Assembly: GCA_036002485.1 (NCBI GenBank)
Contig: DASYTI010000014.1
Location: forward strand, 1-48,364
Length of the DNA stretch: 48,364 bases
Source: Candidatus Methylomirabilota bacterium
GTDB lineage: Bacteria; Methylomirabilota; Methylomirabilia; Rokubacteriales; CSP1-6
Direction of reading: 5' to 3'
The position numbers and the translations under genes are program-made. The notes beneath the pieces were generated by a model, which saw only the letters and a list, made by a program, of their open reading frames with translations, had not been told where the DNA came from and searched no databases. Positions 1 to 48,364 of this stretch are shown in pieces. The first letter of the stretch is position 1; each line of letters opens with the position of its first letter.

Positions 1-123
1 GACGTGGTGCCGGCGGAAGCCGAGATCTACCAGGGCCTCGTCGAGGCCTTCCGGGCGCGACGCATCGGCGTGCCCGTCAGCGCGCACGAGGTCAGGCTTC
101 TCGAAGCCGCCGTCTCGCGCTAG
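1..123 (+). CDS. C-terminal end of a probable Gfo/Idh/MocA-type oxidoreductase (partial)
   Basis: The window opens inside an open frame whose last 40 codons end at TAG 121-123. The visible tail (..YQGLVEAFRARR..VPVSAHEVRLLEAA..) resembles the last helix of Gfo/Idh/MocA NAD(P)-dependent sugar or inositol dehydrogenases, where a 'G.PVPVSA.....LE' stretch precedes the terminus. No nucleotide-binding domain is in view, so the family is a guess from a short tail. The TIR-bounded repeat begins at the base after the stop codon. Confidence 0.4.
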   Translation, partial: DVVPAEAEIYQGLVEAFRARRIGVPVSAHEVRLLEAAVSR

Positions 124-365
124 GCAGGCGGCTCAAAAAGGTCCAGATGCGAGGCATCGCCCCGCTGTTCGAGTTGAGCGGCGGCCCCTGGCCGTCGCGA
201 GACGAGAGCTGAGTTGATCCGCAGGTGAGGCGTACTTTCCGTACGTTGAACCTGCGGTCGAGGGCGCCGTCTTATGATTGCGTGGACGTGGCTGACACCG
301 CCCAGCGGTCGGGTCTCTTCGCGCAAGCGCTCATCGCCGCAGATGGGCCTTTTTCAGCCGCCTGC
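124..365. repeat. Dispersed element with terminal inverted repeats, copy A
   Basis: About 242 bp bounded by near-complementary ends: GCAGGCGGCTCAAAAAGG at the left and the complement of GCAGGCGGCTGAAAAAGG at the right, with similarity continuing through TGCG. Inside is a smaller inverted repeat, CGCAGGT..GCGTAC..GTACG..ACCTGCG (about 221-274). The core CTGTTCGAGTTGAGCGGCGG recurs in the other copies (7695-7927, 11992-12100, 47972-48048). No transposase frame is present, so it is MITE- or REP-like. It fills the gap between two convergent genes exactly, starting at the base after one stop and ending 2 bp before the other. Confidence 0.75.
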
Positions 366-367
366 TC

Positions 368-1954
368 TCACTCCACGATTCTGCGCGTCACCGACCGCGT
401 GGCGCCAAAGGTCGGGATGAAGGCCGAGTGCTTGCCCGCGCCGCCCGCCACGATGACCATGATGTCCCGCCAGTCGCGGGCGATTCGCAGCAACGCATCG
501 GAAGACCTGTCCGTGAAGCCCTCCGGGTATATCGCCTCGAAGCGCGTGAGGTTCTCGGAGGTGAAGCGTCCTCGCGGCACGCCGGCCGCTTCCCACACGG
601 CCCGTCTGAAGTCGTCCTTCTTCCAGCCCGTGGACGCCACGGTCGCCGCGTGCTCGGGCCCCAGGACAATCAGCGGCTCGCCGCCCAGATAGATGTTGTT
701 GGATCCCGTGGTCGCCGCGGTGCCCACCACGGTGGCCACGATCCCCTCGGGCGTGACGGTGCCATGATCGTTGATATTGTGGGGCGCCTCCGATCCGCAC
801 ACGGTCACCGTGCTGTCATCGGGGGAGAAGCCGCGCTCGACCGAGAGCGGTTCCCATGGCGAGGCCGCCTCGTTCTCGCCGACGCAGTAGGCGTACTTGC
901 CCGGGTGCCCGTGGGTCGCCCGGTCCTCCTTGCCGGGGCGCGCGCCGCCCACGTTCTGGAGCGTCAGCCTCACCGCCCGACCGATGGCGGCATTGGCCCG
1001 CGCGCCCTGTCCGAGGGCATTGCCCGCGGCATTGATCCCGAGCCGACGCATGATGGGACCATTGACGATGAGGAGGGGCGAGCAGGGATGGGTCGTGGTC
1101 TGAACGGCCTGCAGATTGAAAGACGGGTCCGCCAGGGCTTCGAGCGCCGCCAGGATCACCGGCATGTGCTCAGGCAGCGCTCCCGCCATGACGGCATTGG
1201 CCGCGACGGCTTCCATGGTCGCCCTCCCGAGCCTCGGCACGAGAACGGCCACCACCTCATCGGGCTTGCGTCGCGTCAGGGCGAGCATCCGCTTCACGCG
1301 CTCCGCCGTGGGCGGAATGGCGGGCAGGCCATCGCCCCATCCCCGCTCCATCAGCCAGCTCTGAAACTCATCGAGATCAGAGGGCGCCCCATGGATGCCG
1401 TCAGGGCCGGCGCCCGCCGCCGCGGTGGCGAGTGGCGGAGAGGTCAGCGCGCGAAGAACGCTCGGGGCCACGGGCTCCGCCTTGGCCGCGGCCGCGCCCG
1501 GTAAGATGCCGCCTATGGGATGCGGCACCGTGACCACGGGAAGCTCCGGCAGCCCTCGCGCCGCGGACTGAGCCCGAGCCAGCGGAAGGAATTCATCGGT
1601 GCCCACCACGACGCAGGCCACGCCCCTCGCCTCCAGCTCCGCGGCGTCGTGGACACTCCACGACGTGCACGACCCTCAGTCGGCCGAGGCCGTGAGGGCG
1701 ACGCGCGAGCTGCTCGCGATCTCCTCGAGGACGGAAGTCGCGGCGCTGATCGATGAGCCGGGCTTGCTCCACACGCGCACGGCGCGGGCGCCACCCTGGG
1801 CGGCGAGCAGCGCGCCCAGGCGCTCGAGCAAGACCCTCGCATTGGGCTTCGAATTGTCGAGCAGCGCGATGGTCACGCCTTCGAGCGAGCCCGGGCGCAC
1901 GGCCAGGTTCCGCGCGGTGGCGGCGGAGGAGCCGGCGGGATCGACGATGTCCAT
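368..1954 (-). CDS. UGSC-family selenoprotein (in-frame UGA read as selenocysteine)
   Basis: Conventional reading gives two pieces, a 92-residue frame (1676-1954) and a 417-residue frame (368-1621). They lie in the same frame and are separated only by TGA at 1676-1678. Reading that TGA as selenocysteine gives one 528-residue protein with ..TASAD-U-GSC-TSWSVHD.., the Sec-Gly-Ser-Cys signature of the UGSC family (U93, C96). The N-terminal ~110 residues look like a small alpha/beta redox domain. The rest is a long conserved domain of unknown function with its own cysteines (..THPCSP.., ..AYCVGE.., ..VTVCGSE..). A SECIS-like hairpin follows the UGA at once. The ATG at 1954 has only a weak ribosome site, 6 bp after a short upstream reading frame. 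The substrate is unknown; a thiol/selenol redox or reductase role is inferred from the UxxC motif. Confidence 0.88.
1645..1678 (-). promoter_or_regulatory. bacterial SECIS element of the UGSC selenoprotein
   Basis: On the minus-strand transcript UGA (1678-1676) is followed by 10 nt, then CGUCGUGG (1665-1658), loop AGUGU (1657-1653) and CCACGACG (1652-1645). That is a perfect 8 bp stem, extendable to 9 bp by closing A-U. The loop carries the GU expected for SelB binding. The G lies 19 nt after the UGA, within the spacing usual for bacterial SECIS elements. The hairpin is inside the coding sequence, as bacterial SelB requires. Confidence 0.82.
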
Positions 1955-1960
1955 GTCAGG

Positions 1961-2089
1961 TCACCATGACGGGCGACGGTAGAGCCCTGTCTCACGGGTG
2001 AAGGCGGCCGGGAAGCTACCGATCATGTCCAGCATCTTGCCCATGATCACGGGCATGAGCAAGCTCTCCGCGACGCGGAAGGTATTGAC
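1961..2089 (-). pseudogene. possible C-terminal remnant of an unidentified gene upstream of the selenoprotein
   Basis: In a frame different from the MFS gene, codons from 2089 to TGA 1963-1961 read like a natural protein end (VNTFRVAESLLMPVIMGKML.. then ..GSFPAAFTRETGLY..). It stops 6 bp before the selenoprotein start, as a preceding operon gene would. The frame further upstream is arginine/serine-rich shadow. It may be the tail of a gene whose 5' part was replaced when the MFS gene's 3' end was joined here, or it may be chance. I do not recognise the family. Confidence 0.3.
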
Positions 2090-3239
2090 GGCCAGGCAGA
2101 AGGGCGATGAGGGCCGCGCTCGCGCAGACGAAGGCCGCGGCGTCGAACGTGAAGCGGAAGGCGGGCAGAAAGCCGAGGGTCGCCGAGCGCGCGCCAAAGA
2201 GCCACGCGGCGCTCTGCACACCGATCACCACGCCGAGGGTACGGGAAAGAAAAGCAAAGCCGCCGGCCGCCCCCTGCTGGCGCGCCGGGAATGCGGCCAT
2301 GGCCTGCGCGATGTTCGGTACCTGAAAGACGCCGAGGCCGAAGCCCACGAGAGCAAGCGCCGCGCCCACCAGCGGGAGCGGAGTGGTGGCGCCACAGCGC
2401 GCGACCATCGCGAGGCCGGCCGCCTCGACGATCAGGCCCAGGACCATGGGCCCGCGCCGCCCCCAGCCATCGGTGGCGCGCCCACTCACGGGCGCCGCCA
2501 CGGCCGTGGCGAGCGGGGTCAACATGAAGAGAAGTCCCCCCACCGCGGGCGAGACTCCGCGCTCGGTCACGAGATAGAACGGCGCCAGGAGCCAGACCGC
2601 GAACTGGGCGAAGTTGGCGAGAAAGGCCAGCAGGCCCGCGTGGATGACGGGCCAGCGGAAGATGTCAGCGGGGGCGACCATCCGCCACGTCGCCGCCGAG
2701 GCGCGGCGAGGCTCGCGTGTCCACGCGGCGAGGGCGACGATGGCCGCCGCGACGGGCACGCGATAAAGAAAGACGCCCTTCCAGCCGAACGCATCGACGA
2801 GAAAGCCTCCGATGAGCGGGCTCACGCCGAGGCCCAAGCCCAGACCGAAGCTTGCCCAGCCCAGCCCCCAGCCGTGTCGCGAGGAGGGCAGGGCCAGCGT
2901 CACCAGCGCCGGCGCGGCGCCGTAAATGAGCCCCCCGCTCACGCCCTGGAGCACGCGGACGACGAGGAGCACCCCGAAGGAAGGCACGATGGCGAAGCCG
3001 AGGAAGGAGAGGAGGGACAGGAGCAAGCCCGCGCGCACGACGCGCCCGGCCCCGAGCCGGTCGGCGAGCACGCCGGCGGCGAAGGCCGTCACCGAATACG
3101 TCCCGACATAGCAGATGATGACCCAGCGGATGGTGGTGGGGCCGACCTCGAAGGCGGCCGCCATGGCGGGAAACGCGATGTTGAGGGAGCCGTCGAGCCC
3201 GACGAGCAGAAAGCCTGCCGCGGCCAGGAGGACGGGCAT
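2016..3239 (-). CDS. MFS transporter (drug/solute efflux type)
   Basis: A 407-residue polytopic membrane protein with about 12 hydrophobic segments. ATG 3239 is chosen because the first helix starts at once (MPVLLAAAGFLLVGLDGSLN); the frame is open further upstream but not protein-like. A loop 2-3 motif of the family is visible (GVLADRLGAGRVVRAG, with a second copy GRATDGWGRRGP after the central loop). It probably exports small organic molecules by proton antiport; the substrate cannot be told. The last ~23 residues (QYLPRRGELAHARDHG..) are hydrophilic and overlap, in another frame, a better-looking protein tail, so the natural C-terminus may have been lost by a rearrangement near 2090. Confidence 0.85.
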   Translation of the reverse strand: MPVLLAAAGFLLVGLDGSLNIAFPAMAAAFEVGPTTIRWVIICYVGTYSVTAFAAGVLADRLGAGRVVRAGLLLSLLSFLGFAIVPSFGVLLVVRVLQGVSGGLIYGAAPALVTLALPSSRHGWGLGWASFGLGLGLGVSPLIGGFLVDAFGWKGVFLYRVPVAAAIVALAAWTREPRRASAATWRMVAPADIFRWPVIHAGLLAFLANFAQFAVWLLAPFYLVTERGVSPAVGGLLFMLTPLATAVAAPVSGRATDGWGRRGPMVLGLIVEAAGLAMVARCGATTPLPLVGAALALVGFGLGVFQVPNIAQAMAAFPARQQGAAGGFAFLSRTLGVVIGVQSAAWLFGARSATLGFLPAFRFTFDAAAFVCASAALIALLPGRQYLPRRGELAHARDHGQDAGHDR

Positions 3240-3379
3240 GCGACCGAGTATACGGTTGCCGCCGGCGCCGCGTTGCCAGAGTCGAGATGCTCCCGCGCAG
3301 GGAAATGCTACGATGGGACGATTTGCATCGGACAGACCTTCACCGCTGGCATGACGACCATCCGAAAGGGGATCGGCCA

Positions 3380-4132
3380 ATGCGTCAAATCTGGTTCCTC
3401 GCATTACTCGCGGGTCTTGTTTTCGTTGTCGCTACCCCGGGGGCGGCCGAGCTCGTACCTCTGGGGACGCTCCGGGCCATGGATCCGAAAGACTCCGCGG
3501 CCGTGACCGTCGAGTGCGAGAAGAGCGCCGACGGCAGCCAGATGACGTGCGGATTCGTCCACGTGAAAGTGTCTCGGGTGAAGACCCCGGAAGCGGCGCG
3601 GGCTGAGCTCGAGAAAAACCTCAAGCAGCAGCCGCTCGAGGCAACCACCAAGGCGGTGTGCGGCAACGAAAAGGAATTCACCACCCAGTACAGGGACCTG
3701 GCCGCCTCCCCCCGCGTGGGCGAGAACCAGAAGGCCTTCATGACCCAGACCATGCAGCGCATGAGGACCTTCTGCGCCAAGCCTTCCCTGCAGAGCCTTC
3801 GAGAGTTCAGCTGGTTCATGCTGAGCAAGGACACGAGGACCTGTAAGCTCCGGACCAGCTCGTGGCGGGAGACCTTCATCCAGAACGCCTCTCGCGTGTG
3901 GGTGAGCAATCGCGGACCCGCCGGAGCCTGCGGGGTCATCAGCGTGTCGACTCTGGAAGAGAGACCGATGGATCCGAATGCCAAGAGCAAGGCGGCCTCC
4001 TGGATCTACGAGGCACAGAAGATCCTGACCACGAAGACGGGCGCCTGCAATCAGGCCGACGATGAAGGCAAGGTTCGCTATTCCATCAGTGGCCTCAACC
4101 CAACCTTCGGGTGTGAGTTCATGGAGTTCTGA
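3380..4132 (+). CDS. secreted cysteine-containing protein of unknown function
   Basis: A 250-residue protein. The ATG at 3380 precedes a clear signal peptide (MRQIWFLALLAGLVFVVA..PGAAE), so the mature protein is exported. The mature part has about eight cysteines (..VTVECEKS.., ..MTCGFVH.., ..TKAVCGN.., ..TFCAKP.., ..TRTCKLR.., ..GACGVIS.., ..GACNQ.., ..FGCEF..), consistent with periplasmic disulfides. No catalytic motif or known domain is recognised. It is divergent from the MFS gene, with 140 bp between them. Confidence 0.7.
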   Translation: MRQIWFLALLAGLVFVVATPGAAELVPLGTLRAMDPKDSAAVTVECEKSADGSQMTCGFVHVKVSRVKTPEAARAELEKNLKQQPLEATTKAVCGNEKEFTTQYRDLAASPRVGENQKAFMTQTMQRMRTFCAKPSLQSLREFSWFMLSKDTRTCKLRTSSWRETFIQNASRVWVSNRGPAGACGVISVSTLEERPMDPNAKSKAASWIYEAQKILTTKTGACNQADDEGKVRYSISGLNPTFGCEFMEF

Positions 4133-4203
4133 GACGGTTTGCCAATGCCCGATACGGCCGAGTGATTGACGCGGCCGCGGGAGTCGGGTAGAAGAGAGGC
4201 GCC

Positions 4204-4599
4204 ATGGCCCTCACGCCCGGCCTCACCGGCGAGTTCGAGCAGCTCGTCATGCCTGAGCTGACCGCGGACGCCCTCGGCAACAAGGGCGTGCAGGTCTTCG
4301 CCACGCCCTTCGTGATCAATCTCATGGAGCTCACCTGCAATGCGGCGATGAAGCCTCACCTGCCCACGGGAGCTTCCTCCGTCGGCACCATGGTGGAGAT
4401 GAAGCATCTGGCCGCCTCGCCCGTGGGCATGAAGGTCCGGGCCAAGGCGACGCTGCTCGAGACGGACGGCAAGCGCTGCCGCTTCGAGGTCACGGTGTGG
4501 GACGAGACGGAGAAGATCGGGGAAGGGCGACACGAGCGATTTGTCGTCCCAAACCTCGAGAAGTTCCTGTCGCGGGCCATGAGCAAGCGAGGCGCCTGA
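4204..4599 (+). CDS. hotdog-fold thioesterase (FlK-like acyl-CoA thioesterase family)
   Basis: 131 residues, the usual length for a single hotdog domain. Features shared with fluoroacetyl-CoA-thioesterase-like proteins are visible: FATPFVINLMELTC (active-site Thr/Glu region), SVGTMVEMKHLAASPVG (His) and FEVTVWDETEKIGEGRHERFVV (last strands). It is expected to hydrolyse an acyl-CoA thioester in the cytoplasm. The start ATG follows GAAGAGAGG. Its stop codon overlaps the next start (TGATG), so it heads a three-gene translationally coupled operon with two MaoC-type dehydratase subunits. The substrate is unknown. Confidence 0.87.
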   Translation: MALTPGLTGEFEQLVMPELTADALGNKGVQVFATPFVINLMELTCNAAMKPHLPTGASSVGTMVEMKHLAASPVGMKVRAKATLLETDGKRCRFEVTVWDETEKIGEGRHERFVVPNLEKFLSRAMSKRGA

Positions 4600-5054
4600 T
4601 GCCCATCCAGATCAATCATGGCGTCAAGGGCAAGGAGTATCCGCCCTATGCCGTCACCGTGGAGCGCGGCAAGATCAAGGAGTTCGCCCGCGCCATTGGC
4701 GACGAGTCACCCTTCTATCTGGACGACGAGGTCGGCCGCGGGTCACCATGGGGCGACATCATCGCGCCGCCCACCTTTCCCGTCACCTTCCGCAACGACA
4801 GGGCGGGCACGGAGACGCTGCTCCATGATCTCGGCGTCGACATCGGGCGCATCCTCCACGGCGAGCAGGAGTTCGAGCACTTCAAGCCCATCCTGCCCGG
4901 ACGCACCTATCTCTGCCGGGGCCGCATCACCGACATCTACGAGAAGACGGGGAAGTCCGGGCCCATGGCCTTCGTGGTGCGCGAGACCACCATCACCGAC
5001 GGCGACAACGACATCGTGTGCGTGATGCGACACATCACTGTGGTGCGCCTGTGA
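4599..5054 (+). CDS. MaoC/FAS1-type dehydratase, N-terminal-domain subunit
   Basis: 151 residues starting at ATG 4599, which overlaps the previous stop codon. The sequence matches the N-terminal hotdog of split (R)-hydroxyacyl dehydratases (HadA/HadC-like): VTVERGKIKEFARAIGD, then DIIAPPTFPVTF, then HGEQEFEHFKPILPG, then ..TTITDGDNDIVC. These subunits help bind the acyl chain and usually lack the catalytic Asp/His pair, which the next gene supplies. The pair probably hydrates an enoyl-CoA or dehydrates a hydroxyacyl thioester as a heterodimer. Confidence 0.85.
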   Translation: MPIQINHGVKGKEYPPYAVTVERGKIKEFARAIGDESPFYLDDEVGRGSPWGDIIAPPTFPVTFRNDRAGTETLLHDLGVDIGRILHGEQEFEHFKPILPGRTYLCRGRITDIYEKTGKSGPMAFVVRETTITDGDNDIVCVMRHITVVRL

Positions 5055-5494
5055 AATACGCCAAGGTCTACGCAGAGGACATCCAGATCGGCACGGAGAT
5101 GCCGCCGCTCGTCAAGCCGCCCGTCCAGCAGATCCAGCTCACCCGCTATGCCGGCGCCTCGGGAGACTTCAACCCCATCCACCAGGACGCGGCCTTCGCC
5201 AAGGCCTCCGGCATGGGCGACGTCTTCGCCCACGGCATGCTGTCCATGGGCTTCGTGGCGCAGTCAGTCACCGACTGGCTCGGCGTGGGCACGGTCCGCA
5301 AGATCGGCGTGCGCTTCGCGGCCCTCGTACGTCTGGGCGACGTCATCACCTGCCGCGGCCGCGTGGTCGCCAAGCGCCCACCGAAAGAAGACGACGGTCC
5401 CCACCTCGTGGATCTGGAGCTCTGGGCCGAGAATCAGAAGGGCGAGAAGGTCATCACCGGCAAGGCCACCGCCACCCTCTCCTCACGCGGGTAG
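5051..5494 (+). CDS. MaoC-type (R)-hydratase/dehydratase, catalytic subunit
   Basis: 147 residues. GTG 5051 overlaps the preceding TGA (CTGTGA), indicating translational coupling; an ATG further upstream in this frame would overlap the previous gene by 37 bp and is not needed. The hydratase-2 motif is intact: YAGASGDFNPIHQDAAFAKA followed by FAHGMLSMGF, with catalytic Asp (ASGD) and His (PIHQD). With the preceding subunit it forms a HadAB-like hydratase. The coupled thioesterase upstream suggests the operon handles one specific acyl-CoA. Confidence 0.88.
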   Translation: MKYAKVYAEDIQIGTEMPPLVKPPVQQIQLTRYAGASGDFNPIHQDAAFAKASGMGDVFAHGMLSMGFVAQSVTDWLGVGTVRKIGVRFAALVRLGDVITCRGRVVAKRPPKEDDGPHLVDLELWAENQKGEKVITGKATATLSSRG

Positions 5495-5610
5495 AGATCA
5501 GCGGCTTCTGGTTCGGTGTAATCTAGTGTATCTAAGGGTGAACATTGACGGCACCTGGCCATCGCCGTCAACATCTCGAATGTGACGCGGGAAGCATGGA
5601 GCACGGAACA

Positions 5611-6153
5611 ATGCCGACGCGAGCGGTCCTGACCTACAGCGACTATGCGGCCCTTCCCGCCGACGGGCGGCACTACGAGCTGCATCGGGGCGAGCTGTCG
5701 GTGACGCCGGCGCCGGGCACCCGCCATCAGGAAGCCGTCATCTCGCTCGGTTCGAAGCTATATGAGCACGTGAGGTCGCGAGGCCTCGGTAAGGTCTTCG
5801 TGGCGCCGACGGACTGCATCCTGAGCAGCGTGACCGTGGTGCAACCAGATATCCTGTACGTGGCCTCCGAGCGGTTGTCGATCGTCAGCGAGCGTGGGAT
5901 CGAAGGCGCGCCGACCTTGGTGATCGAGGTGCTCTCTCCGTCGACGGCCAGCCTCGATCGCGAACGAAAGGTCAGGTTGTACGCCGAGCATGGCGTTCCG
6001 TACTACTGGATCGCGGATCCGGACAGCCGATCGGTGGAGGCGTACGCGCTCGCCGGGGCGGACTACGCGCTCGCTCGTCGCGTGACGACCGACCCGGCCG
6101 CCCTGCCGCCGCTCAGCGGCCTGACCCTCGATCCTGCCTCGATCTGGTCCTGA
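5611..6153 (+). CDS. Uma2-family (PD-(D/E)xK-like) endonuclease
   Basis: 180 residues from ATG 5611; ATG 5596, preceded by GGGAAG, is an alternative. Uma2/DUF820 hallmarks are clear: LTYSDYAALPADGRHYELHRGEL near the start, GTRHQEAVISLGSKLYEHV, then VQPDILYVA, VIEVLSPSTA and ..YAEHGVPYYWIADPDSRSVE. The D of QPD and the E of IEV fit the nuclease-fold metal site. These proteins are abundant in cyanobacteria and soil bacteria and their biological role is poorly known. No toxin, antitoxin or mobile partner is adjacent. Confidence 0.88.
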   Translation: MPTRAVLTYSDYAALPADGRHYELHRGELSVTPAPGTRHQEAVISLGSKLYEHVRSRGLGKVFVAPTDCILSSVTVVQPDILYVASERLSIVSERGIEGAPTLVIEVLSPSTASLDRERKVRLYAEHGVPYYWIADPDSRSVEAYALAGADYALARRVTTDPAALPPLSGLTLDPASIWS

Positions 6154-6217
6154 CCTCGCGTCATGCACATAGGTTTGAGCGTCGTCAGCTCTCCCTAACA
6201 AATTCGGTTGGTGCCGA

Positions 6218-7006
6218 TCATCGGTCTCGATCGATCGTGGCCGGACAATGGGCGTTCTGCGCCCTCGCCGAATCGAGCAAACCCTCACGCCATTGCTCGC
6301 CGTTGTAGCTGCCCGAGGCAGGATCGGGGTCGGCCGCGCCCTCGCCGGCATAGAGACTGCTCACCTGGAGGCGGGTGATCGCTCCCAGGTACACGGTGGC
6401 CGCGATCTGGCGCGTGCGACCCGGGTGGAAGAGAAGGACGAGATAGCACGGCGGTGCCGTGCGGGTCCCGTTGAGCATGCCCGTCCGCCAGCCCGGTCCG
6501 AGCTGAGGTGACATGATTCGGACCCGCGCCTGCATGCGGGGGAGCGCGGGGACTGGGGTCTCCCCTTCAGGGAGGCGCTCGGCCATCCGGGCCGTCGAGC
6601 GGGCCAAGTCTCTCAACTGTTGCAGGTCGATCGATTTTTCTGAGAGCAGGCCCGAGCCGAGACACCGACTGGCCGTGACCACTCCGGGAGAGGCCGTGGC
6701 CGTTCCGAAAACGACGAACCGTTGCCCGATCCTCGGCTCCACCGGAGGCAAGAAGTATTCGCAATCGCTGGCCGAGATCGTCACGCGGACCTCGGCGCTC
6801 GGCGCACCCTTGAAGAATTCGATGACCCGAAATCGCGCCTCGGACAGCGGCGCAAAGGCGACTGTCTCGCCGACAAACACCAGGTCGCTCAGCTGGAGTC
6901 TTCGCGCGACGTCGAGCTGCATGCAATCACAGGCCAGCGCCGCACTGGAGCCGGCCATGAGCATGAGGCCGACGAGGGAAAGACCCAGGCAAAGATGTCT
7001 GGCCAC
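6218..7006 (-). CDS. exported TIMP/NTR-like domain protein
   Basis: 262 residues from GTG 7006, chosen because a signal peptide follows directly (..LCLGLSLVGLMLMAGSSAALA) and the mature protein would begin CDCMQ. A mature N-terminal CxC followed by LSDLVFVGETVAF, RFRVIEFFKGAP, ASDCEYFLPP, RFVVFGTA and ASRCLGSGLLSE matches bacterial proteins related to the tissue-inhibitor-of-metalloproteinase (netrin-like) fold, where the N-terminal Cys would contact a metal. The C-terminal ~120 residues have no recognised domain. Protease inhibition is an inference from fold resemblance only. It lies 14 bp after the Nudix gene in the same direction. Confidence 0.65.
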   Translation of the reverse strand: MARHLCLGLSLVGLMLMAGSSAALACDCMQLDVARRLQLSDLVFVGETVAFAPLSEARFRVIEFFKGAPSAEVRVTISASDCEYFLPPVEPRIGQRFVVFGTATASPGVVTASRCLGSGLLSEKSIDLQQLRDLARSTARMAERLPEGETPVPALPRMQARVRIMSPQLGPGWRTGMLNGTRTAPPCYLVLLFHPGRTRQIAATVYLGAITRLQVSSLYAGEGAADPDPASGSYNGEQWREGLLDSARAQNAHCPATIDRDR

Positions 7007-7020
7007 GATGCCGAGAACTT

Positions 7021-7563
7021 CTAGCGCCGCGGGTCCTTGCCGTTCAGAAAGGCGCGGAGGGCCTCGGTGGTGGAGGGGAAGGCCAGCTCCCCCCACGGAA
7101 TATCGCCAGGCGCCACCCACTCGACGCGGTCGTTCTCCCAGCACGTGCGCAGCTCGCCGCCGATCACGCGCGCGCGGTAGACGACGATGACGATGGGCGT
7201 GCCCGGATAGGAGTAGACGCCGAGGAGGCCGTCCAGGTCCACCTCGAGGCCCGTCTCCTCGCGCGTCTCGCGGACCGCCGCGGCTTCCACGGCCTCGCCC
7301 CAGTCGACGAAACCGCCCGGATAGGTCCACTTGCCCCGCGAGGGCTCGATGTTCCGCCGCGTCATGAGGACCCGGCCGTCCAGCTCGGGAATGGTCCCGG
7401 CCACCACCTTGTGGTTGAGATAGAAGATGAACGCGCAGCCGTCACAAACCATCTCATGCTTGCCTTCAGGGGGGACGGGCTGCCGCGCGAGCGCGCCGCC
7501 GCAGAGCGGGCAGAAGCGTATGCTCGAGGGAGACAGGCCGTGGTGATGATGCGTGTCGCTCAT
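7021..7563 (-). CDS. Nudix hydrolase with N-terminal zinc ribbon
   Basis: 180 residues from ATG 7563. The N-terminus has a His-rich tag and a zinc ribbon (FCPLCGGAL..MVCDGCAFIFY), as in NudC-like and related NDP-sugar/NAD pyrophosphatases. The Nudix box is complete: G-x5-E-x7-REUxEExGU, seen as GGFVDWGEAVEAAAVRETRE followed by ETGLEVD. It should hydrolyse a nucleoside diphosphate linked to another moiety using Mg2+. The frame is open far upstream but that part overlaps the repeat and a gene remnant, so ATG 7563 is preferred. Confidence 0.9.
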   Translation of the reverse strand: MSDTHHHHGLSPSSIRFCPLCGGALARQPVPPEGKHEMVCDGCAFIFYLNHKVVAGTIPELDGRVLMTRRNIEPSRGKWTYPGGFVDWGEAVEAAAVRETREETGLEVDLDGLLGVYSYPGTPIVIVVYRARVIGGELRTCWENDRVEWVAPGDIPWGELAFPSTTEALRAFLNGKDPRR

Positions 7564-7584
7564 GGCTGCGCCCAGTCTATCACC

Positions 7585-7693
7585 GTGCTGCGGATACTGG
7601 CTCTTGCCCATCGGGCCTGCGTGCTGGAAAATGGTCGTCTCGTGCTGTCTGGGCCCGCACGAGAGCTTCTGGCGGACGACCGGCTCAAAAAGT
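7585..7693 (+). pseudogene. C-terminal remnant of a branched-chain amino-acid ABC ATPase (LivF-like)
   Basis: In the plus frame from about 7591 the codons read ILALAHRACVLENGRLVLSG then PARELLADDRLKKS. That is the closing part of LivF-type ATPases (A..YVLE.GR.VLSGPA.ELL.DDRV). Nothing upstream encodes the ATPase core, because the Nudix gene occupies it on the other strand. The coding resemblance stops where the TIR element begins at 7695. It looks like a truncated leftover, not a gene. Confidence 0.6.
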
Positions 7694-7694
7694 C

Positions 7695-7927
7695 GCAGGC
7701 TGCTCAAAAGGGTCCAGATGCGAGGCGGCGCCCCGCAGTTCGAGTTGAGCGGCGGCCCTTGGCCGACGTGAGACGAGGGCTGAGTGGGTTCGAGTTGAGT
7801 GGCGGCGGTCTCTGGCCGTCGCGAGACGAGGGCTGGGTTGATTCGCAGGTGAGGCGTACTCTCTGTACGTTGAACCTGCGGTCGAGGGCGCCGCACTCCC
7901 GCAGATGGGCCCTTTTCAGCAGCCTGC
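7695..7927. repeat. Dispersed element with terminal inverted repeats, copy B
   Basis: About 233 bp with ends GCAGGCTGCTCAAAAGGG and the complement of GCAGGCTGCTGAAAAGGG. The core CAGTTCGAGTTGAGCGGCGG (from 7735) is followed by a second, tandem core copy (GGTTCGAGTTGAGTGGCGG, from about 7787). It also shares with copy A the internal palindrome CGCAGGT..ACCTGCG and the block GTCGAGGGCGCCG. Its right end is 12 bp upstream of the hydrolase start, just before the ribosome site AGGAGG, so it is part of that gene's leader. A partial end (CGGCTCAAAAAGTC) precedes it at 7681. Confidence 0.75.
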
Positions 7928-7939
7928 CAGGAGGACTCG

Positions 7940-9163
7940 ATGCAGATCAACCGCAAGCGGCTCGAAGAGAGCATGGCGGCGCTGGGGCGCATCGGGGAGA
8001 CGCCCGCGGGCGGCCTCTCCCGGCTCGCCCTCACCGACGAAGACCGGCGCGGCCGCGATCTCCTCGTCCAGTGGATGCGCGCGGCCGGGCTCACGGTCAC
8101 GGTCGACCGCATGGGCAATATCTTCGCCGAGCGCCCAGGCCGCGAGACCCTGCCCCCCGTCATGATGGGCTCGCATGCCGACTCGGTGCCCACCGGGGGC
8201 AAGTACGACGGCCCGCTCGGCGTCCTCTGTGCTCTCGAGACCATCCGCACCCTCAACGACAACAAGACAGCCACGCGGCACCCGGTGGCCATGGCCATCT
8301 TCACCAATGAGGAGGGCGCGCGCTTCCAGCCCGCCATGATCGGCTCCGGTGTCATGGCCGGCCAGATCGCCCTCGAAGACGCCTACAACGCGCGCGACCG
8401 GGATGGCATCCGGCTGGGCGACGAGCTCGAGCGCATCGGCTACCTCGGCCCCGAGCCCTGCATCCCCCGCCCCATCCGCGCGTACCTCGAGCTCCACATC
8501 GAGCAGGGGCCCATCCTGGAGGAGCAGCACCTCTCGGTGGGCGTGGTCGAGGGCATCGTGGCCATCTCCTGGTCCCGGCTCGTGCTCACGGGCGTGCAGG
8601 ACCACGCGGGGCCCACGCCCATGCGGATCCGCAAGGACGCCCTCGTGGCGGCGGCGGACATCGTCCGCGGCGTGCGCGAGATCCCGCGGAAGATCGGCGG
8701 CGACATGGTCTCGACCGTCGGCCGGCTGGACGTCACCCCCAATATCCCGAACGCCATCCCCGGCAAGGTCATCATGTCCATCGATCTGCGCGCGCCCGAC
8801 GAGCACCACGTCACGCGCGCCCTGGGGCTCCTCGACCGCCTCGTCAAGGACAGCGCCCGTGCCGAAGGCGTGCGGTACGAGCTCGACCACTACTGGCGCG
8901 TGCCCCGCACCCACTTCGACATCGAGGTCGTGGACACGATCGAGCGGGCGGCCAAGGATACGGGCGCCCGCTATCGCCGCTTGCTCTCGGGGGCCGGCCA
9001 CGACGCTCAGTACATGGCGGCCATCTGTCCCACCGGCATGATCTTCGTGCCCTCGAAGGACGGCCGCAGCCACTGCGAGCAGGAGTTCACGCCGATGGAC
9101 GACATCGAGGAGGGCGCCAATACGCTGCTCCTCGCCGCCTCCCGGCTGGCCGGCGCCGACTGA
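7940..9163 (+). CDS. Zn-dependent amidohydrolase of the hydantoinase/carbamoylase (M20) family
   Basis: 407 residues, typical for N-carbamoyl-L-amino-acid hydrolases and allantoate/ureidoglycolate amidohydrolases. Metal and substrate motifs appear in order: GSHADSVPTGGKYDGPLGV (His/Asp ligands), FTNEEGARF (catalytic Glu), LHIEQGPILEE, the dimerisation insert with DHAGPTPM, SGAGHDAQYMA and FVPSKDGRSHCEQEF. It hydrolyses a carbamoyl or ureido amide in the cytoplasm; the exact substrate is not deducible. AGGAGG stands 6 nt before the ATG. It is followed 5 bp later by the double acyl-CoA dehydrogenase, suggesting co-transcription. Confidence 0.9.
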   Translation: MQINRKRLEESMAALGRIGETPAGGLSRLALTDEDRRGRDLLVQWMRAAGLTVTVDRMGNIFAERPGRETLPPVMMGSHADSVPTGGKYDGPLGVLCALETIRTLNDNKTATRHPVAMAIFTNEEGARFQPAMIGSGVMAGQIALEDAYNARDRDGIRLGDELERIGYLGPEPCIPRPIRAYLELHIEQGPILEEQHLSVGVVEGIVAISWSRLVLTGVQDHAGPTPMRIRKDALVAAADIVRGVREIPRKIGGDMVSTVGRLDVTPNIPNAIPGKVIMSIDLRAPDEHHVTRALGLLDRLVKDSARAEGVRYELDHYWRVPRTHFDIEVVDTIERAAKDTGARYRRLLSGAGHDAQYMAAICPTGMIFVPSKDGRSHCEQEFTPMDDIEEGANTLLLAASRLAGAD

Positions 9164-9168
9164 GGACC

Positions 9169-11379
9169 ATGCCGACACGGCCTCGCGAGGCCCTGCTTGC
9201 CTCGGTGCGCGAGTTCGTGGCCAAGGAGGTCATCCCGGCCGCGCCGGCCCTCGAGCACGCCGATATCTATCCCCATGAGCTGGTGGCGCGCATGCGCGAG
9301 CTTGGGCTCTTCGGTGCCCTCGTCCCCGCGGAGCATGGTGGGCTCGGGCTCGACGTCACCACCTATGCCCGGGTCATCGAGGAGATCTGCCGGGGCTTCA
9401 TGTCGCTGGCGGGGGTCCTCAACAGCCACACCATGGCCGCCCTCATCGTGCTCCACCACGGCACCGACGAGCAGCGCGGGCGCCTGCTCCCGCGCTTCGC
9501 GAGCGGCGAGGCGCGCGGCGGCCTCTGCCTGACCGAGCCCCATGCCGGCTCCGATGTCCAGGCCATCCGCACGGTGGCCCGGCGCGATGGCGATGGCTAT
9601 CGCATCTCCGGCTCCAAGATGTTCGTCACCAACGGCCGCGAGGGCAATACCTTCGCCCTCCTGGCCCTGACGGATCCCTCGGCCCGGCCGCCTCACAAAG
9701 GCATGTCCTGCTTCATCGTCGAGAAGGGAGAGCCCGGCCTTCACGTGGTCAAGTCGATCGCCAAGCTCGGCTACAAGGGCGTGGACACGGCCGAGCTCCT
9801 CTTCGAGGACTTCCCCGTTCCCGCCTCCAACCTCGTCGGTGGCGTGCCCGGCCGCGGCTTCAAGCACGTCATGTCGGGGCTCGAGACGGGGCGGATCAAT
9901 ATCGCCGCGCGCGCGGTGGGCGTGGCCCAGGCCGCGCTCGACGAGGCGGCGCGGGAGGCCTCGGCAGCGGGGGCGACGCTGCCCGAACTCGCCGAGATCG
10001 CCACACGGGTCGAGGCGGCGCGGCTCCTGACCTACTGGGCGGCGGGCATGAAGGACCGGAACGAGCGCTGCGATCTCGAAGCGGGCATGGCCAAGCTCTA
10101 CGCGTCGGAAAGCGCCCAGGACGTGGCCGTCCTGAGCATGAAGCTCCTGGGGCCGACGGCGCAGGCTCCGAGCCGCGTCGCCGAGCGGCTCTATCGCGAC
10201 ACACCGCTCATGATCATCGGCGAGGGCACCAACGAGATCCAGCGGACCATCATCTGCAAGAACCTGCTCCAGCGCTATGGCGAGCGGCCGGGCGCCCTCG
10301 TCTCCCGAGATGGCCTCCCCACCGAGCAGAAACAAATGGTCCTCCTCGTTCGCCAGGCGGTCGAGAAGGAAGTCATCCCGGCCGTCAATGACTACGAGCC
10401 GTCGGGCGCCTTTCCCGCGCCCATCATCGAGAAGCTCGGCGAGCTCGGCATCCTCGGCATGCTCGTCCCCGCCGAGTACGGAGGCCTCGGCCTCGATATC
10501 GTGACGTTCGCCATGATCGTGGAAGAGCTGGCGCGCGGCTGGACCACGGTGGCCGGACTCATCGCCAGCCACGCTGCCGCCGCCCACGCCATTGCCCGCA
10601 TGGAAGCGGCGGACCTGAGCGAACGCTGGCTGCCCGCCCTCACCCGCGGCGCGCGCTGGGCCTGTCTCATCGCGCCCCTGGATGTGACAGCGGAGCACAT
10701 GAAGGGCGGCTGGGCTCTGAGCGGCGGCGGCGTGTTCGTGGATTCTGGCGGGCGTGCCGACGTACACGTCGTGCTGGCCCACCGGCCCGACAAGCGGCTC
10801 GCGGCCTTCGTCGTCGAGCAGGGCGCGCGCGGGTTTTCCCTCGATGTCACTCACGAGACACTCGGCGCCCGGGGACTCGCTCTCCATCTTGTCAGGCTCG
10901 ACGAGGTGCCTGCTCAGGGCGGCTCACCTATCGGCGCCTCCACCCTCGGGCTCGCCCGGATCGCCGCTGCCGCCACCGCGGTGGGCCTGGCTCAGGCCGC
11001 CTTCGAGGCCGCCCTGCGCTACTCGCAGCAGCGCTCGGCCTTCGGCGTACCCATCTGCCAGCACCAGGCCATACAGCTCAAGCTCGCCGACATGGCGACG
11101 CGGATCACCGCGGGCCGCCTCCTGACCCATCGAGCCGCCGAGCGACTCGATGTGGAGGCCGGCGACGATGCCGGGAGTATCATGGCTAGGCTGGACACAG
11201 CAGAGACCGCCTATGCGGTCACCCTCGAGGCCATGCGCATTCACGGCGGCTACGGCTATACCAAGGAGTTCCCCGTCGAGCGCTACTACCGGGACGCCTC
11301 GCGCTTCCTGACGGCAGCGGTCGAGCTGGAGATTGACCGCCGCCAGCTCGCTCGGCACCTCGTGGGGGCGCCGGCATGA
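9169..11379 (+). CDS. fused double acyl-CoA dehydrogenase (FadE34-like architecture)
   Basis: 736 residues containing two acyl-CoA dehydrogenase domains (about 1-370 and 385-736). Domain 1 has LTEPHAGSD (121-129) for FAD/substrate binding and GEGTNEIQR (351-359) with the catalytic Glu352, but lacks the usual R-x-x-FG and Q..GG.GY segments. Domain 2 has exactly those, QRSAFG..QHQAIQ (621-636) and IHGGYGY (691-697). It lacks the TEP-AGSD motif (LIAPLDVTAEH instead) and has AAVELEIDR in place of EGTNEIQR, so no catalytic Glu. In this family the missing segments of domain 1 normally contact the FAD of the neighbouring subunit, so the halves look complementary with one active site per chain. The next gene overlaps by 4 bp. 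Confidence 0.9.
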   Translation: MPTRPREALLASVREFVAKEVIPAAPALEHADIYPHELVARMRELGLFGALVPAEHGGLGLDVTTYARVIEEICRGFMSLAGVLNSHTMAALIVLHHGTDEQRGRLLPRFASGEARGGLCLTEPHAGSDVQAIRTVARRDGDGYRISGSKMFVTNGREGNTFALLALTDPSARPPHKGMSCFIVEKGEPGLHVVKSIAKLGYKGVDTAELLFEDFPVPASNLVGGVPGRGFKHVMSGLETGRINIAARAVGVAQAALDEAAREASAAGATLPELAEIATRVEAARLLTYWAAGMKDRNERCDLEAGMAKLYASESAQDVAVLSMKLLGPTAQAPSRVAERLYRDTPLMIIGEGTNEIQRTIICKNLLQRYGERPGALVSRDGLPTEQKQMVLLVRQAVEKEVIPAVNDYEPSGAFPAPIIEKLGELGILGMLVPAEYGGLGLDIVTFAMIVEELARGWTTVAGLIASHAAAAHAIARMEAADLSERWLPALTRGARWACLIAPLDVTAEHMKGGWALSGGGVFVDSGGRADVHVVLAHRPDKRLAAFVVEQGARGFSLDVTHETLGARGLALHLVRLDEVPAQGGSPIGASTLGLARIAAAATAVGLAQAAFEAALRYSQQRSAFGVPICQHQAIQLKLADMATRITAGRLLTHRAAERLDVEAGDDAGSIMARLDTAETAYAVTLEAMRIHGGYGYTKEFPVERYYRDASRFLTAAVELEIDRRQLARHLVGAPA

Positions 11380-11858
11380 GCTACGGGCGCTACTTCGAGG
11401 AATTCGCGGTCGGGCAGAGCTTCAAGCACTGGCCCGGGCGCACCATCACCGAGGCCGACTGCACGTGGTTCGCGCTCCTGACCATGAACCAGCACCCTCT
11501 GCACTCCGATGCCCACTACGCGGAGACATATACCCAGCACAAGCAGCGCGTGGTGATGGGCCCGCTCGTTTTCAGCATGGTCATCGGCATGAGCGTGGCC
11601 GATATCTCGGGGCGCGCCATCGCCAATCTCGAAGTGAATGCGCTCAAGCACGAGAAGCCCACCTTCATCGGCGATACCCTCTATGCCCAGAGCCGCGTGC
11701 TCGAGCTTCACGAATCGCGGCAGGGCGACCGGGGGGTGGTGACCGTGGAGACCACGGGGCTCAATCAGCGCGGCGAGCAGGTATGCTCGTATACGCGCAA
11801 GGTGCTCGTGCCGAAGCGGAACCACCCCACGCTGGGCGAAGGAAAGCTTCCCTACTGA
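11376..11858 (+). CDS. MaoC-family hydratase (mesaconyl-CoA-hydratase-like)
   Basis: 160 residues, ATG 11376 overlapping the previous stop (ATGA). Hotdog features: YFEEFAVGQSFKHWPGRTIT, then FALLTMNQHPLHSDAHYAET, VVMGPLVFSMVIGMSVAD and a closing KVLVPKRNHPTLG. Length and the opening and closing segments are typical of the MaoC/mesaconyl-CoA hydratase group. The usual active-site D of 'tgD.nplH' is replaced by N (TMNQHPLH), so activity may be altered. Coupling to the acyl-CoA dehydrogenase suggests hydration of the enoyl-CoA made by that enzyme. Confidence 0.85.
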   Translation: MSYGRYFEEFAVGQSFKHWPGRTITEADCTWFALLTMNQHPLHSDAHYAETYTQHKQRVVMGPLVFSMVIGMSVADISGRAIANLEVNALKHEKPTFIGDTLYAQSRVLELHESRQGDRGVVTVETTGLNQRGEQVCSYTRKVLVPKRNHPTLGEGKLPY

Positions 11859-11888
11859 CATGAGTACGGATCCTCACCCGCTCGGTTC

Positions 11889-11969
11889 GACCCCCTCACC
11901 CCGGCCCTCTCCTCTGAGGGGAGAGGGAGACTTTCTGGAACCCTCGCCCCCGTCGAGGGGGAGAGGGCC
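11889..11969. repeat. two intergenic GGGGAGAGGG palindromes
   Basis: Two imperfect hairpin units in tandem: CCCTCTCCTCTGAGGGGAGAGGG (about 11910-11931) and CCCCCGTCGAGGGGGAGAGGG (to 11969). They belong to a family found at least ten times in this window, always between genes. They follow the MaoC stop and precede repeat copy C. Confidence 0.7.
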
Positions 11970-11991
11970 GCAGTTCGAGCCGAGGCGCTCC

Positions 11992-12100
11992 CCGCTGTTC
12001 GAGCTGAGCGGCGGCCCCTGGCCGACGCGAGACGAGGGCTGAATGAATCCCGTAGGTGAGGAGAGCGACGAGGTGAGGGCTGAGACAGGTGAGGGGGCCA
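11992..12100 (+). repeat. dispersed repeat copy C, overlapping a gene start
   Basis: Contains CCGCTGTTCGAGCTGAGCGG followed by GCGAGACGAGGGCTGAAT, matching the core of copies A and B. It continues with GAGGAGAGCGACGAGGTGAGG, which resembles copy D but not A or B. It lacks the outer inverted repeats. The ATG of the CoA-transferase (12043) lies inside it, so the repeat supplies the leader and the first dozen or so codons. Confidence 0.6.
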
Positions 12101-13305
12101 CTGGGACTCGGAGACCACCGCTCGAAGGCGTGCGCATCCTGGCCGTCTCGCAATTCGGCGCAGGCCCTTTCGGCACCCAGGTGCTCGCGGACCTGGGCGC
12201 CGAGATCATCAAGATCGAGGACCCGGGAGTGGGCGGAGACATCTCTCGCTATGTCCCGCCCTTCCAGCACGAGCGGGACTCGCTGTACTTTCAGTCCTTC
12301 AACCGTGGCAAGAAATCGCTCACCCTCAACCTCCGGCATCCCGCGGGCCAGGCAGTGCTCCAGGATCTCGCCAAGGTTTCCGACGCGGTCTTCAACAACC
12401 TGCGCGGCGATCTGCCGGCCAAGCTCGGTCTGACCTACGAGACCGTCAAGGCCGTCAATCCACGCATCGTCTGCTGCTCGCTCACGGGCTTCGGCACCAC
12501 GGGACCCCGCGCGGCCGAGCCCGCCTACGATTATCTGATCCAGGGCTATGCCGGCTACATGGCGGTGACGGGTGAGCCGGACGGCCCCCCCGGCAAGTGC
12601 GGCGTGTCCGTCATCGATTTCGCGGGAGGCTATGCCGCCATGGTCGGGCTCATGGTCGGTCTCTTCGACGCCCAGCGTACCGGGATAGGGCGCGATGTCG
12701 ACGTCTCGCTCCTCGACACCGCCGTGAGCATGCTCTCCTATTTCGCCATCTGGACCCTCAACCGCGAGTGGCAGCCCGAGCGGGTGGCCGACTCCGGGCA
12801 CCAGACACTGGTGCCGGCGCAGAACTTCCCGACACAGGACGGCTGGATCGTCATCTTCTGCAACAAGGACAAGTTCTGGCAGAGCCTGGTCGAGAAGATG
12901 GGCCTGGCGGCGCTCGGGCGGGATCCGCGCTTCACCGGTTTCGCCGATCGCCTGAGCCACAAGGCCGAGCTCGTCCAGATCCTGGCCAATCGGTTCAAGG
13001 AGAGGACCACGGCCGCCTGGCTCGATCTTCTGCGCGGCCATGTCCCCTGCGCGCCCGTCAACACGGTGGCCCAGGCGCTCGAGGACGCCCAGGTGCGGGC
13101 CCGCGAGATGATCCTCGAAGTGGAGCACCCGCAGTGGGGCACGATCCGCGAGGTGGCGAGCCCCGTCAAGACCGAGGGGGCCATCCGCAACCCGGCGCCG
13201 GCGCCCGAGCTCGGTCAGCACACGGAGGCGATTCTCGCGGATATCCTGGGGTACGGCAGCCAGACCATCGCCCGGCTTCGCGCGGATGGGGTCATAGGCA
13301 AGTGA
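12043..13305 (+). CDS. CaiB/BaiF family CoA-transferase (class III)
   Basis: 420 residues. Family landmarks: PLEGVRILAVSQFGAGPF, GAEIIKIEDPG, FNRGKKSLTLNLRHPAGQ, NNLRGDLPAKLGL, LTGFGTTGPRA, VSVIDFAGGYAAM with the expected catalytic Asp, GRDVDVSLLDTA, and CAPVNTVAQALEDAQV near the end. It moves CoA between carboxylic acids via a covalent aspartyl intermediate and so activates an acid for the acyl-CoA dehydrogenase and hydratase steps next door. Homology begins only at about residue 28. The first codons derive from repeat copy C, and GTG 12073 or 12088 are alternative starts. The next start overlaps the stop codon. Confidence 0.92.
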   Translation: MNPVGEESDEVRAETGEGATGTRRPPLEGVRILAVSQFGAGPFGTQVLADLGAEIIKIEDPGVGGDISRYVPPFQHERDSLYFQSFNRGKKSLTLNLRHPAGQAVLQDLAKVSDAVFNNLRGDLPAKLGLTYETVKAVNPRIVCCSLTGFGTTGPRAAEPAYDYLIQGYAGYMAVTGEPDGPPGKCGVSVIDFAGGYAAMVGLMVGLFDAQRTGIGRDVDVSLLDTAVSMLSYFAIWTLNREWQPERVADSGHQTLVPAQNFPTQDGWIVIFCNKDKFWQSLVEKMGLAALGRDPRFTGFADRLSHKAELVQILANRFKERTTAAWLDLLRGHVPCAPVNTVAQALEDAQVRAREMILEVEHPQWGTIREVASPVKTEGAIRNPAPAPELGQHTEAILADILGYGSQTIARLRADGVIGK

Positions 13306-14585
13306 ACGACGAGCGTTTCAAGGCCATCGGCATGGACGACATGACCATGCCCGGGGGCTGGTCCGTCTCCGACGGGCAGACCTTTCTCTACACGCCGGCC
13401 GAGCGGGAGCTCATGCACCAGGCGCGGGCCTTCGCCCAGAAGGACATCCTGCCGCGCGCGGCGGCCGCCCATCAGGAGGTCAAGCAGATCAAGGCGCGCT
13501 TCGAGGGCCGGGAGCGCCGAGGCAAGCTGCGCGCGATCGCCCAGGCCTATCTCAAGCAGCTCGGCGATGCCGGCATCACGGGGGCCCTCTTCCCCGAGGA
13601 GTACGGCGGCAATGGGCGCGGGGTCGTGGCCGAGTGCATCATCGACGAGGAGCTGAGCGCGGCCGGCCACCCTGCCGATACCATCCGCTCGGTCTCCCTC
13701 ACCCTCGGCACCATCTCCATCCTCCGCTACGGCACCCCGGAGCAGAAGGAGCGCCACATTCCCCCTCGCCTGCGCGGCGAGGAGCTGGCCGCCCTCGCCA
13801 TCACCGAGCCCCAGATCGGCTCGGACACCTCGCGCATGCAGACGCGCGCCACCTTGAAGGGGGACCGCTGGGTCATCAACGGTCAGAAGCGGTTCATCAC
13901 CGGGGGCGGCCTCGCCGACCACCTCACCCTCTTCGCCATCACGGAGGACGGCGTCCATCCGCACAAGGGGATGTCCACCTTCATCGTGCCCATGGACCAT
14001 CCGGGCGTCACCATCCGGCGCCAGCTCGACGAGGTCATCATGGCGGACTGGATGGACAATGCCTGGATCGACTTCAACGACGTGGACATCCCGAAGGCCA
14101 ACCTGCTCGGGCCCCTCCACGGCGGCTATCACGTGCTCATGGACGAGCTCGACACGGAGCGCGTCACGTACTGCATGGCCGCCCTCGGCTCCGCTCGCCG
14201 GGCGCTGGAGATCGCCGCCGAGTACTCGACCAAGCGCATCCAGTTCAAGCAGCCCATCGCCATGTTCGAGGGCGTCTCCTTCAAGCTCGCCGAGATGTAC
14301 ACGGCCCTGGACGCCGCGCGCCAGCTCGTCTACCGCACGGCCAAGATGGTCGAGGCCGGAGTGCCTGCGCAGCGAGAATCGGCGGTGACCAAGCTCTTCG
14401 TGGCCGAGTCGGTGTGGAAGATCGTCGACCACGCCATGCAGGTTCTGGGCGGCATCGGCTACACGACGGACTTCCCCATCCAGGCCATCTTCCGCAACGC
14501 CCGCCTGCTCAGGATCGGGGCAGGGTCGGACGAGATCATGAAGTTCCTCATCGCGCGCGAGGTGCTCAAGGAGATCAAGGGGTGA
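13302..14585 (+). CDS. acyl-CoA dehydrogenase (isovaleryl-type catalytic Glu position)
   Basis: 427 residues from GTG 13302, which overlaps the CoA-transferase stop (GTGA); ATG 13332 is an alternative. Motifs: LFPEEYGGNG, AITEPQIGSD (166-175), WVINGQKRFITGG, R-x-x-F at KRIQFKQPIAMFEG and QVLGGIGYTTDFP. The C-terminal motif is GAGSDEIM, so no Glu sits at the medium-chain position. LDELDTERV (Glu286) carries one at the position used by isovaleryl-CoA and long-chain dehydrogenases. It should form the alpha,beta double bond in a branched or long acyl-CoA, passing electrons to ETF. It is a complete single-domain enzyme, unlike the fused one upstream. Confidence 0.92.
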   Translation: MNDERFKAIGMDDMTMPGGWSVSDGQTFLYTPAERELMHQARAFAQKDILPRAAAAHQEVKQIKARFEGRERRGKLRAIAQAYLKQLGDAGITGALFPEEYGGNGRGVVAECIIDEELSAAGHPADTIRSVSLTLGTISILRYGTPEQKERHIPPRLRGEELAALAITEPQIGSDTSRMQTRATLKGDRWVINGQKRFITGGGLADHLTLFAITEDGVHPHKGMSTFIVPMDHPGVTIRRQLDEVIMADWMDNAWIDFNDVDIPKANLLGPLHGGYHVLMDELDTERVTYCMAALGSARRALEIAAEYSTKRIQFKQPIAMFEGVSFKLAEMYTALDAARQLVYRTAKMVEAGVPAQRESAVTKLFVAESVWKIVDHAMQVLGGIGYTTDFPIQAIFRNARLLRIGAGSDEIMKFLIAREVLKEIKG

Positions 14586-14899
14586 GCGTGCCACGGGCTC
14601 CCTACGGCCCCTCAGGCGTGGAGACAACACCTGAGGTCGAAGAGACCGAGGGTACCGAGGTCGCCCTGGCCCCGCCCTGGGTCACCATCCTGCACAACTG
14701 CGACTGCCATACCTTCGAGGACGTGGTCCGGCAGCTCATCAAGGCCATCAGCTGCTCGGAGGACCGGGCCTGGGAGATAGCCTGGGAGGTCCACGACACG
14801 GGGAAGTCCGTGGTCAAGGTCGGGCCCGAGACCGAGTGCGTCCGGGTTGGCAATATTCTGGGCGCCATCGGCCTCATCGTTACCGTCGCGCAGTCCTAG
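14582..14899 (+). CDS. clpS: ClpS-like Clp-protease adaptor
   Basis: 105 residues from GTG 14582, overlapping the dehydrogenase stop (GTGA). After a 30-residue acidic leader it reads PWVTILHNCDCHTFEDVVRQ, then AISCSEDRAWEIAWEVHDTG then KSVVKVG, matching ClpS (PW.V.L.NDD.HT...V...L......EA...A..VH..G). In E. coli ClpS the N-degron pocket uses Asn34, Asp35, Asp36 and His66. Here the Asn, second Asp and His are kept, but the first Asp is Cys. ClpS delivers N-end-rule substrates to ClpAP; here it is coupled to a catabolic operon instead of clpA, which is unusual. It ends in a hydrophobic stretch (NILGAIGLIVTVAQS). Confidence 0.72.
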   Translation: MSVPRAPYGPSGVETTPEVEETEGTEVALAPPWVTILHNCDCHTFEDVVRQLIKAISCSEDRAWEIAWEVHDTGKSVVKVGPETECVRVGNILGAIGLIVTVAQS

Positions 14900-15039
14900 T
14901 TCGCTCCTGATTCGCTCCTCGGGCCTCGCTTTGCGTCGCCCGTCCTTCCGAATTTGGTCGCCTTTCCCACTGTCAGCCCTGAAACACGTAGCCGAGATAA
15001 GCGAATCTCAAACGCTTCAGCGTCGGTCTGTCGATGGCA

Positions 15040-15136
15040 TCGGGCTTGCTATTTCATAGAGCGAGTCGCGATAGAGGCGACCAAAAGCCGGGCTGGGATG
15101 AGCCGGCATCACCGATAGCACTGAGGGGAGCAAGAG
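15040..15136 (+). other. hairpin-rich leader upstream of a small membrane ORF
   Basis: The 237 bp gap 14900-15136 contains no gene I recognise. Its 3' half can fold into GTCGC/GCGAC (about 15064-15081) and GCCGG..CCGGC with an inner CT/AG (about 15087-15108), then GATAGCACTGAGGGGAGC leading into the ATG at 15137. It does not match a riboswitch consensus I know. It could be a regulatory leader or a small RNA. Confidence 0.25.
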
Positions 15137-15274
15137 ATGATCCGGCAACCGTGGTACCTGCGGCAGGACTTCTGGATGTGGATGGGAGTGATCTTCGTGC
15201 CGTTCTTCTGGGTCCTGCCGCTCAGTCGCCTGGCTCTCGCTCGCGTGACGGTGCGCCTTAACCGCCGGTTTTAA
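15137..15274 (+). CDS. small (45 aa) membrane protein
   Basis: ATG 15137 to TAA 15274 encodes MIRQPWYLRQDFWMWMGVIF and on to ..RVTVRLNRRF: one hydrophobic, Trp/Phe-rich segment (FWMWMGVIFVPFFWVLPLS) flanked by basic residues. AGGGGAG lies about 6 nt upstream, a good ribosome site. The start-stop arrangement, membrane-like composition and 17 bp spacing to the next gene support a real small gene. Function unknown. Confidence 0.55.
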   Translation: MIRQPWYLRQDFWMWMGVIFVPFFWVLPLSRLALARVTVRLNRRF

Positions 15275-15291
15275 TCCCGCCAACTCATCCC

Positions 15292-15939
15292 ATGAGCCCC
15301 GGCGGACACCTGGTCACCACAGTCCTGGCCTGTGGTGCCGTCTACGGTGTAACGGGCTCAGCCCCACTGACCGCTGGCCTGGCAGCGGGCGGTTTTTTCA
15401 TCGACGTCGACCACGTTCTGGACTATGTCCTCTTCGAGCGCCGCTTCCATTTCTCTCCCCGCGCCTTCCTCCGTCACTACCTCGAGGGTCGGGCGCGCCG
15501 GCTCGTGCTCGTGCTCCACTCCTGGGAGCTCATGGGCCTGCTCGCCCTTGCCGCCCTGGTGACGGGCTCGGTCTGGCTCTGGGGATATGTGCTCGGGATG
15601 GCCCTGCATCTGCCCCTGGACGTGAAGTTCAACGGACGCCTGACCAATCAGGGCCTCGTGCCCTTCTATAGCTTCGTCTATCGCTGGCGGCGAGGCTTCC
15701 TTGGCTCACGCATGATCGAGCAGAAGCCGCTGGCGCGGCTCCACGAGGGCTTCTGGGTGATCTTCTTCCGCGGGGCCCGCCTGAGGAATCCGCAAGTCCA
15801 CGCGGTGCACCAGCCCCCTCTGGCCGAGCGCGTGCTGCGGAGCCCGGCCTCGCCTACGACTGCGCGGGAGGCGGGCCGCTTACCAGCGTCCAGTCATCCA
15901 CGCCCGCGACGTCTGGAGGTTCGGCCGAAGTCGTCGTGA
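15292..15939 (+). CDS. integral membrane protein, possibly DUF457/YdjM-like metal-dependent hydrolase
   Basis: 215 residues with hydrophobic segments at the N-terminus and around residues 70-105. Acidic and His residues are embedded in the membrane segments: FFIDVDHVLDYVLF, RLVLVLHSWELMGLL and ALHLPLDVKFNGRLT. They resemble the DxDH/H..H pattern of bacterial membrane-bound 'LexA-regulated hydrolase' (YdjM/DUF457) proteins. The last 45 residues are Pro/Arg-rich and overlap the convergent small gene, so that tail is unlikely to be conserved. Enzymatic activity is inferred from motif resemblance only. Confidence 0.6.
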   Translation: MSPGGHLVTTVLACGAVYGVTGSAPLTAGLAAGGFFIDVDHVLDYVLFERRFHFSPRAFLRHYLEGRARRLVLVLHSWELMGLLALAALVTGSVWLWGYVLGMALHLPLDVKFNGRLTNQGLVPFYSFVYRWRRGFLGSRMIEQKPLARLHEGFWVIFFRGARLRNPQVHAVHQPPLAERVLRSPASPTTAREAGRLPASSHPRPRRLEVRPKSS

Positions 15940-16135
15940 GGGTCCGCCCCTTGCTGGGCGAGAACCAGACCCACTCGAGAGACCCGTCACCGGCCACGGC
16001 TTCCCCCATTTCGGGGCCGGACGTTCCGGTCTCCTTCCGCTCGGCGCGGCGCGCCTTCTTGGCCTCCTGCTTCGCCTTGCGCGCGTCTTCCTTGCGCCGG
16101 CGATCTCCTCGGTACATCCCTGGGCGTCCTGCCAT
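15854..16135 (-). CDS. small highly basic/charged protein, unknown function
   Basis: 93 residues from ATG 16135, preceded by GAGGAG at suitable spacing; an adjacent ATG at 16138 is also possible. The N-terminal half is extremely charged (GDRRRKEDARKAKQEAKKAR..) and probably a long helix. The second half contains SLEWVWFSPSKGRTL and DDWTLVSGPPP. No domain recognised. It overlaps the 3' end of the convergent membrane-protein gene by 86 bp. Confidence 0.5.
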   Translation of the reverse strand: MAGRPGMYRGDRRRKEDARKAKQEAKKARRAERKETGTSGPEMGEAVAGDGSLEWVWFSPSKGRTLTTTSAEPPDVAGVDDWTLVSGPPPAQS

Positions 16136-16232
16136 CATGCTCCTCTTATTTGGTCGTGGTGCTCATGATAACCGGGGCCTCAGGTCTCTGGCCCACAATT
16201 GTGCTTCGTACCGCCTGCCGTTGCTGCTTTCT

Positions 16233-16334
16233 CGCTTTCGCTGTGACAATTCTTAACCTTCGCTCGCCTCGCCTTCGGCCCTCTCTGCGCTTTCGCTGTG
16301 ACAGTTTTTAACTTTCGCTCGCCTCGCCTTCGGC
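16233..16334. repeat. direct repeat of about 47 bp, two copies
   Basis: Copies at 16233-16279 and 16288-16334 share CGCTTTCGCTGTGACA followed by TTCGCTCGCCTCGCCTTCGG, separated by 8 bp. They lie between the small charged protein and the altronate-dehydratase-family gene, next to that gene's stop codon. The rest of the gap (16136-16232) shows no gene. Confidence 0.7.
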
Positions 16335-16344
16335 TCAGCTCGCA

Positions 16345-17889
16345 CTACATTACCGGCCCGATGATCCACGGCGCAAACTCCTCTTCACCCACGCCCGACA
16401 GCTCGCTCTTCGAGCGCTTGCCCGAGGCCACGGCGATGATCTCCTCGAAGATCTGTCGGCCGACTTCAGGCAGCGGGGTGCCCTCGAGGATGACGCCGCA
16501 GTTGATGTCCATGTCCTCCTGCATGTGCCGGTACATGAGCGAGTTGGTGGCGAGCTTGATCGAGGGCACGGGCTTGCAGCCAAAGACCGAGCCGCGCCCG
16601 GTGGTGAAGCAGATCAGATTGCAGCCGCCCGCCACCAGCCCCGTGATGGACACCGGATCGTGACCCGGCGTGTCCATGAAGACGAAGCCGCGCGTGGTGA
16701 TGGGCTCGCCGTAGAGGAACACGTCCATCATCGGCGTGGTGCCGCCCTTGGTAACCCCGCCCAGACTCTTCTCGAAGACGGTGGTGATGCCCCCCGCCTT
16801 GTTGCCGGGGGCGGGGTTGTTGTCCATGCGCTCGATGCCGCGGCAGTACCACTCCCACCACTTGTACCGGTCGATGAGCTTCTTGGCCACCGCCTCGCTG
16901 ACGGCCCGGCGGATGAGCAGATGCTCGGCGCCATAGATCTCGGGCGTCTCGGCGAGCACTCCCGTGCCGCCGTAGCGGACCAGCTCGTCCACCGCCCAGC
17001 CGAGGGCGGGATTGGCGGTGATCCCGCTATTGCTGTCGGAGCCACCGCAGTTGGTCGCGAGCATGATCTCGGAGATGGGCTGCTTCGACCGCGTGGCCGC
17101 GTTGGCCATGGGCAGGAGCTTGGCGACCTCGGCCGCGGCCCTGTCGACCGTCTTTCTGATGCCCCCGGCCTCCTGGATATTGATAACCATGGGCTTGCGT
17201 TCGGGATGCCCGGGCGCGGCCATGCGCTGCTTGTCGACCATGACCGCCGCCTGATTGACCTCGCAGCCGAGGCCAACCAGGATATAGGCGGCGACGTTCG
17301 GATGCTTGGCATAGCCGGCGAGGACGCGCTGGAGGGCCATGTGATCCTCGCCAAAGAGCTCGGTGCCGCAGCCGGACTTGTGGGTGACGGCGAGCACCCC
17401 GTCGATGTTCGGATAGTCCCGGGACACGTCGCGGAACTTGTCCTTGACGAACTGGCTCACGCTGGCCGAGCAGTTGACCCCTGAGATGATGGCGACGTAG
17501 TTGCGCGTGCCGACGCGCCCGTCGTCCCGGAGATAGCCGTCGAAGTAGCGCATGCTCGCGGGAGGGTAGAAGTCGACTGGTCGCACGTCGGTCCCGATCT
17601 CGTACTCGCGCTGCAGATCGCCCACGGCCAGGTTCTGGGTGTGGACGTGATCGCCCACGGCGATGTCCGCTGTGGCGAATCCGATGACCTGCCCGTAGCG
17701 CCGCACCTCCTCGCCGCGGGCGCGCGCATGGCGCGCCACCTTGTGCCCCGGCCGGATGTCCTGACGGACCTCGATGCGCCCGCCCGCGTCCTCGAGCACG
17801 GTGCCGGCGGGAATCTCCTTCTTGGCGATGGCCACGTCATCGGCGGGGTTGAGCACGATGGCGACTTCGGTGATCGCGCAGGTTGCCAT
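16345..17889 (-). CDS. UxaA-family (altronate/galactarate dehydratase-type) hydro-lyase
   Basis: 514 residues. The N-terminal ~95 residues form a SAF-type domain (AIAKKEIPAGTVLEDAG..VRQDIRPGHKVA..HVHTQNLA), followed by the large domain: GYLRDDGRVGTRNYVAIIS, NCSASVSQFV, VTHKSGCGTELFGEDH, LVGLGCEVNQ, ATNCGGSDSNSGITANPALG and FMDTPGHDPVSITGLVAGG. The Gly-Cys-Gly and NCGGSD motifs with conserved Cys are those of iron-dependent sugar-acid dehydratases, which remove water from altronate or galactarate. Sequence alone does not fix the sugar acid. It is monocistronic here. Confidence 0.92.
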   Translation of the reverse strand: MATCAITEVAIVLNPADDVAIAKKEIPAGTVLEDAGGRIEVRQDIRPGHKVARHARARGEEVRRYGQVIGFATADIAVGDHVHTQNLAVGDLQREYEIGTDVRPVDFYPPASMRYFDGYLRDDGRVGTRNYVAIISGVNCSASVSQFVKDKFRDVSRDYPNIDGVLAVTHKSGCGTELFGEDHMALQRVLAGYAKHPNVAAYILVGLGCEVNQAAVMVDKQRMAAPGHPERKPMVINIQEAGGIRKTVDRAAAEVAKLLPMANAATRSKQPISEIMLATNCGGSDSNSGITANPALGWAVDELVRYGGTGVLAETPEIYGAEHLLIRRAVSEAVAKKLIDRYKWWEWYCRGIERMDNNPAPGNKAGGITTVFEKSLGGVTKGGTTPMMDVFLYGEPITTRGFVFMDTPGHDPVSITGLVAGGCNLICFTTGRGSVFGCKPVPSIKLATNSLMYRHMQEDMDINCGVILEGTPLPEVGRQIFEEIIAVASGKRSKSELSGVGEEEFAPWIIGPVM

Positions 17890-18042
17890 GAACGCCTCCC
17901 TGGGTCCGTCGGTCTGCCGCAGAATCTACAGGCCGCGCAGGATCTTTGCAACGACCTTCACCCGACACCCATCTCTCCCCATCACCGGAGCTGACAGCGT
18001 GCCTCTCCCTTTCCCCCTCTCCACCTCGGCCGGCCACCCCCC

Positions 18043-18087
18043 TTCCCTCTCCCCCATCGGGGGAGAGGGCCAGGGTGAGGGGGCAAG
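18043..18087. repeat. intergenic GGGGAGAGGG palindrome
   Basis: CCCTTCCCTCTCCCCCATCG then GGGGAGAGGGCCAGGGTGAG: a hairpin with a CATC-type loop. It lies in the 422 bp gap 17890-18311. The rest of that gap holds pyrimidine-rich sequence and, on the minus strand around 18110-18210, a short frame (TMGTVTGAATPPGLKMLKKS) that may be a gene remnant but is too short to name. Confidence 0.65.
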
Positions 18088-18311
18088 TCCCTACACCTTC
18101 TTCCCCGTCATCGAAATGCCCAATCGTCAGCGCACTTTTCTTAAGCATCTTGAGCCCCGGCGGCGTGGCCGCCCCGGTCACGGTACCCATTGTTTTCGCC
18201 GCCGCAAACAGCGCCCACGGCTATTTTCGTTTGGGCGAACGGGCAGGATAAGAGACACACCGCTACCGACTTGACCGCGGCCGCCTTGCCGTCCATATTC
18301 TCGGCACCGCC

Positions 18312-19655
18312 ATGGCTTCAGGGCCCAAGACCCAGTACACGAAGAGCGGCGATCTCCACATCGCCTACCAGGTAACGGGGAGTGGTCCGCTCGACCTCGT
18401 CTTCGTCCCCGGCTTCGTGTCACACCTCGAGTGCCAGTGGGAGCATCCGTGGTCGGCCCGCTTCCTCGAGCGCTTAGGATCCTTCTCCCGTCTTATCCGC
18501 TTCGACAAGCGCGGCACGGGGCTCTCCGACCGGGTCGGCGGGATTCCCACCCTCGAGCAGCGGCTGGACGACGTGCGGGCCGTCATGGACGCCGTGGGTT
18601 CGGAGCGGGCGGCCCTCCTCGGTGTCTCCGAGGGCGGGCCGATGTCGCTACTCTTCGCTGCGACGTATCCCGAGCGCACGTCGGCGCTCGTGCTCTACGG
18701 CTCCTATGCGCGCCGCGCCTGGGCCCCGGAGCATACCTCCGGGCGCACCGAGCAGGAATGGCAGGCGATGATCGACTCTATTGAGAGGGGATGGGGCGAC
18801 CCCGGAGGCCTCGATATCGACCTGTGGGCACCCAGCGCGGCCGGAGACGAAGGCTACCTGCAGTGGGCGTCCACGTACCGGAGGCTGGCGGCGAGCCCTG
18901 GCGCCGCGGTGACGGTGATGCAGATGAACAAGGAGATCGACGTCCGCGCCATCCTGCCCGCTGTCCGGGTGCCGACCCTGGTGCTGCATCGAACGGGCGA
19001 TCGCGTGACCCGAACCGAGCAGTCACGGTACCTGGCCGAGCACGTGCCGGGCGCGCGGTTCGTCGAGCTTTCCGGCATCGACCATATCCCCTGGGTGGGC
19101 GACGCCGACGCCGTCGTGGACGAGATAGAGGAATTCCTCACCGGCACACGCCACGAGACCGAGATCGACCGGGTGCTGGCGACCGTGCTCTTCACCGACA
19201 TCGTGGGCTCGACGGAGCGGGCGGCGGCGCTCGGCGACCGCAAGTGGCGGGATCTGCTCGACGGCTACTACGCGCTCGCCCGGCGGGAGCTGGCCCGCTT
19301 TCGCGGCCGCGAGGTGGACACGGCCGGCGACGGGTTCTTCGCAGCCTTCGACGGGCCGGCCCGCGGCATCAGATGCGCCCAGGCGATCAGCGCAGGAGTC
19401 CGCCCGCTCGGCATCGAGGTGCGAGCGGGGCTGCACACCGGCGAGTGCGAGGTCATCGGCCAGAAGGTCGGTGGCATCGCCGTCCATATCGGCGCCCGCG
19501 TGGCCGGGCTGGCCAAACCGGGCGAGGTCCTCGTCTCGAACACCGTGAAGGATCTCGTCGCCGGCTCGGGCCTGGCTTTCGAGGAGCGCGGCGCGCACAC
19601 CCTCAAGGGCGTCCCCGGCGAGTGGCGTCTTTACGCACTGATGCGGGCCGCCTGA
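18312..19655 (+). CDS. alpha/beta-hydrolase fused to class III adenylate/guanylate cyclase
   Basis: 447 residues in two domains. Residues 1-275: alpha/beta-hydrolase with LVFVPGFVSHLE, RFDKRGTGLSD, nucleophile elbow GVSEGG (Ser106) and SGIDHIPWVGD (His). Residues 290-447: class III cyclase domain with VLFTDIVGSTERAAALGD (Asp296), EVDTAGDGFFAAF (Asp340), RAGLHTGECE and IAVHIGARVAGLA. The combination, also known from actinobacteria and proteobacteria, suggests a soluble sensor: the hydrolase domain may bind or cleave a small lipid-like signal and control cNMP synthesis. No cyclic-nucleotide receptor is adjacent. Confidence 0.93.
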   Translation: MASGPKTQYTKSGDLHIAYQVTGSGPLDLVFVPGFVSHLECQWEHPWSARFLERLGSFSRLIRFDKRGTGLSDRVGGIPTLEQRLDDVRAVMDAVGSERAALLGVSEGGPMSLLFAATYPERTSALVLYGSYARRAWAPEHTSGRTEQEWQAMIDSIERGWGDPGGLDIDLWAPSAAGDEGYLQWASTYRRLAASPGAAVTVMQMNKEIDVRAILPAVRVPTLVLHRTGDRVTRTEQSRYLAEHVPGARFVELSGIDHIPWVGDADAVVDEIEEFLTGTRHETEIDRVLATVLFTDIVGSTERAAALGDRKWRDLLDGYYALARRELARFRGREVDTAGDGFFAAFDGPARGIRCAQAISAGVRPLGIEVRAGLHTGECEVIGQKVGGIAVHIGARVAGLAKPGEVLVSNTVKDLVAGSGLAFEERGAHTLKGVPGEWRLYALMRAA

Positions 19656-19696
19656 TCCCAGCATCCGCTCCGTGCATCGTCCCACAAGGAGAAGCC

Positions 19697-20089
19697 ATGA
19701 AGAAGAAGATCGCGAGCCCGCATGTGCCCGACCCGCCTCCCCAGACATGGTCCAACTGCCTCGTGGTCGGCAATCAGGTCTTTGTCGCCGGCATGGTCGC
19801 CCGCGACGGGAGCGGGGTGATCGGTGGGGACAGCATGTATGGCCAGGCCAAGGCCATCTTCGGCAAGATCAAGCACCTGATGGAAGCTGCGGGCGGGACC
19901 ATGGATGACATCGTCAAGGTGCAGATCTTCGTGACGGACATCAAGCGGCGCGAGGAGGTCTGGAAGGCGCGGCGCGAGGTGTTTACCGGCGATTTTCCGG
20001 TGTCGACGTTGGTGGAGGTGAGCGCATTGGCGGCGCCCGAGCTTCTGGTCGAGGTCGAGGCGATTGGGGTGCTGGGCGCGGGGAAGTAG
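19697..20089 (+). CDS. RidA/YjgF-family protein
   Basis: 130 residues, ATG 19697 after AAGGAGAAGCC. RidA features: SNCLVVGNQVFVAGMVA, AKAIFGKIKHLMEAAGGTMD, DIVKVQIFVTDI, REVFTGDFPVSTLVEVSALA and LVEVEAIGVL. RidA proteins hydrolyse reactive enamines/imines from PLP enzymes and some act in catabolic pathways. The Arg normally close to the C-terminal 'P..R.tv.v' motif is replaced (PVSTLVEV), so this belongs to a divergent, possibly non-imine-deaminase subfamily. It lies 41 bp after the cyclase fusion, probably in the same transcript. Confidence 0.85.
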   Translation: MKKKIASPHVPDPPPQTWSNCLVVGNQVFVAGMVARDGSGVIGGDSMYGQAKAIFGKIKHLMEAAGGTMDDIVKVQIFVTDIKRREEVWKARREVFTGDFPVSTLVEVSALAAPELLVEVEAIGVLGAGK

Positions 20090-20105
20090 ATCGCCGAGGT
20101 AGACC

Positions 20106-20349
20106 ACCCCTCACCCTGCCCTCTCCCCTGAGGGGAGAGGGATGTGTTTGTCACCCAGCTCGCTCCGTTCAGGGGAGAGGGATGTGTTTGCCACCCTGCC
20201 CACTTCCCATGAGGGGAGAGATGTGGAGTTATCCGCGCGTAGCTTCTCTTATCCCTCTCCCCTATCGGGGGAGAGGGTAGGGTGAGGGGGCAAGAACCGC
20301 GGGCTCACTCGGCCCCTCACCCTGCCTTCTCCCCTGAGGGGAGAGGGAT
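20106..20349. repeat. cluster of intergenic GGGGAGAGGG palindromes
   Basis: The gap between the RidA and sulfite-oxidase-like genes is almost entirely repeat. Units are seen at about 20106-20142, 20169-20181 (partial), 20195-20221 (partial), 20249-20290 and 20313-20350. Full units have the form CACCCTGCCCTCTCCCCTGA then GGGGAGAGGGAT; one is in inverse order (AGGGTGAGGGGG at its right). Spacing is irregular and the intervening sequence is not spacer-like. It may form transcript 3' hairpins for the two convergent genes. Confidence 0.75.
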
Positions 20350-20364
20350 ACAAAAGATGAGGGC

Positions 20365-21006
20365 TTACTTGGCGCGGAGCTTGCGAGCGGCCTCGGCGCG
20401 CATCTGCTGCATGGCGCGCGTCTCCTGGTCGGAGTAGCGCTCGTCCTTCCAGGGGTCGGCGTGCATGTGGTAGCCGTTGACCTCCCAGAAGCCGGGCGGA
20501 TTCACGTCGAGGAACTCGAAGCCGCGCAGCCACTTGGCGCTCTTCCAGAAGTAGAGCTTGGGCACGACCAGCCGGAGGGGCCCGCCGTGATCAGGCGCGA
20601 GGTCCTGGCCGTCGTGCTTGAGGGCCAGGACCACGTCGTCGTCCACGAGATCGCCCAGGGGCAGGTTGGTCGTATAGTCGGGATCGGCGTGGATCATGAC
20701 GAACTTCGCCTCGGGCTTGAGGCGCACCCGCTTCATGATCTCGCGGATGTGCACTCCCTCGAACCGATTGTCCAGGCGCGACCAGCGGGTCACGCAGTGA
20801 ATGTCGCAGGCGACTTCCGTGCGCGGGAGCTCGAGGAACTCCTCCCAGGTCCAGGACACGTCCTCCTCGACCAGGCCGAAGCAGCGGAAGGTCCAGGTCC
20901 TGGGGTTGAATTTCGGCGTGAGCCCGTAGGTCAGCACGGGCCACTTGGTGGTCAGCACCTGGCCCGGTGGCGTGCGCTTGGCCAGTTCGTCCGCGGTCTC
21001 GCTCAT
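20365..21006 (-). CDS. sulfite-oxidase-like molybdopterin oxidoreductase
   Basis: 213 residues, a stand-alone molybdenum-cofactor domain of the sulfite oxidase superfamily. Visible: WPVLTYGLTPKFNPRTWTF, WTWEEFLELPRTEVACDIHC with the Mo-ligand Cys71 in DIHCVTRWS, WSRLDNRFEGVHIREIM, DLAPDHGGPLRLVVPKLYFW then KSAKWLRGFEFLD. It has no signal peptide, haem or dimerisation domain and so belongs to the small cytosolic 'sulfite oxidase-like' group with unknown electron partner. It follows the selenocysteine redoxin by 50 bp in the same direction, so the two may be co-expressed. Confidence 0.9.
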   Translation of the reverse strand: MSETADELAKRTPPGQVLTTKWPVLTYGLTPKFNPRTWTFRCFGLVEEDVSWTWEEFLELPRTEVACDIHCVTRWSRLDNRFEGVHIREIMKRVRLKPEAKFVMIHADPDYTTNLPLGDLVDDDVVLALKHDGQDLAPDHGGPLRLVVPKLYFWKSAKWLRGFEFLDVNPPGFWEVNGYHMHADPWKDERYSDQETRAMQQMRAEAARKLRAK

Positions 21007-21055
21007 GTCGGCTCCTCAGGCGTAGCATCCCATATCGCCCGGCACGCCGAGCGCG

Positions 21056-21580
21056 CTATTTCTCTGCCAGGAGCCTCCGGATCAGGGCTTCCGTCTCCGC
21101 ATAGGCGCCCTCACCCACGTGGACGAATCGGACTATCCCACGCTTGTCGATCATGGCCATGGCCGGCCAGTACCGGTTCTTGAAGCGCTTCCAGATGACG
21201 AAGTCATTGTCCTGGACCACCGGATAGGCGACCTTGAGGTCGCGCGTCGCCTGCACGACCTTGTCCAAGGGCCGCTCCCAGGTGAATTCGGGGCAGTGCA
21301 CGCCCACGATGGTCAGCCCCGCCTTCTCGTACTTCGCGTGCCAGTCCCGCAACTGCGGGATCACGTTCTTGCAGTTGTATCAGCCGAAAGTCCAGAACTC
21401 GACGATGACGACGCGCCCCCGGAGCTTCTCGAGGCTGAGAGGCTCGCTATTGATCCACGGGCCCCCCGTGATCTCCGGAGCCCGCTCACCGTCTCGCAAC
21501 CCGATGGCCTGGGCCGCCCCCGGCCCCAACACTCCGGCCAGGAGCGCGGCCGCCAGCACCCACACGCCTGTTGCCTTCAT
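21056..21580 (-). CDS. exported thioredoxin-fold redoxin with selenocysteine active site (UxxC)
   Basis: Two frames (a 5' part ending at TGA 21380-21382 and a 3' part to 21056) are in phase and join into a 174-residue protein when that TGA is read as Sec: ..VVIVEFWTFG-U-YNC-KNVIPQLRDW... Relatives in the TlpA/AhpC-TSA group have WTFGCYNC here, so UGA replaces exactly the first redox Cys (Sec67, Cys70). ATG 21580 starts a signal peptide (MKATGVWVLAAALLAGVLG, cut after AAQA), so the enzyme acts in the periplasm. Downstream IVGVHCPEF, VVQDNDFVIWKRFKNRYWPA and IDKRGIVRFVHVGEGAY are normal redoxin segments including the cis-Pro loop. A SECIS-like hairpin follows the UGA. Likely a thiol/selenol oxidoreductase or peroxide reductase. 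Confidence 0.87.
21345..21382 (-). promoter_or_regulatory. bacterial SECIS element of the redoxin selenoprotein
   Basis: In the minus-strand transcript UGA (21382-21380) is followed by 19 nt, then UCCCGC (21360-21355), loop AGUU (21354-21351) and GCGGGA (21350-21345). It is a GC-rich 6 bp stem whose loop carries GU. The loop G is 26 nt from the UGA, inside the usual bacterial SECIS range. A weaker lower stem (GUG/CAC) is possible around it. Confidence 0.75.
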
Positions 21581-21697
21581 GAACCGCCTCCTCCTGGGGG
21601 GCTCGAATCCCTCCCCGGTGCTCATCTTACAGGGGTCTGCCTTCCGGGTTGGACGTCTCCAGGGCCGTGGGCGGTTCGCGGGGCCCGGGCGAAGAGG

Positions 21698-21726
21698 TTG
21701 GATACCCCCGTCCGACCCCCTATAAT
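21698..21726 (+). promoter_or_regulatory. sigma-70-type promoter for the NYN-domain gene
   Basis: TTGGAT (21698-21703), a 17 bp spacer, then a perfect TATAAT (21721-21726). It stands out in this GC-rich sequence and points at the NYN gene, whose ATG is 80 bp downstream. Confidence 0.7.
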
Positions 21727-21806
21727 AATGATGGCGAACGGGTGGGCATGGGCCCGCCCCGATTCACTGACGCCGTTGAGCATTACCCGAACAGGAAAGG
21801 CAATGG

Positions 21807-22568
21807 ATGAGCGATGACAGGAAGCTGGCGATGTTCATGGATTTCGAGAACATCGTCCGGGGAGTGAAGGAAGCGCAGTACAAGCAGTTCGAGATCAAGC
21901 TGGTCCTGGAAAGACTGGTCGAGAAGGGCAAGATCATGGTCAAGCGGGCGTACGCGGACTGGAACCGCTACGCGGAGTACAAGCGCCCCTTCCACGAGCA
22001 CGCCATCGAGCTGATCGACGTCCCCCAGAGCCGGTACAGCGGCAAGAACTCGGCGGACATCCGCATGGTCGTGGACGCCATGGACCTCGCGTACGCCAAG
22101 CAGCACGTGGACTGCTTCGCCCTGGTCTCCGGCGACTCGGACTTCTCGCCGTTGGTCTCCAAGCTCCGCGAGAACGACCGCTACGTGATCGGGCTCGGGG
22201 TCAAGTCCTCCTCGTCGGAGCTGCTCGTGGGCAACTGCGACGAGTTCATCTTCTACGAGGATCTGATCAGGGAGTCGAAGAAGACCACGGCCCTTCGGGG
22301 ACTGCCGGAGAAGAAGATGGAGGCCATGACCCAGCTCATCGAGGCCATCCAGGCCCTGCAGCGCGAGAACAAGGACACCCTCTGGGGCTCCATGGTCAAG
22401 CAGACCATGCAGCGGAAGAATCCCGCCTTCAACGAGTCCTACTACGGGTACTCGACCTTCTCGAAGCTGCTCGAGGAGGCGGCTAAGCAGAAGATCGTGA
22501 CGCTGGAGCGGGATGCGCGGAGCGGGACGTACATCATCACGTCGGTCGAGGAGGGTCGCGCGGCGTAG
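21807..22568 (+). CDS. NYN-domain (PIN-like) RNase family protein with C-terminal winged-helix/LOTUS-like region
   Basis: 253 residues, ATG 21807 preceded by AGGAAAGG. The NYN domain (about 1-155) shows its acidic active-site residues: AMFMDFENIVRG, KNSADIRMVVDAMDLAY, DCFALVSGDSDFSPLVSKLR and VIGLGVKSSSSELLVGNCDE. These proteins are predicted Mg2+-dependent RNases. The last ~90 residues (ALQRENKDTLWGSMVKQTMQ.., SYYGYSTFSKLLEEAAKQ) look like an OST-HTH/LOTUS domain, which binds RNA. Together this suggests RNA processing or decay. A strong promoter precedes it, and it is convergent with the ABC permease gene. Confidence 0.92.
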   Translation: MSDDRKLAMFMDFENIVRGVKEAQYKQFEIKLVLERLVEKGKIMVKRAYADWNRYAEYKRPFHEHAIELIDVPQSRYSGKNSADIRMVVDAMDLAYAKQHVDCFALVSGDSDFSPLVSKLRENDRYVIGLGVKSSSSELLVGNCDEFIFYEDLIRESKKTTALRGLPEKKMEAMTQLIEAIQALQRENKDTLWGSMVKQTMQRKNPAFNESYYGYSTFSKLLEEAAKQKIVTLERDARSGTYIITSVEEGRAA

Positions 22569-22571
22569 GGG

Positions 22572-23399
22572 TCATTTGAGCTTCGGGTCCAGAAAATCGC
22601 GTAGCGCGTCCCCGAACAGGTTCACGGCCAGGACCGTGATCGTGATGGCCACCCCGGGGAACACGACCATCCACCATGGGGGCTTGAAGGCCTCGGCGAG
22701 GACGCCGCCCAGCATGTTGCCCCAGCTCGGAGTCGGTGGAGGCACCCCGACCCCCACGAAGCTCAACGCCGCCTCGATGAAGATGGCCGCGCCCAGGTGA
22801 CCGGTGGTGATGATCAGGAAGGGGGCCAGGCACTGGGGCGCGACGTGGCGGGCCATCACGCGTGCCCCCGAGGCTCCCAGCACCCTGGCCGCTTCCACGT
22901 AAGCGAGCTCCTTGACCGACAGGACCATCGACCTGACGACGCGGCTGCTCAGCGGCACCCGCGTGACCGCGATGGCCACGATGACCGTGGTCAGCCCGGC
23001 CCCCAGAGCGGCCATGAGCAGCAAGGCCAGGATGAGGGACGGCAGCGACATCAGGACGTCGAGGACGCGCTGACTGATCAGGTCCACCCGCCCACCCAGG
23101 TAGCCACTCGCCACGCCCCAGATGAACCCGATGGTGTCGCCGAGCAGCACCGAGCTGATCGCCACGAGCAGGGTCACGCGCGCGCCGAAGATGATCCGGC
23201 TCAGCACGTCGCGCCCCAGATGGTCGGTGCCCAAGACGTGCCGGGCCAGCGGCGGATCGCGGGTGACGGCGTAGTTCGCGGTCAGCGGGTTGTAGGGGGC
23301 CAGCCGGTCGGCCAGCACGGCCACCGACACCAGCAGCAGCAACAGCAGGGCGCAGACGCCGCCGAGCGGCGAGGCGCGGAAGAAGCGGGCCACGGCCAT
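22572..23399 (-). CDS. ABC transporter permease, peptide/nickel type (DppC-like)
   Basis: 275 residues, about six membrane segments. The DppC N-terminal signature (LADRLAPYNPLTANY.., HVLGTDHLGRDVLSRIIFGA) and the coupling motif EAARVLGASGARVMARHVAP are present. It is the last gene of the importer cluster and ends 3 bp from the convergent NYN gene, so no ATPase gene follows. With the upstream permease and binding protein it would import an oligopeptide or other bulky solute, powered by ATPases encoded elsewhere. Confidence 0.93.
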   Translation of the reverse strand: MAVARFFRASPLGGVCALLLLLLVSVAVLADRLAPYNPLTANYAVTRDPPLARHVLGTDHLGRDVLSRIIFGARVTLLVAISSVLLGDTIGFIWGVASGYLGGRVDLISQRVLDVLMSLPSLILALLLMAALGAGLTTVIVAIAVTRVPLSSRVVRSMVLSVKELAYVEAARVLGASGARVMARHVAPQCLAPFLIITTGHLGAAIFIEAALSFVGVGVPPPTPSWGNMLGGVLAEAFKPPWWMVVFPGVAITITVLAVNLFGDALRDFLDPKLK

Positions 23400-23409
23400 C
23401 GGCGCGCGT

Positions 23410-24369
23410 CTATTGGTAGCGGATGCGGGGGTCGAACCAGCCGTAGCTGATGTCGACCGCCAGGTTGATCAGGACGAAGATGACGCCGTAGAGCAAGACC
23501 AGGTTCTGGATGAGCATCCAGTCCCGCTCGGCGATCGCGAACACCAGTGCTAAGCCCAGCCCGGGCACCCCGAAGGCGCGCTCCACCGCCACCGAGCCGC
23601 CCAGGAGAGCGCCGAAGGCGGTGCCCGACACGGTGAGGATGGGCAACATCGCGTTCACCAGCGCGTGACGCCACACCACGATCCGCTCGCGGAGGCCCTT
23701 GGCGCGGGCGGTGCGCACGTAGTCCTCGCCCAGCACCTCCAGCACCGAGGAGCGCGTGATACGCGCCATCATCGCGGCCAGGGCGATCCCGAGTGCCAGG
23801 GCTGGTCCCGCGGTCATCTGTAAATTTCGGATAGGGTCGTCCCACAGGTACACGATTGTCAGGGGCGGTCGCCATGTGAAGGCCAGGACCAGGGAGAGGA
23901 CGATCATCAGCCCCACCCAGAAGCTCGGGATGGCCATGAAGAGCACGACGACGAACCGGAAGACGTAGTCGGTCCATGAGTTTCGCCACACCGCCCCCAC
24001 GAGGCCCACCGGCAAGCCGACGATCCAGGAGAGGATGACCGCCATCACCGCGATCTGGCCGGTGATGGGGCCCCGCCGAAAGACGAGCTCCCGGATGGGC
24101 TCGCCGCGCCAGAACGACTTTCCGAGATCTCCGCGGAGGATGTCCTTCAGCCAGTCCAGATACTGAACGGCGTACGGCCGATCCAGGCCCAGGCTGGCTC
24201 GCGCGGCCTGGAGCTGCTCCTGGCTGAGGACGTAGCTTCCCCCGCCCTCCCCGGAGATCGCCGCCAGGGGATCGCCAGGCAGCACGCGCATCGCGATGAA
24301 GATGAGCAGGGTGACGCCCAGAAGCGTCGGAACGGCAATGAGCAGCCGCTGGGCCAGGTACTTGCGCAT
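23410..24369 (-). CDS. ABC transporter permease, peptide/nickel type (DppB-like)
   Basis: 319 residues. The N-terminal family signature is clear (MRKYLAQRLLIAVPTLLGVT.., RVLPGDPLAAISG), as is the extracellular-loop segment LGLDRPYAVQYLDWLKDILR followed by GDLGKSF. The coupling helix ARAKGLRERIVVWRHALVNA would contact the ATPase. It forms the membrane channel with the DppC-like protein, whose gene begins 11 bp downstream. Confidence 0.93.
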   Translation of the reverse strand: MRKYLAQRLLIAVPTLLGVTLLIFIAMRVLPGDPLAAISGEGGGSYVLSQEQLQAARASLGLDRPYAVQYLDWLKDILRGDLGKSFWRGEPIRELVFRRGPITGQIAVMAVILSWIVGLPVGLVGAVWRNSWTDYVFRFVVVLFMAIPSFWVGLMIVLSLVLAFTWRPPLTIVYLWDDPIRNLQMTAGPALALGIALAAMMARITRSSVLEVLGEDYVRTARAKGLRERIVVWRHALVNAMLPILTVSGTAFGALLGGSVAVERAFGVPGLGLALVFAIAERDWMLIQNLVLLYGVIFVLINLAVDISYGWFDPRIRYQ

Positions 24370-24388
24370 GGTCCGCCCCTCGCGCGGT

Positions 24389-24430
24389 CAGGTTGCTGAG
24401 CAACCTGCGAGTTTTTCAACAGTCGGTCAG
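24389..24430 (-). repeat. hairpin and TIR-element remnant between ABC genes
   Basis: On the minus strand: GACTGTTGAAAAACTCGCAG then GTTGCTCAGCAACCTG. The second part is a strong hairpin (CAGGTTGC/GCAACCTG, 24389-24407). The whole resembles the left boundary of repeat copy B (GGCTCAAAAAGTCGCAGGCT then GCTC at 7682). Lying between the binding-protein and first permease genes, it could act as an intercistronic stabiliser or partial terminator that favours binding-protein expression. Confidence 0.5.
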
Positions 24431-24460
24431 GCCTTCCTGGTTTGCCGTCCGGAGGGAAGG

Positions 24461-26131
24461 CTACCGGTCAAGCCAGAACGTGTCGACGCGTCCGAGCTCC
24501 GAGAAGACGCGGGCGTCGCTGGCGTGGCCCTTGACGGAGGTCCTCCACATGGGCAGATGGTCCGTGAACCCGATGAGGTAGAGCGGCGCCGTCTGATCGA
24601 GGAGCGCCATCCCCCGCGCGAAGAGCCGCTTGCGTTTGGAGCGATCCGTCTCGCTGTTGATCTGCTTCAGGAGTTGGTCGAACTCGGGGTTGGCGTAGCG
24701 GGAGAAGTTCAAGGACCCGCCCGTCTTCAGGCACATCTCCCAGCCCGGTCCCGGATCCGAGATGGGCGAGCGATACTCCGTGTGCACCATCATGTCGAAG
24801 GTGCCCTTCTTCAGCTCTTCGATGAGGAGTGCGCGCTCCATTACCCGGATCTTGGTCTCGATGCCCAGCGTGCGCCGGAGCTCTTCCTGGAAGGCCGGGG
24901 CCAGGATCTCGGCATGGGGCGCCACGGACGCCGATACGAGGTCAACCCCCTTGACGCCGTCGGGCATGCCGGCGGCGGCCATCAGCTTCTTGGCCTCCGC
25001 GATGTCGGCCGCCTTGTCCGCGCGGTACCCGGGAAGACCCTCCAGCTCCTTCATCGGGCTGGCGAACTCGCTGGCGTGAGTCATCCACCTGGTGAGCATG
25101 ATCGGCTCCTGGGTGCCGAACGCCTTGATGAGGTTCTGACGGCTGACGGCCAGGTTGATGGCGCGCCGCACGCGGGGATCGGTGAACGGCTTGCGCTCGT
25201 TGTTGATGTGCACCTGATAGGAGTTGAACTCGCCCGGATACCGGACCGTCCCCACGATGTCCTTGCGCTTGAGCCCCTCCTGGTGCGTCTCGAGCGAGAC
25301 GTTCGGGGAGTAGTCCGCCTGCCCGGTGAGCACCGCGGTGCCCCGGTCCGTCCACGCCGGGATGTGCAGCAGCTCCAGCCCGTCCAGATAGGGAATCTCG
25401 GGATCCCAGTAGTTGGGATTCCGCACCATCACCCACTTCTCGGCCACCTTTCGCTCCTTGAACATGAAAGCGCCGGTGCCGGGGGCGATGACCTTGCGGA
25501 GATCCTGGTTGTTCTCGTCCAGAGCCTTCTTGGAGTAGATGATCATCGACGACGGGGTGAACAGCTCGAGGAAGTACGGCCGGGGCTCCTTGAGGGTGAA
25601 CTTCACCGTGAGGCGGTCGACGGCTTCCACCTTCTCGACCGCCGCGAACTGATCCTTGTAGATGCTGGCCATTCCGGCGGGCGGGAAGATGATGCGGGAG
25701 AACGTGGCCACCACGTCGGCCGAGCTGAACGGCGTCCCGTCGTGGAACTTCACTCCGTCCCGGAGGCGGAAGGTGTACGTCTTGCCGTCCGGGGAACCCC
25801 TCCAGCTCTCGGCGAGGTCGGGGATGATGGTCTTGAGCCCGTCGGCCGGATTGAACCGCACCAGGTTGTTGTGCATCTGGCCCAGCACGAACCGGAACGC
25901 CCCCTGGTGCACGTCGAAGTGCGCCACCTCCGCGGGACCGGCCCACTTGAGCACGCCCCCCCGCTTCGGGTTCGGCTCGGCGGCGCGGGCCCGGTCAGAG
26001 CGGACCGCCGCCCCCGCGGCCGCTGGACGCTTCAGCGACCACGCGGCCAGCGCGGCGCCCGCGGTCGTGCCGGCCGCAGTCTTGAGGAAACGCCTGCGGT
26101 TCACTTTCCCGCCGAGACGGGGCTGTTCCAT
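24461..26131 (-). CDS. ABC transporter substrate-binding protein, family 5, Tat-exported
   Basis: 556 residues. The N-terminus has a twin-arginine signal (NRRRFLKTAAGTTAGAALAA), so the folded protein is exported by Tat. The mature domain shows the SBP_bac_5 pattern: GGVLKWAGPAEVAHFDVHQG, IIPDLAESWRGSPDGKTYTF then RLRDGVKFHDGTPFSSADV, FTDPRVRRAINLAVSRQNLI and ..YRADKAADIAEAKKLMAAAG. It binds an oligopeptide or similar ligand for the two permeases encoded next. It is downstream of the CMD and P450 genes on the same strand, so the ligand may be their substrate. Confidence 0.93.
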   Translation of the reverse strand: MEQPRLGGKVNRRRFLKTAAGTTAGAALAAWSLKRPAAAGAAVRSDRARAAEPNPKRGGVLKWAGPAEVAHFDVHQGAFRFVLGQMHNNLVRFNPADGLKTIIPDLAESWRGSPDGKTYTFRLRDGVKFHDGTPFSSADVVATFSRIIFPPAGMASIYKDQFAAVEKVEAVDRLTVKFTLKEPRPYFLELFTPSSMIIYSKKALDENNQDLRKVIAPGTGAFMFKERKVAEKWVMVRNPNYWDPEIPYLDGLELLHIPAWTDRGTAVLTGQADYSPNVSLETHQEGLKRKDIVGTVRYPGEFNSYQVHINNERKPFTDPRVRRAINLAVSRQNLIKAFGTQEPIMLTRWMTHASEFASPMKELEGLPGYRADKAADIAEAKKLMAAAGMPDGVKGVDLVSASVAPHAEILAPAFQEELRRTLGIETKIRVMERALLIEELKKGTFDMMVHTEYRSPISDPGPGWEMCLKTGGSLNFSRYANPEFDQLLKQINSETDRSKRKRLFARGMALLDQTAPLYLIGFTDHLPMWRTSVKGHASDARVFSELGRVDTFWLDR

Positions 26132-26230
26132 GTCGCGATCCTCCTTGTGGTTGGTGCGCGGCTACCGTACGCGCGCGACCGCACGGTCGTCAACCACGAC
26201 CTCGGGCGGCCGGACGACGTGGTAGGCCGC

Positions 26231-26794
26231 CTACTTCAGCGGGGGCTCCACGCCGGCGGGCAGCGGAACGCGCGCGATGTTCAGCACCATCGACACCAGG
26301 CTGTAGTAGCCTACCGCGCCCACCAGGTCGACCACGCCTCGCTCGCCGAAGGCGGCGTTCACCCGCTGAAAGGCCGCGTCCGAGACCTGGCCGGTCGCGA
26401 GCAGCTCGGAGACGAAGTCGTAAACGATCGTCTCGTCCTCCGCCATGCCGGGGGGACGCGTGCCGGCGGCGATGGCGTCGGCGATGGCGGGCTTCAGCCC
26501 GGCTTCGAGGGCCAGGCGGCGGTGCGCGTAGAACTCGTACTGCGCCGTCCACTTGCGGCCAGCCATGATGATCGCCAGCTCGTTGAGCCGCGACGGGATC
26601 GAGCTGCCGAACCGCACGAACGCCCCCACCCGCTGGACGAGGTCGCACAGCTCCGGGCTCCGCAGGAGCGCATTGAACGGCCCGCGGAGGCCGGCGCCGC
26701 GCGGGCCCGACTGGATGGCCTCCGCCACGCGCTTCTGCTCCGCCGTCATCGTCTCGGCGGTCAACGTCGTGAATCGTCCATCGCTCATCGCCAT
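26231..26794 (-). CDS. carboxymuconolactone-decarboxylase (CMD) family protein
   Basis: 187 residues of all-alpha AhpD/CMD type. Visible: RGPFNALLRSPELCDLVQRV, SRLNELAIIMAGRKWTAQYE then FYAHRRLALEAGL and a C-terminal helix pair. The CxxC redox motif of AhpD is absent (ELAIIMAGRKWTAQYEF has the E..Y..H pattern instead), so a decarboxylase-like or unknown catalytic role is more likely than peroxidase. The start lies 46 bp after the P450 stop codon and the gene precedes the ABC binding protein by 100 bp, consistent with one operon. Confidence 0.85.
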   Translation of the reverse strand: MAMSDGRFTTLTAETMTAEQKRVAEAIQSGPRGAGLRGPFNALLRSPELCDLVQRVGAFVRFGSSIPSRLNELAIIMAGRKWTAQYEFYAHRRLALEAGLKPAIADAIAAGTRPPGMAEDETIVYDFVSELLATGQVSDAAFQRVNAAFGERGVVDLVGAVGYYSLVSMVLNIARVPLPAGVEPPLK

Positions 26795-26840
26795 GTCTCC
26801 GCTGCTCGGGTGGCCGCCGCCGATCGCACGGGTGGATTGC

Positions 26841-28085
26841 TCAGGCCGGCTTGAACGCCACGGGCAACCGCTTGATGCCGCGGATGAAGTTCGAGCGGAG
26901 CTTCTCCGGCTCCGCGGTGGCCTCGATATCCGGCAACCGGCGGAACAGCTCGACGAACATCGCGGTGACCTCTCGACGCGCCAGGTGCGAGCCCAGGCAG
27001 AAGTGGGCGCCGCCCGTTCCGAATGCGCCTTGCTCGTTCGGCGTGCGCGCGATGTCGAAGCGATAGGGGTCGGCGAAGTATTTCTCGTCGCGGTTGGCGG
27101 AGATGTACCACATGGCGATCTTCTGGTTCCTCTGCATCGCGACGCCGGCGAACGTCGTGTCGCACGTGACGGTCCGCCGCATGTGCATCACCGGGCTCGC
27201 CCACCGGATGATCTCCTCGACGGCCGACGCGCTGAGCCCGTCGAGGTCGGCCAGCCACTTCCGCTTCTCGTGTGGGAATCGCGTGAAGGCCCACATGCCC
27301 TGACTGACGGCCGTGCGCGTGGTCTCGTTGCCCGCGGCGATGAGCAGGAGAAAGAACGGCCCGAGGTCCTCTGGCGGCATCGCCTCGCCGTCGACCTCGG
27401 CGTGCACGAGCACGGTCGTCAGGTCATTCTCCGGATGCTCGAGGCGCTTCTTGCCGAGCCAGAGCCCGTACTCGCGCAGCTCGCCCGCCGCCTGCAGGAG
27501 GGACTCGCGCGTGCCCCCGAACGCCTTGTCGCCGCCGGCCAGGAGCCGGTTGGTCAGGTCCAGAAGCTTCGCCCGGTCGCCCTCCGGCACGCCCATCATG
27601 TCGCAGATGATGGCGACGGGCAGCGCGTCGGCGACCTCGGTGACGAACTCCGCCTCGCCCTTCGGGGCGATCGCGTCGACGATCCGCCGGGCGCGCTCGC
27701 GGACCGCGTCTTCCGCCTTCGCGATCATCTTCGGGGTGAAGCCACGGTTCACCACGCCCCGGAGCTTGGTGTGCTTCGGGGGATCGGTGGAGATCATCGA
27801 GCGGATGGCGCCCATGTACTGCATGTCCCCGGGATCGATCATCACCTGGATCCCGTATGCGGAGCTGAACGTCTCCCAGTCACGGGTGGCGGCGGCGACG
27901 TCGTCGTAGCGGGTGATCGACCAGAAGCCCTGGCCGGAGTCCGGGTGCTCGTGCCAGGCGACCGGCCGCTCGTGCCGAAGCTTGGCCAGCGCGCCTTCCA
28001 CGTCGTCGCGCAGCCAGAAGTCGAAGCTGGCCGGATTGATCTCATCCAGCGTCAGGGCGGTCGTCGGCGTGGGAACGGTGCTCAT
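26841..28085 (-). CDS. cytochrome P450
   Basis: 414 residues, the normal length of soluble bacterial P450s. I-helix AAGNETTR (250-257) with the acid-Thr pair replaced by Glu-Thr, K-helix ExxR (EIIR, 291-294), heme loop FGTGGAHFCLGSHLARRE with the thiolate Cys363. GNETTR and the overall pattern (..STDPPKHTKLRGVVNRGFTP.., ..MWYISANRDEKYF..) resemble the CYP125/142/124 group of steroid and fatty-acid hydroxylases; that assignment is a resemblance, not a proof. It should hydroxylate a hydrophobic substrate using electrons from the divergently encoded ferredoxin. It heads the (-) cluster with the CMD protein and ABC importer. Confidence 0.95.
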   Translation of the reverse strand: MSTVPTPTTALTLDEINPASFDFWLRDDVEGALAKLRHERPVAWHEHPDSGQGFWSITRYDDVAAATRDWETFSSAYGIQVMIDPGDMQYMGAIRSMISTDPPKHTKLRGVVNRGFTPKMIAKAEDAVRERARRIVDAIAPKGEAEFVTEVADALPVAIICDMMGVPEGDRAKLLDLTNRLLAGGDKAFGGTRESLLQAAGELREYGLWLGKKRLEHPENDLTTVLVHAEVDGEAMPPEDLGPFFLLLIAAGNETTRTAVSQGMWAFTRFPHEKRKWLADLDGLSASAVEEIIRWASPVMHMRRTVTCDTTFAGVAMQRNQKIAMWYISANRDEKYFADPYRFDIARTPNEQGAFGTGGAHFCLGSHLARREVTAMFVELFRRLPDIEATAEPEKLRSNFIRGIKRLPVAFKPA

Positions 28086-28123
28086 ACGGGCCTCCTTGTT
28101 GCCGTCGATGTCGAGGTCAGTGT

Positions 28124-28152
28124 GGTCTATCGCATCGGCTACACTCTGTCAA
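28124..28152 (-). promoter_or_regulatory. probable promoter of the P450 operon
   Basis: On the minus strand a perfect TTGACA (28152-28147), 17 bp spacer, then TAGACC (28129-28124), 38 bp before the P450 start. The -10 is poor, so an activator may be needed. The 89 bp P450/ferredoxin gap must also hold the ferredoxin promoter. Confidence 0.45.
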
Positions 28153-28174
28153 GGCACACCGAGAGGAGGACGGC

Positions 28175-28369
28175 ATGCGAGTGGTCGTGAACCGAACGCT
28201 TTGCGAGAGCAACGCCGTGTGCGCGCGGCTGGTGCCGGAAGTCTTCGTGGTGGACGACGACGACCAGCTACAGATCAAGCAGGAGGCACCGCCGGAGGCG
28301 TTGCGGGAGCGCGTGGCGCACGCGGTGCGGCGCTGCCCGAAGCTGGCGTTGTCGATCGTGGAGGACTGA
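28175..28369 (+). CDS. [3Fe-4S] ferredoxin, P450 partner
   Basis: 64 residues. Cysteines at positions 10, 16 and 54 (LCESNAVCARLVPEVF and RRCPKL) give the three-ligand pattern C-x5-C..C-P of single-cluster [3Fe-4S] ferredoxins that serve actinobacterial and related P450s. GAGAGGAGG precedes the ATG. It is divergent from the P450, sharing its 89 bp regulatory gap, which supports a direct electron-donor role. Confidence 0.9.
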   Translation: MRVVVNRTLCESNAVCARLVPEVFVVDDDDQLQIKQEAPPEALRERVAHAVRRCPKLALSIVED

Positions 28370-28426
28370 GAGAGCAGCAAGAGCTCGGCAGCAGGTGGTG
28401 GCGGTCGGAGAGCTTACTCTATGTTC

Positions 28427-28798
28427 CTACGTGCGTTTGGTGATGACTACGACTTTGCCGCTGTCGCTGATGAGGGCGGTGAGGATCCAGCTGACCACGG
28501 TGACCACGATGGAGCCGAGGAGGGCGGAGCCGAAGCTCGCCACGTGAAAGCCCTTGACCAGGCTCGCCACCAGCCAGAAGCAGAAGGCGTTGAGGACGAG
28601 CAGGAAGAGACCGAGGGTGAGCAGGGTGATGGGCAGGGTGAGGATGAGCAATACCGGGCGCACGAAGGCATTGATCAGCCCCAGGACCAGGCCCGCGCCC
28701 AGCGCCGAGACGAAGCTGTCCACCTGGATGCCGGGAAGGATGGAGGCCGCGAAGATGATGGCGAGCGCATAAACCAGGACTCGGATCAGAAATCCCAT
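28427..28798 (-). CDS. phage-holin-family (DUF360/YvlD-like) four-helix membrane protein
   Basis: 123 residues, four hydrophobic helices. The conserved family segments are VYALAIIFAASILPGIQVDS, AGLVLGLINAFVRPVLLILT then LPITLLTLGLFLLVLNAFCF. Despite the family name these chromosomal proteins are not part of phage lysis cassettes; no phage gene is nearby. Probably an envelope-stress or membrane-property protein. Function unproven. Confidence 0.9.
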   Translation of the reverse strand: MGFLIRVLVYALAIIFAASILPGIQVDSFVSALGAGLVLGLINAFVRPVLLILTLPITLLTLGLFLLVLNAFCFWLVASLVKGFHVASFGSALLGSIVVTVVSWILTALISDSGKVVVITKRT

Positions 28799-28860
28799 TG
28801 CCGCCTCCGTGGCCGAGGAGCCATTCGTCCGTGGCGCGGCCTAGGTATACTGGCCGCGTC

Positions 28861-29517
28861 ATGCCCCGTCATTATAGGCGACTCCGGCCGCTGTCTGCGG
28901 CCCGCTTGCCCTCGCCCAGGCCGCTCATGGTCCCCGCGCTGCTCGTGGTGTCCCTGCTCTTCGTCTTGTCGTTGGTCTGCTCCGCCCAGCCGGCCGGCCT
29001 CACCATCGATCCCGCCCTCATCCGCGGCCCGGCCGAGGCGCCCATCACCATCGTCGAGTTCGGCGACTTCCAGTGCCCGCTCTGCAAGCGCACGCAACCG
29101 GTGCTGGACCAGCTCCTGAAGGAATACCGGGGCAAGGTGCGGCTCGTCTTCAAGAACTTCCCATTGGCCTCGCACCCCGGCGCCCGCCCCACCGCCGAAG
29201 CGGCGCGCTGCGCGGCGGCTCGTGGCGTGTTCTGGGAATACCACGACCTGCTCTACCTCCCCGGCACCGACTTCTCGCGGGACGCCCTCGTCGGCTATGC
29301 GGGACGCCTGGCTCTCGACCGCGACGCCTTCGCCGCCTGTCTGGACGCGCGACAGTTTCGCGATCAGATCGACGCGGATGTGCGGGAAGGCCATGCCCTC
29401 GGCATACCCGGCACCCCGACCTTTCTGATCAACGGCAAGCCGCTAGTGGGCGCTCAACCCATCGAGGCTTTTCGCGAGGCCATCGCGGAAGCCCTGCAGG
29501 ACGTCGGTCGCAAGTGA
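28861..29517 (+). CDS. DsbA-family thiol:disulfide oxidoreductase / DSBA-like thioredoxin
   Basis: 218 residues from ATG 28861. The N-terminus has a basic stretch and one hydrophobic segment (MVPALLVVSLLFVLSLVCSA), so it is exported or membrane-anchored. The thioredoxin core follows: PITIVEFGDFQCPLCKRTQP (CxxC), VRLVFKNFPLASHPGA, helical insert, and GIPGTPTFLINGKPLVGAQP with the cis-Pro. It probably makes or isomerises disulfides in the periplasm, perhaps in secreted Cys-rich proteins. The gene diverges from the holin-like gene. Confidence 0.9.
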   Translation: MPRHYRRLRPLSAARLPSPRPLMVPALLVVSLLFVLSLVCSAQPAGLTIDPALIRGPAEAPITIVEFGDFQCPLCKRTQPVLDQLLKEYRGKVRLVFKNFPLASHPGARPTAEAARCAAARGVFWEYHDLLYLPGTDFSRDALVGYAGRLALDRDAFAACLDARQFRDQIDADVREGHALGIPGTPTFLINGKPLVGAQPIEAFREAIAEALQDVGRK

Positions 29518-29533
29518 TGGCCAGCACCGCTCG

Positions 29534-29575
29534 CCCCCTCACCCTACCCTCTCCCCCGATGGGGGAGAGGGATAC
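29534..29575. repeat. intergenic GGGGAGAGGG palindrome
   Basis: CCTCACCCTACCCTCTCCCC then CGATGGGGGAGAGGGATAC, a hairpin with a CGAT loop in the 76 bp between the DsbA-like and cupin genes. Same family as the other units listed. Confidence 0.7.
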
Positions 29576-29593
29576 AAGGAACGGCTACCACTC

Positions 29594-29926
29594 ATGACGA
29601 CACCCCCAGTGAGCAGCTTCGTCGAGGCCGAGAAGGTCCCGTGGGTGGAGCGACGTCCGGGCGTCTTCTGGAAGACGCTCTGGGAGGATGCCGACGGGCG
29701 CCACAAGGCCGTGCTCATGCGCTATGAGAAGGGCGCGGTGATTCCGCGTCATCGCCATCTCGGCGACGAGCAGATCTGGGTCCTCGAGGGCGCGGTGGCG
29801 GACGAGACGGGCGTCTGCACGGCGGGGAACTATGCGCGGCGGCCGCCCGGCTGCGTCCACACCGTCACGAGCCCTACCGGTGCCCTGGTTCTCGCCGTGA
29901 TCTCCGGCCCCACCGAGCCCGTGTAG
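29594..29926 (+). CDS. small cupin-domain protein (ChrR-like)
   Basis: 110 residues, a single beta-barrel cupin. Metal-binding motifs: AVIPRHRHLGDEQIWVLEG (motif 1, two His and a Glu) and ARRPPGCVHTVTSPTGALV (motif 2 His). WVERRPGVFWKTLWED at the start is typical of the ChrR/'cupin_7' type that binds zinc and may sense singlet oxygen or act as a small dioxygenase-like enzyme. No anti-sigma N-domain or sigma factor is adjacent, so the role is open. Confidence 0.87.
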   Translation: MTTPPVSSFVEAEKVPWVERRPGVFWKTLWEDADGRHKAVLMRYEKGAVIPRHRHLGDEQIWVLEGAVADETGVCTAGNYARRPPGCVHTVTSPTGALVLAVISGPTEPV

Positions 29927-30415
29927 CTAGTTCTCCACGTGGCCGAGGTCTAGCGCCTCGGTCAGCGTCTTGAGAAGGCAGTAGAGGCTCGCCCGCACCG
30001 TCTCGTCATACTCTCCGGGCACGGCGCCGCCCGCATAGAAGGTCTCGAGGATATAGGCAGCCAGGCTCGCGTGCTCGGCCTGGCCGAGCGCCTCCAGCAC
30101 CTCGACGGGCGGGGCGCCCTCCCACTGGCTGAGCCAGGCCTGCGTCTCGGCATAGGCCTCGAGGAGGCGCGGCTCGGCGAGCTCGGGAAACGGCCGGCCA
30201 AAGCTCGCCTCGAGGACCTTGAAGAGGAGAAAGGCCAGGCCAAGGGCGGCTTTCTGCACGGTGGGATCGAACTGGCGTGTCATCGACTGCGAGAAGGCGG
30301 CGGCGTGGGGCTGCAGATCGAGAAAGCCCTGCGCCTCACTGGCCACCCGCGCCGGCGCATACGCCGTAAGTTCGCGCCAGACTTCGTCTACAAGCGTCTT
30401 GTCGATGGCTCGCAT
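29927..30415 (-). CDS. helical protein of unknown function
   Basis: 162 residues, predominantly amphipathic helices, no Cys-pair or transmembrane segment. Recognisable stretches include QPHAAAFSQSMTRQFDPTVQ then KAALGLAFLLFKVLEASFG and a C-terminal LKTLTEALDLGHVEN. No family recognised. It converges on the cupin gene with no gap, its stop codon directly abutting the cupin stop. Codon use matches the neighbours, supporting a real gene. Confidence 0.65.
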   Translation of the reverse strand: MRAIDKTLVDEVWRELTAYAPARVASEAQGFLDLQPHAAAFSQSMTRQFDPTVQKAALGLAFLLFKVLEASFGRPFPELAEPRLLEAYAETQAWLSQWEGAPPVEVLEALGQAEHASLAAYILETFYAGGAVPGEYDETVRASLYCLLKTLTEALDLGHVEN

Positions 30416-30552
30416 CGCGAAATTCTCTTGCGGCCCTATGGGCTCTCCGGTAAGGTGAACAGCCGGGATTCTAGCATGCGTGAGCGCGCCGTCCGAGCGC
30501 TCCCTGACGCACAGACCGTCGAGTTATCGGGAGAAACCGAAGGGAAGAGACG

Positions 30553-30837
30553 ATGACCACAGAGCACTTCTGGCTATCGGTGGGATTTCTCGGCCAGGCC
30601 TTCTTCTCGAGCCGCTTCCTCGTGCAATGGATCGCCTCGGAGCGCAAGAAGGAGAGCGTGGTCCCCGTCTCCTTCTGGTTCTTCTCGATCGGCGGTGGGA
30701 CGACCCTGCTCATCTATGCCATTTATCGCCAGGACCCCGTGTTCATCCTGGGTCAGGGCGCCGGGCTCGTCATTTATCTACGCAATCTATACCTTATCCG
30801 GCGCAAGCAGCGCCGCCTCGCCGGGGCAGGCGCCTGA
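30553..30837 (+). CDS. stand-alone lipid-A-disaccharide-synthase N-terminal domain (LABN) membrane protein
   Basis: 94 residues, three hydrophobic segments. The LABN/PF07578 hallmark is plain: WLSVGFLGQAFFSSRFLVQW then IASERKKESVVPVSFWFFSI then GGG, with IYAIYRQDPVFILGQGAGLV then IYLRNLYLI. In other bacteria this domain occurs alone next to lipid A or sugar-transfer genes. No lpxB, arnT or glycosyltransferase is adjacent here, so it is probably a membrane helper of lipid or glycan modification encoded elsewhere. Confidence 0.9.
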   Translation: MTTEHFWLSVGFLGQAFFSSRFLVQWIASERKKESVVPVSFWFFSIGGGTTLLIYAIYRQDPVFILGQGAGLVIYLRNLYLIRRKQRRLAGAGA

Positions 30838-30863
30838 GCGCGCCCGGCGAGAGGAGAACTCAC

Positions 30864-32105
30864 ATGGAATCGAGCAAAACGGAACCGATCAAGTGGTCGG
30901 CAGCTCAGGCCTCACGGGAGATCCTGATGATCCCGGGGCCGACCGAGCTGCCCTTCCCGGTCATCCAGGCCATGAATCAGCCGCCCATGATCCAGTACGA
31001 CCAGAACTTCGACGTCAACGTGCTGGAGCCGATCAACCTGGCCCTCAAGAAGGTCTTCCAGACCGAGCGCGGTGAGGTCATCACCATGCCCGGCTCGGGC
31101 AAGACCGCCCTGGAGTCGAGCGCGCTCTCCCTCGTCGAACCCGGCGATCGGGTCATGGTGATCGTCACCGGACGGTTCGGCATGCTCATGCAGGAGGTGA
31201 TGACGAGGGTCGGCGCCGAGGTGACGGAGTTCAGCGTCGAGTGGGGGAAGCCCATCGACCTCGTCAAGCTCAGCAAGGAGATCGAGCGGGTCAAGCCCAA
31301 GATGGTCACCCTGGTCCACAACGAGACCTCCACGGGCACGACCTACCCGGCCGCGGAGATCGGCAAGATCGTCAAAGGCCACGACGCGCTCTTCCTGCTC
31401 GACACCGTGTCCTCACTCGCCGGCATCGACGTGCGCACGGACGAGTGGGGCGCGGATCTCAACATGACGGGCTCTCAGAAGTGTCTGGCCGCCCCCATCG
31501 GCATGGCCATCGTGGGCGTCACCCCGCCCGCCTGGGATGCCATGGAGCGCCGCAAGCACAAGGCCTCTTCCTGGGTGTACGACCTGCTGCGCTGGCGCGA
31601 TGCGTGGATCCCGACCTCGCGCGGCGGCCGAGTGCCCGACGGGGCCCCGCGCAGCCAGCCGATCTCCATGCCCACCCACCTGACGCACGCGCTCGGGGTG
31701 GCGGTGCGGCTCGTGCTCGAGGAAGGTCTTCAGCAGCGCTTCCGCCGCCATGCCGTGGCGGGGCGCGCCTTCCGCGCCGGCATCGATGCCATGCGCCTGC
31801 AGATGTTCCCGGACAGCTCGATCCTGTCCGACACCGTCTCCTGTGTGAAGACTCCGCCCGGCATCGAGCCCGCGGCCGTGGTGAAGCACATGCGCCAGAC
31901 CTTCGGCATCCTCATCGGCACCGGCCTCGACCAGACGCGCACGACGACGCTGCGGATCGGGCACATGGGCATCACCGCGAGCCCCCTCTACATCTTGCCG
32001 ACCCTCTCGGCCATCGAGATGACCCTCCGCGAGCTCGGCTACAAGTGTGAAGCGGGGGCGGGGGTAGCCGCCGCCCAGGCCATCTTTGCGGGTGCCACGG
32101 CGTGA
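30864..32105 (+). CDS. PLP-dependent aminotransferase, alanine/serine-glyoxylate type
   Basis: 413 residues, ATG 30864 after GAGGAGAA. Class V fold: MIPGPTELPFPVIQAMNQPP, TMPGSGKTALESSALSLVEP, VTLVHNETSTGTTYPAAEIG, LFLLDTVSSLAGIDVRTDEW and NMTGSQKCLAAPIGMAIVG with the PLP-binding Lys. The C-terminal small domain ends GIMIG-like (..TFGILIGTGLDQTRTTTLRI). It most likely makes glycine or hydroxypyruvate from serine/alanine and glyoxylate. The overlapping gene for a hydroxyacid dehydrogenase fits the serine-glyoxylate to hydroxypyruvate to glycerate sequence of serine-cycle or photorespiratory-type salvage. Confidence 0.9.
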   Translation: MESSKTEPIKWSAAQASREILMIPGPTELPFPVIQAMNQPPMIQYDQNFDVNVLEPINLALKKVFQTERGEVITMPGSGKTALESSALSLVEPGDRVMVIVTGRFGMLMQEVMTRVGAEVTEFSVEWGKPIDLVKLSKEIERVKPKMVTLVHNETSTGTTYPAAEIGKIVKGHDALFLLDTVSSLAGIDVRTDEWGADLNMTGSQKCLAAPIGMAIVGVTPPAWDAMERRKHKASSWVYDLLRWRDAWIPTSRGGRVPDGAPRSQPISMPTHLTHALGVAVRLVLEEGLQQRFRRHAVAGRAFRAGIDAMRLQMFPDSSILSDTVSCVKTPPGIEPAAVVKHMRQTFGILIGTGLDQTRTTTLRIGHMGITASPLYILPTLSAIEMTLRELGYKCEAGAGVAAAQAIFAGATA

Positions 32106-33064
32106 TCGTCGTCCCTGACGACTTCCCCTCGGTCTTCGAGGGCAGCGTCGCGCACGATCGCCTGAAGAAGTCTGGCGACGTCGCGGTGTTCACCGAGCGC
32201 GGGGCCGACAATGAGCAGGAGCTGGTCCGTCGCATTGGCCGGGCGGAGGTCGCCATCAATATCCGCGCGCATGCCCGCTTCACCGACGGCGTCTTCGCGG
32301 CCTGTCCGGCTCTCAAGCTCGTGTCCGTCTGGGGCACGGGCACGGACAACATCGACCTCAACGCCGCGGGCATGCGTGGCGTCACCGTCTGCAATACGCC
32401 GGGCGTGAACGCCTTCGCGGTGGCGGAGCACGCCTTGACCCTGATGCTCGCGGTGGGACGCAAGATCACCACGCTGGACGCCGAGATGCGCAAGAACAAG
32501 TGGCCGCGTGAGCTGCTGACCCAGCTTCACGGCAAGACCCTCGGCGTCTTTGGCATGGGCACCATCGGCGCTCGCGTGGCCGCCCTCGGCAAAGCGATCG
32601 GCATGGAGGTGCTCGCCTGGTCGGCTCAGGGCGATCAGGGACGGATCCGCGCCGCCGGGGCGACCCCGGCCTCCAAGGAGGACATCCTGGCCCGGGCGGA
32701 CGTGGTGAGCCTGCACATCCGGCTGAGCCCGGAGACCCGGGGCTTCCTTGGCCGGAAGGAGCTCGCCACGATGAAGCCCACGGCCATCCTGGTCAACACG
32801 GGCCGCGGCGCCCTTGTCGATCGCGAGGCCCTCCTGGGCGCGCTCAAAGAGCGGAAGATCATGGGCGCGGGGCTCGATGTCTTCCACCAGGAGCCGCTGG
32901 CCGCGGACGATCCCATCCTGTCGCTGCCCAACGTCATCGTCTCGCCGCACAATGCCGGGCAGACCGCCGAGGTCATCCGCGACGGCCTCCTGCGCGCCGT
33001 CGAGAACGTGGAGCACTTTCTCGCCGGCAAGCCCAAGGACCTGGTCGTCTCTCCGGCACGATAG
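32102..33064 (+). CDS. D-2-hydroxyacid dehydrogenase (hydroxypyruvate/phosphoglycerate type)
   Basis: 320 residues from GTG 32102, overlapping the aminotransferase stop (GTGA). Rossmann motif GVFGMGTIGARVAALGKAIG, catalytic residues of the family in RADVVSLHIRLSPETRGFLG, NTGRGALVDREALLGALKE, GAGLDVFHQEPLAADDPILS and NVIVSPHNAGQT (His). The NAD(P)H-binding and Arg-Glu-His triad are complete. It reduces a 2-keto acid such as hydroxypyruvate or glyoxylate, or oxidises 3-phosphoglycerate; coupling to the aminotransferase favours hydroxypyruvate. Confidence 0.93.
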   Translation: MIVVPDDFPSVFEGSVAHDRLKKSGDVAVFTERGADNEQELVRRIGRAEVAINIRAHARFTDGVFAACPALKLVSVWGTGTDNIDLNAAGMRGVTVCNTPGVNAFAVAEHALTLMLAVGRKITTLDAEMRKNKWPRELLTQLHGKTLGVFGMGTIGARVAALGKAIGMEVLAWSAQGDQGRIRAAGATPASKEDILARADVVSLHIRLSPETRGFLGRKELATMKPTAILVNTGRGALVDREALLGALKERKIMGAGLDVFHQEPLAADDPILSLPNVIVSPHNAGQTAEVIRDGLLRAVENVEHFLAGKPKDLVVSPAR

Positions 33065-33089
33065 ACGGCCCAGGGACGAGGGAGACGGT

Positions 33090-33692
33090 ATGAGGCGTTC
33101 GCTCGCGCTCGCTCTCCTCGCGGCCATCGCCCTCTCCATCGTGGGGGCGCCCTCGCCCGCTTCCTCGCAATCATCGGGACGTGTCTATCTCGTGCCCCTC
33201 GGCCCCGGCGTGCCCGTGCCCCTGCGCGAGCTGGCCGACCACTACCGGAAGACGTACAAGCTCAACGTCATCGTGCTGCCCGAGCTGGTCCTCGGAGATC
33301 CGCGCGTGCAGGACACCACGCGCTTCCAGCTCGTCGCCGACGAGCTCCTGGGCTACATGGTCCGCAAGAACCCCAAGCCCTCGAGCGAGCCGGGGGCGGC
33401 CGTCATCGGGGTCACCGCGCAGGACATGTATATCCGCGGGTTGACGTGGGACTGGGCCTTCGGTTATCGCGAGGGCGATCGCTTCGCGGTGGTCTCGACG
33501 GCGCGCATGGATCCCACGTGGTTCGCCGAGCCGGCGAATCCTGCGCTCCTCCGCACGCGGCTGCGCAAGGCGGTGACGCGGATGATCGGCTTCCAGCACT
33601 ACGGCTATCGCGAGAGCACGAACCGGCGAAGCGTGCTCTTCGGTCTCGTCCGCGGCCTCGACGATCTCGACCGCCTGGCCGAGGACTTCTAG
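33090..33692 (+). CDS. archaemetzincin-like exported protein lacking the zinc site
   Basis: 200 residues from ATG 33090 with a signal peptide (MRRSLALALLAAIALSIVGA). The body follows the archaemetzincin layout: VYLVPLGPGVPVPLRELADH, ..YKLNVIVLPELVL, VQDTTRFQLVADELLGYM, AAVIGVTAQDMYIRGLTWDW then AFGY and FAVVSTARMDP. Where the protease has HExxHxxGxxH, this protein reads RMIGFQHYGYR, with all three His ligands and the Glu gone. The later Cys are missing too. It is therefore probably a non-catalytic relative with a binding role, or a decaying gene with intact frame. Confidence 0.62.
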   Translation: MRRSLALALLAAIALSIVGAPSPASSQSSGRVYLVPLGPGVPVPLRELADHYRKTYKLNVIVLPELVLGDPRVQDTTRFQLVADELLGYMVRKNPKPSSEPGAAVIGVTAQDMYIRGLTWDWAFGYREGDRFAVVSTARMDPTWFAEPANPALLRTRLRKAVTRMIGFQHYGYRESTNRRSVLFGLVRGLDDLDRLAEDF

Positions 33693-33759
33693 CCCAATCA
33701 CATGGATAACCCACAGGAAGCCCGAAGTGGCTGAAGCGAAGTCGTGGCGGACGCCCGGT

Positions 33760-34698
33760 TCATCGTTGCCTGCTGATTGAATTCTCCAGGTTGCGCCAAT
33801 GCTCCGGAAGGATCGCCTGAACATCCTTGATGCCACACTGCGCCGCCATCCACTGCTCGGCGTAGAGGCCGTCCTTGTAAGTCGATTCTTCGGATTCGTA
33901 GACCGTCACCTGGCCTCGAAGCGCGGTCACCAGCGGCGTCAGGGCGATGCGATCGAGCAGCATGCCCGGGGCGCCGGCCATCACGAGCGTGGTAGCCGTG
34001 ACGCGCGGGGCGAATGCGCGCAGGTCGTAGTACGCGAGGGTCTCGCGCACGGCCTCGGCGCGCGTCGGGAATGTCCTGATGTAGTCGTTGATCTCTTCCA
34101 GAGGATACGCGTGAGTCTTCGGCGCGAGCTCCGCCGTGTGGTAGAAGAGCGCGGGCGCCGTCACCACATGCGTGGCTCCTTTCGTCAGTGCCGCCGTGAT
34201 GAGGGCCAGGTCGTTGCCCACCACGACTACCCGCGCGGCGTCCAGCTCGCCTCGTGTGAGCAGAAATTGTAAGCCCCTGACGCTGTCGGCCACGACGTCC
34301 CGGAAGACATACGACGCGAAGTTATCGATGCGCTGGGTGAGCAGACCGGGAAACATCGCCGCATAGGGTGTGTCGCTGTTGCGTTGCCCGCGTCCAGCGA
34401 GTGAAAAAGTGATGTAGCGGCTCCGCTGCAGATTCGCCGTCCCCTGCGGAATGATCTCGAGGACGCTCTGATACTTGGGCGAATAGTAGATCGCCGGGAA
34501 CGGCCCGGCGCCGGTCGGGATGCTCAGGTAACCGAACAGACGATAGGGGCCGACGCTCGTGAGCCGTACGCCATACAGCGTGGCAAACGGCGTGCTCCGG
34601 AGTGGAAGTACGTCGATCTCGGGACGCGCAGGAACGCCCTCCAGAACCTCGAACGTCTCCTGCCAGTACTCGTGAAATCCCGCGCGTGTCTGATCCAT
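33760..34698 (-). CDS. acetyl-xylan-esterase-like protein without a catalytic triad
   Basis: 312 residues, ATG 34698 overlapping the stop of the upstream paralogue (TGATG). It has the fold features of the cephalosporin-C deacetylase/acetyl xylan esterase group (HEYWQETFEVLEGVPARPEI, YRLFGYLSIPTGAGPFPAIY, DNFASYVFRDVVADSVRGLQ). At the nucleophile elbow it has VVVVGNDLALITAAL where the neighbour has GVTGSSQGG. The acid and His regions (GAPGMLLDRIAL, YESEESTYKDGLY) also lack Asp-x-x-CPP and HGHD. It looks catalytically dead and may form a heteromer with the active neighbour. Confidence 0.8.
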   Translation of the reverse strand: MDQTRAGFHEYWQETFEVLEGVPARPEIDVLPLRSTPFATLYGVRLTSVGPYRLFGYLSIPTGAGPFPAIYYSPKYQSVLEIIPQGTANLQRSRYITFSLAGRGQRNSDTPYAAMFPGLLTQRIDNFASYVFRDVVADSVRGLQFLLTRGELDAARVVVVGNDLALITAALTKGATHVVTAPALFYHTAELAPKTHAYPLEEINDYIRTFPTRAEAVRETLAYYDLRAFAPRVTATTLVMAGAPGMLLDRIALTPLVTALRGQVTVYESEESTYKDGLYAEQWMAAQCGIKDVQAILPEHWRNLENSISRQR

Positions 34699-35663
34699 CA
34701 CCCGCTCACCTCTCGCCCCAGAAGATGGTGCGCGAAGAACCGGTCGACGACGGCGCTGTGCTTCGCGCGTCCCGCATCGTGGCCATGGCCGTCGTAGAGA
34801 TACAGGTGCTTGTCCTTGGCACCGATCCGCTCGAACAGCACATGGCCGGTCTCCGGCGGACAGACATTGTCTTGCCGCCCGATGTTCACGATGATCGGGC
34901 AGGAGATCTTGTCGGCGAAGTTGATTCCGTCGAAGTAGGCGACGGTGTCCTCCACCTCGGCGCGGCTCTCGGGGTGAAGGCGCAGGTAGTCGTTGATCTC
35001 CTCGTAGGGATAGGTGTGCGTCAGCTCGATCGCGTCGACGAAGCCACAGAGGTACGGAGCACCGGCGGCCGCTGCGCGCACCTCCGACCGCATCGCGGCC
35101 GTCGTGATCGTCAGGCCGCCGCCCTGACTGCTGCCCGTCACCCCGAGGCGCGTCGAATCGACCTCCGGGAGCGTCAGCAAGAAGTCGATGCCCCGCCAGG
35201 TGTCGACGTAGAAACCACGGTACGCGTAGGTATTCCGGTCGACGATGTTGTGGGTCAGCAGATTCGGATACCCGGGATTGAACTGGCTGTTGCTGCGGAG
35301 CTTGCCGCGCGGCGCGACCGACAGTGCGATGTAGCCTTTCCGCGCCCATTCCTTGGGAATCGGCGGGTCCATCTGATAGCCCGGCAGGAGCATGATCGCG
35401 GGCGTTCGCTCCGCCCGCCGCACCGGACGGCAATACCAGGCAGCCACGCGAACATGCTCGATACTCGTGTAGAAGACCTGAAACACTTCGACGTCTTCCG
35501 AGGTCCGGAGCGGGTCGGGCACGACCTCGGCCTCGAGTGGAATCCCCGACGCCTGCCGCAGCACATCGTCCCAGAACGCGTCGAAGTCATCCGGCTTGCG
35601 CACCTTGGACGGGTAATCAGCCGATACAGGTTTCGGCACGGCTTCTCCTCCCCCCCACGCCAT
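34698..35663 (-). CDS. acetyl-xylan-esterase/cephalosporin-deacetylase-type hydrolase
   Basis: 321 residues. The family pattern is complete: DFDAFWDDVLRQ, VAAWYCRPVRRAERTPAIML, RGKLRSN..., YAYRGFYVDTWRGIDFLLTL, elbow TGSSQGGGLTITTAAM (Ser nucleophile), IGRQDNVCPPETGHVLF (Asp) and YLYDGHGHDAGRAKH (His). It should deacetylate a small ester such as an acetylated sugar. No signal peptide is evident, so it acts in the cytoplasm. Its downstream partner is a degenerate paralogue joined by overlapping stop and start. Confidence 0.9.
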   Translation of the reverse strand: MAWGGGEAVPKPVSADYPSKVRKPDDFDAFWDDVLRQASGIPLEAEVVPDPLRTSEDVEVFQVFYTSIEHVRVAAWYCRPVRRAERTPAIMLLPGYQMDPPIPKEWARKGYIALSVAPRGKLRSNSQFNPGYPNLLTHNIVDRNTYAYRGFYVDTWRGIDFLLTLPEVDSTRLGVTGSSQGGGLTITTAAMRSEVRAAAAGAPYLCGFVDAIELTHTYPYEEINDYLRLHPESRAEVEDTVAYFDGINFADKISCPIIVNIGRQDNVCPPETGHVLFERIGAKDKHLYLYDGHGHDAGRAKHSAVVDRFFAHHLLGREVSG

Positions 35664-35733
35664 CTCGGACGAGGCTTGCCTACGGCAGCAGATCAGGCGC
35701 GACCGACCGGCAGATCTTCCGGCTTCGCGCCTT

Positions 35734-36564
35734 TCAGCCGCGCGCCATCTCCTTCAGCGCGGCCAGGATGGCCCCCTTCGGCTGCGCCAGCTCTTCGAGG
35801 ATCGAGAAGTGGTCGTGCGCCGGCACGGGAAGATAGCGACCGCGCAGGCGGTGCCCTTGCCACGCAGCCGCGAACTCCTCCGACTGGCACACCAGCTCGG
35901 GAAGCTCACCGAGACCGACCGTGATCACGAGCGGCGCCGCGTCGGCGGGCAGATGGCGCATCGGGCTGTTGCGCTCCGTCTCCGCGAGGTCGAGGCCGAG
36001 CTTCTCGTTCAAGTAGCTCAGACGGATCGGCTCGAGGTCGTAGAGCCCGCTGATGGCGACACCGCCTGCGAGCCGCGGCTCCGTCATCGCCATCGCAGTG
36101 AGGTGACCGCCCGCCGAGTGCCCTGACGCATAGACGCGGGCAGGATCGCCGCCGATCTCCTTCGCGTGGTCGATCACCCACGCGAGGGCGCGCCGGATCT
36201 CGGCGACGATCTGGTCCAGGCGCGCAGCCGGCGCCAGCGTGTACTCGATCAGCGCGAGGTTGAATCCGGCGGCCAGGAGCCCTTCCCCGAGGAAGGCATA
36301 GGGCTCCTTGTCGTTCATCTGCCAGTACCCGCCATGGATGTAGACGAGCGTCGGCGCCGCCGGCGTTCCGCACGGGAACGCGTCGAGGCGGTGGCGCGGT
36401 CCATCGGCGTAGCGAAGATCGAGGCGCGCGGAGGGCGCCTTGCGAATCACCTCGCTGCGTGTCGTCCACCCTGCCACGTACTGATCCCGCTTGGCCTGGC
36501 CGACGGCGGCGGTGTTGTTGTACGCGGCATCGAGGGCCCTACGATCCATCCCGCGGTAGAGCAT
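35734..36564 (-). CDS. alpha/beta hydrolase (esterase/arylformamidase-like)
   Basis: 276 residues from ATG 36564; the longer open frame lacks homology-like sequence. Hydrolase motifs of the HSL/arylformamidase type: PTLVYIHGGYWQMNDKE (oxyanion hole HGGYW), VYASGHSAGGHLTAMAM (nucleophile Ser), and ..VPAHDHFSILEEL (His). YNNTAAVGQAKRD..YVAGW at the start resembles kynurenine-formamidase-like proteins. It cleaves an ester or formamide in the cytoplasm; substrate unknown. It lies 70 bp downstream of the esterase pair on the same strand but is transcribed first. Confidence 0.9.
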   Translation of the reverse strand: MLYRGMDRRALDAAYNNTAAVGQAKRDQYVAGWTTRSEVIRKAPSARLDLRYADGPRHRLDAFPCGTPAAPTLVYIHGGYWQMNDKEPYAFLGEGLLAAGFNLALIEYTLAPAARLDQIVAEIRRALAWVIDHAKEIGGDPARVYASGHSAGGHLTAMAMTEPRLAGGVAISGLYDLEPIRLSYLNEKLGLDLAETERNSPMRHLPADAAPLVITVGLGELPELVCQSEEFAAAWQGHRLRGRYLPVPAHDHFSILEELAQPKGAILAALKEMARG

Positions 36565-36708
36565 GAGGACTCCTCTCACGCGACCGGCGTGAGCCCGGTC
36601 TTCGCGTACCCATCGTTGCCAGTTCGGCGCCGAGGGCGCGTCCGGAGCCGTGGGTGAATCACGGAGACAGAGCGAACGGCACCGCACCGCCGCACAGCCG
36701 GCGCGGCC

Positions 36709-37329
36709 TCAGACGCGTCGGCGATTGTCGTCGGGAAACGCATATTCCATGTGGCGCGCCGTCGCCCGGCCGACGGCGTCGCCGAAATAGCGGGCGACTA
36801 CACGCAGCGCCATGTCGATGCCGGCCGAGATCCCGGCCGACGTCAACACATGGCCGTCCTCCACGACATGAAGCTTGTCTTCCACGGTAACAGCGGGAAA
36901 GGACTGGCGCATCCGGTCGAGGGAGCGCCAGTGGGTGGTCGCTCGCCGACCGTCAAGCAGACCGGCCTGTCCGAGCAGCATGGATCCCGTGCAGACCGAT
37001 GTGAGCGTCTCGACCTCCTTCGCGCGCTCCGAGATCCACCTGAGCAGGCGCTGGTTGCTGATCTCCTTGCGCGTTCCCCAGCCGCCGGGCACGACGAGGA
37101 TGTCGAGGGGCGGACAGGTCTCGAGCGTGACGTGGGGAATGACCCGCAGCCCTCCGGTTGCCACGACCGGCTCGGCGCTCTGGGCGACCAGAAGGACCTC
37201 GAAGGGCGAGGACTCCTCGCCGCGCCGATCCTCGTTGAGGCGGGTCACCGAGAACACTTCGTAAGGTCCGCAGAAGTCCAGTACCTCGACGGCGGGAAAG
37301 ATCAGGATTCCGACGCGCTTGTCTGTCAT
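36709..37329 (-). CDS. DJ-1/PfpI-family protein (isonitrile-hydratase-like)
   Basis: 206 residues. VGILIFPAVEVLDFCGPYEV at the start, VVPGGWGTRK, and the nucleophile elbow SVCTGSMLLGQAGLLDGRRA with the active Cys followed by THW. This is the InhA/ThiJ group of DJ-1 proteins; the Cys elbow with conserved Glu near the start (EVLDFCGPYE) is intact. Possible roles are isonitrile hydratase, glyoxalase III-like or a regulator half; no AraC-type DNA-binding domain is attached. Confidence 0.92.
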   Translation of the reverse strand: MTDKRVGILIFPAVEVLDFCGPYEVFSVTRLNEDRRGEESSPFEVLLVAQSAEPVVATGGLRVIPHVTLETCPPLDILVVPGGWGTRKEISNQRLLRWISERAKEVETLTSVCTGSMLLGQAGLLDGRRATTHWRSLDRMRQSFPAVTVEDKLHVVEDGHVLTSAGISAGIDMALRVVARYFGDAVGRATARHMEYAFPDDNRRRV

Positions 37330-37861
37330 CTCCGCTCCCGTTCGGCAAGCTTAGGCAATTCGGAAACGATGAGCGCGACAAGAAGTAGCGCTCAGCCATT
37401 TCTGAGATGTCGAGTGAGGAGAGAAGGGGTTGCTGGCTCCGATGCCGAGGTTTTGAACGTTCAACGTCTGGAACTTGCCGTAGTCGACCTTGCTGGCCGA
37501 AAGACAGCCGCCAGCCCTGTCCTTCCCAGTCGCCTCACGACCCTGGCCATCACTCGCTCCCCATTCGTCGCCGGACCGCGCACTCCTCGCACCGCCGGCG
37601 GACTCCGCTACGCGCGGTGCGGACAGTGGGTCGACGGTAGCGCTCACGACCCAGCCGGTCAAGAGGGCGTTTCCATGCCGCGACGACGGTCAGTTGTGAC
37701 GACCCTCGCAGGAGGGAAGAGACAGGTTAGCCCCAAGGAGGCGCCTGCTGAATTTTCGGCGGGCTCTGGACGAAGGCGAGCGCGAGGTGGATGATGGTTC
37801 CTCCGGCGCGCCGATGGCAGGCCCCGAGGAGAGCAGTGCGGCACATCACAGGAGGTGCGGC
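37330..37861. other. gap of 532 bp without a recognisable gene
   Basis: No frame here reads like protein on either strand, and no repeat of the window's families is present. The first ~170 bp is less GC-rich than its surroundings. It must hold the promoters of the divergent DJ-1 (-) and DUF1059 (+) genes; a ribosome site AGGAGG (37850-37855) belongs to the latter. Confidence 0.5.
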
Positions 37862-38038
37862 ATGGCGAAAGTGCTGAAGTGTGGCGATCTGATGCCCGGA
37901 TGCAACTTCGTCGTGGAGGGCAAGGATGTGGCGGAAGTCATGGCCAAGGGCGCCGAACACGCCAAGACGGCGCATGGCATGGCGAGCATTCCGCCGGACG
38001 TCGCGGCCAAGGTCCAGGCCGCCATCAAAGACAAATAA
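37862..38038 (+). CDS. DUF1059 small protein
   Basis: 58 residues, ATG 37862 just after AGGAGGTGCGGC. DUF1059 pattern: VLKCGDLMPGCNFVVEGKDV followed by EHAKTAHGMASIPPDVAAKV. Conserved Cys and the H..H are consistent with a small metal-binding domain, but function is unknown in the family. It is followed by a palindromic repeat. Confidence 0.88.
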   Translation: MAKVLKCGDLMPGCNFVVEGKDVAEVMAKGAEHAKTAHGMASIPPDVAAKVQAAIKDK

Positions 38039-38045
38039 GCCCCCA

Positions 38046-38090
38046 CCCCTCACCCTGCCCTCTCCCCTCCGATGGAGGGGAGAGGGATAG
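38046..38090. repeat. intergenic GGGGAGAGGG palindrome
   Basis: CCTCACCCTGCCCTCTCCCC then TCCGATGGAGGGGAGAGGGA, a 10-12 bp stem with a CGAT loop between the convergent DUF1059 and E1 genes; it could end both transcripts. Confidence 0.7.
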
Positions 38091-38106
38091 GGAACGACCG
38101 TCGTAA

Positions 38107-40071
38107 CTACAGAACGGAGCGTATCGCAGCGGTGATGTCGTCTCGCGAGGGAATGGTCGCCAGCTCGAGCTTGTCGTTGTAGGGCATGGGCACGTTGCGC
38201 GCGCCGAGGCGCACGATGGGCGCGTCGAGGAGGTCGAGCCCCTTCTCGCTGACGAGGGCCGCGATCTCCGCGCCGAAGCCTCCCCGCTTGACCGCTTCGT
38301 GCACGATGACGAGCCGGTTCGTCTTGGCCACCGACGAGAGAATGGCCTCCTCGTCGAGGGGGACCAGGGTGCGCGGATCCACCACCTCCACGGAAATGCC
38401 CTCCTGCTCGAGATCGCCCGCGACCTGGAGCGCCCGCTGGACCATCATCTGGGTTGCCACCACTGTCACGTCGGTGCCCACGCGCTTGATGTCCGCCTTG
38501 CCGATGGGAATGACGTAGTCGCCTTCCGGCACCTCGCCCTTGGTGGGATAGAGCATCTTGTGCTCGAGGAAGATGACGGGATTGTCATCGCGGATGGCCG
38601 CGGCCAGGAGCCCCTTGGCGTCGTACGGCGTGGAGGGGGCCATGACCACGAGGCCGGGCACGTGAGCGAACCAGGCCTCCAGGCTCTGCGAATGCTGGGC
38701 GGCCAGGCGAATGCCCCCACCCTGAGGGCCGCGAATGACGAGGGGCACCGTGGGCCGCCCGCCCAGCATGTAACGGATCTTCGCTGCCTGGTTGACGATC
38801 TGATCCATGGTCATGGCCACGAAGTCCCAGATCTGGAGCTCCACGATGGGCCGCATGCCCGCCACCGCCGACCCCACCCCCATACCGACGAAGGAAGGCT
38901 CCGAGATCGGCGTGTCTCGCACCCGGTCCTCGCCGAACTTGTCGCGAAGTCCCTTGGAGACTTGGAAGATGCCGCCGATCAGGCCCACGTCCTCGCCCAT
39001 GAGAAAGACCCGCTCGTCGCGAGCCATCTCCTGGTGCAGCGCCGTGTTGAGGGCCTCGGCGAAGGTCATCTCGCGGCCGGCCCGACTCGCGGGCTCCGTC
39101 ACGCGCGCATGGGGCGCGTAGACCGCGGCCTCCATGATCTCCACCGTCGGCTCGGGGCTCTCGATCCCGTACGCCACCGCCGCGTCGAGCTCGCCTTCCA
39201 CGCGCTGTCTGAGCTCCTTGAGCCGGAGCTCGCCCACCCCCATATCGGTCAGGCGCCGCTCGACGCGGGCGACCGGGTCCTTCTCCATCCACTCGAGCTC
39301 TTCTTGCTTGGTGCGGTAGTCGGGAAGGTTGGCGCGCATGCTGTGGCCGCCCCAGCGATAGGTCACCGCCTCCACGCAGCTCGGGCCCTCGCCGCGCCGC
39401 GCCCGCGCCACCGCCTCGCCCACGGCCTCGTACACGGCGAGCAGATCGTTGCCGTCCACGCGAGCGGCCGGGATGCCGTAGGCGCGCGCGCGCACGCACA
39501 CCCCTTCGCCCGCCGTGGTGCGCGACTGATCGGTGGAGAGCGCGTATTTGTTGTTCTCGCACACGAAGATGAAGGGCAGCTTCCAGACCGCGGCCAGGTT
39601 CATGGTCTCGTGGACCACGCCCTGGTTGGCGCCGCCGTCGCCAAAGAAGGAGATGACGACGCGGTCCTCCTTCCGCAGCTTGTTGGCGAGGGCGGCCCCG
39701 GCCCCGATGGGCACGCCTGCGGCCACGACGCCATTGGCGCCCAGGATATTGAGATCGAGAGCCGCGATGTGCATGGAGCCGCCGAGGCCGCGGCAATAGC
39801 CTGCCTCCCGGCCCATGAGCTCGGCCATCATGAGGTCGAGCTTGGCCCCCTTGGCGATGCAGTGGCCGTGCCCCCGGTGATTGCTGATGACGGAGTCGGC
39901 GTTCGTCAGGTGGGCGCAGGCGCCCGCAGCCACCGCCTCCTGCCCGACATAGCTATGGGCGGTGCCCTTGACGTGGCCGGCATTGAAGAGCTCCACCGTC
40001 TTCTCGTCGAAGCGGCGGATGCGGACCATGACTTGATACAGGCTTTCGAGCGACTCGACGTTGAGCGGCAT
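38107..40071 (-). CDS. fused alpha+beta E1 component of a 2-oxoacid/acetoin-type dehydrogenase
   Basis: 654 residues joining two subunits that are normally separate. Residues 1-320 are the alpha part with YVGQEAVAAGACAHL, ISNHRGHGHCIAKGA, GGSMHIA and the thiamine-diphosphate motif GDGGANQGVVHETMNLAAVW then KLPFIFVCENN (144-174). Residues 333-654 are the beta part: MTFAEALNTALHQEMARDER, VFLMGEDVGLIGGIFQVSKG, RVRDTPISEPSFVGMGVGSA, GPQGGGIRLAAQHSQSLEAW and RLGARNVPMPYNDKLE. It decarboxylates a 2-oxoacid or cleaves acetoin. No E2 or E3 gene is next to it, so partners are elsewhere. It sits 39 bp downstream of the FAD/Fe-S oxidase on the same strand. Confidence 0.93.
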   Translation of the reverse strand: MPLNVESLESLYQVMVRIRRFDEKTVELFNAGHVKGTAHSYVGQEAVAAGACAHLTNADSVISNHRGHGHCIAKGAKLDLMMAELMGREAGYCRGLGGSMHIAALDLNILGANGVVAAGVPIGAGAALANKLRKEDRVVISFFGDGGANQGVVHETMNLAAVWKLPFIFVCENNKYALSTDQSRTTAGEGVCVRARAYGIPAARVDGNDLLAVYEAVGEAVARARRGEGPSCVEAVTYRWGGHSMRANLPDYRTKQEELEWMEKDPVARVERRLTDMGVGELRLKELRQRVEGELDAAVAYGIESPEPTVEIMEAAVYAPHARVTEPASRAGREMTFAEALNTALHQEMARDERVFLMGEDVGLIGGIFQVSKGLRDKFGEDRVRDTPISEPSFVGMGVGSAVAGMRPIVELQIWDFVAMTMDQIVNQAAKIRYMLGGRPTVPLVIRGPQGGGIRLAAQHSQSLEAWFAHVPGLVVMAPSTPYDAKGLLAAAIRDDNPVIFLEHKMLYPTKGEVPEGDYVIPIGKADIKRVGTDVTVVATQMMVQRALQVAGDLEQEGISVEVVDPRTLVPLDEEAILSSVAKTNRLVIVHEAVKRGGFGAEIAALVSEKGLDLLDAPIVRLGARNVPMPYNDKLELATIPSRDDITAAIRSVL

Positions 40072-40110
40072 GATCGATCTCCCGTGGTGGCCGGGCCAGC
40101 GCCCGAAGCC

Positions 40111-42972
40111 TCAGATCTGAAGCGACTCCCGCAGCGCCTCGGCAGGGTGCTTGGCCCTGCGGCCGGCCAGATGCTCGATCTGCTGGCGGCAGGAGATGCC
40201 GGGGGCGATGACTTCGGTGCCCGGCGGAGCTGATGTCACGGCCGGCGCGAGACGCCGGCCACCGAGGGCGACCGAGATGTCGTAGTGTTCCTTCTCGAAG
40301 CCGAACGAGCCCGCCATGCCGCAGCAACCGGAATCCACCTCGCTGACTTCGTAGCCCGCCCACTTGAGGGCGGCCACCGTGGGCGCCGTGCCGACCAGGG
40401 CCTTCTGATGGCAGTGACCGTGGAGGAGCGCCGATCGCGTTCCCGCCTTGAAGGCGAGGGTCAGGCCTCGCGCCCGCTCGCGCAGGAGGAATTCCTCGAG
40501 GAGAAAGCTCGACCGCGCCACCTGCCGGGCCTCCTCGCTGCGCACCAGCTCCACCCATTCGTCGCGCAGGGTGAGCAGACACGAGGGCTCGAGCCCCACG
40601 ATGGCCACCCCGCGGGCGACCCAGGGCGCGAGGCGCTCGATATTGAAGCGCGCGTGCTCGCGGGCCTCCTCCAGCATTCCCTTGGAGATGAGCGGCCGGC
40701 CGCAACATTTCCGGTCGACGAGCTCGACGCGGTATCCGGCCGTCTCCAGCAGCTCGACGGCGGCGCGGCCGATGCCCGGGGCATTGTAGGTGACGAAGGT
40801 GTCATGGAAGAGGACGACGGGGCCGCGCGGGGCGGAGACGGGCGGCCGGCGGCGGTCGAACCAGTCCGTGAAGGTCTCGCGCGCGAAGGCTGGCAGCGGG
40901 CGGCGGCGGTCGATGCCCGCGAGCTTTTCCATGAGCCAGCGATTCGGGGCCGAGGCGACGATCCAGTTCGAGAAGGGGGCGAGCCGCGAGCCCCACCACG
41001 AGAGCCGGCCGATGTGGCCGAAGAGCCGATTGCGGAGGGGCACCCCGTTGGCCTTGTAGTAGTGGTGGAGGAACTCGTACTTCATCTTGGCCATGTCCAC
41101 GTTGGACGGGCACTCGGCCTTGCAGCCCTTGCACTCGAGGCAGAGATCCATCACTTCGTAGAGGCGCCGGCCCGTGAAGTCGGCGGCGGGCACCTGGCCC
41201 GAGAGCACGGCGCGGAGGGCATTGGCCCGCCCGCGCGTCGAGTGCTCTTCGTCCTTGGTGGCCATGTAGGAGGGGCACATGGTGCCCTCGAGCTTCTTGC
41301 GGCATACGCCGACGCCATTGCACATCTCCACCGCCGCCGCGAACCCGCCCTGGGCGGAGAAGTCGAGCATGGTCGCGGGCTCCCAGGTCTTGTACTCGGG
41401 GCCGTAGCGCAGATGGTCGGTGACGGAGGGGCTGGCCACGATGTTGCCCGGGTTCATCAGGTTCTTGGGATCGAAGGCGCCCTTGAGCTCTCGGAAAGCC
41501 TGCATGATGACCGGGCCGAAGACGCGCTCGAGGAAGGGGCTGCGGGCGCGCCCGTCGCCGTGCTCGCTGGAGATCGCCCCCTCGTACTCGAGCACCAGGT
41601 CGAAGATCTCCGCGGCCATGCCTCGCACCTGCTCGAGGCCGCGGGCCGTCTTGAGATTGATGAGGGGTCGGATATGCAGGCATCCCACCGAGCAGTGGCC
41701 GTAGTACGCGCCCTCGGCGCCGTGCTTGGCCATGATGTCGCGGAAGCGGGGAACGAAGACGGGCAGGTGCTTCGGATCCACCGCGGTGTCCTCGATGAAG
41801 GCGATGGGCTTGGCCTCGCCTTTGGTGCCGAGCAAGAGACCGAGCCCGGCCTTGCGGAGCTTCCAGATCGACTGCTGCTCGGCCGGATCGAGGGCGATGT
41901 GCGCCGCGTAGCCGAAGCGCCCGGCCGCGCGCCGCACCTCGAGCGACTCGACCTTGTTCTTGACCTCGGCCGCGGTGTCGCCCGCGTACTCGACGATCAA
42001 GATGGCCGCGGGATCGCCCTGGACAAAGCCCATGCGCTGCGACTGCTCGATATTGCCGCGCGCCAGGTCGAGGATCATCTTGTCCGTGAGCTCCACGGCG
42101 TAGGGGCCGGTCTCGAGAATGGCCTGCGAGGACTCCAGCGCCTCCTGCATATCGTGGTAGTGGATGACGTCGACGGCCGTCGCCTTGGGCCGCTGCACCA
42201 GGCGCATCTTGGCCTCGAGGATGGTGAGCAGGGTGCCTTCCGAGCCCACGATGACGCGGGCCATGTTCAGCGGCCGGTCCTTGACGAGCTCGTCGAGGTT
42301 GTAGCCGCAGACGCGTCGCCAGTGCTTGGGGTAGCGCGCGCGGATCTCCCCGGCGTACTGGTCGCGCAGCCGCGCCACCTCGCGGTAGATCTGCCCTTCG
42401 AGACCCGAAGCCCGCAGCTTGGTGCGGAACCCCTCGGGCGTCACCTCGCCGAAGACGACCCGGCTGCCGTCCGCCAGGAGCGCCGTCAGCTCGATCACGT
42501 GCTCCACCGTGAGCCCGTAGGCGATCGAGTGCGAGCCGCCCGAATTGTTGCCGAGCATGCCGCCGATGGTGGCGCGGTTGGAGGTCGAGGTGTCGGGACC
42601 GAAGAGGAGGCCCAGGGGGCGGACGTGGTGGTTGAGCTCGTCCTGCACGAGGCCGGGCTGCACCCGTGCCCACATTTCTTCCTGATTGACCTCGAGCACA
42701 TTGCTCATGAAGCGCGAGAAGTCCATGACCACGGCGCGATTGACGGTCTGGCCGGTCAGCGAGGTGCCGCCGCCCCGCGGAAGCACGGCGACATTGCCGC
42801 GGTTGGCGATCTCGAGCACGGCCTGCACATCGCCGGCGTGGCGCGGCACGACGACGCCGATCGGTTCCATCTGGTACATCGAGGCATCGGTGGAGTAGAG
42901 CAGCCGGGAGTAGGTGTCGAAGCGAACATCGCCCTCGACGGCGCGCCGCAGCTCTTGCTCGAGGTCCGTCAT
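40111..42972 (-). CDS. fused FAD-linked oxidase / Fe-S (GlcD-GlcF or D-lactate dehydrogenase-type) protein
   Basis: 953 residues from ATG 42972. The N-terminal half is a p-cresol-methylhydroxylase-type FAD domain: GVVVPRHAGDVQAVLEIANR, VLPRGGGTSLTGQTVNRAVV, NRATIGGMLGNNSGGSHSIA, and the C-terminal FAD-oxidase cap to about residue 530. The Fe-S half has cysteines near 549 (CNGVGVCRKKLEGTMCPSY) and 610 (CLECKGCKAECPSNVDM), then two CCG modules near 754 (DRKCCGRPLISKG) and 882 (SGCCGMAGSFGFEKEHYD). It oxidises a 2-hydroxy acid such as D-lactate or glycolate and passes electrons to the membrane. The upstream part of the frame is not protein-like. Confidence 0.93.
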   Translation of the reverse strand: MTDLEQELRRAVEGDVRFDTYSRLLYSTDASMYQMEPIGVVVPRHAGDVQAVLEIANRGNVAVLPRGGGTSLTGQTVNRAVVMDFSRFMSNVLEVNQEEMWARVQPGLVQDELNHHVRPLGLLFGPDTSTSNRATIGGMLGNNSGGSHSIAYGLTVEHVIELTALLADGSRVVFGEVTPEGFRTKLRASGLEGQIYREVARLRDQYAGEIRARYPKHWRRVCGYNLDELVKDRPLNMARVIVGSEGTLLTILEAKMRLVQRPKATAVDVIHYHDMQEALESSQAILETGPYAVELTDKMILDLARGNIEQSQRMGFVQGDPAAILIVEYAGDTAAEVKNKVESLEVRRAAGRFGYAAHIALDPAEQQSIWKLRKAGLGLLLGTKGEAKPIAFIEDTAVDPKHLPVFVPRFRDIMAKHGAEGAYYGHCSVGCLHIRPLINLKTARGLEQVRGMAAEIFDLVLEYEGAISSEHGDGRARSPFLERVFGPVIMQAFRELKGAFDPKNLMNPGNIVASPSVTDHLRYGPEYKTWEPATMLDFSAQGGFAAAVEMCNGVGVCRKKLEGTMCPSYMATKDEEHSTRGRANALRAVLSGQVPAADFTGRRLYEVMDLCLECKGCKAECPSNVDMAKMKYEFLHHYYKANGVPLRNRLFGHIGRLSWWGSRLAPFSNWIVASAPNRWLMEKLAGIDRRRPLPAFARETFTDWFDRRRPPVSAPRGPVVLFHDTFVTYNAPGIGRAAVELLETAGYRVELVDRKCCGRPLISKGMLEEAREHARFNIERLAPWVARGVAIVGLEPSCLLTLRDEWVELVRSEEARQVARSSFLLEEFLLRERARGLTLAFKAGTRSALLHGHCHQKALVGTAPTVAALKWAGYEVSEVDSGCCGMAGSFGFEKEHYDISVALGGRRLAPAVTSAPPGTEVIAPGISCRQQIEHLAGRRAKHPAEALRESLQI

Positions 42973-43295
42973 GGCCGCGATTATGGCATGCCTCTTCGTA
43001 ACCCGGCAATCCGTCGGGTCATTCCTGTCGCGGCGGGTTTTCGACCGCGCCCGCCCTCCCAATCGGTGTCGGGGTGGCTTACATTCCAGCCAGTCAGAGA
43101 TTCTGGTGTCGCCGTAGACGGTGAGAAGAACAGGACTTCGGGAAGTGGCGGCTGCCTTGCATCGTGGCCTCAACTCGACCATGACGTACGGGCATCGGAA
43201 CACCGCTCCTGTCCACCCGCTGACGGCATCAGCGCCATGGCTCATGCCCTCAAGGCAAAAAGCCGGGCAACCGCAGGGCGACTATACTATGCGTC
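42973..43295. other. divergent spacer, no gene seen
   Basis: 323 bp between the FAD/Fe-S oxidase (-) and the TlpA-like gene (+). I see no gene or window-specific repeat. TATACT at 43283-43288 ends 7 bp before the TlpA-like GTG, so a promoter there would give a nearly leaderless transcript; no good -35 accompanies it. Confidence 0.35.
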
Positions 43296-43808
43296 GTGAG
43301 CTTTCTCGTCGCGTTGGCCCTCGCCCTGCTGATGGTCCACGTGCCGCCCGTGGCCGCCGCCCCCGCGGCGCCCGCGATCCGGGTGCGCCTCCTCGACGGC
43401 GGCGAGACCTTCGACTCGCGCCTCCTCATCGGCAAGAAGGTGCTGGTCGTACGCTTCCAGGCCTCGTGGTGCAAAACGTGTGCGGTCCAGGCGGCCGGGG
43501 TCCAGCGCGTCTACGAGCGCTACCAGGCCCGCGACGTCGAGGTGCTGGCCCTGCACGTGAAAGACACGGAGCGGGACGCTCGGCGCTTCCTTCGCTCCCA
43601 CAAAACCACGTATCCTACCGCCCTCGATCCCGACGTACGCATCGCCGATCGCTTCGGCTTCACGCGGGCGCCCTTTACCGTGGTGATCAGCAAGCGCGGC
43701 GAGATCGTCGCGCGCCTGGATGCCGCGACGGACGAGGCGCGCCTGGCCACGGCAATCGACACCGCGCTCAAGCCGCCGCCAAGGAAAGGGCTGCCCCGGG
43801 CTTCCTGA
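43296..43808 (+). CDS. TlpA/peroxiredoxin-like exported thioredoxin
   Basis: 170 residues from GTG 43296 with a signal peptide (SFLVALALALLMVHVPPVAA). The redox site is intact Cys-Cys: VLVVRFQASWCKTCAVQAAG. YERYQARDVEVLALHVKDTE, PTALDPDVRIADRFGFTRAP then FTVVISKRGEIV (cis-Pro as RAPFT) complete the fold. It acts in the periplasm as a disulfide reductase or cytochrome-c-biogenesis helper. Compare the selenocysteine redoxin at 21056-21580, a distant relative. Confidence 0.9.
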   Translation: MSFLVALALALLMVHVPPVAAAPAAPAIRVRLLDGGETFDSRLLIGKKVLVVRFQASWCKTCAVQAAGVQRVYERYQARDVEVLALHVKDTERDARRFLRSHKTTYPTALDPDVRIADRFGFTRAPFTVVISKRGEIVARLDAATDEARLATAIDTALKPPPRKGLPRAS

Positions 43809-43884
43809 CCGCGCCCTTGACGTGCCGCGCGTTGAGGCTTAGCCTCTCTGCCACGCGGACCATCCCGACCTGCCAGAGGCCACT

Positions 43885-44313
43885 GTGACAGAAGCTCTGA
43901 GGCAGCCAGCCACGCGACTTGCCAGCGCAGTCCTCGGGGTCGCCCTCTTCGCGGCGAGCTTCGCCGTATTCCGCCTGGTCGATAGTCCGCCCGAAGGGGC
44001 GTGGGCCCTCACGCTGGAAGTGGCGGGCTGGCTCGGCATGTTCCTCGCCGCCCGGATCATGACGGGCGGCTGGCTCGCCCCGAGCCTGGTCGTCTCGGCC
44101 TGGCTGCTCCTTTTCGTGGGCAACGAGATGGGCGCGCGGTTGCTCCGGCGTGGGCATGACCGCGGGCTCCAGCTGGGCTTCAACTACGTGATGGCCCTCA
44201 TCACCCTGGAAACAGGCGCCTGGCTGGTCGTCGCCGTCATGATGCTCGACGGCGCCGCCAAGCTCTGGCGCGAGGACTCGAAGCGGGCGCGCGTCCCCGT
44301 AGTCGACGACTAG
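43885..44313 (+). CDS. integral membrane protein, unknown family
   Basis: 142 residues from GTG 43885, with about four hydrophobic segments (VLGVALFAASFAVFRLV, EVAGWLGMFLAARIM, SLVVSAWLLLFVGNE, GAWLVVAVMMLDGAA). Charged loops and a basic C-terminus suggest an ordinary small inner-membrane protein. No domain recognised. It follows the TlpA-like gene by 76 bp on the same strand. Confidence 0.65.
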   Translation: MTEALRQPATRLASAVLGVALFAASFAVFRLVDSPPEGAWALTLEVAGWLGMFLAARIMTGGWLAPSLVVSAWLLLFVGNEMGARLLRRGHDRGLQLGFNYVMALITLETGAWLVVAVMMLDGAAKLWREDSKRARVPVVDD

Positions 44314-44399
44314 CCCGAACTATTCACGAGGCAGGCTCTCTCGTCGTCCGGCCCTCTCACCCTGACCTAAACTCCTCGCCGCGCTGCTCTCTTCATTCA

Positions 44400-44442
44400 G
44401 ATCCCTCTCCCCCATTGGGGGAGAGGGCAGGGTGAGGGGGTC
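44400..44442. repeat. intergenic GGGGAGAGGG palindrome
   Basis: GATCCCTCTCCCCCATTGGG then GGAGAGGGCAGGGTGAGGGG, in the inverse order to most units, between convergent genes. It may act as a bidirectional terminator. Confidence 0.7.
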
Positions 44443-44464
44443 AGGTGTTCGCGCATAATCCAGG

Positions 44465-45532
44465 CTAAGGTTTGAGCATGACCTTGATGGCCTGGTCTTC
44501 CTTGCGATCGAAGATCGCGTAACCGCGCGGGGCGTCGTCGAGGGGGATCGTGTGGGTGATGATCCGGGTGGGCGCGAGCCGGCCCGCCTGGATCAGTCCC
44601 AGCAAGGGCACGATGTAGTTCCGCGCATTGCAGATGCCCATCTTGAGCGTCAGGTCCTTGAAAAACGCCTCGCGCACGGGAAACCCGATGGACGGCTCGA
44701 CATAGACGCCCACCGACGAGACCGTGCCGCCGGGCCTGACCGCCTGGATGGACTGGGCGAAAGGTGTCTCGTGCCCCACGCACTCCAGCACGGCGTCCGG
44801 TCCGCGGCCGGCCGTCAACGCCCGGAGCTGCTCGGCGGGATGGCCTCGGTCCAGGTTGACGGGGATGCCGCCGAGCTCCTCGGCGAGCTTGAGCCGATAG
44901 CCTACCCGATCCACCACGAAGATCTTCGCGGGGCCGAAGAGGTGGGCCGACTGTAGCGCCAGCAACCCTACCGGCCCGGCGCCGAAGATGGCCACGCTAT
45001 CGCCCGGACGGATCCCCGCGTTCTCGGCGCAGCAATACCCGGTGGAAAGGATATCGCCCAGGAAGAACACCTCTTCGTCCGCCATGCCCGGCGGCACCGT
45101 CTCGCACATGTGATCGGCGAAAGGCACGCGGATCCTCTCGGCCTGCCCGCCCGGATACTGCTTGCCGAAGCGGCCGCCGAAGACGGCCCGTCCCGTGGCC
45201 GCGCACTGGGTGGGCAGCCGCATGCGGCACCACTCGCATTGCCCGCAGGAGATCGAGAAAGGGGCGACGACCCGGTCGCCCTTCTTCACGCGAGCGACGG
45301 CGGGGCCGACTTCCTCCACCACTCCCATGAACTCGTGGCCCATCACGGAGCCGGGTTCGACGAGCGGCGGGGCGCCGGGGGTGGCCCCGCGGCCATGGTA
45401 CTGATGCAGATCGGAGCCGCAGATCGCGCTCGTGGTGATGCGGACGACGACGTCCGTGGGATCCACGATCCTGGGGTCCGCCACAGACTCTACCCGCACA
45501 TCCCCGACTCCGTGCAGCGTGATGGCTTTCAT
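44465..45532 (-). CDS. zinc-dependent alcohol/polyol dehydrogenase (MDR family)
   Basis: 355 residues from ATG 45532. Catalytic zinc: ITTSAICGSDLHQYHG and VMGHEFMGVVEEVGP. Structural zinc: ISCGQCEWCRMRLPTQC. NAD(P) site: AIFGAGPVGLLALQSAHLFG with IFVVDRVGYRLKLAEEL. It resembles the formaldehyde/glutathione-independent and sorbitol-type dehydrogenases. It is the last gene of a (-) operon (methyltransferase, ChbG deacetylase, ROK kinase, dehydrogenase); its start overlaps the ROK stop (ATGA). Confidence 0.93.
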   Translation of the reverse strand: MKAITLHGVGDVRVESVADPRIVDPTDVVVRITTSAICGSDLHQYHGRGATPGAPPLVEPGSVMGHEFMGVVEEVGPAVARVKKGDRVVAPFSISCGQCEWCRMRLPTQCAATGRAVFGGRFGKQYPGGQAERIRVPFADHMCETVPPGMADEEVFFLGDILSTGYCCAENAGIRPGDSVAIFGAGPVGLLALQSAHLFGPAKIFVVDRVGYRLKLAEELGGIPVNLDRGHPAEQLRALTAGRGPDAVLECVGHETPFAQSIQAVRPGGTVSSVGVYVEPSIGFPVREAFFKDLTLKMGICNARNYIVPLLGLIQAGRLAPTRIITHTIPLDDAPRGYAIFDRKEDQAIKVMLKP

Positions 45533-46473
45533 GGCGCGCCTGCCCTCCGTCGCATGATTTCGTAGTGGACGAGCGCGGCCCCGCCGCGCACGGTGGATCT
45601 CTTGCTCTGGGGCACGATCTCGATGCGCGTCGACTCGAGGGCCCGCCCGAAGGCGTACCGCTCGAGCTGCGCGCGGATCCGGTGCGCGAGCGGCTTGAGC
45701 GACTCGGCGACCCCACCCGTCACGATCAGACGCTCGGGGTTGAGGCCATTGACGATCACCGCGAGGCCAGCGCCGAGCGCGCGGCACACCTCGCCCACGA
45801 TCTCCTGGCACGTGGGATCGCCCTCGCCGGCCATGCGGAAGACATCGGCGGCCGAGACGTCGCGCTTGAGGCGCTCCGTGCCCATGAGCCCGATGTCCGT
45901 GCCCGACACATAGGCCTTGAGGCAGCCCTGACCCCCGCAGATGCACGCCCGCCCATCGAAGTTGATCGGCACGTGGCCGAGCTCGCCGCCGAAGCCGCCC
46001 TGGCCGCGCAGCAGCCGCCCGTCCTGGACGATGCCCCCGCCCACCCCCGTGCCGATGGCGAGCACGACGAGAGAGCGCGCACCCTGCCCGGCCCCGAACT
46101 TCCACTCGCCGAGCGCGAGCACGTTGACGTCATTGTCGACGTAGACGGGGAGGCCCAGCTGGCCGGTCACGGTGGCGGCGAGCGGAGCCCCCGCGAGCTC
46201 GGGCACGTAGTGGATGTCCTGCCCGATGACGCCGCGCTCGGCATCCACCGTGCCGGGCACGCCGATGCCGATGCCCTCGACGATGACGCCGAGCGCGCGC
46301 GCCCCATGATAGGCGCGCTCGATGACGTCGAGGATGGTGCAGACCGCGGTGCCGGGTCCACGCTTGCGCGTCGGCTCCTGCGACTGCGCGAGCACTTCAC
46401 CGTCGGCGGTGACGAGTCCGGCCGCGACGACGGAGCCGCCCAGATCCACCCCGATCACGGCCCGCCGCGCCAT
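45529..46473 (-). CDS. ROK-family sugar kinase
   Basis: 314 residues. IGVDLGGSVVAAGLVTADGE (ATP site 1), GIGIGVPGTVDAERGVI, VYVDNDVNVLALGEWKFGAG (catalytic Asp in DND), LAIGTGVGGGIVQDGRLLRG, FGGELGHVPINFDGRACICG then GQGCL with the ROK zinc Cys cluster, and IVTGGVAESL. No DNA-binding domain, so it is a kinase, probably for glucose or an amino sugar. Start and stop overlap the flanking genes. Confidence 0.93.
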   Translation of the reverse strand: MARRAVIGVDLGGSVVAAGLVTADGEVLAQSQEPTRKRGPGTAVCTILDVIERAYHGARALGVIVEGIGIGVPGTVDAERGVIGQDIHYVPELAGAPLAATVTGQLGLPVYVDNDVNVLALGEWKFGAGQGARSLVVLAIGTGVGGGIVQDGRLLRGQGGFGGELGHVPINFDGRACICGGQGCLKAYVSGTDIGLMGTERLKRDVSAADVFRMAGEGDPTCQEIVGEVCRALGAGLAVIVNGLNPERLIVTGGVAESLKPLAHRIRAQLERYAFGRALESTRIEIVPQSKRSTVRGGAALVHYEIMRRRAGAP

Positions 46474-47258
46474 CAGAGGCTCCCGAAATGGGCGAGCCGG
46501 ATGCCGTGACGCGCGATGGCCTCCCTCACCTCGGGGCCGGTGAGGCCGGCCATCTCCGTCTCCCGCTGCTTGCCGTAGCGGCTATAGGCGAGGTCCTCGT
46601 CGAAGTAGCCGGGATGGGTCATGAACTCCGACACACCGGCGGGGAGCGATGCCAGGTGCGCCAGGGTCCGCTCGCGGGACCAGTAGGGCTCGGGGCCCGA
46701 CTCGCCCATGAAGTGATCGGGCGTCCGGAGGCCGCGTTCGCGCGCGGCCGCACGGACGAGATCATCCTGGCTCCGCACGGGCACCTTGAGGGCCCGAGCG
46801 AAATCCAGGACGAGGTCGAGGATGGGCGGGTGCCGGCCCACATGGTGGTGGGTATCGAGGTGTGTCGGGAACCGTCCCATGATGGCCCGAAAGGCATCGA
46901 TCTGGGTGCCCAGCTCGATGCGCGCCTCGTCAGCCTTGGCGCGCGCGGAGGCCTCGCGCGCATCGCGGATGAACCTGCCCTCCGCGTCCACGAGCGACGG
47001 CACGCGCTTCGCGCTGGCCACGGGGCCGCCGAGGGTCAGGTTCAGATGCACCCCCACCCCGAGATCCGAGGACAGGAGCTCCTCGACGAGGGCGGGCGGG
47101 ATCTCGCGGTTGACGATGAGGGTCGTGCTGGTGACGATGCCGGTGCGATGCGCCTGGAGAATGCCGCGTGACACGCCCGCGGTGAGCCCGAAATCGTCGG
47201 CGTTGACGATGAGGACCTTGACCGGGGCGGGGGCCTGGCTCGCGGGCGCCGCCGTCAT
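46473..47258 (-). CDS. ChbG/HpnK-family carbohydrate deacetylase (YdjC)
   Basis: 261 residues. VKVLIVNADDFGLTAGVSRG (metal Asp-Asp), TSTTLIVN, LGVGVHLNLTLGGPV (His), PTHLDTHHHVGRHPPILDLV and SEFMTHPGYFDEDL. ChbG removes acetyl groups from chitooligosaccharides; HpnK relatives act in hopanoid or other pathways. With the downstream ROK kinase and dehydrogenase it suggests processing of an acetylated amino sugar. Its stop overlaps the ROK start (TGATG) and its start overlaps the preceding methyltransferase end. Confidence 0.92.
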   Translation of the reverse strand: MTAAPASQAPAPVKVLIVNADDFGLTAGVSRGILQAHRTGIVTSTTLIVNREIPPALVEELLSSDLGVGVHLNLTLGGPVASAKRVPSLVDAEGRFIRDAREASARAKADEARIELGTQIDAFRAIMGRFPTHLDTHHHVGRHPPILDLVLDFARALKVPVRSQDDLVRAAARERGLRTPDHFMGESGPEPYWSRERTLAHLASLPAGVSEFMTHPGYFDEDLAYSRYGKQRETEMAGLTGPEVREAIARHGIRLAHFGSL

Positions 47259-47971
47259 CGCGACTTCATCCCCTGCATCACGAGACGCTCCACGGAGGTC
47301 GGCATCTTGGCGACGGGCAGCGCGCCTTCCGTGTCGAGGCCGCGGATGTGCTCGAGACGCTCGTATCCGATGCGGGGAAACGCCTGCGGCTCGCGCGCGA
47401 GGATCGAGGGCTCGAGGCCGGCCGCCTCGAGTCGCGCGTACGCACCACGGGGTCCCAGGAATGCGAAGAGCGTGAAGACGAGCCGCCCGCCGGGCCGGAG
47501 GTGAGCCGGGGCGCCCGCGATGAGCCGATCGAGGATATCCCAGCCGTCCACGCCGCCATTGTCGGCGGCGGCCGCCGCATCGTCGCGTTCGCGCCCGGGC
47601 GGTGTCGGCATCTGGGGTGGGCTCGCGCAGATGAGATGGAAGCGCCGGCCGGCCACGGGCTCATAGCAGTCGCCCTGGAGCACCTCGACGCGATCGCCGA
47701 CCCCGTTGCGCGCGGCATTGGCCCGCGCGCAGGCGACGGCCTCCGGCACCACGTCGGTGGCGACCACGCGGCATCCGGCCCGGGCGGCCAGGACGGCGGC
47801 CAGTCCCGTGCCGGCGCCGATCTCGAGCACGTCCTCCCCGTCCCGAAAGTGGAGATGACGGCAGAAGAGAAGGGAGCCGGCCTTGGGCGGCTGCACGCCG
47901 TCGGCCACGGCGAACTCGCAGCCGCGGTAGCGGAAGACAAGCTCGCCGTCTTCATCCAGCCCTCGCCTCAC
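47255..47971 (-). CDS. class I SAM-dependent methyltransferase (HemK/PrmC-like)
   Basis: 238 residues from GTG 47971, with GAGGAG upstream; the frame is open to a TTG at 47995. Motif I DVLEIGAGTGLAAVLAARAG, motif II VVATDVVPEAVACARANAAR, VEVLQGDCYE and motif IV ICASPPQMPTPPGRE, a variant of NPPY. A short N-domain (FRYRGCEFAVADGVQPPKAG) precedes the Rossmann core. It may methylate a Gln/Asn side chain or a small molecule. The gene starts inside repeat copy D, and its 3' end overlaps the ChbG start. Confidence 0.88.
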   Translation of the reverse strand: MRRGLDEDGELVFRYRGCEFAVADGVQPPKAGSLLFCRHLHFRDGEDVLEIGAGTGLAAVLAARAGCRVVATDVVPEAVACARANAARNGVGDRVEVLQGDCYEPVAGRRFHLICASPPQMPTPPGRERDDAAAAADNGGVDGWDILDRLIAGAPAHLRPGGRLVFTLFAFLGPRGAYARLEAAGLEPSILAREPQAFPRIGYERLEHIRGLDTEGALPVAKMPTSVERLVMQGMKSR

Positions 47972-48048
47972 CGCTCTCCTCGCCTCCGGGACCAATCCAG
48001 CTCTCGCCTCGCGGCAGCCACAAGCCGCCGCTCAGCTCGAACAGCGGG
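47972..48048 (-). repeat. dispersed repeat copy D, overlapping a gene start
   Basis: On the minus strand CCGCTGTTCGAGCTGAGCGG then CGGCTTGTGGCTGCCGCGAG and GAGGCGAGGAGAGCGGTGAG. It matches the core and the GAGGAGAGCG tail of copy C (11992-12100), without the outer inverted repeats of copies A and B. Here too the gene start (GTG 47971) and ribosome site lie at its end. Confidence 0.6.
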
Positions 48049-48077
48049 CAGCGTTTCAGGCGACAATGTCGGCATAC

Positions 48078-48210
48078 CCGGGCACCGGGCGATCAAGGCC
48101 GGTCGTTTGTCCACGAGGCCGTTGTGGACCTTTCGCACTTCCTCGTAGGCGGTGTCCGTCGGCTGAACCACGTGTCCGGTAAATCTCCGGCTGATCTCAG
48201 TCACCGCTGC
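48078..48210 (-). pseudogene. N-terminal fragment of a FAD-binding (berberine-bridge-type) oxidoreductase
   Basis: On the minus strand the frame reads ISRRFTGHVVQPTDTAYEEV then RKVHNGLVDKRPALIARCPG and stops resembling the family there. That is the very start of FAD-linked oxidases of the 6-hydroxynicotine/berberine-bridge group (..G.vv.P.D..Yee.R.v.N...d.rPalI.rc). The FAD-binding core is missing; the frame continues into repeat copy D. The 5' end is fused to another gene fragment. Confidence 0.6.
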
Positions 48211-48349
48211 TGATACGGATGACACCGTTTTCATGGGCTGCGAGCGCAACCAAGTCCTCCGACCAGGGACCGAACATCGTCGGAACGAGGTAGCGTTCAT
48301 ACAGCTCGTCAGCGTTGCCCTCCAGCTGCCCGCGCGTTTGCCGACTCAC
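48197..48349 (-). pseudogene. truncated N-terminus of a SAM-dependent methyltransferase
   Basis: AGGAGG (48360-48355) stands 5 nt before GTG 48349, a perfect ribosome site. The frame reads NADELYERYLVPTMFGPWSE then DLVALAAH, the typical start of a family of class I methyltransferases (..YeryLvP..F.p.aedL). It then turns into ENGVIRISSGD and TGA 48199-48197 where the SAM motif should be. The fragment runs into the FAD-oxidoreductase fragment, so both were probably joined by a deletion. Confidence 0.55.
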
Positions 48350-48364
48350 CCCGGCCTCCTCATC

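Follow-up and report, generated by a model that had tools for sequence, protein, structure and literature searches.

The selenoproteins of glycine, sarcosine and betaine reductase (GrdB, GrdF and GrdH; PF07355), together with PrdB of D-proline reductase, are, beside the UGSC family, the closest known systems to the protein considered here. Glycine and D-proline reductases are believed to act through a Sec selenolate that attacks the substrate, after which a thiol cleaves the carbon-selenium bond (PMC10298544). The UGSC family itself was described in 2008 by Zhang and Gladyshev, who reported Sec and Cys forms, suggested a thioredoxin (Trx)-like fold and gave no function; UGSC proteins were among the commonest selenoproteins of aquatic metagenomes, and that paper already reports their fusion to a conserved domain, 'Unknown_1' (PMC2398784). 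A 2026 review lists UGSC without an assigned function (PMC13188914). The literature searched contained no statement of a UGSC-GrdB relation, which does not in itself prove novelty. The protein described below shares with the 2008 family the U-G-S-C motif, the domain architecture, the occurrence of Sec and Cys forms and the fusion to a conserved domain. The family and its fusion were therefore known; what is added is the homology to GrdB, the association across phyla with a near-universal partner gene, the codon signature of the SECIS loop and the copy number of 2-12 per genome.

The gene lies in a 48,364-nt stretch of DNA from a Candidatus Methylomirabilota bacterium, referred to here as the window. 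An earlier note on this DNA held that standard gene calling would report genes of 92 aa and 417 aa, and that the two belong to one continuous 528-aa frame in which UGA is the U of U-G-S-C. Both points were borne out. The standard-caller genes are found at 1676-1954 and 368-1621, and the minus-strand frame from 1954 to 368 has one internal TGA (1676-1678) before its terminal TGA and is otherwise open (Table 1). The syntenic same-genus orthologue (L079:5548-7134, genome G002) carries UGA at the same residue with zero indels relative to the window gene, and gene order shows the same pairing with an MFS transporter. Between the two genes dN/dS is ~0.36 before the UGA and ~0.22 after it; coding is conserved on both sides of the in-frame UGA, as in a selenoprotein gene. 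AlphaFold predicts the whole fused protein with a pLDDT of 95.9. We are highly confident that the gene specifies one polypeptide in which a Sec-decoded UGSC domain is fused to a partner domain, a confidence that covers the fused, Sec-decoded protein and sets its reaction apart.

Table 1. Positions, in window coordinates, of the UGSC gene, its parts and its neighbour.
Feature	Position	Strand	Basis or remark
528-aa UGSC-family selenoprotein gene (predicted), fused form	368..1954	-	ATG 1952-1954, in-frame UGA 1676-1678, stop 368-370
UGA codon, predicted to be read as Sec93, U of U-G-S-C	1676..1678	-	TGA (75) or TGC (4) in homologues
Cys96, second half of U-x-x-C pair	1667..1669	-	Nearly invariant in alignment (A5)
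UGSC domain (PF24696)	1442..1951	-	Pfam 158.9 bits; alpha/beta three-layer fold predicted; homologous to GrdB C-terminal Sec domain by profile comparison
SECIS hairpin of bacterial type (stem of 8 bp, loop AGUGU)	1645..1665	-	Loop codon bias, pair count against null, fold
C-terminal partner domain, ~343 aa	371..1399	-	Without Pfam or NCBIfam family
MFS transporter gene adjoining UGSC gene	2016..3404	-	PF07690; same neighbour in G002 (L079)

Family membership is clear. The protein has the U/C-G-S-C family motif in the form UGSC and matches PF24696 over residues 2-171 (cut-off 25 bits), and its match to NF041046, at 125 bits, falls exactly on the cut-off of 125. Cys at the aligned UGA site had been sought as a check on the Sec assignment, and it was found: among 80 public-genome loci, retrieved by the C-terminal domain, 75 have TGA at the site and 4 have TGC, one of these Cys forms belonging to the haloarchaeon Natrialba asiatica. 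The proposal of Sec insertion gains support from the family match, the Sec/Cys exchange, selection on the SECIS loop and conservation of the frame after the UGA; from these we infer that Sec is inserted in the cell.

All six UGSC copies in the source genome carry TGA. In the family to which it belongs (f1, genomes G000-G056) there are 2-12 UGSC genes per genome, with one in-frame TGA in every listed copy (~150), and the highest count, 12, occurs in a congener of the source genome. This is a large paralogous selenoprotein expansion. Six copies here and up to 12 in the congener suggest that these are related enzymes acting on different substrates. A divergent paralogue with the motif U-G-[SA]-C-T-P-A-V occurs at L097:7559-8995, L122:342-1955 and L129:184-1506, either joined to a divergent C-domain or next to one, and with the stem and GU loop placed differently. 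Two further TGA-bearing homologues (L133:3366-3869 and L164:3245-3745) read U-G-S-S and show no GU loop in the normal position.

Profile comparison shows homology between the UGSC domain and the catalytic C-terminal part of selenoprotein B of glycine reductase. The evidence can be summarised as (i) weak matches of the UGSC stretch to the NCBIfam GrdF, GrdB and GrdH models; (ii) an hhalign alignment of UGSC with a GrdB profile built from proteins of related genomes, at Prob 94.7 and a score of 58.9, with reversed, column-shuffled and unrelated controls scoring 11-20 (at most 19.9); (iii) a score of 40.1 when the eight motif columns are masked; and (iv) continuation of the match ~80-90 residues past the motif. 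Sec is aligned on Sec, and the same correspondence of C-terminal domains holds for GrdF, GrdH and PrdB. The U-x-x-C-x-x-C arrangement of GrdB is also found in some UGSC copies (L052, L053). The N-terminal part of GrdB is missing from UGSC, which has the partner domain as its companion. PF07355 gave no match to the window protein at E up to 1 and no GrdB match in the source genome, and no homologue of GrdE or GrdA was found in that draft assembly at E up to 0.001. Because GrdA, GrdE and GrdB matches are absent from the source genome, we place the window protein outside the glycine reductase complex: it is a relative of the GrdB catalytic domain and not a part of glycine reductase. Related genomes also hold GrdB-like genes with an in-frame TGA (L165-L175; UGT[SC]xRCG and related motifs), in some cases along with GrdA and GrdE.

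A different reading accepts Sec insertion and takes the protein, as was supposed in 2008, for a conventional oxidoreductase of the thiol type that resembles thioredoxins or peroxidases; its likeness to GrdB would then be confined to a shared placement of Sec at the start of a helix. The U-x-x-C pair is that of Trx-type selenoproteins, a Trx-like fold is what was suggested in 2008 (PMC2398784), and some UGSC clusters contain pyridine-nucleotide-disulphide oxidoreductase genes. A shared Sec placement would not be expected to give a match that extends so far beyond the motif and survives its masking. Structure comparison of the predicted UGSC domain lists Rossmann, receiver and periplasmic-binding folds, a list that leaves room for other families; no Trx or GrdB structure stands out among the folds listed, and a PDB sequence search with the UGSC profile returned no significant relative. 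We regard the thiol-type reading as rather doubtful, and prefer kinship with the GrdB catalytic domain.

The C-terminal 343 residues of the window protein match no family in Pfam or NCBIfam. In relatives this partner domain is either fused to UGSC or encoded by a separate gene, mostly directly beside it. At 75 of the 80 loci UGSC lies within 800 bp of the partner domain or is fused to it, and UGSC comes first at 71 of these 75 (median gap 76 nt); of the five exceptions, three start at a contig edge or close to one. The partner domain is likely the 'Unknown_1' of Zhang and Gladyshev (PMC2398784). AlphaFold models it with a pLDDT of 94.0 alone and 95.9 within the fusion. Comparison of the model with PDB structures (Foldseek, VIA-align) gave no clear fold match, and a PDB sequence search with the C-domain profile gave no significant relative. 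A class I fumarase or cyclic amide hydrolase-type fold was considered and rejected as too weak (Foldseek E 6e-4, TM 0.25, VIA Z <=6). A nearly invariant Cys of the partner domain is Ala in the window copy, and this residue was for that reason set aside as a redox partner there. No C-domain was found when it was sought near GrdB genes. Together, the tie to GrdB and the near-constant partner domain, to which neither Pfam nor NCBIfam assigns a family, turn an uncharacterised family into a testable two-component enzyme.

We propose the following model. The UGA would be decoded as Sec93 by SelB and tRNA-Sec, directed by the hairpin just downstream, giving a UGSC domain fused to a partner subunit that is elsewhere encoded by a neighbouring gene. 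The substrate would be held between the two domains, the partner domain presumably binding it. Homology to GrdB points to Sec93 as the most likely nucleophile, which would attack as a selenolate in the reductive cleavage of a bond. This would leave behind a Sec93-Cys96 selenenylsulfide, with Cys96 as the resolving residue, to be re-reduced by a putative thiol or flavoprotein donor. Genes for flavin-containing pyridine-nucleotide-disulphide oxidoreductases lie in the same cluster as UGSC in several Alphaproteobacteria (with a CASC motif in L158), and offer a lead to the electron donor. TctC/Bug genes near UGSC at 37 loci were set aside, such genes being numerous in Betaproteobacteria. The 'selenol/thiol chemistry' expected in the earlier note becomes more specific through the GrdB homology, but the reaction itself is deduced: reductive cleavage, which follows by analogy from homology to one GrdB domain, has about an even chance of being correct. 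More tentatively, UGSC and its partner might make up a widespread class of their own among reductive selenoenzymes, akin to the glycine and proline reductases, in which Sec as nucleophile cleaves a carbon-heteroatom bond without a pyruvoyl subunit. The same tentative proposal would have this class expanded in Rokubacteria-type bacteria, where a genome may hold as many as a dozen copies, and present also in Proteobacteria, Chloroflexota and haloarchaea.

The hairpin that would direct Sec insertion is present as first noticed, 10 nt past the UGA. From the UGA the order is UGA-GGGUCGUGCA-CGUCGUGG-AGUGU-CCACGACG, with GGGUCGUGCA as the spacer; the stem has eight perfect pairs, or nine if an A-U pair closes the loop. 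Folding gave a divided result: the 22-nt hairpin is better than 200 of 200 dinucleotide shuffles (z -4.6), but the longer 39-nt stretch is not outstanding against such shuffles (z -1.3). Under the constraints of protein sequence and codon usage, an 8/8 stem alone has a probability of ~0.08, and such a stem at such spacing occurs at 2 of the 1227 TGA triplets of the window. Taken by itself the single hairpin is suggestive, and its significance comes from comparison. Among 75 distinct TGA forms, pooled from public-genome loci and copies in related genomes, mean stem pairing is 6.83 of 8, where a codon-aware null gives 4.99 +/- 0.15, and several of the stem pairs show compensatory changes. At the loop codon 63 forms have AGT and none AGC, where codon usage of the genomes concerned predicts AGT in 17% of AGT/AGC cases, and 7 forms have TGT and none TGC (binomial p 5e-49, a value that ignores the relatedness of the sequences). 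Where a Cys form has CGSC complete, this codon is AGC or TGC. The pattern indicates a selectively maintained SECIS loop and supports Sec insertion. A Cys form from a Candidatus Binatia MAG (L124:138-644) keeps 7 of the 8 stem pairs with AGC at the loop codon, a state that would fit a recent replacement of Sec. Rfam gave chance matches only over 1500-2000, the hairpin fitting none of its families.

A genome lacking selB and tRNA-Sec had been named beforehand as grounds for rejecting Sec insertion. The source assembly was searched, a draft of 4.45 Mb in 253 contigs rated 95.7% complete, and selA, selB and selC (tRNA-Sec) were not found; taken literally the draft is such a genome, and we read the absence as a gap. 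The search for sel genes did recover selD: two SelD genes pass the cut-off, one with TGA at the Sec motif AGUASK. SelB passes the cut-off in 85 of 99 related genomes and tRNA-Sec in 18 of 21. In the same-genus genome G001 a selC-selA-selB cluster sits between ileS and a block matching contig C193 of the source assembly, which begins ~2.2 kb short of the position of the relatives' selC. On the ileS side gene order differs from that of relatives and synteny is broken. No full-length EF-Tu is among the assembly matches listed, only short fragments at contig ends.

These observations also bear on the reading that Sec decoding has been lost, with the UGA a true stop, the 92-aa product a fragment and the downstream frame silent. 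The missing genes in a nearly complete assembly would fit such decay, and the broken synteny near ileS leaves gene loss some small probability. Decay would not be expected to leave six UGSC genes and SelD with intact frames through UGA, or the low dN/dS after the UGA; the place of the sel cluster, judged from relatives, is immediately off the start of C193, and EF-Tu is likewise unlisted at full length. We consider loss very improbable. The absence of selA, selB and selC is best explained as an assembly gap, because a UGA-bearing SelD is retained along with six UGSC genes that also bear UGA, and the counterpart of the relatives' neighbouring DNA starts at a contig end. Reading of the UGA as Trp, Cys or Gly by a suppressor tRNA or under an altered genetic code, with SelB playing no part, would suit a draft in which no selB was found, but is scarcely credible given that the terminal codon of the window gene is also UGA, the SECIS loop is under selection, relatives possess SelB and tRNA-Sec, and homologues have Cys at the UGA site.

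Repeats also occur in the window. A dispersed intergenic repeat of ~100-150 nt is found at 124-269, 7695-7893 and 11954-12051, with 88-92% identity between the best copies and the core GTACGTTGAACCTGCGG in two of them. C-rich CCCCTCACCCTGCCCTCTCCCC repeats lie in both orientations at 11893, 18044, 20107, 20252, 20313, 29535, 38046 and 44402.
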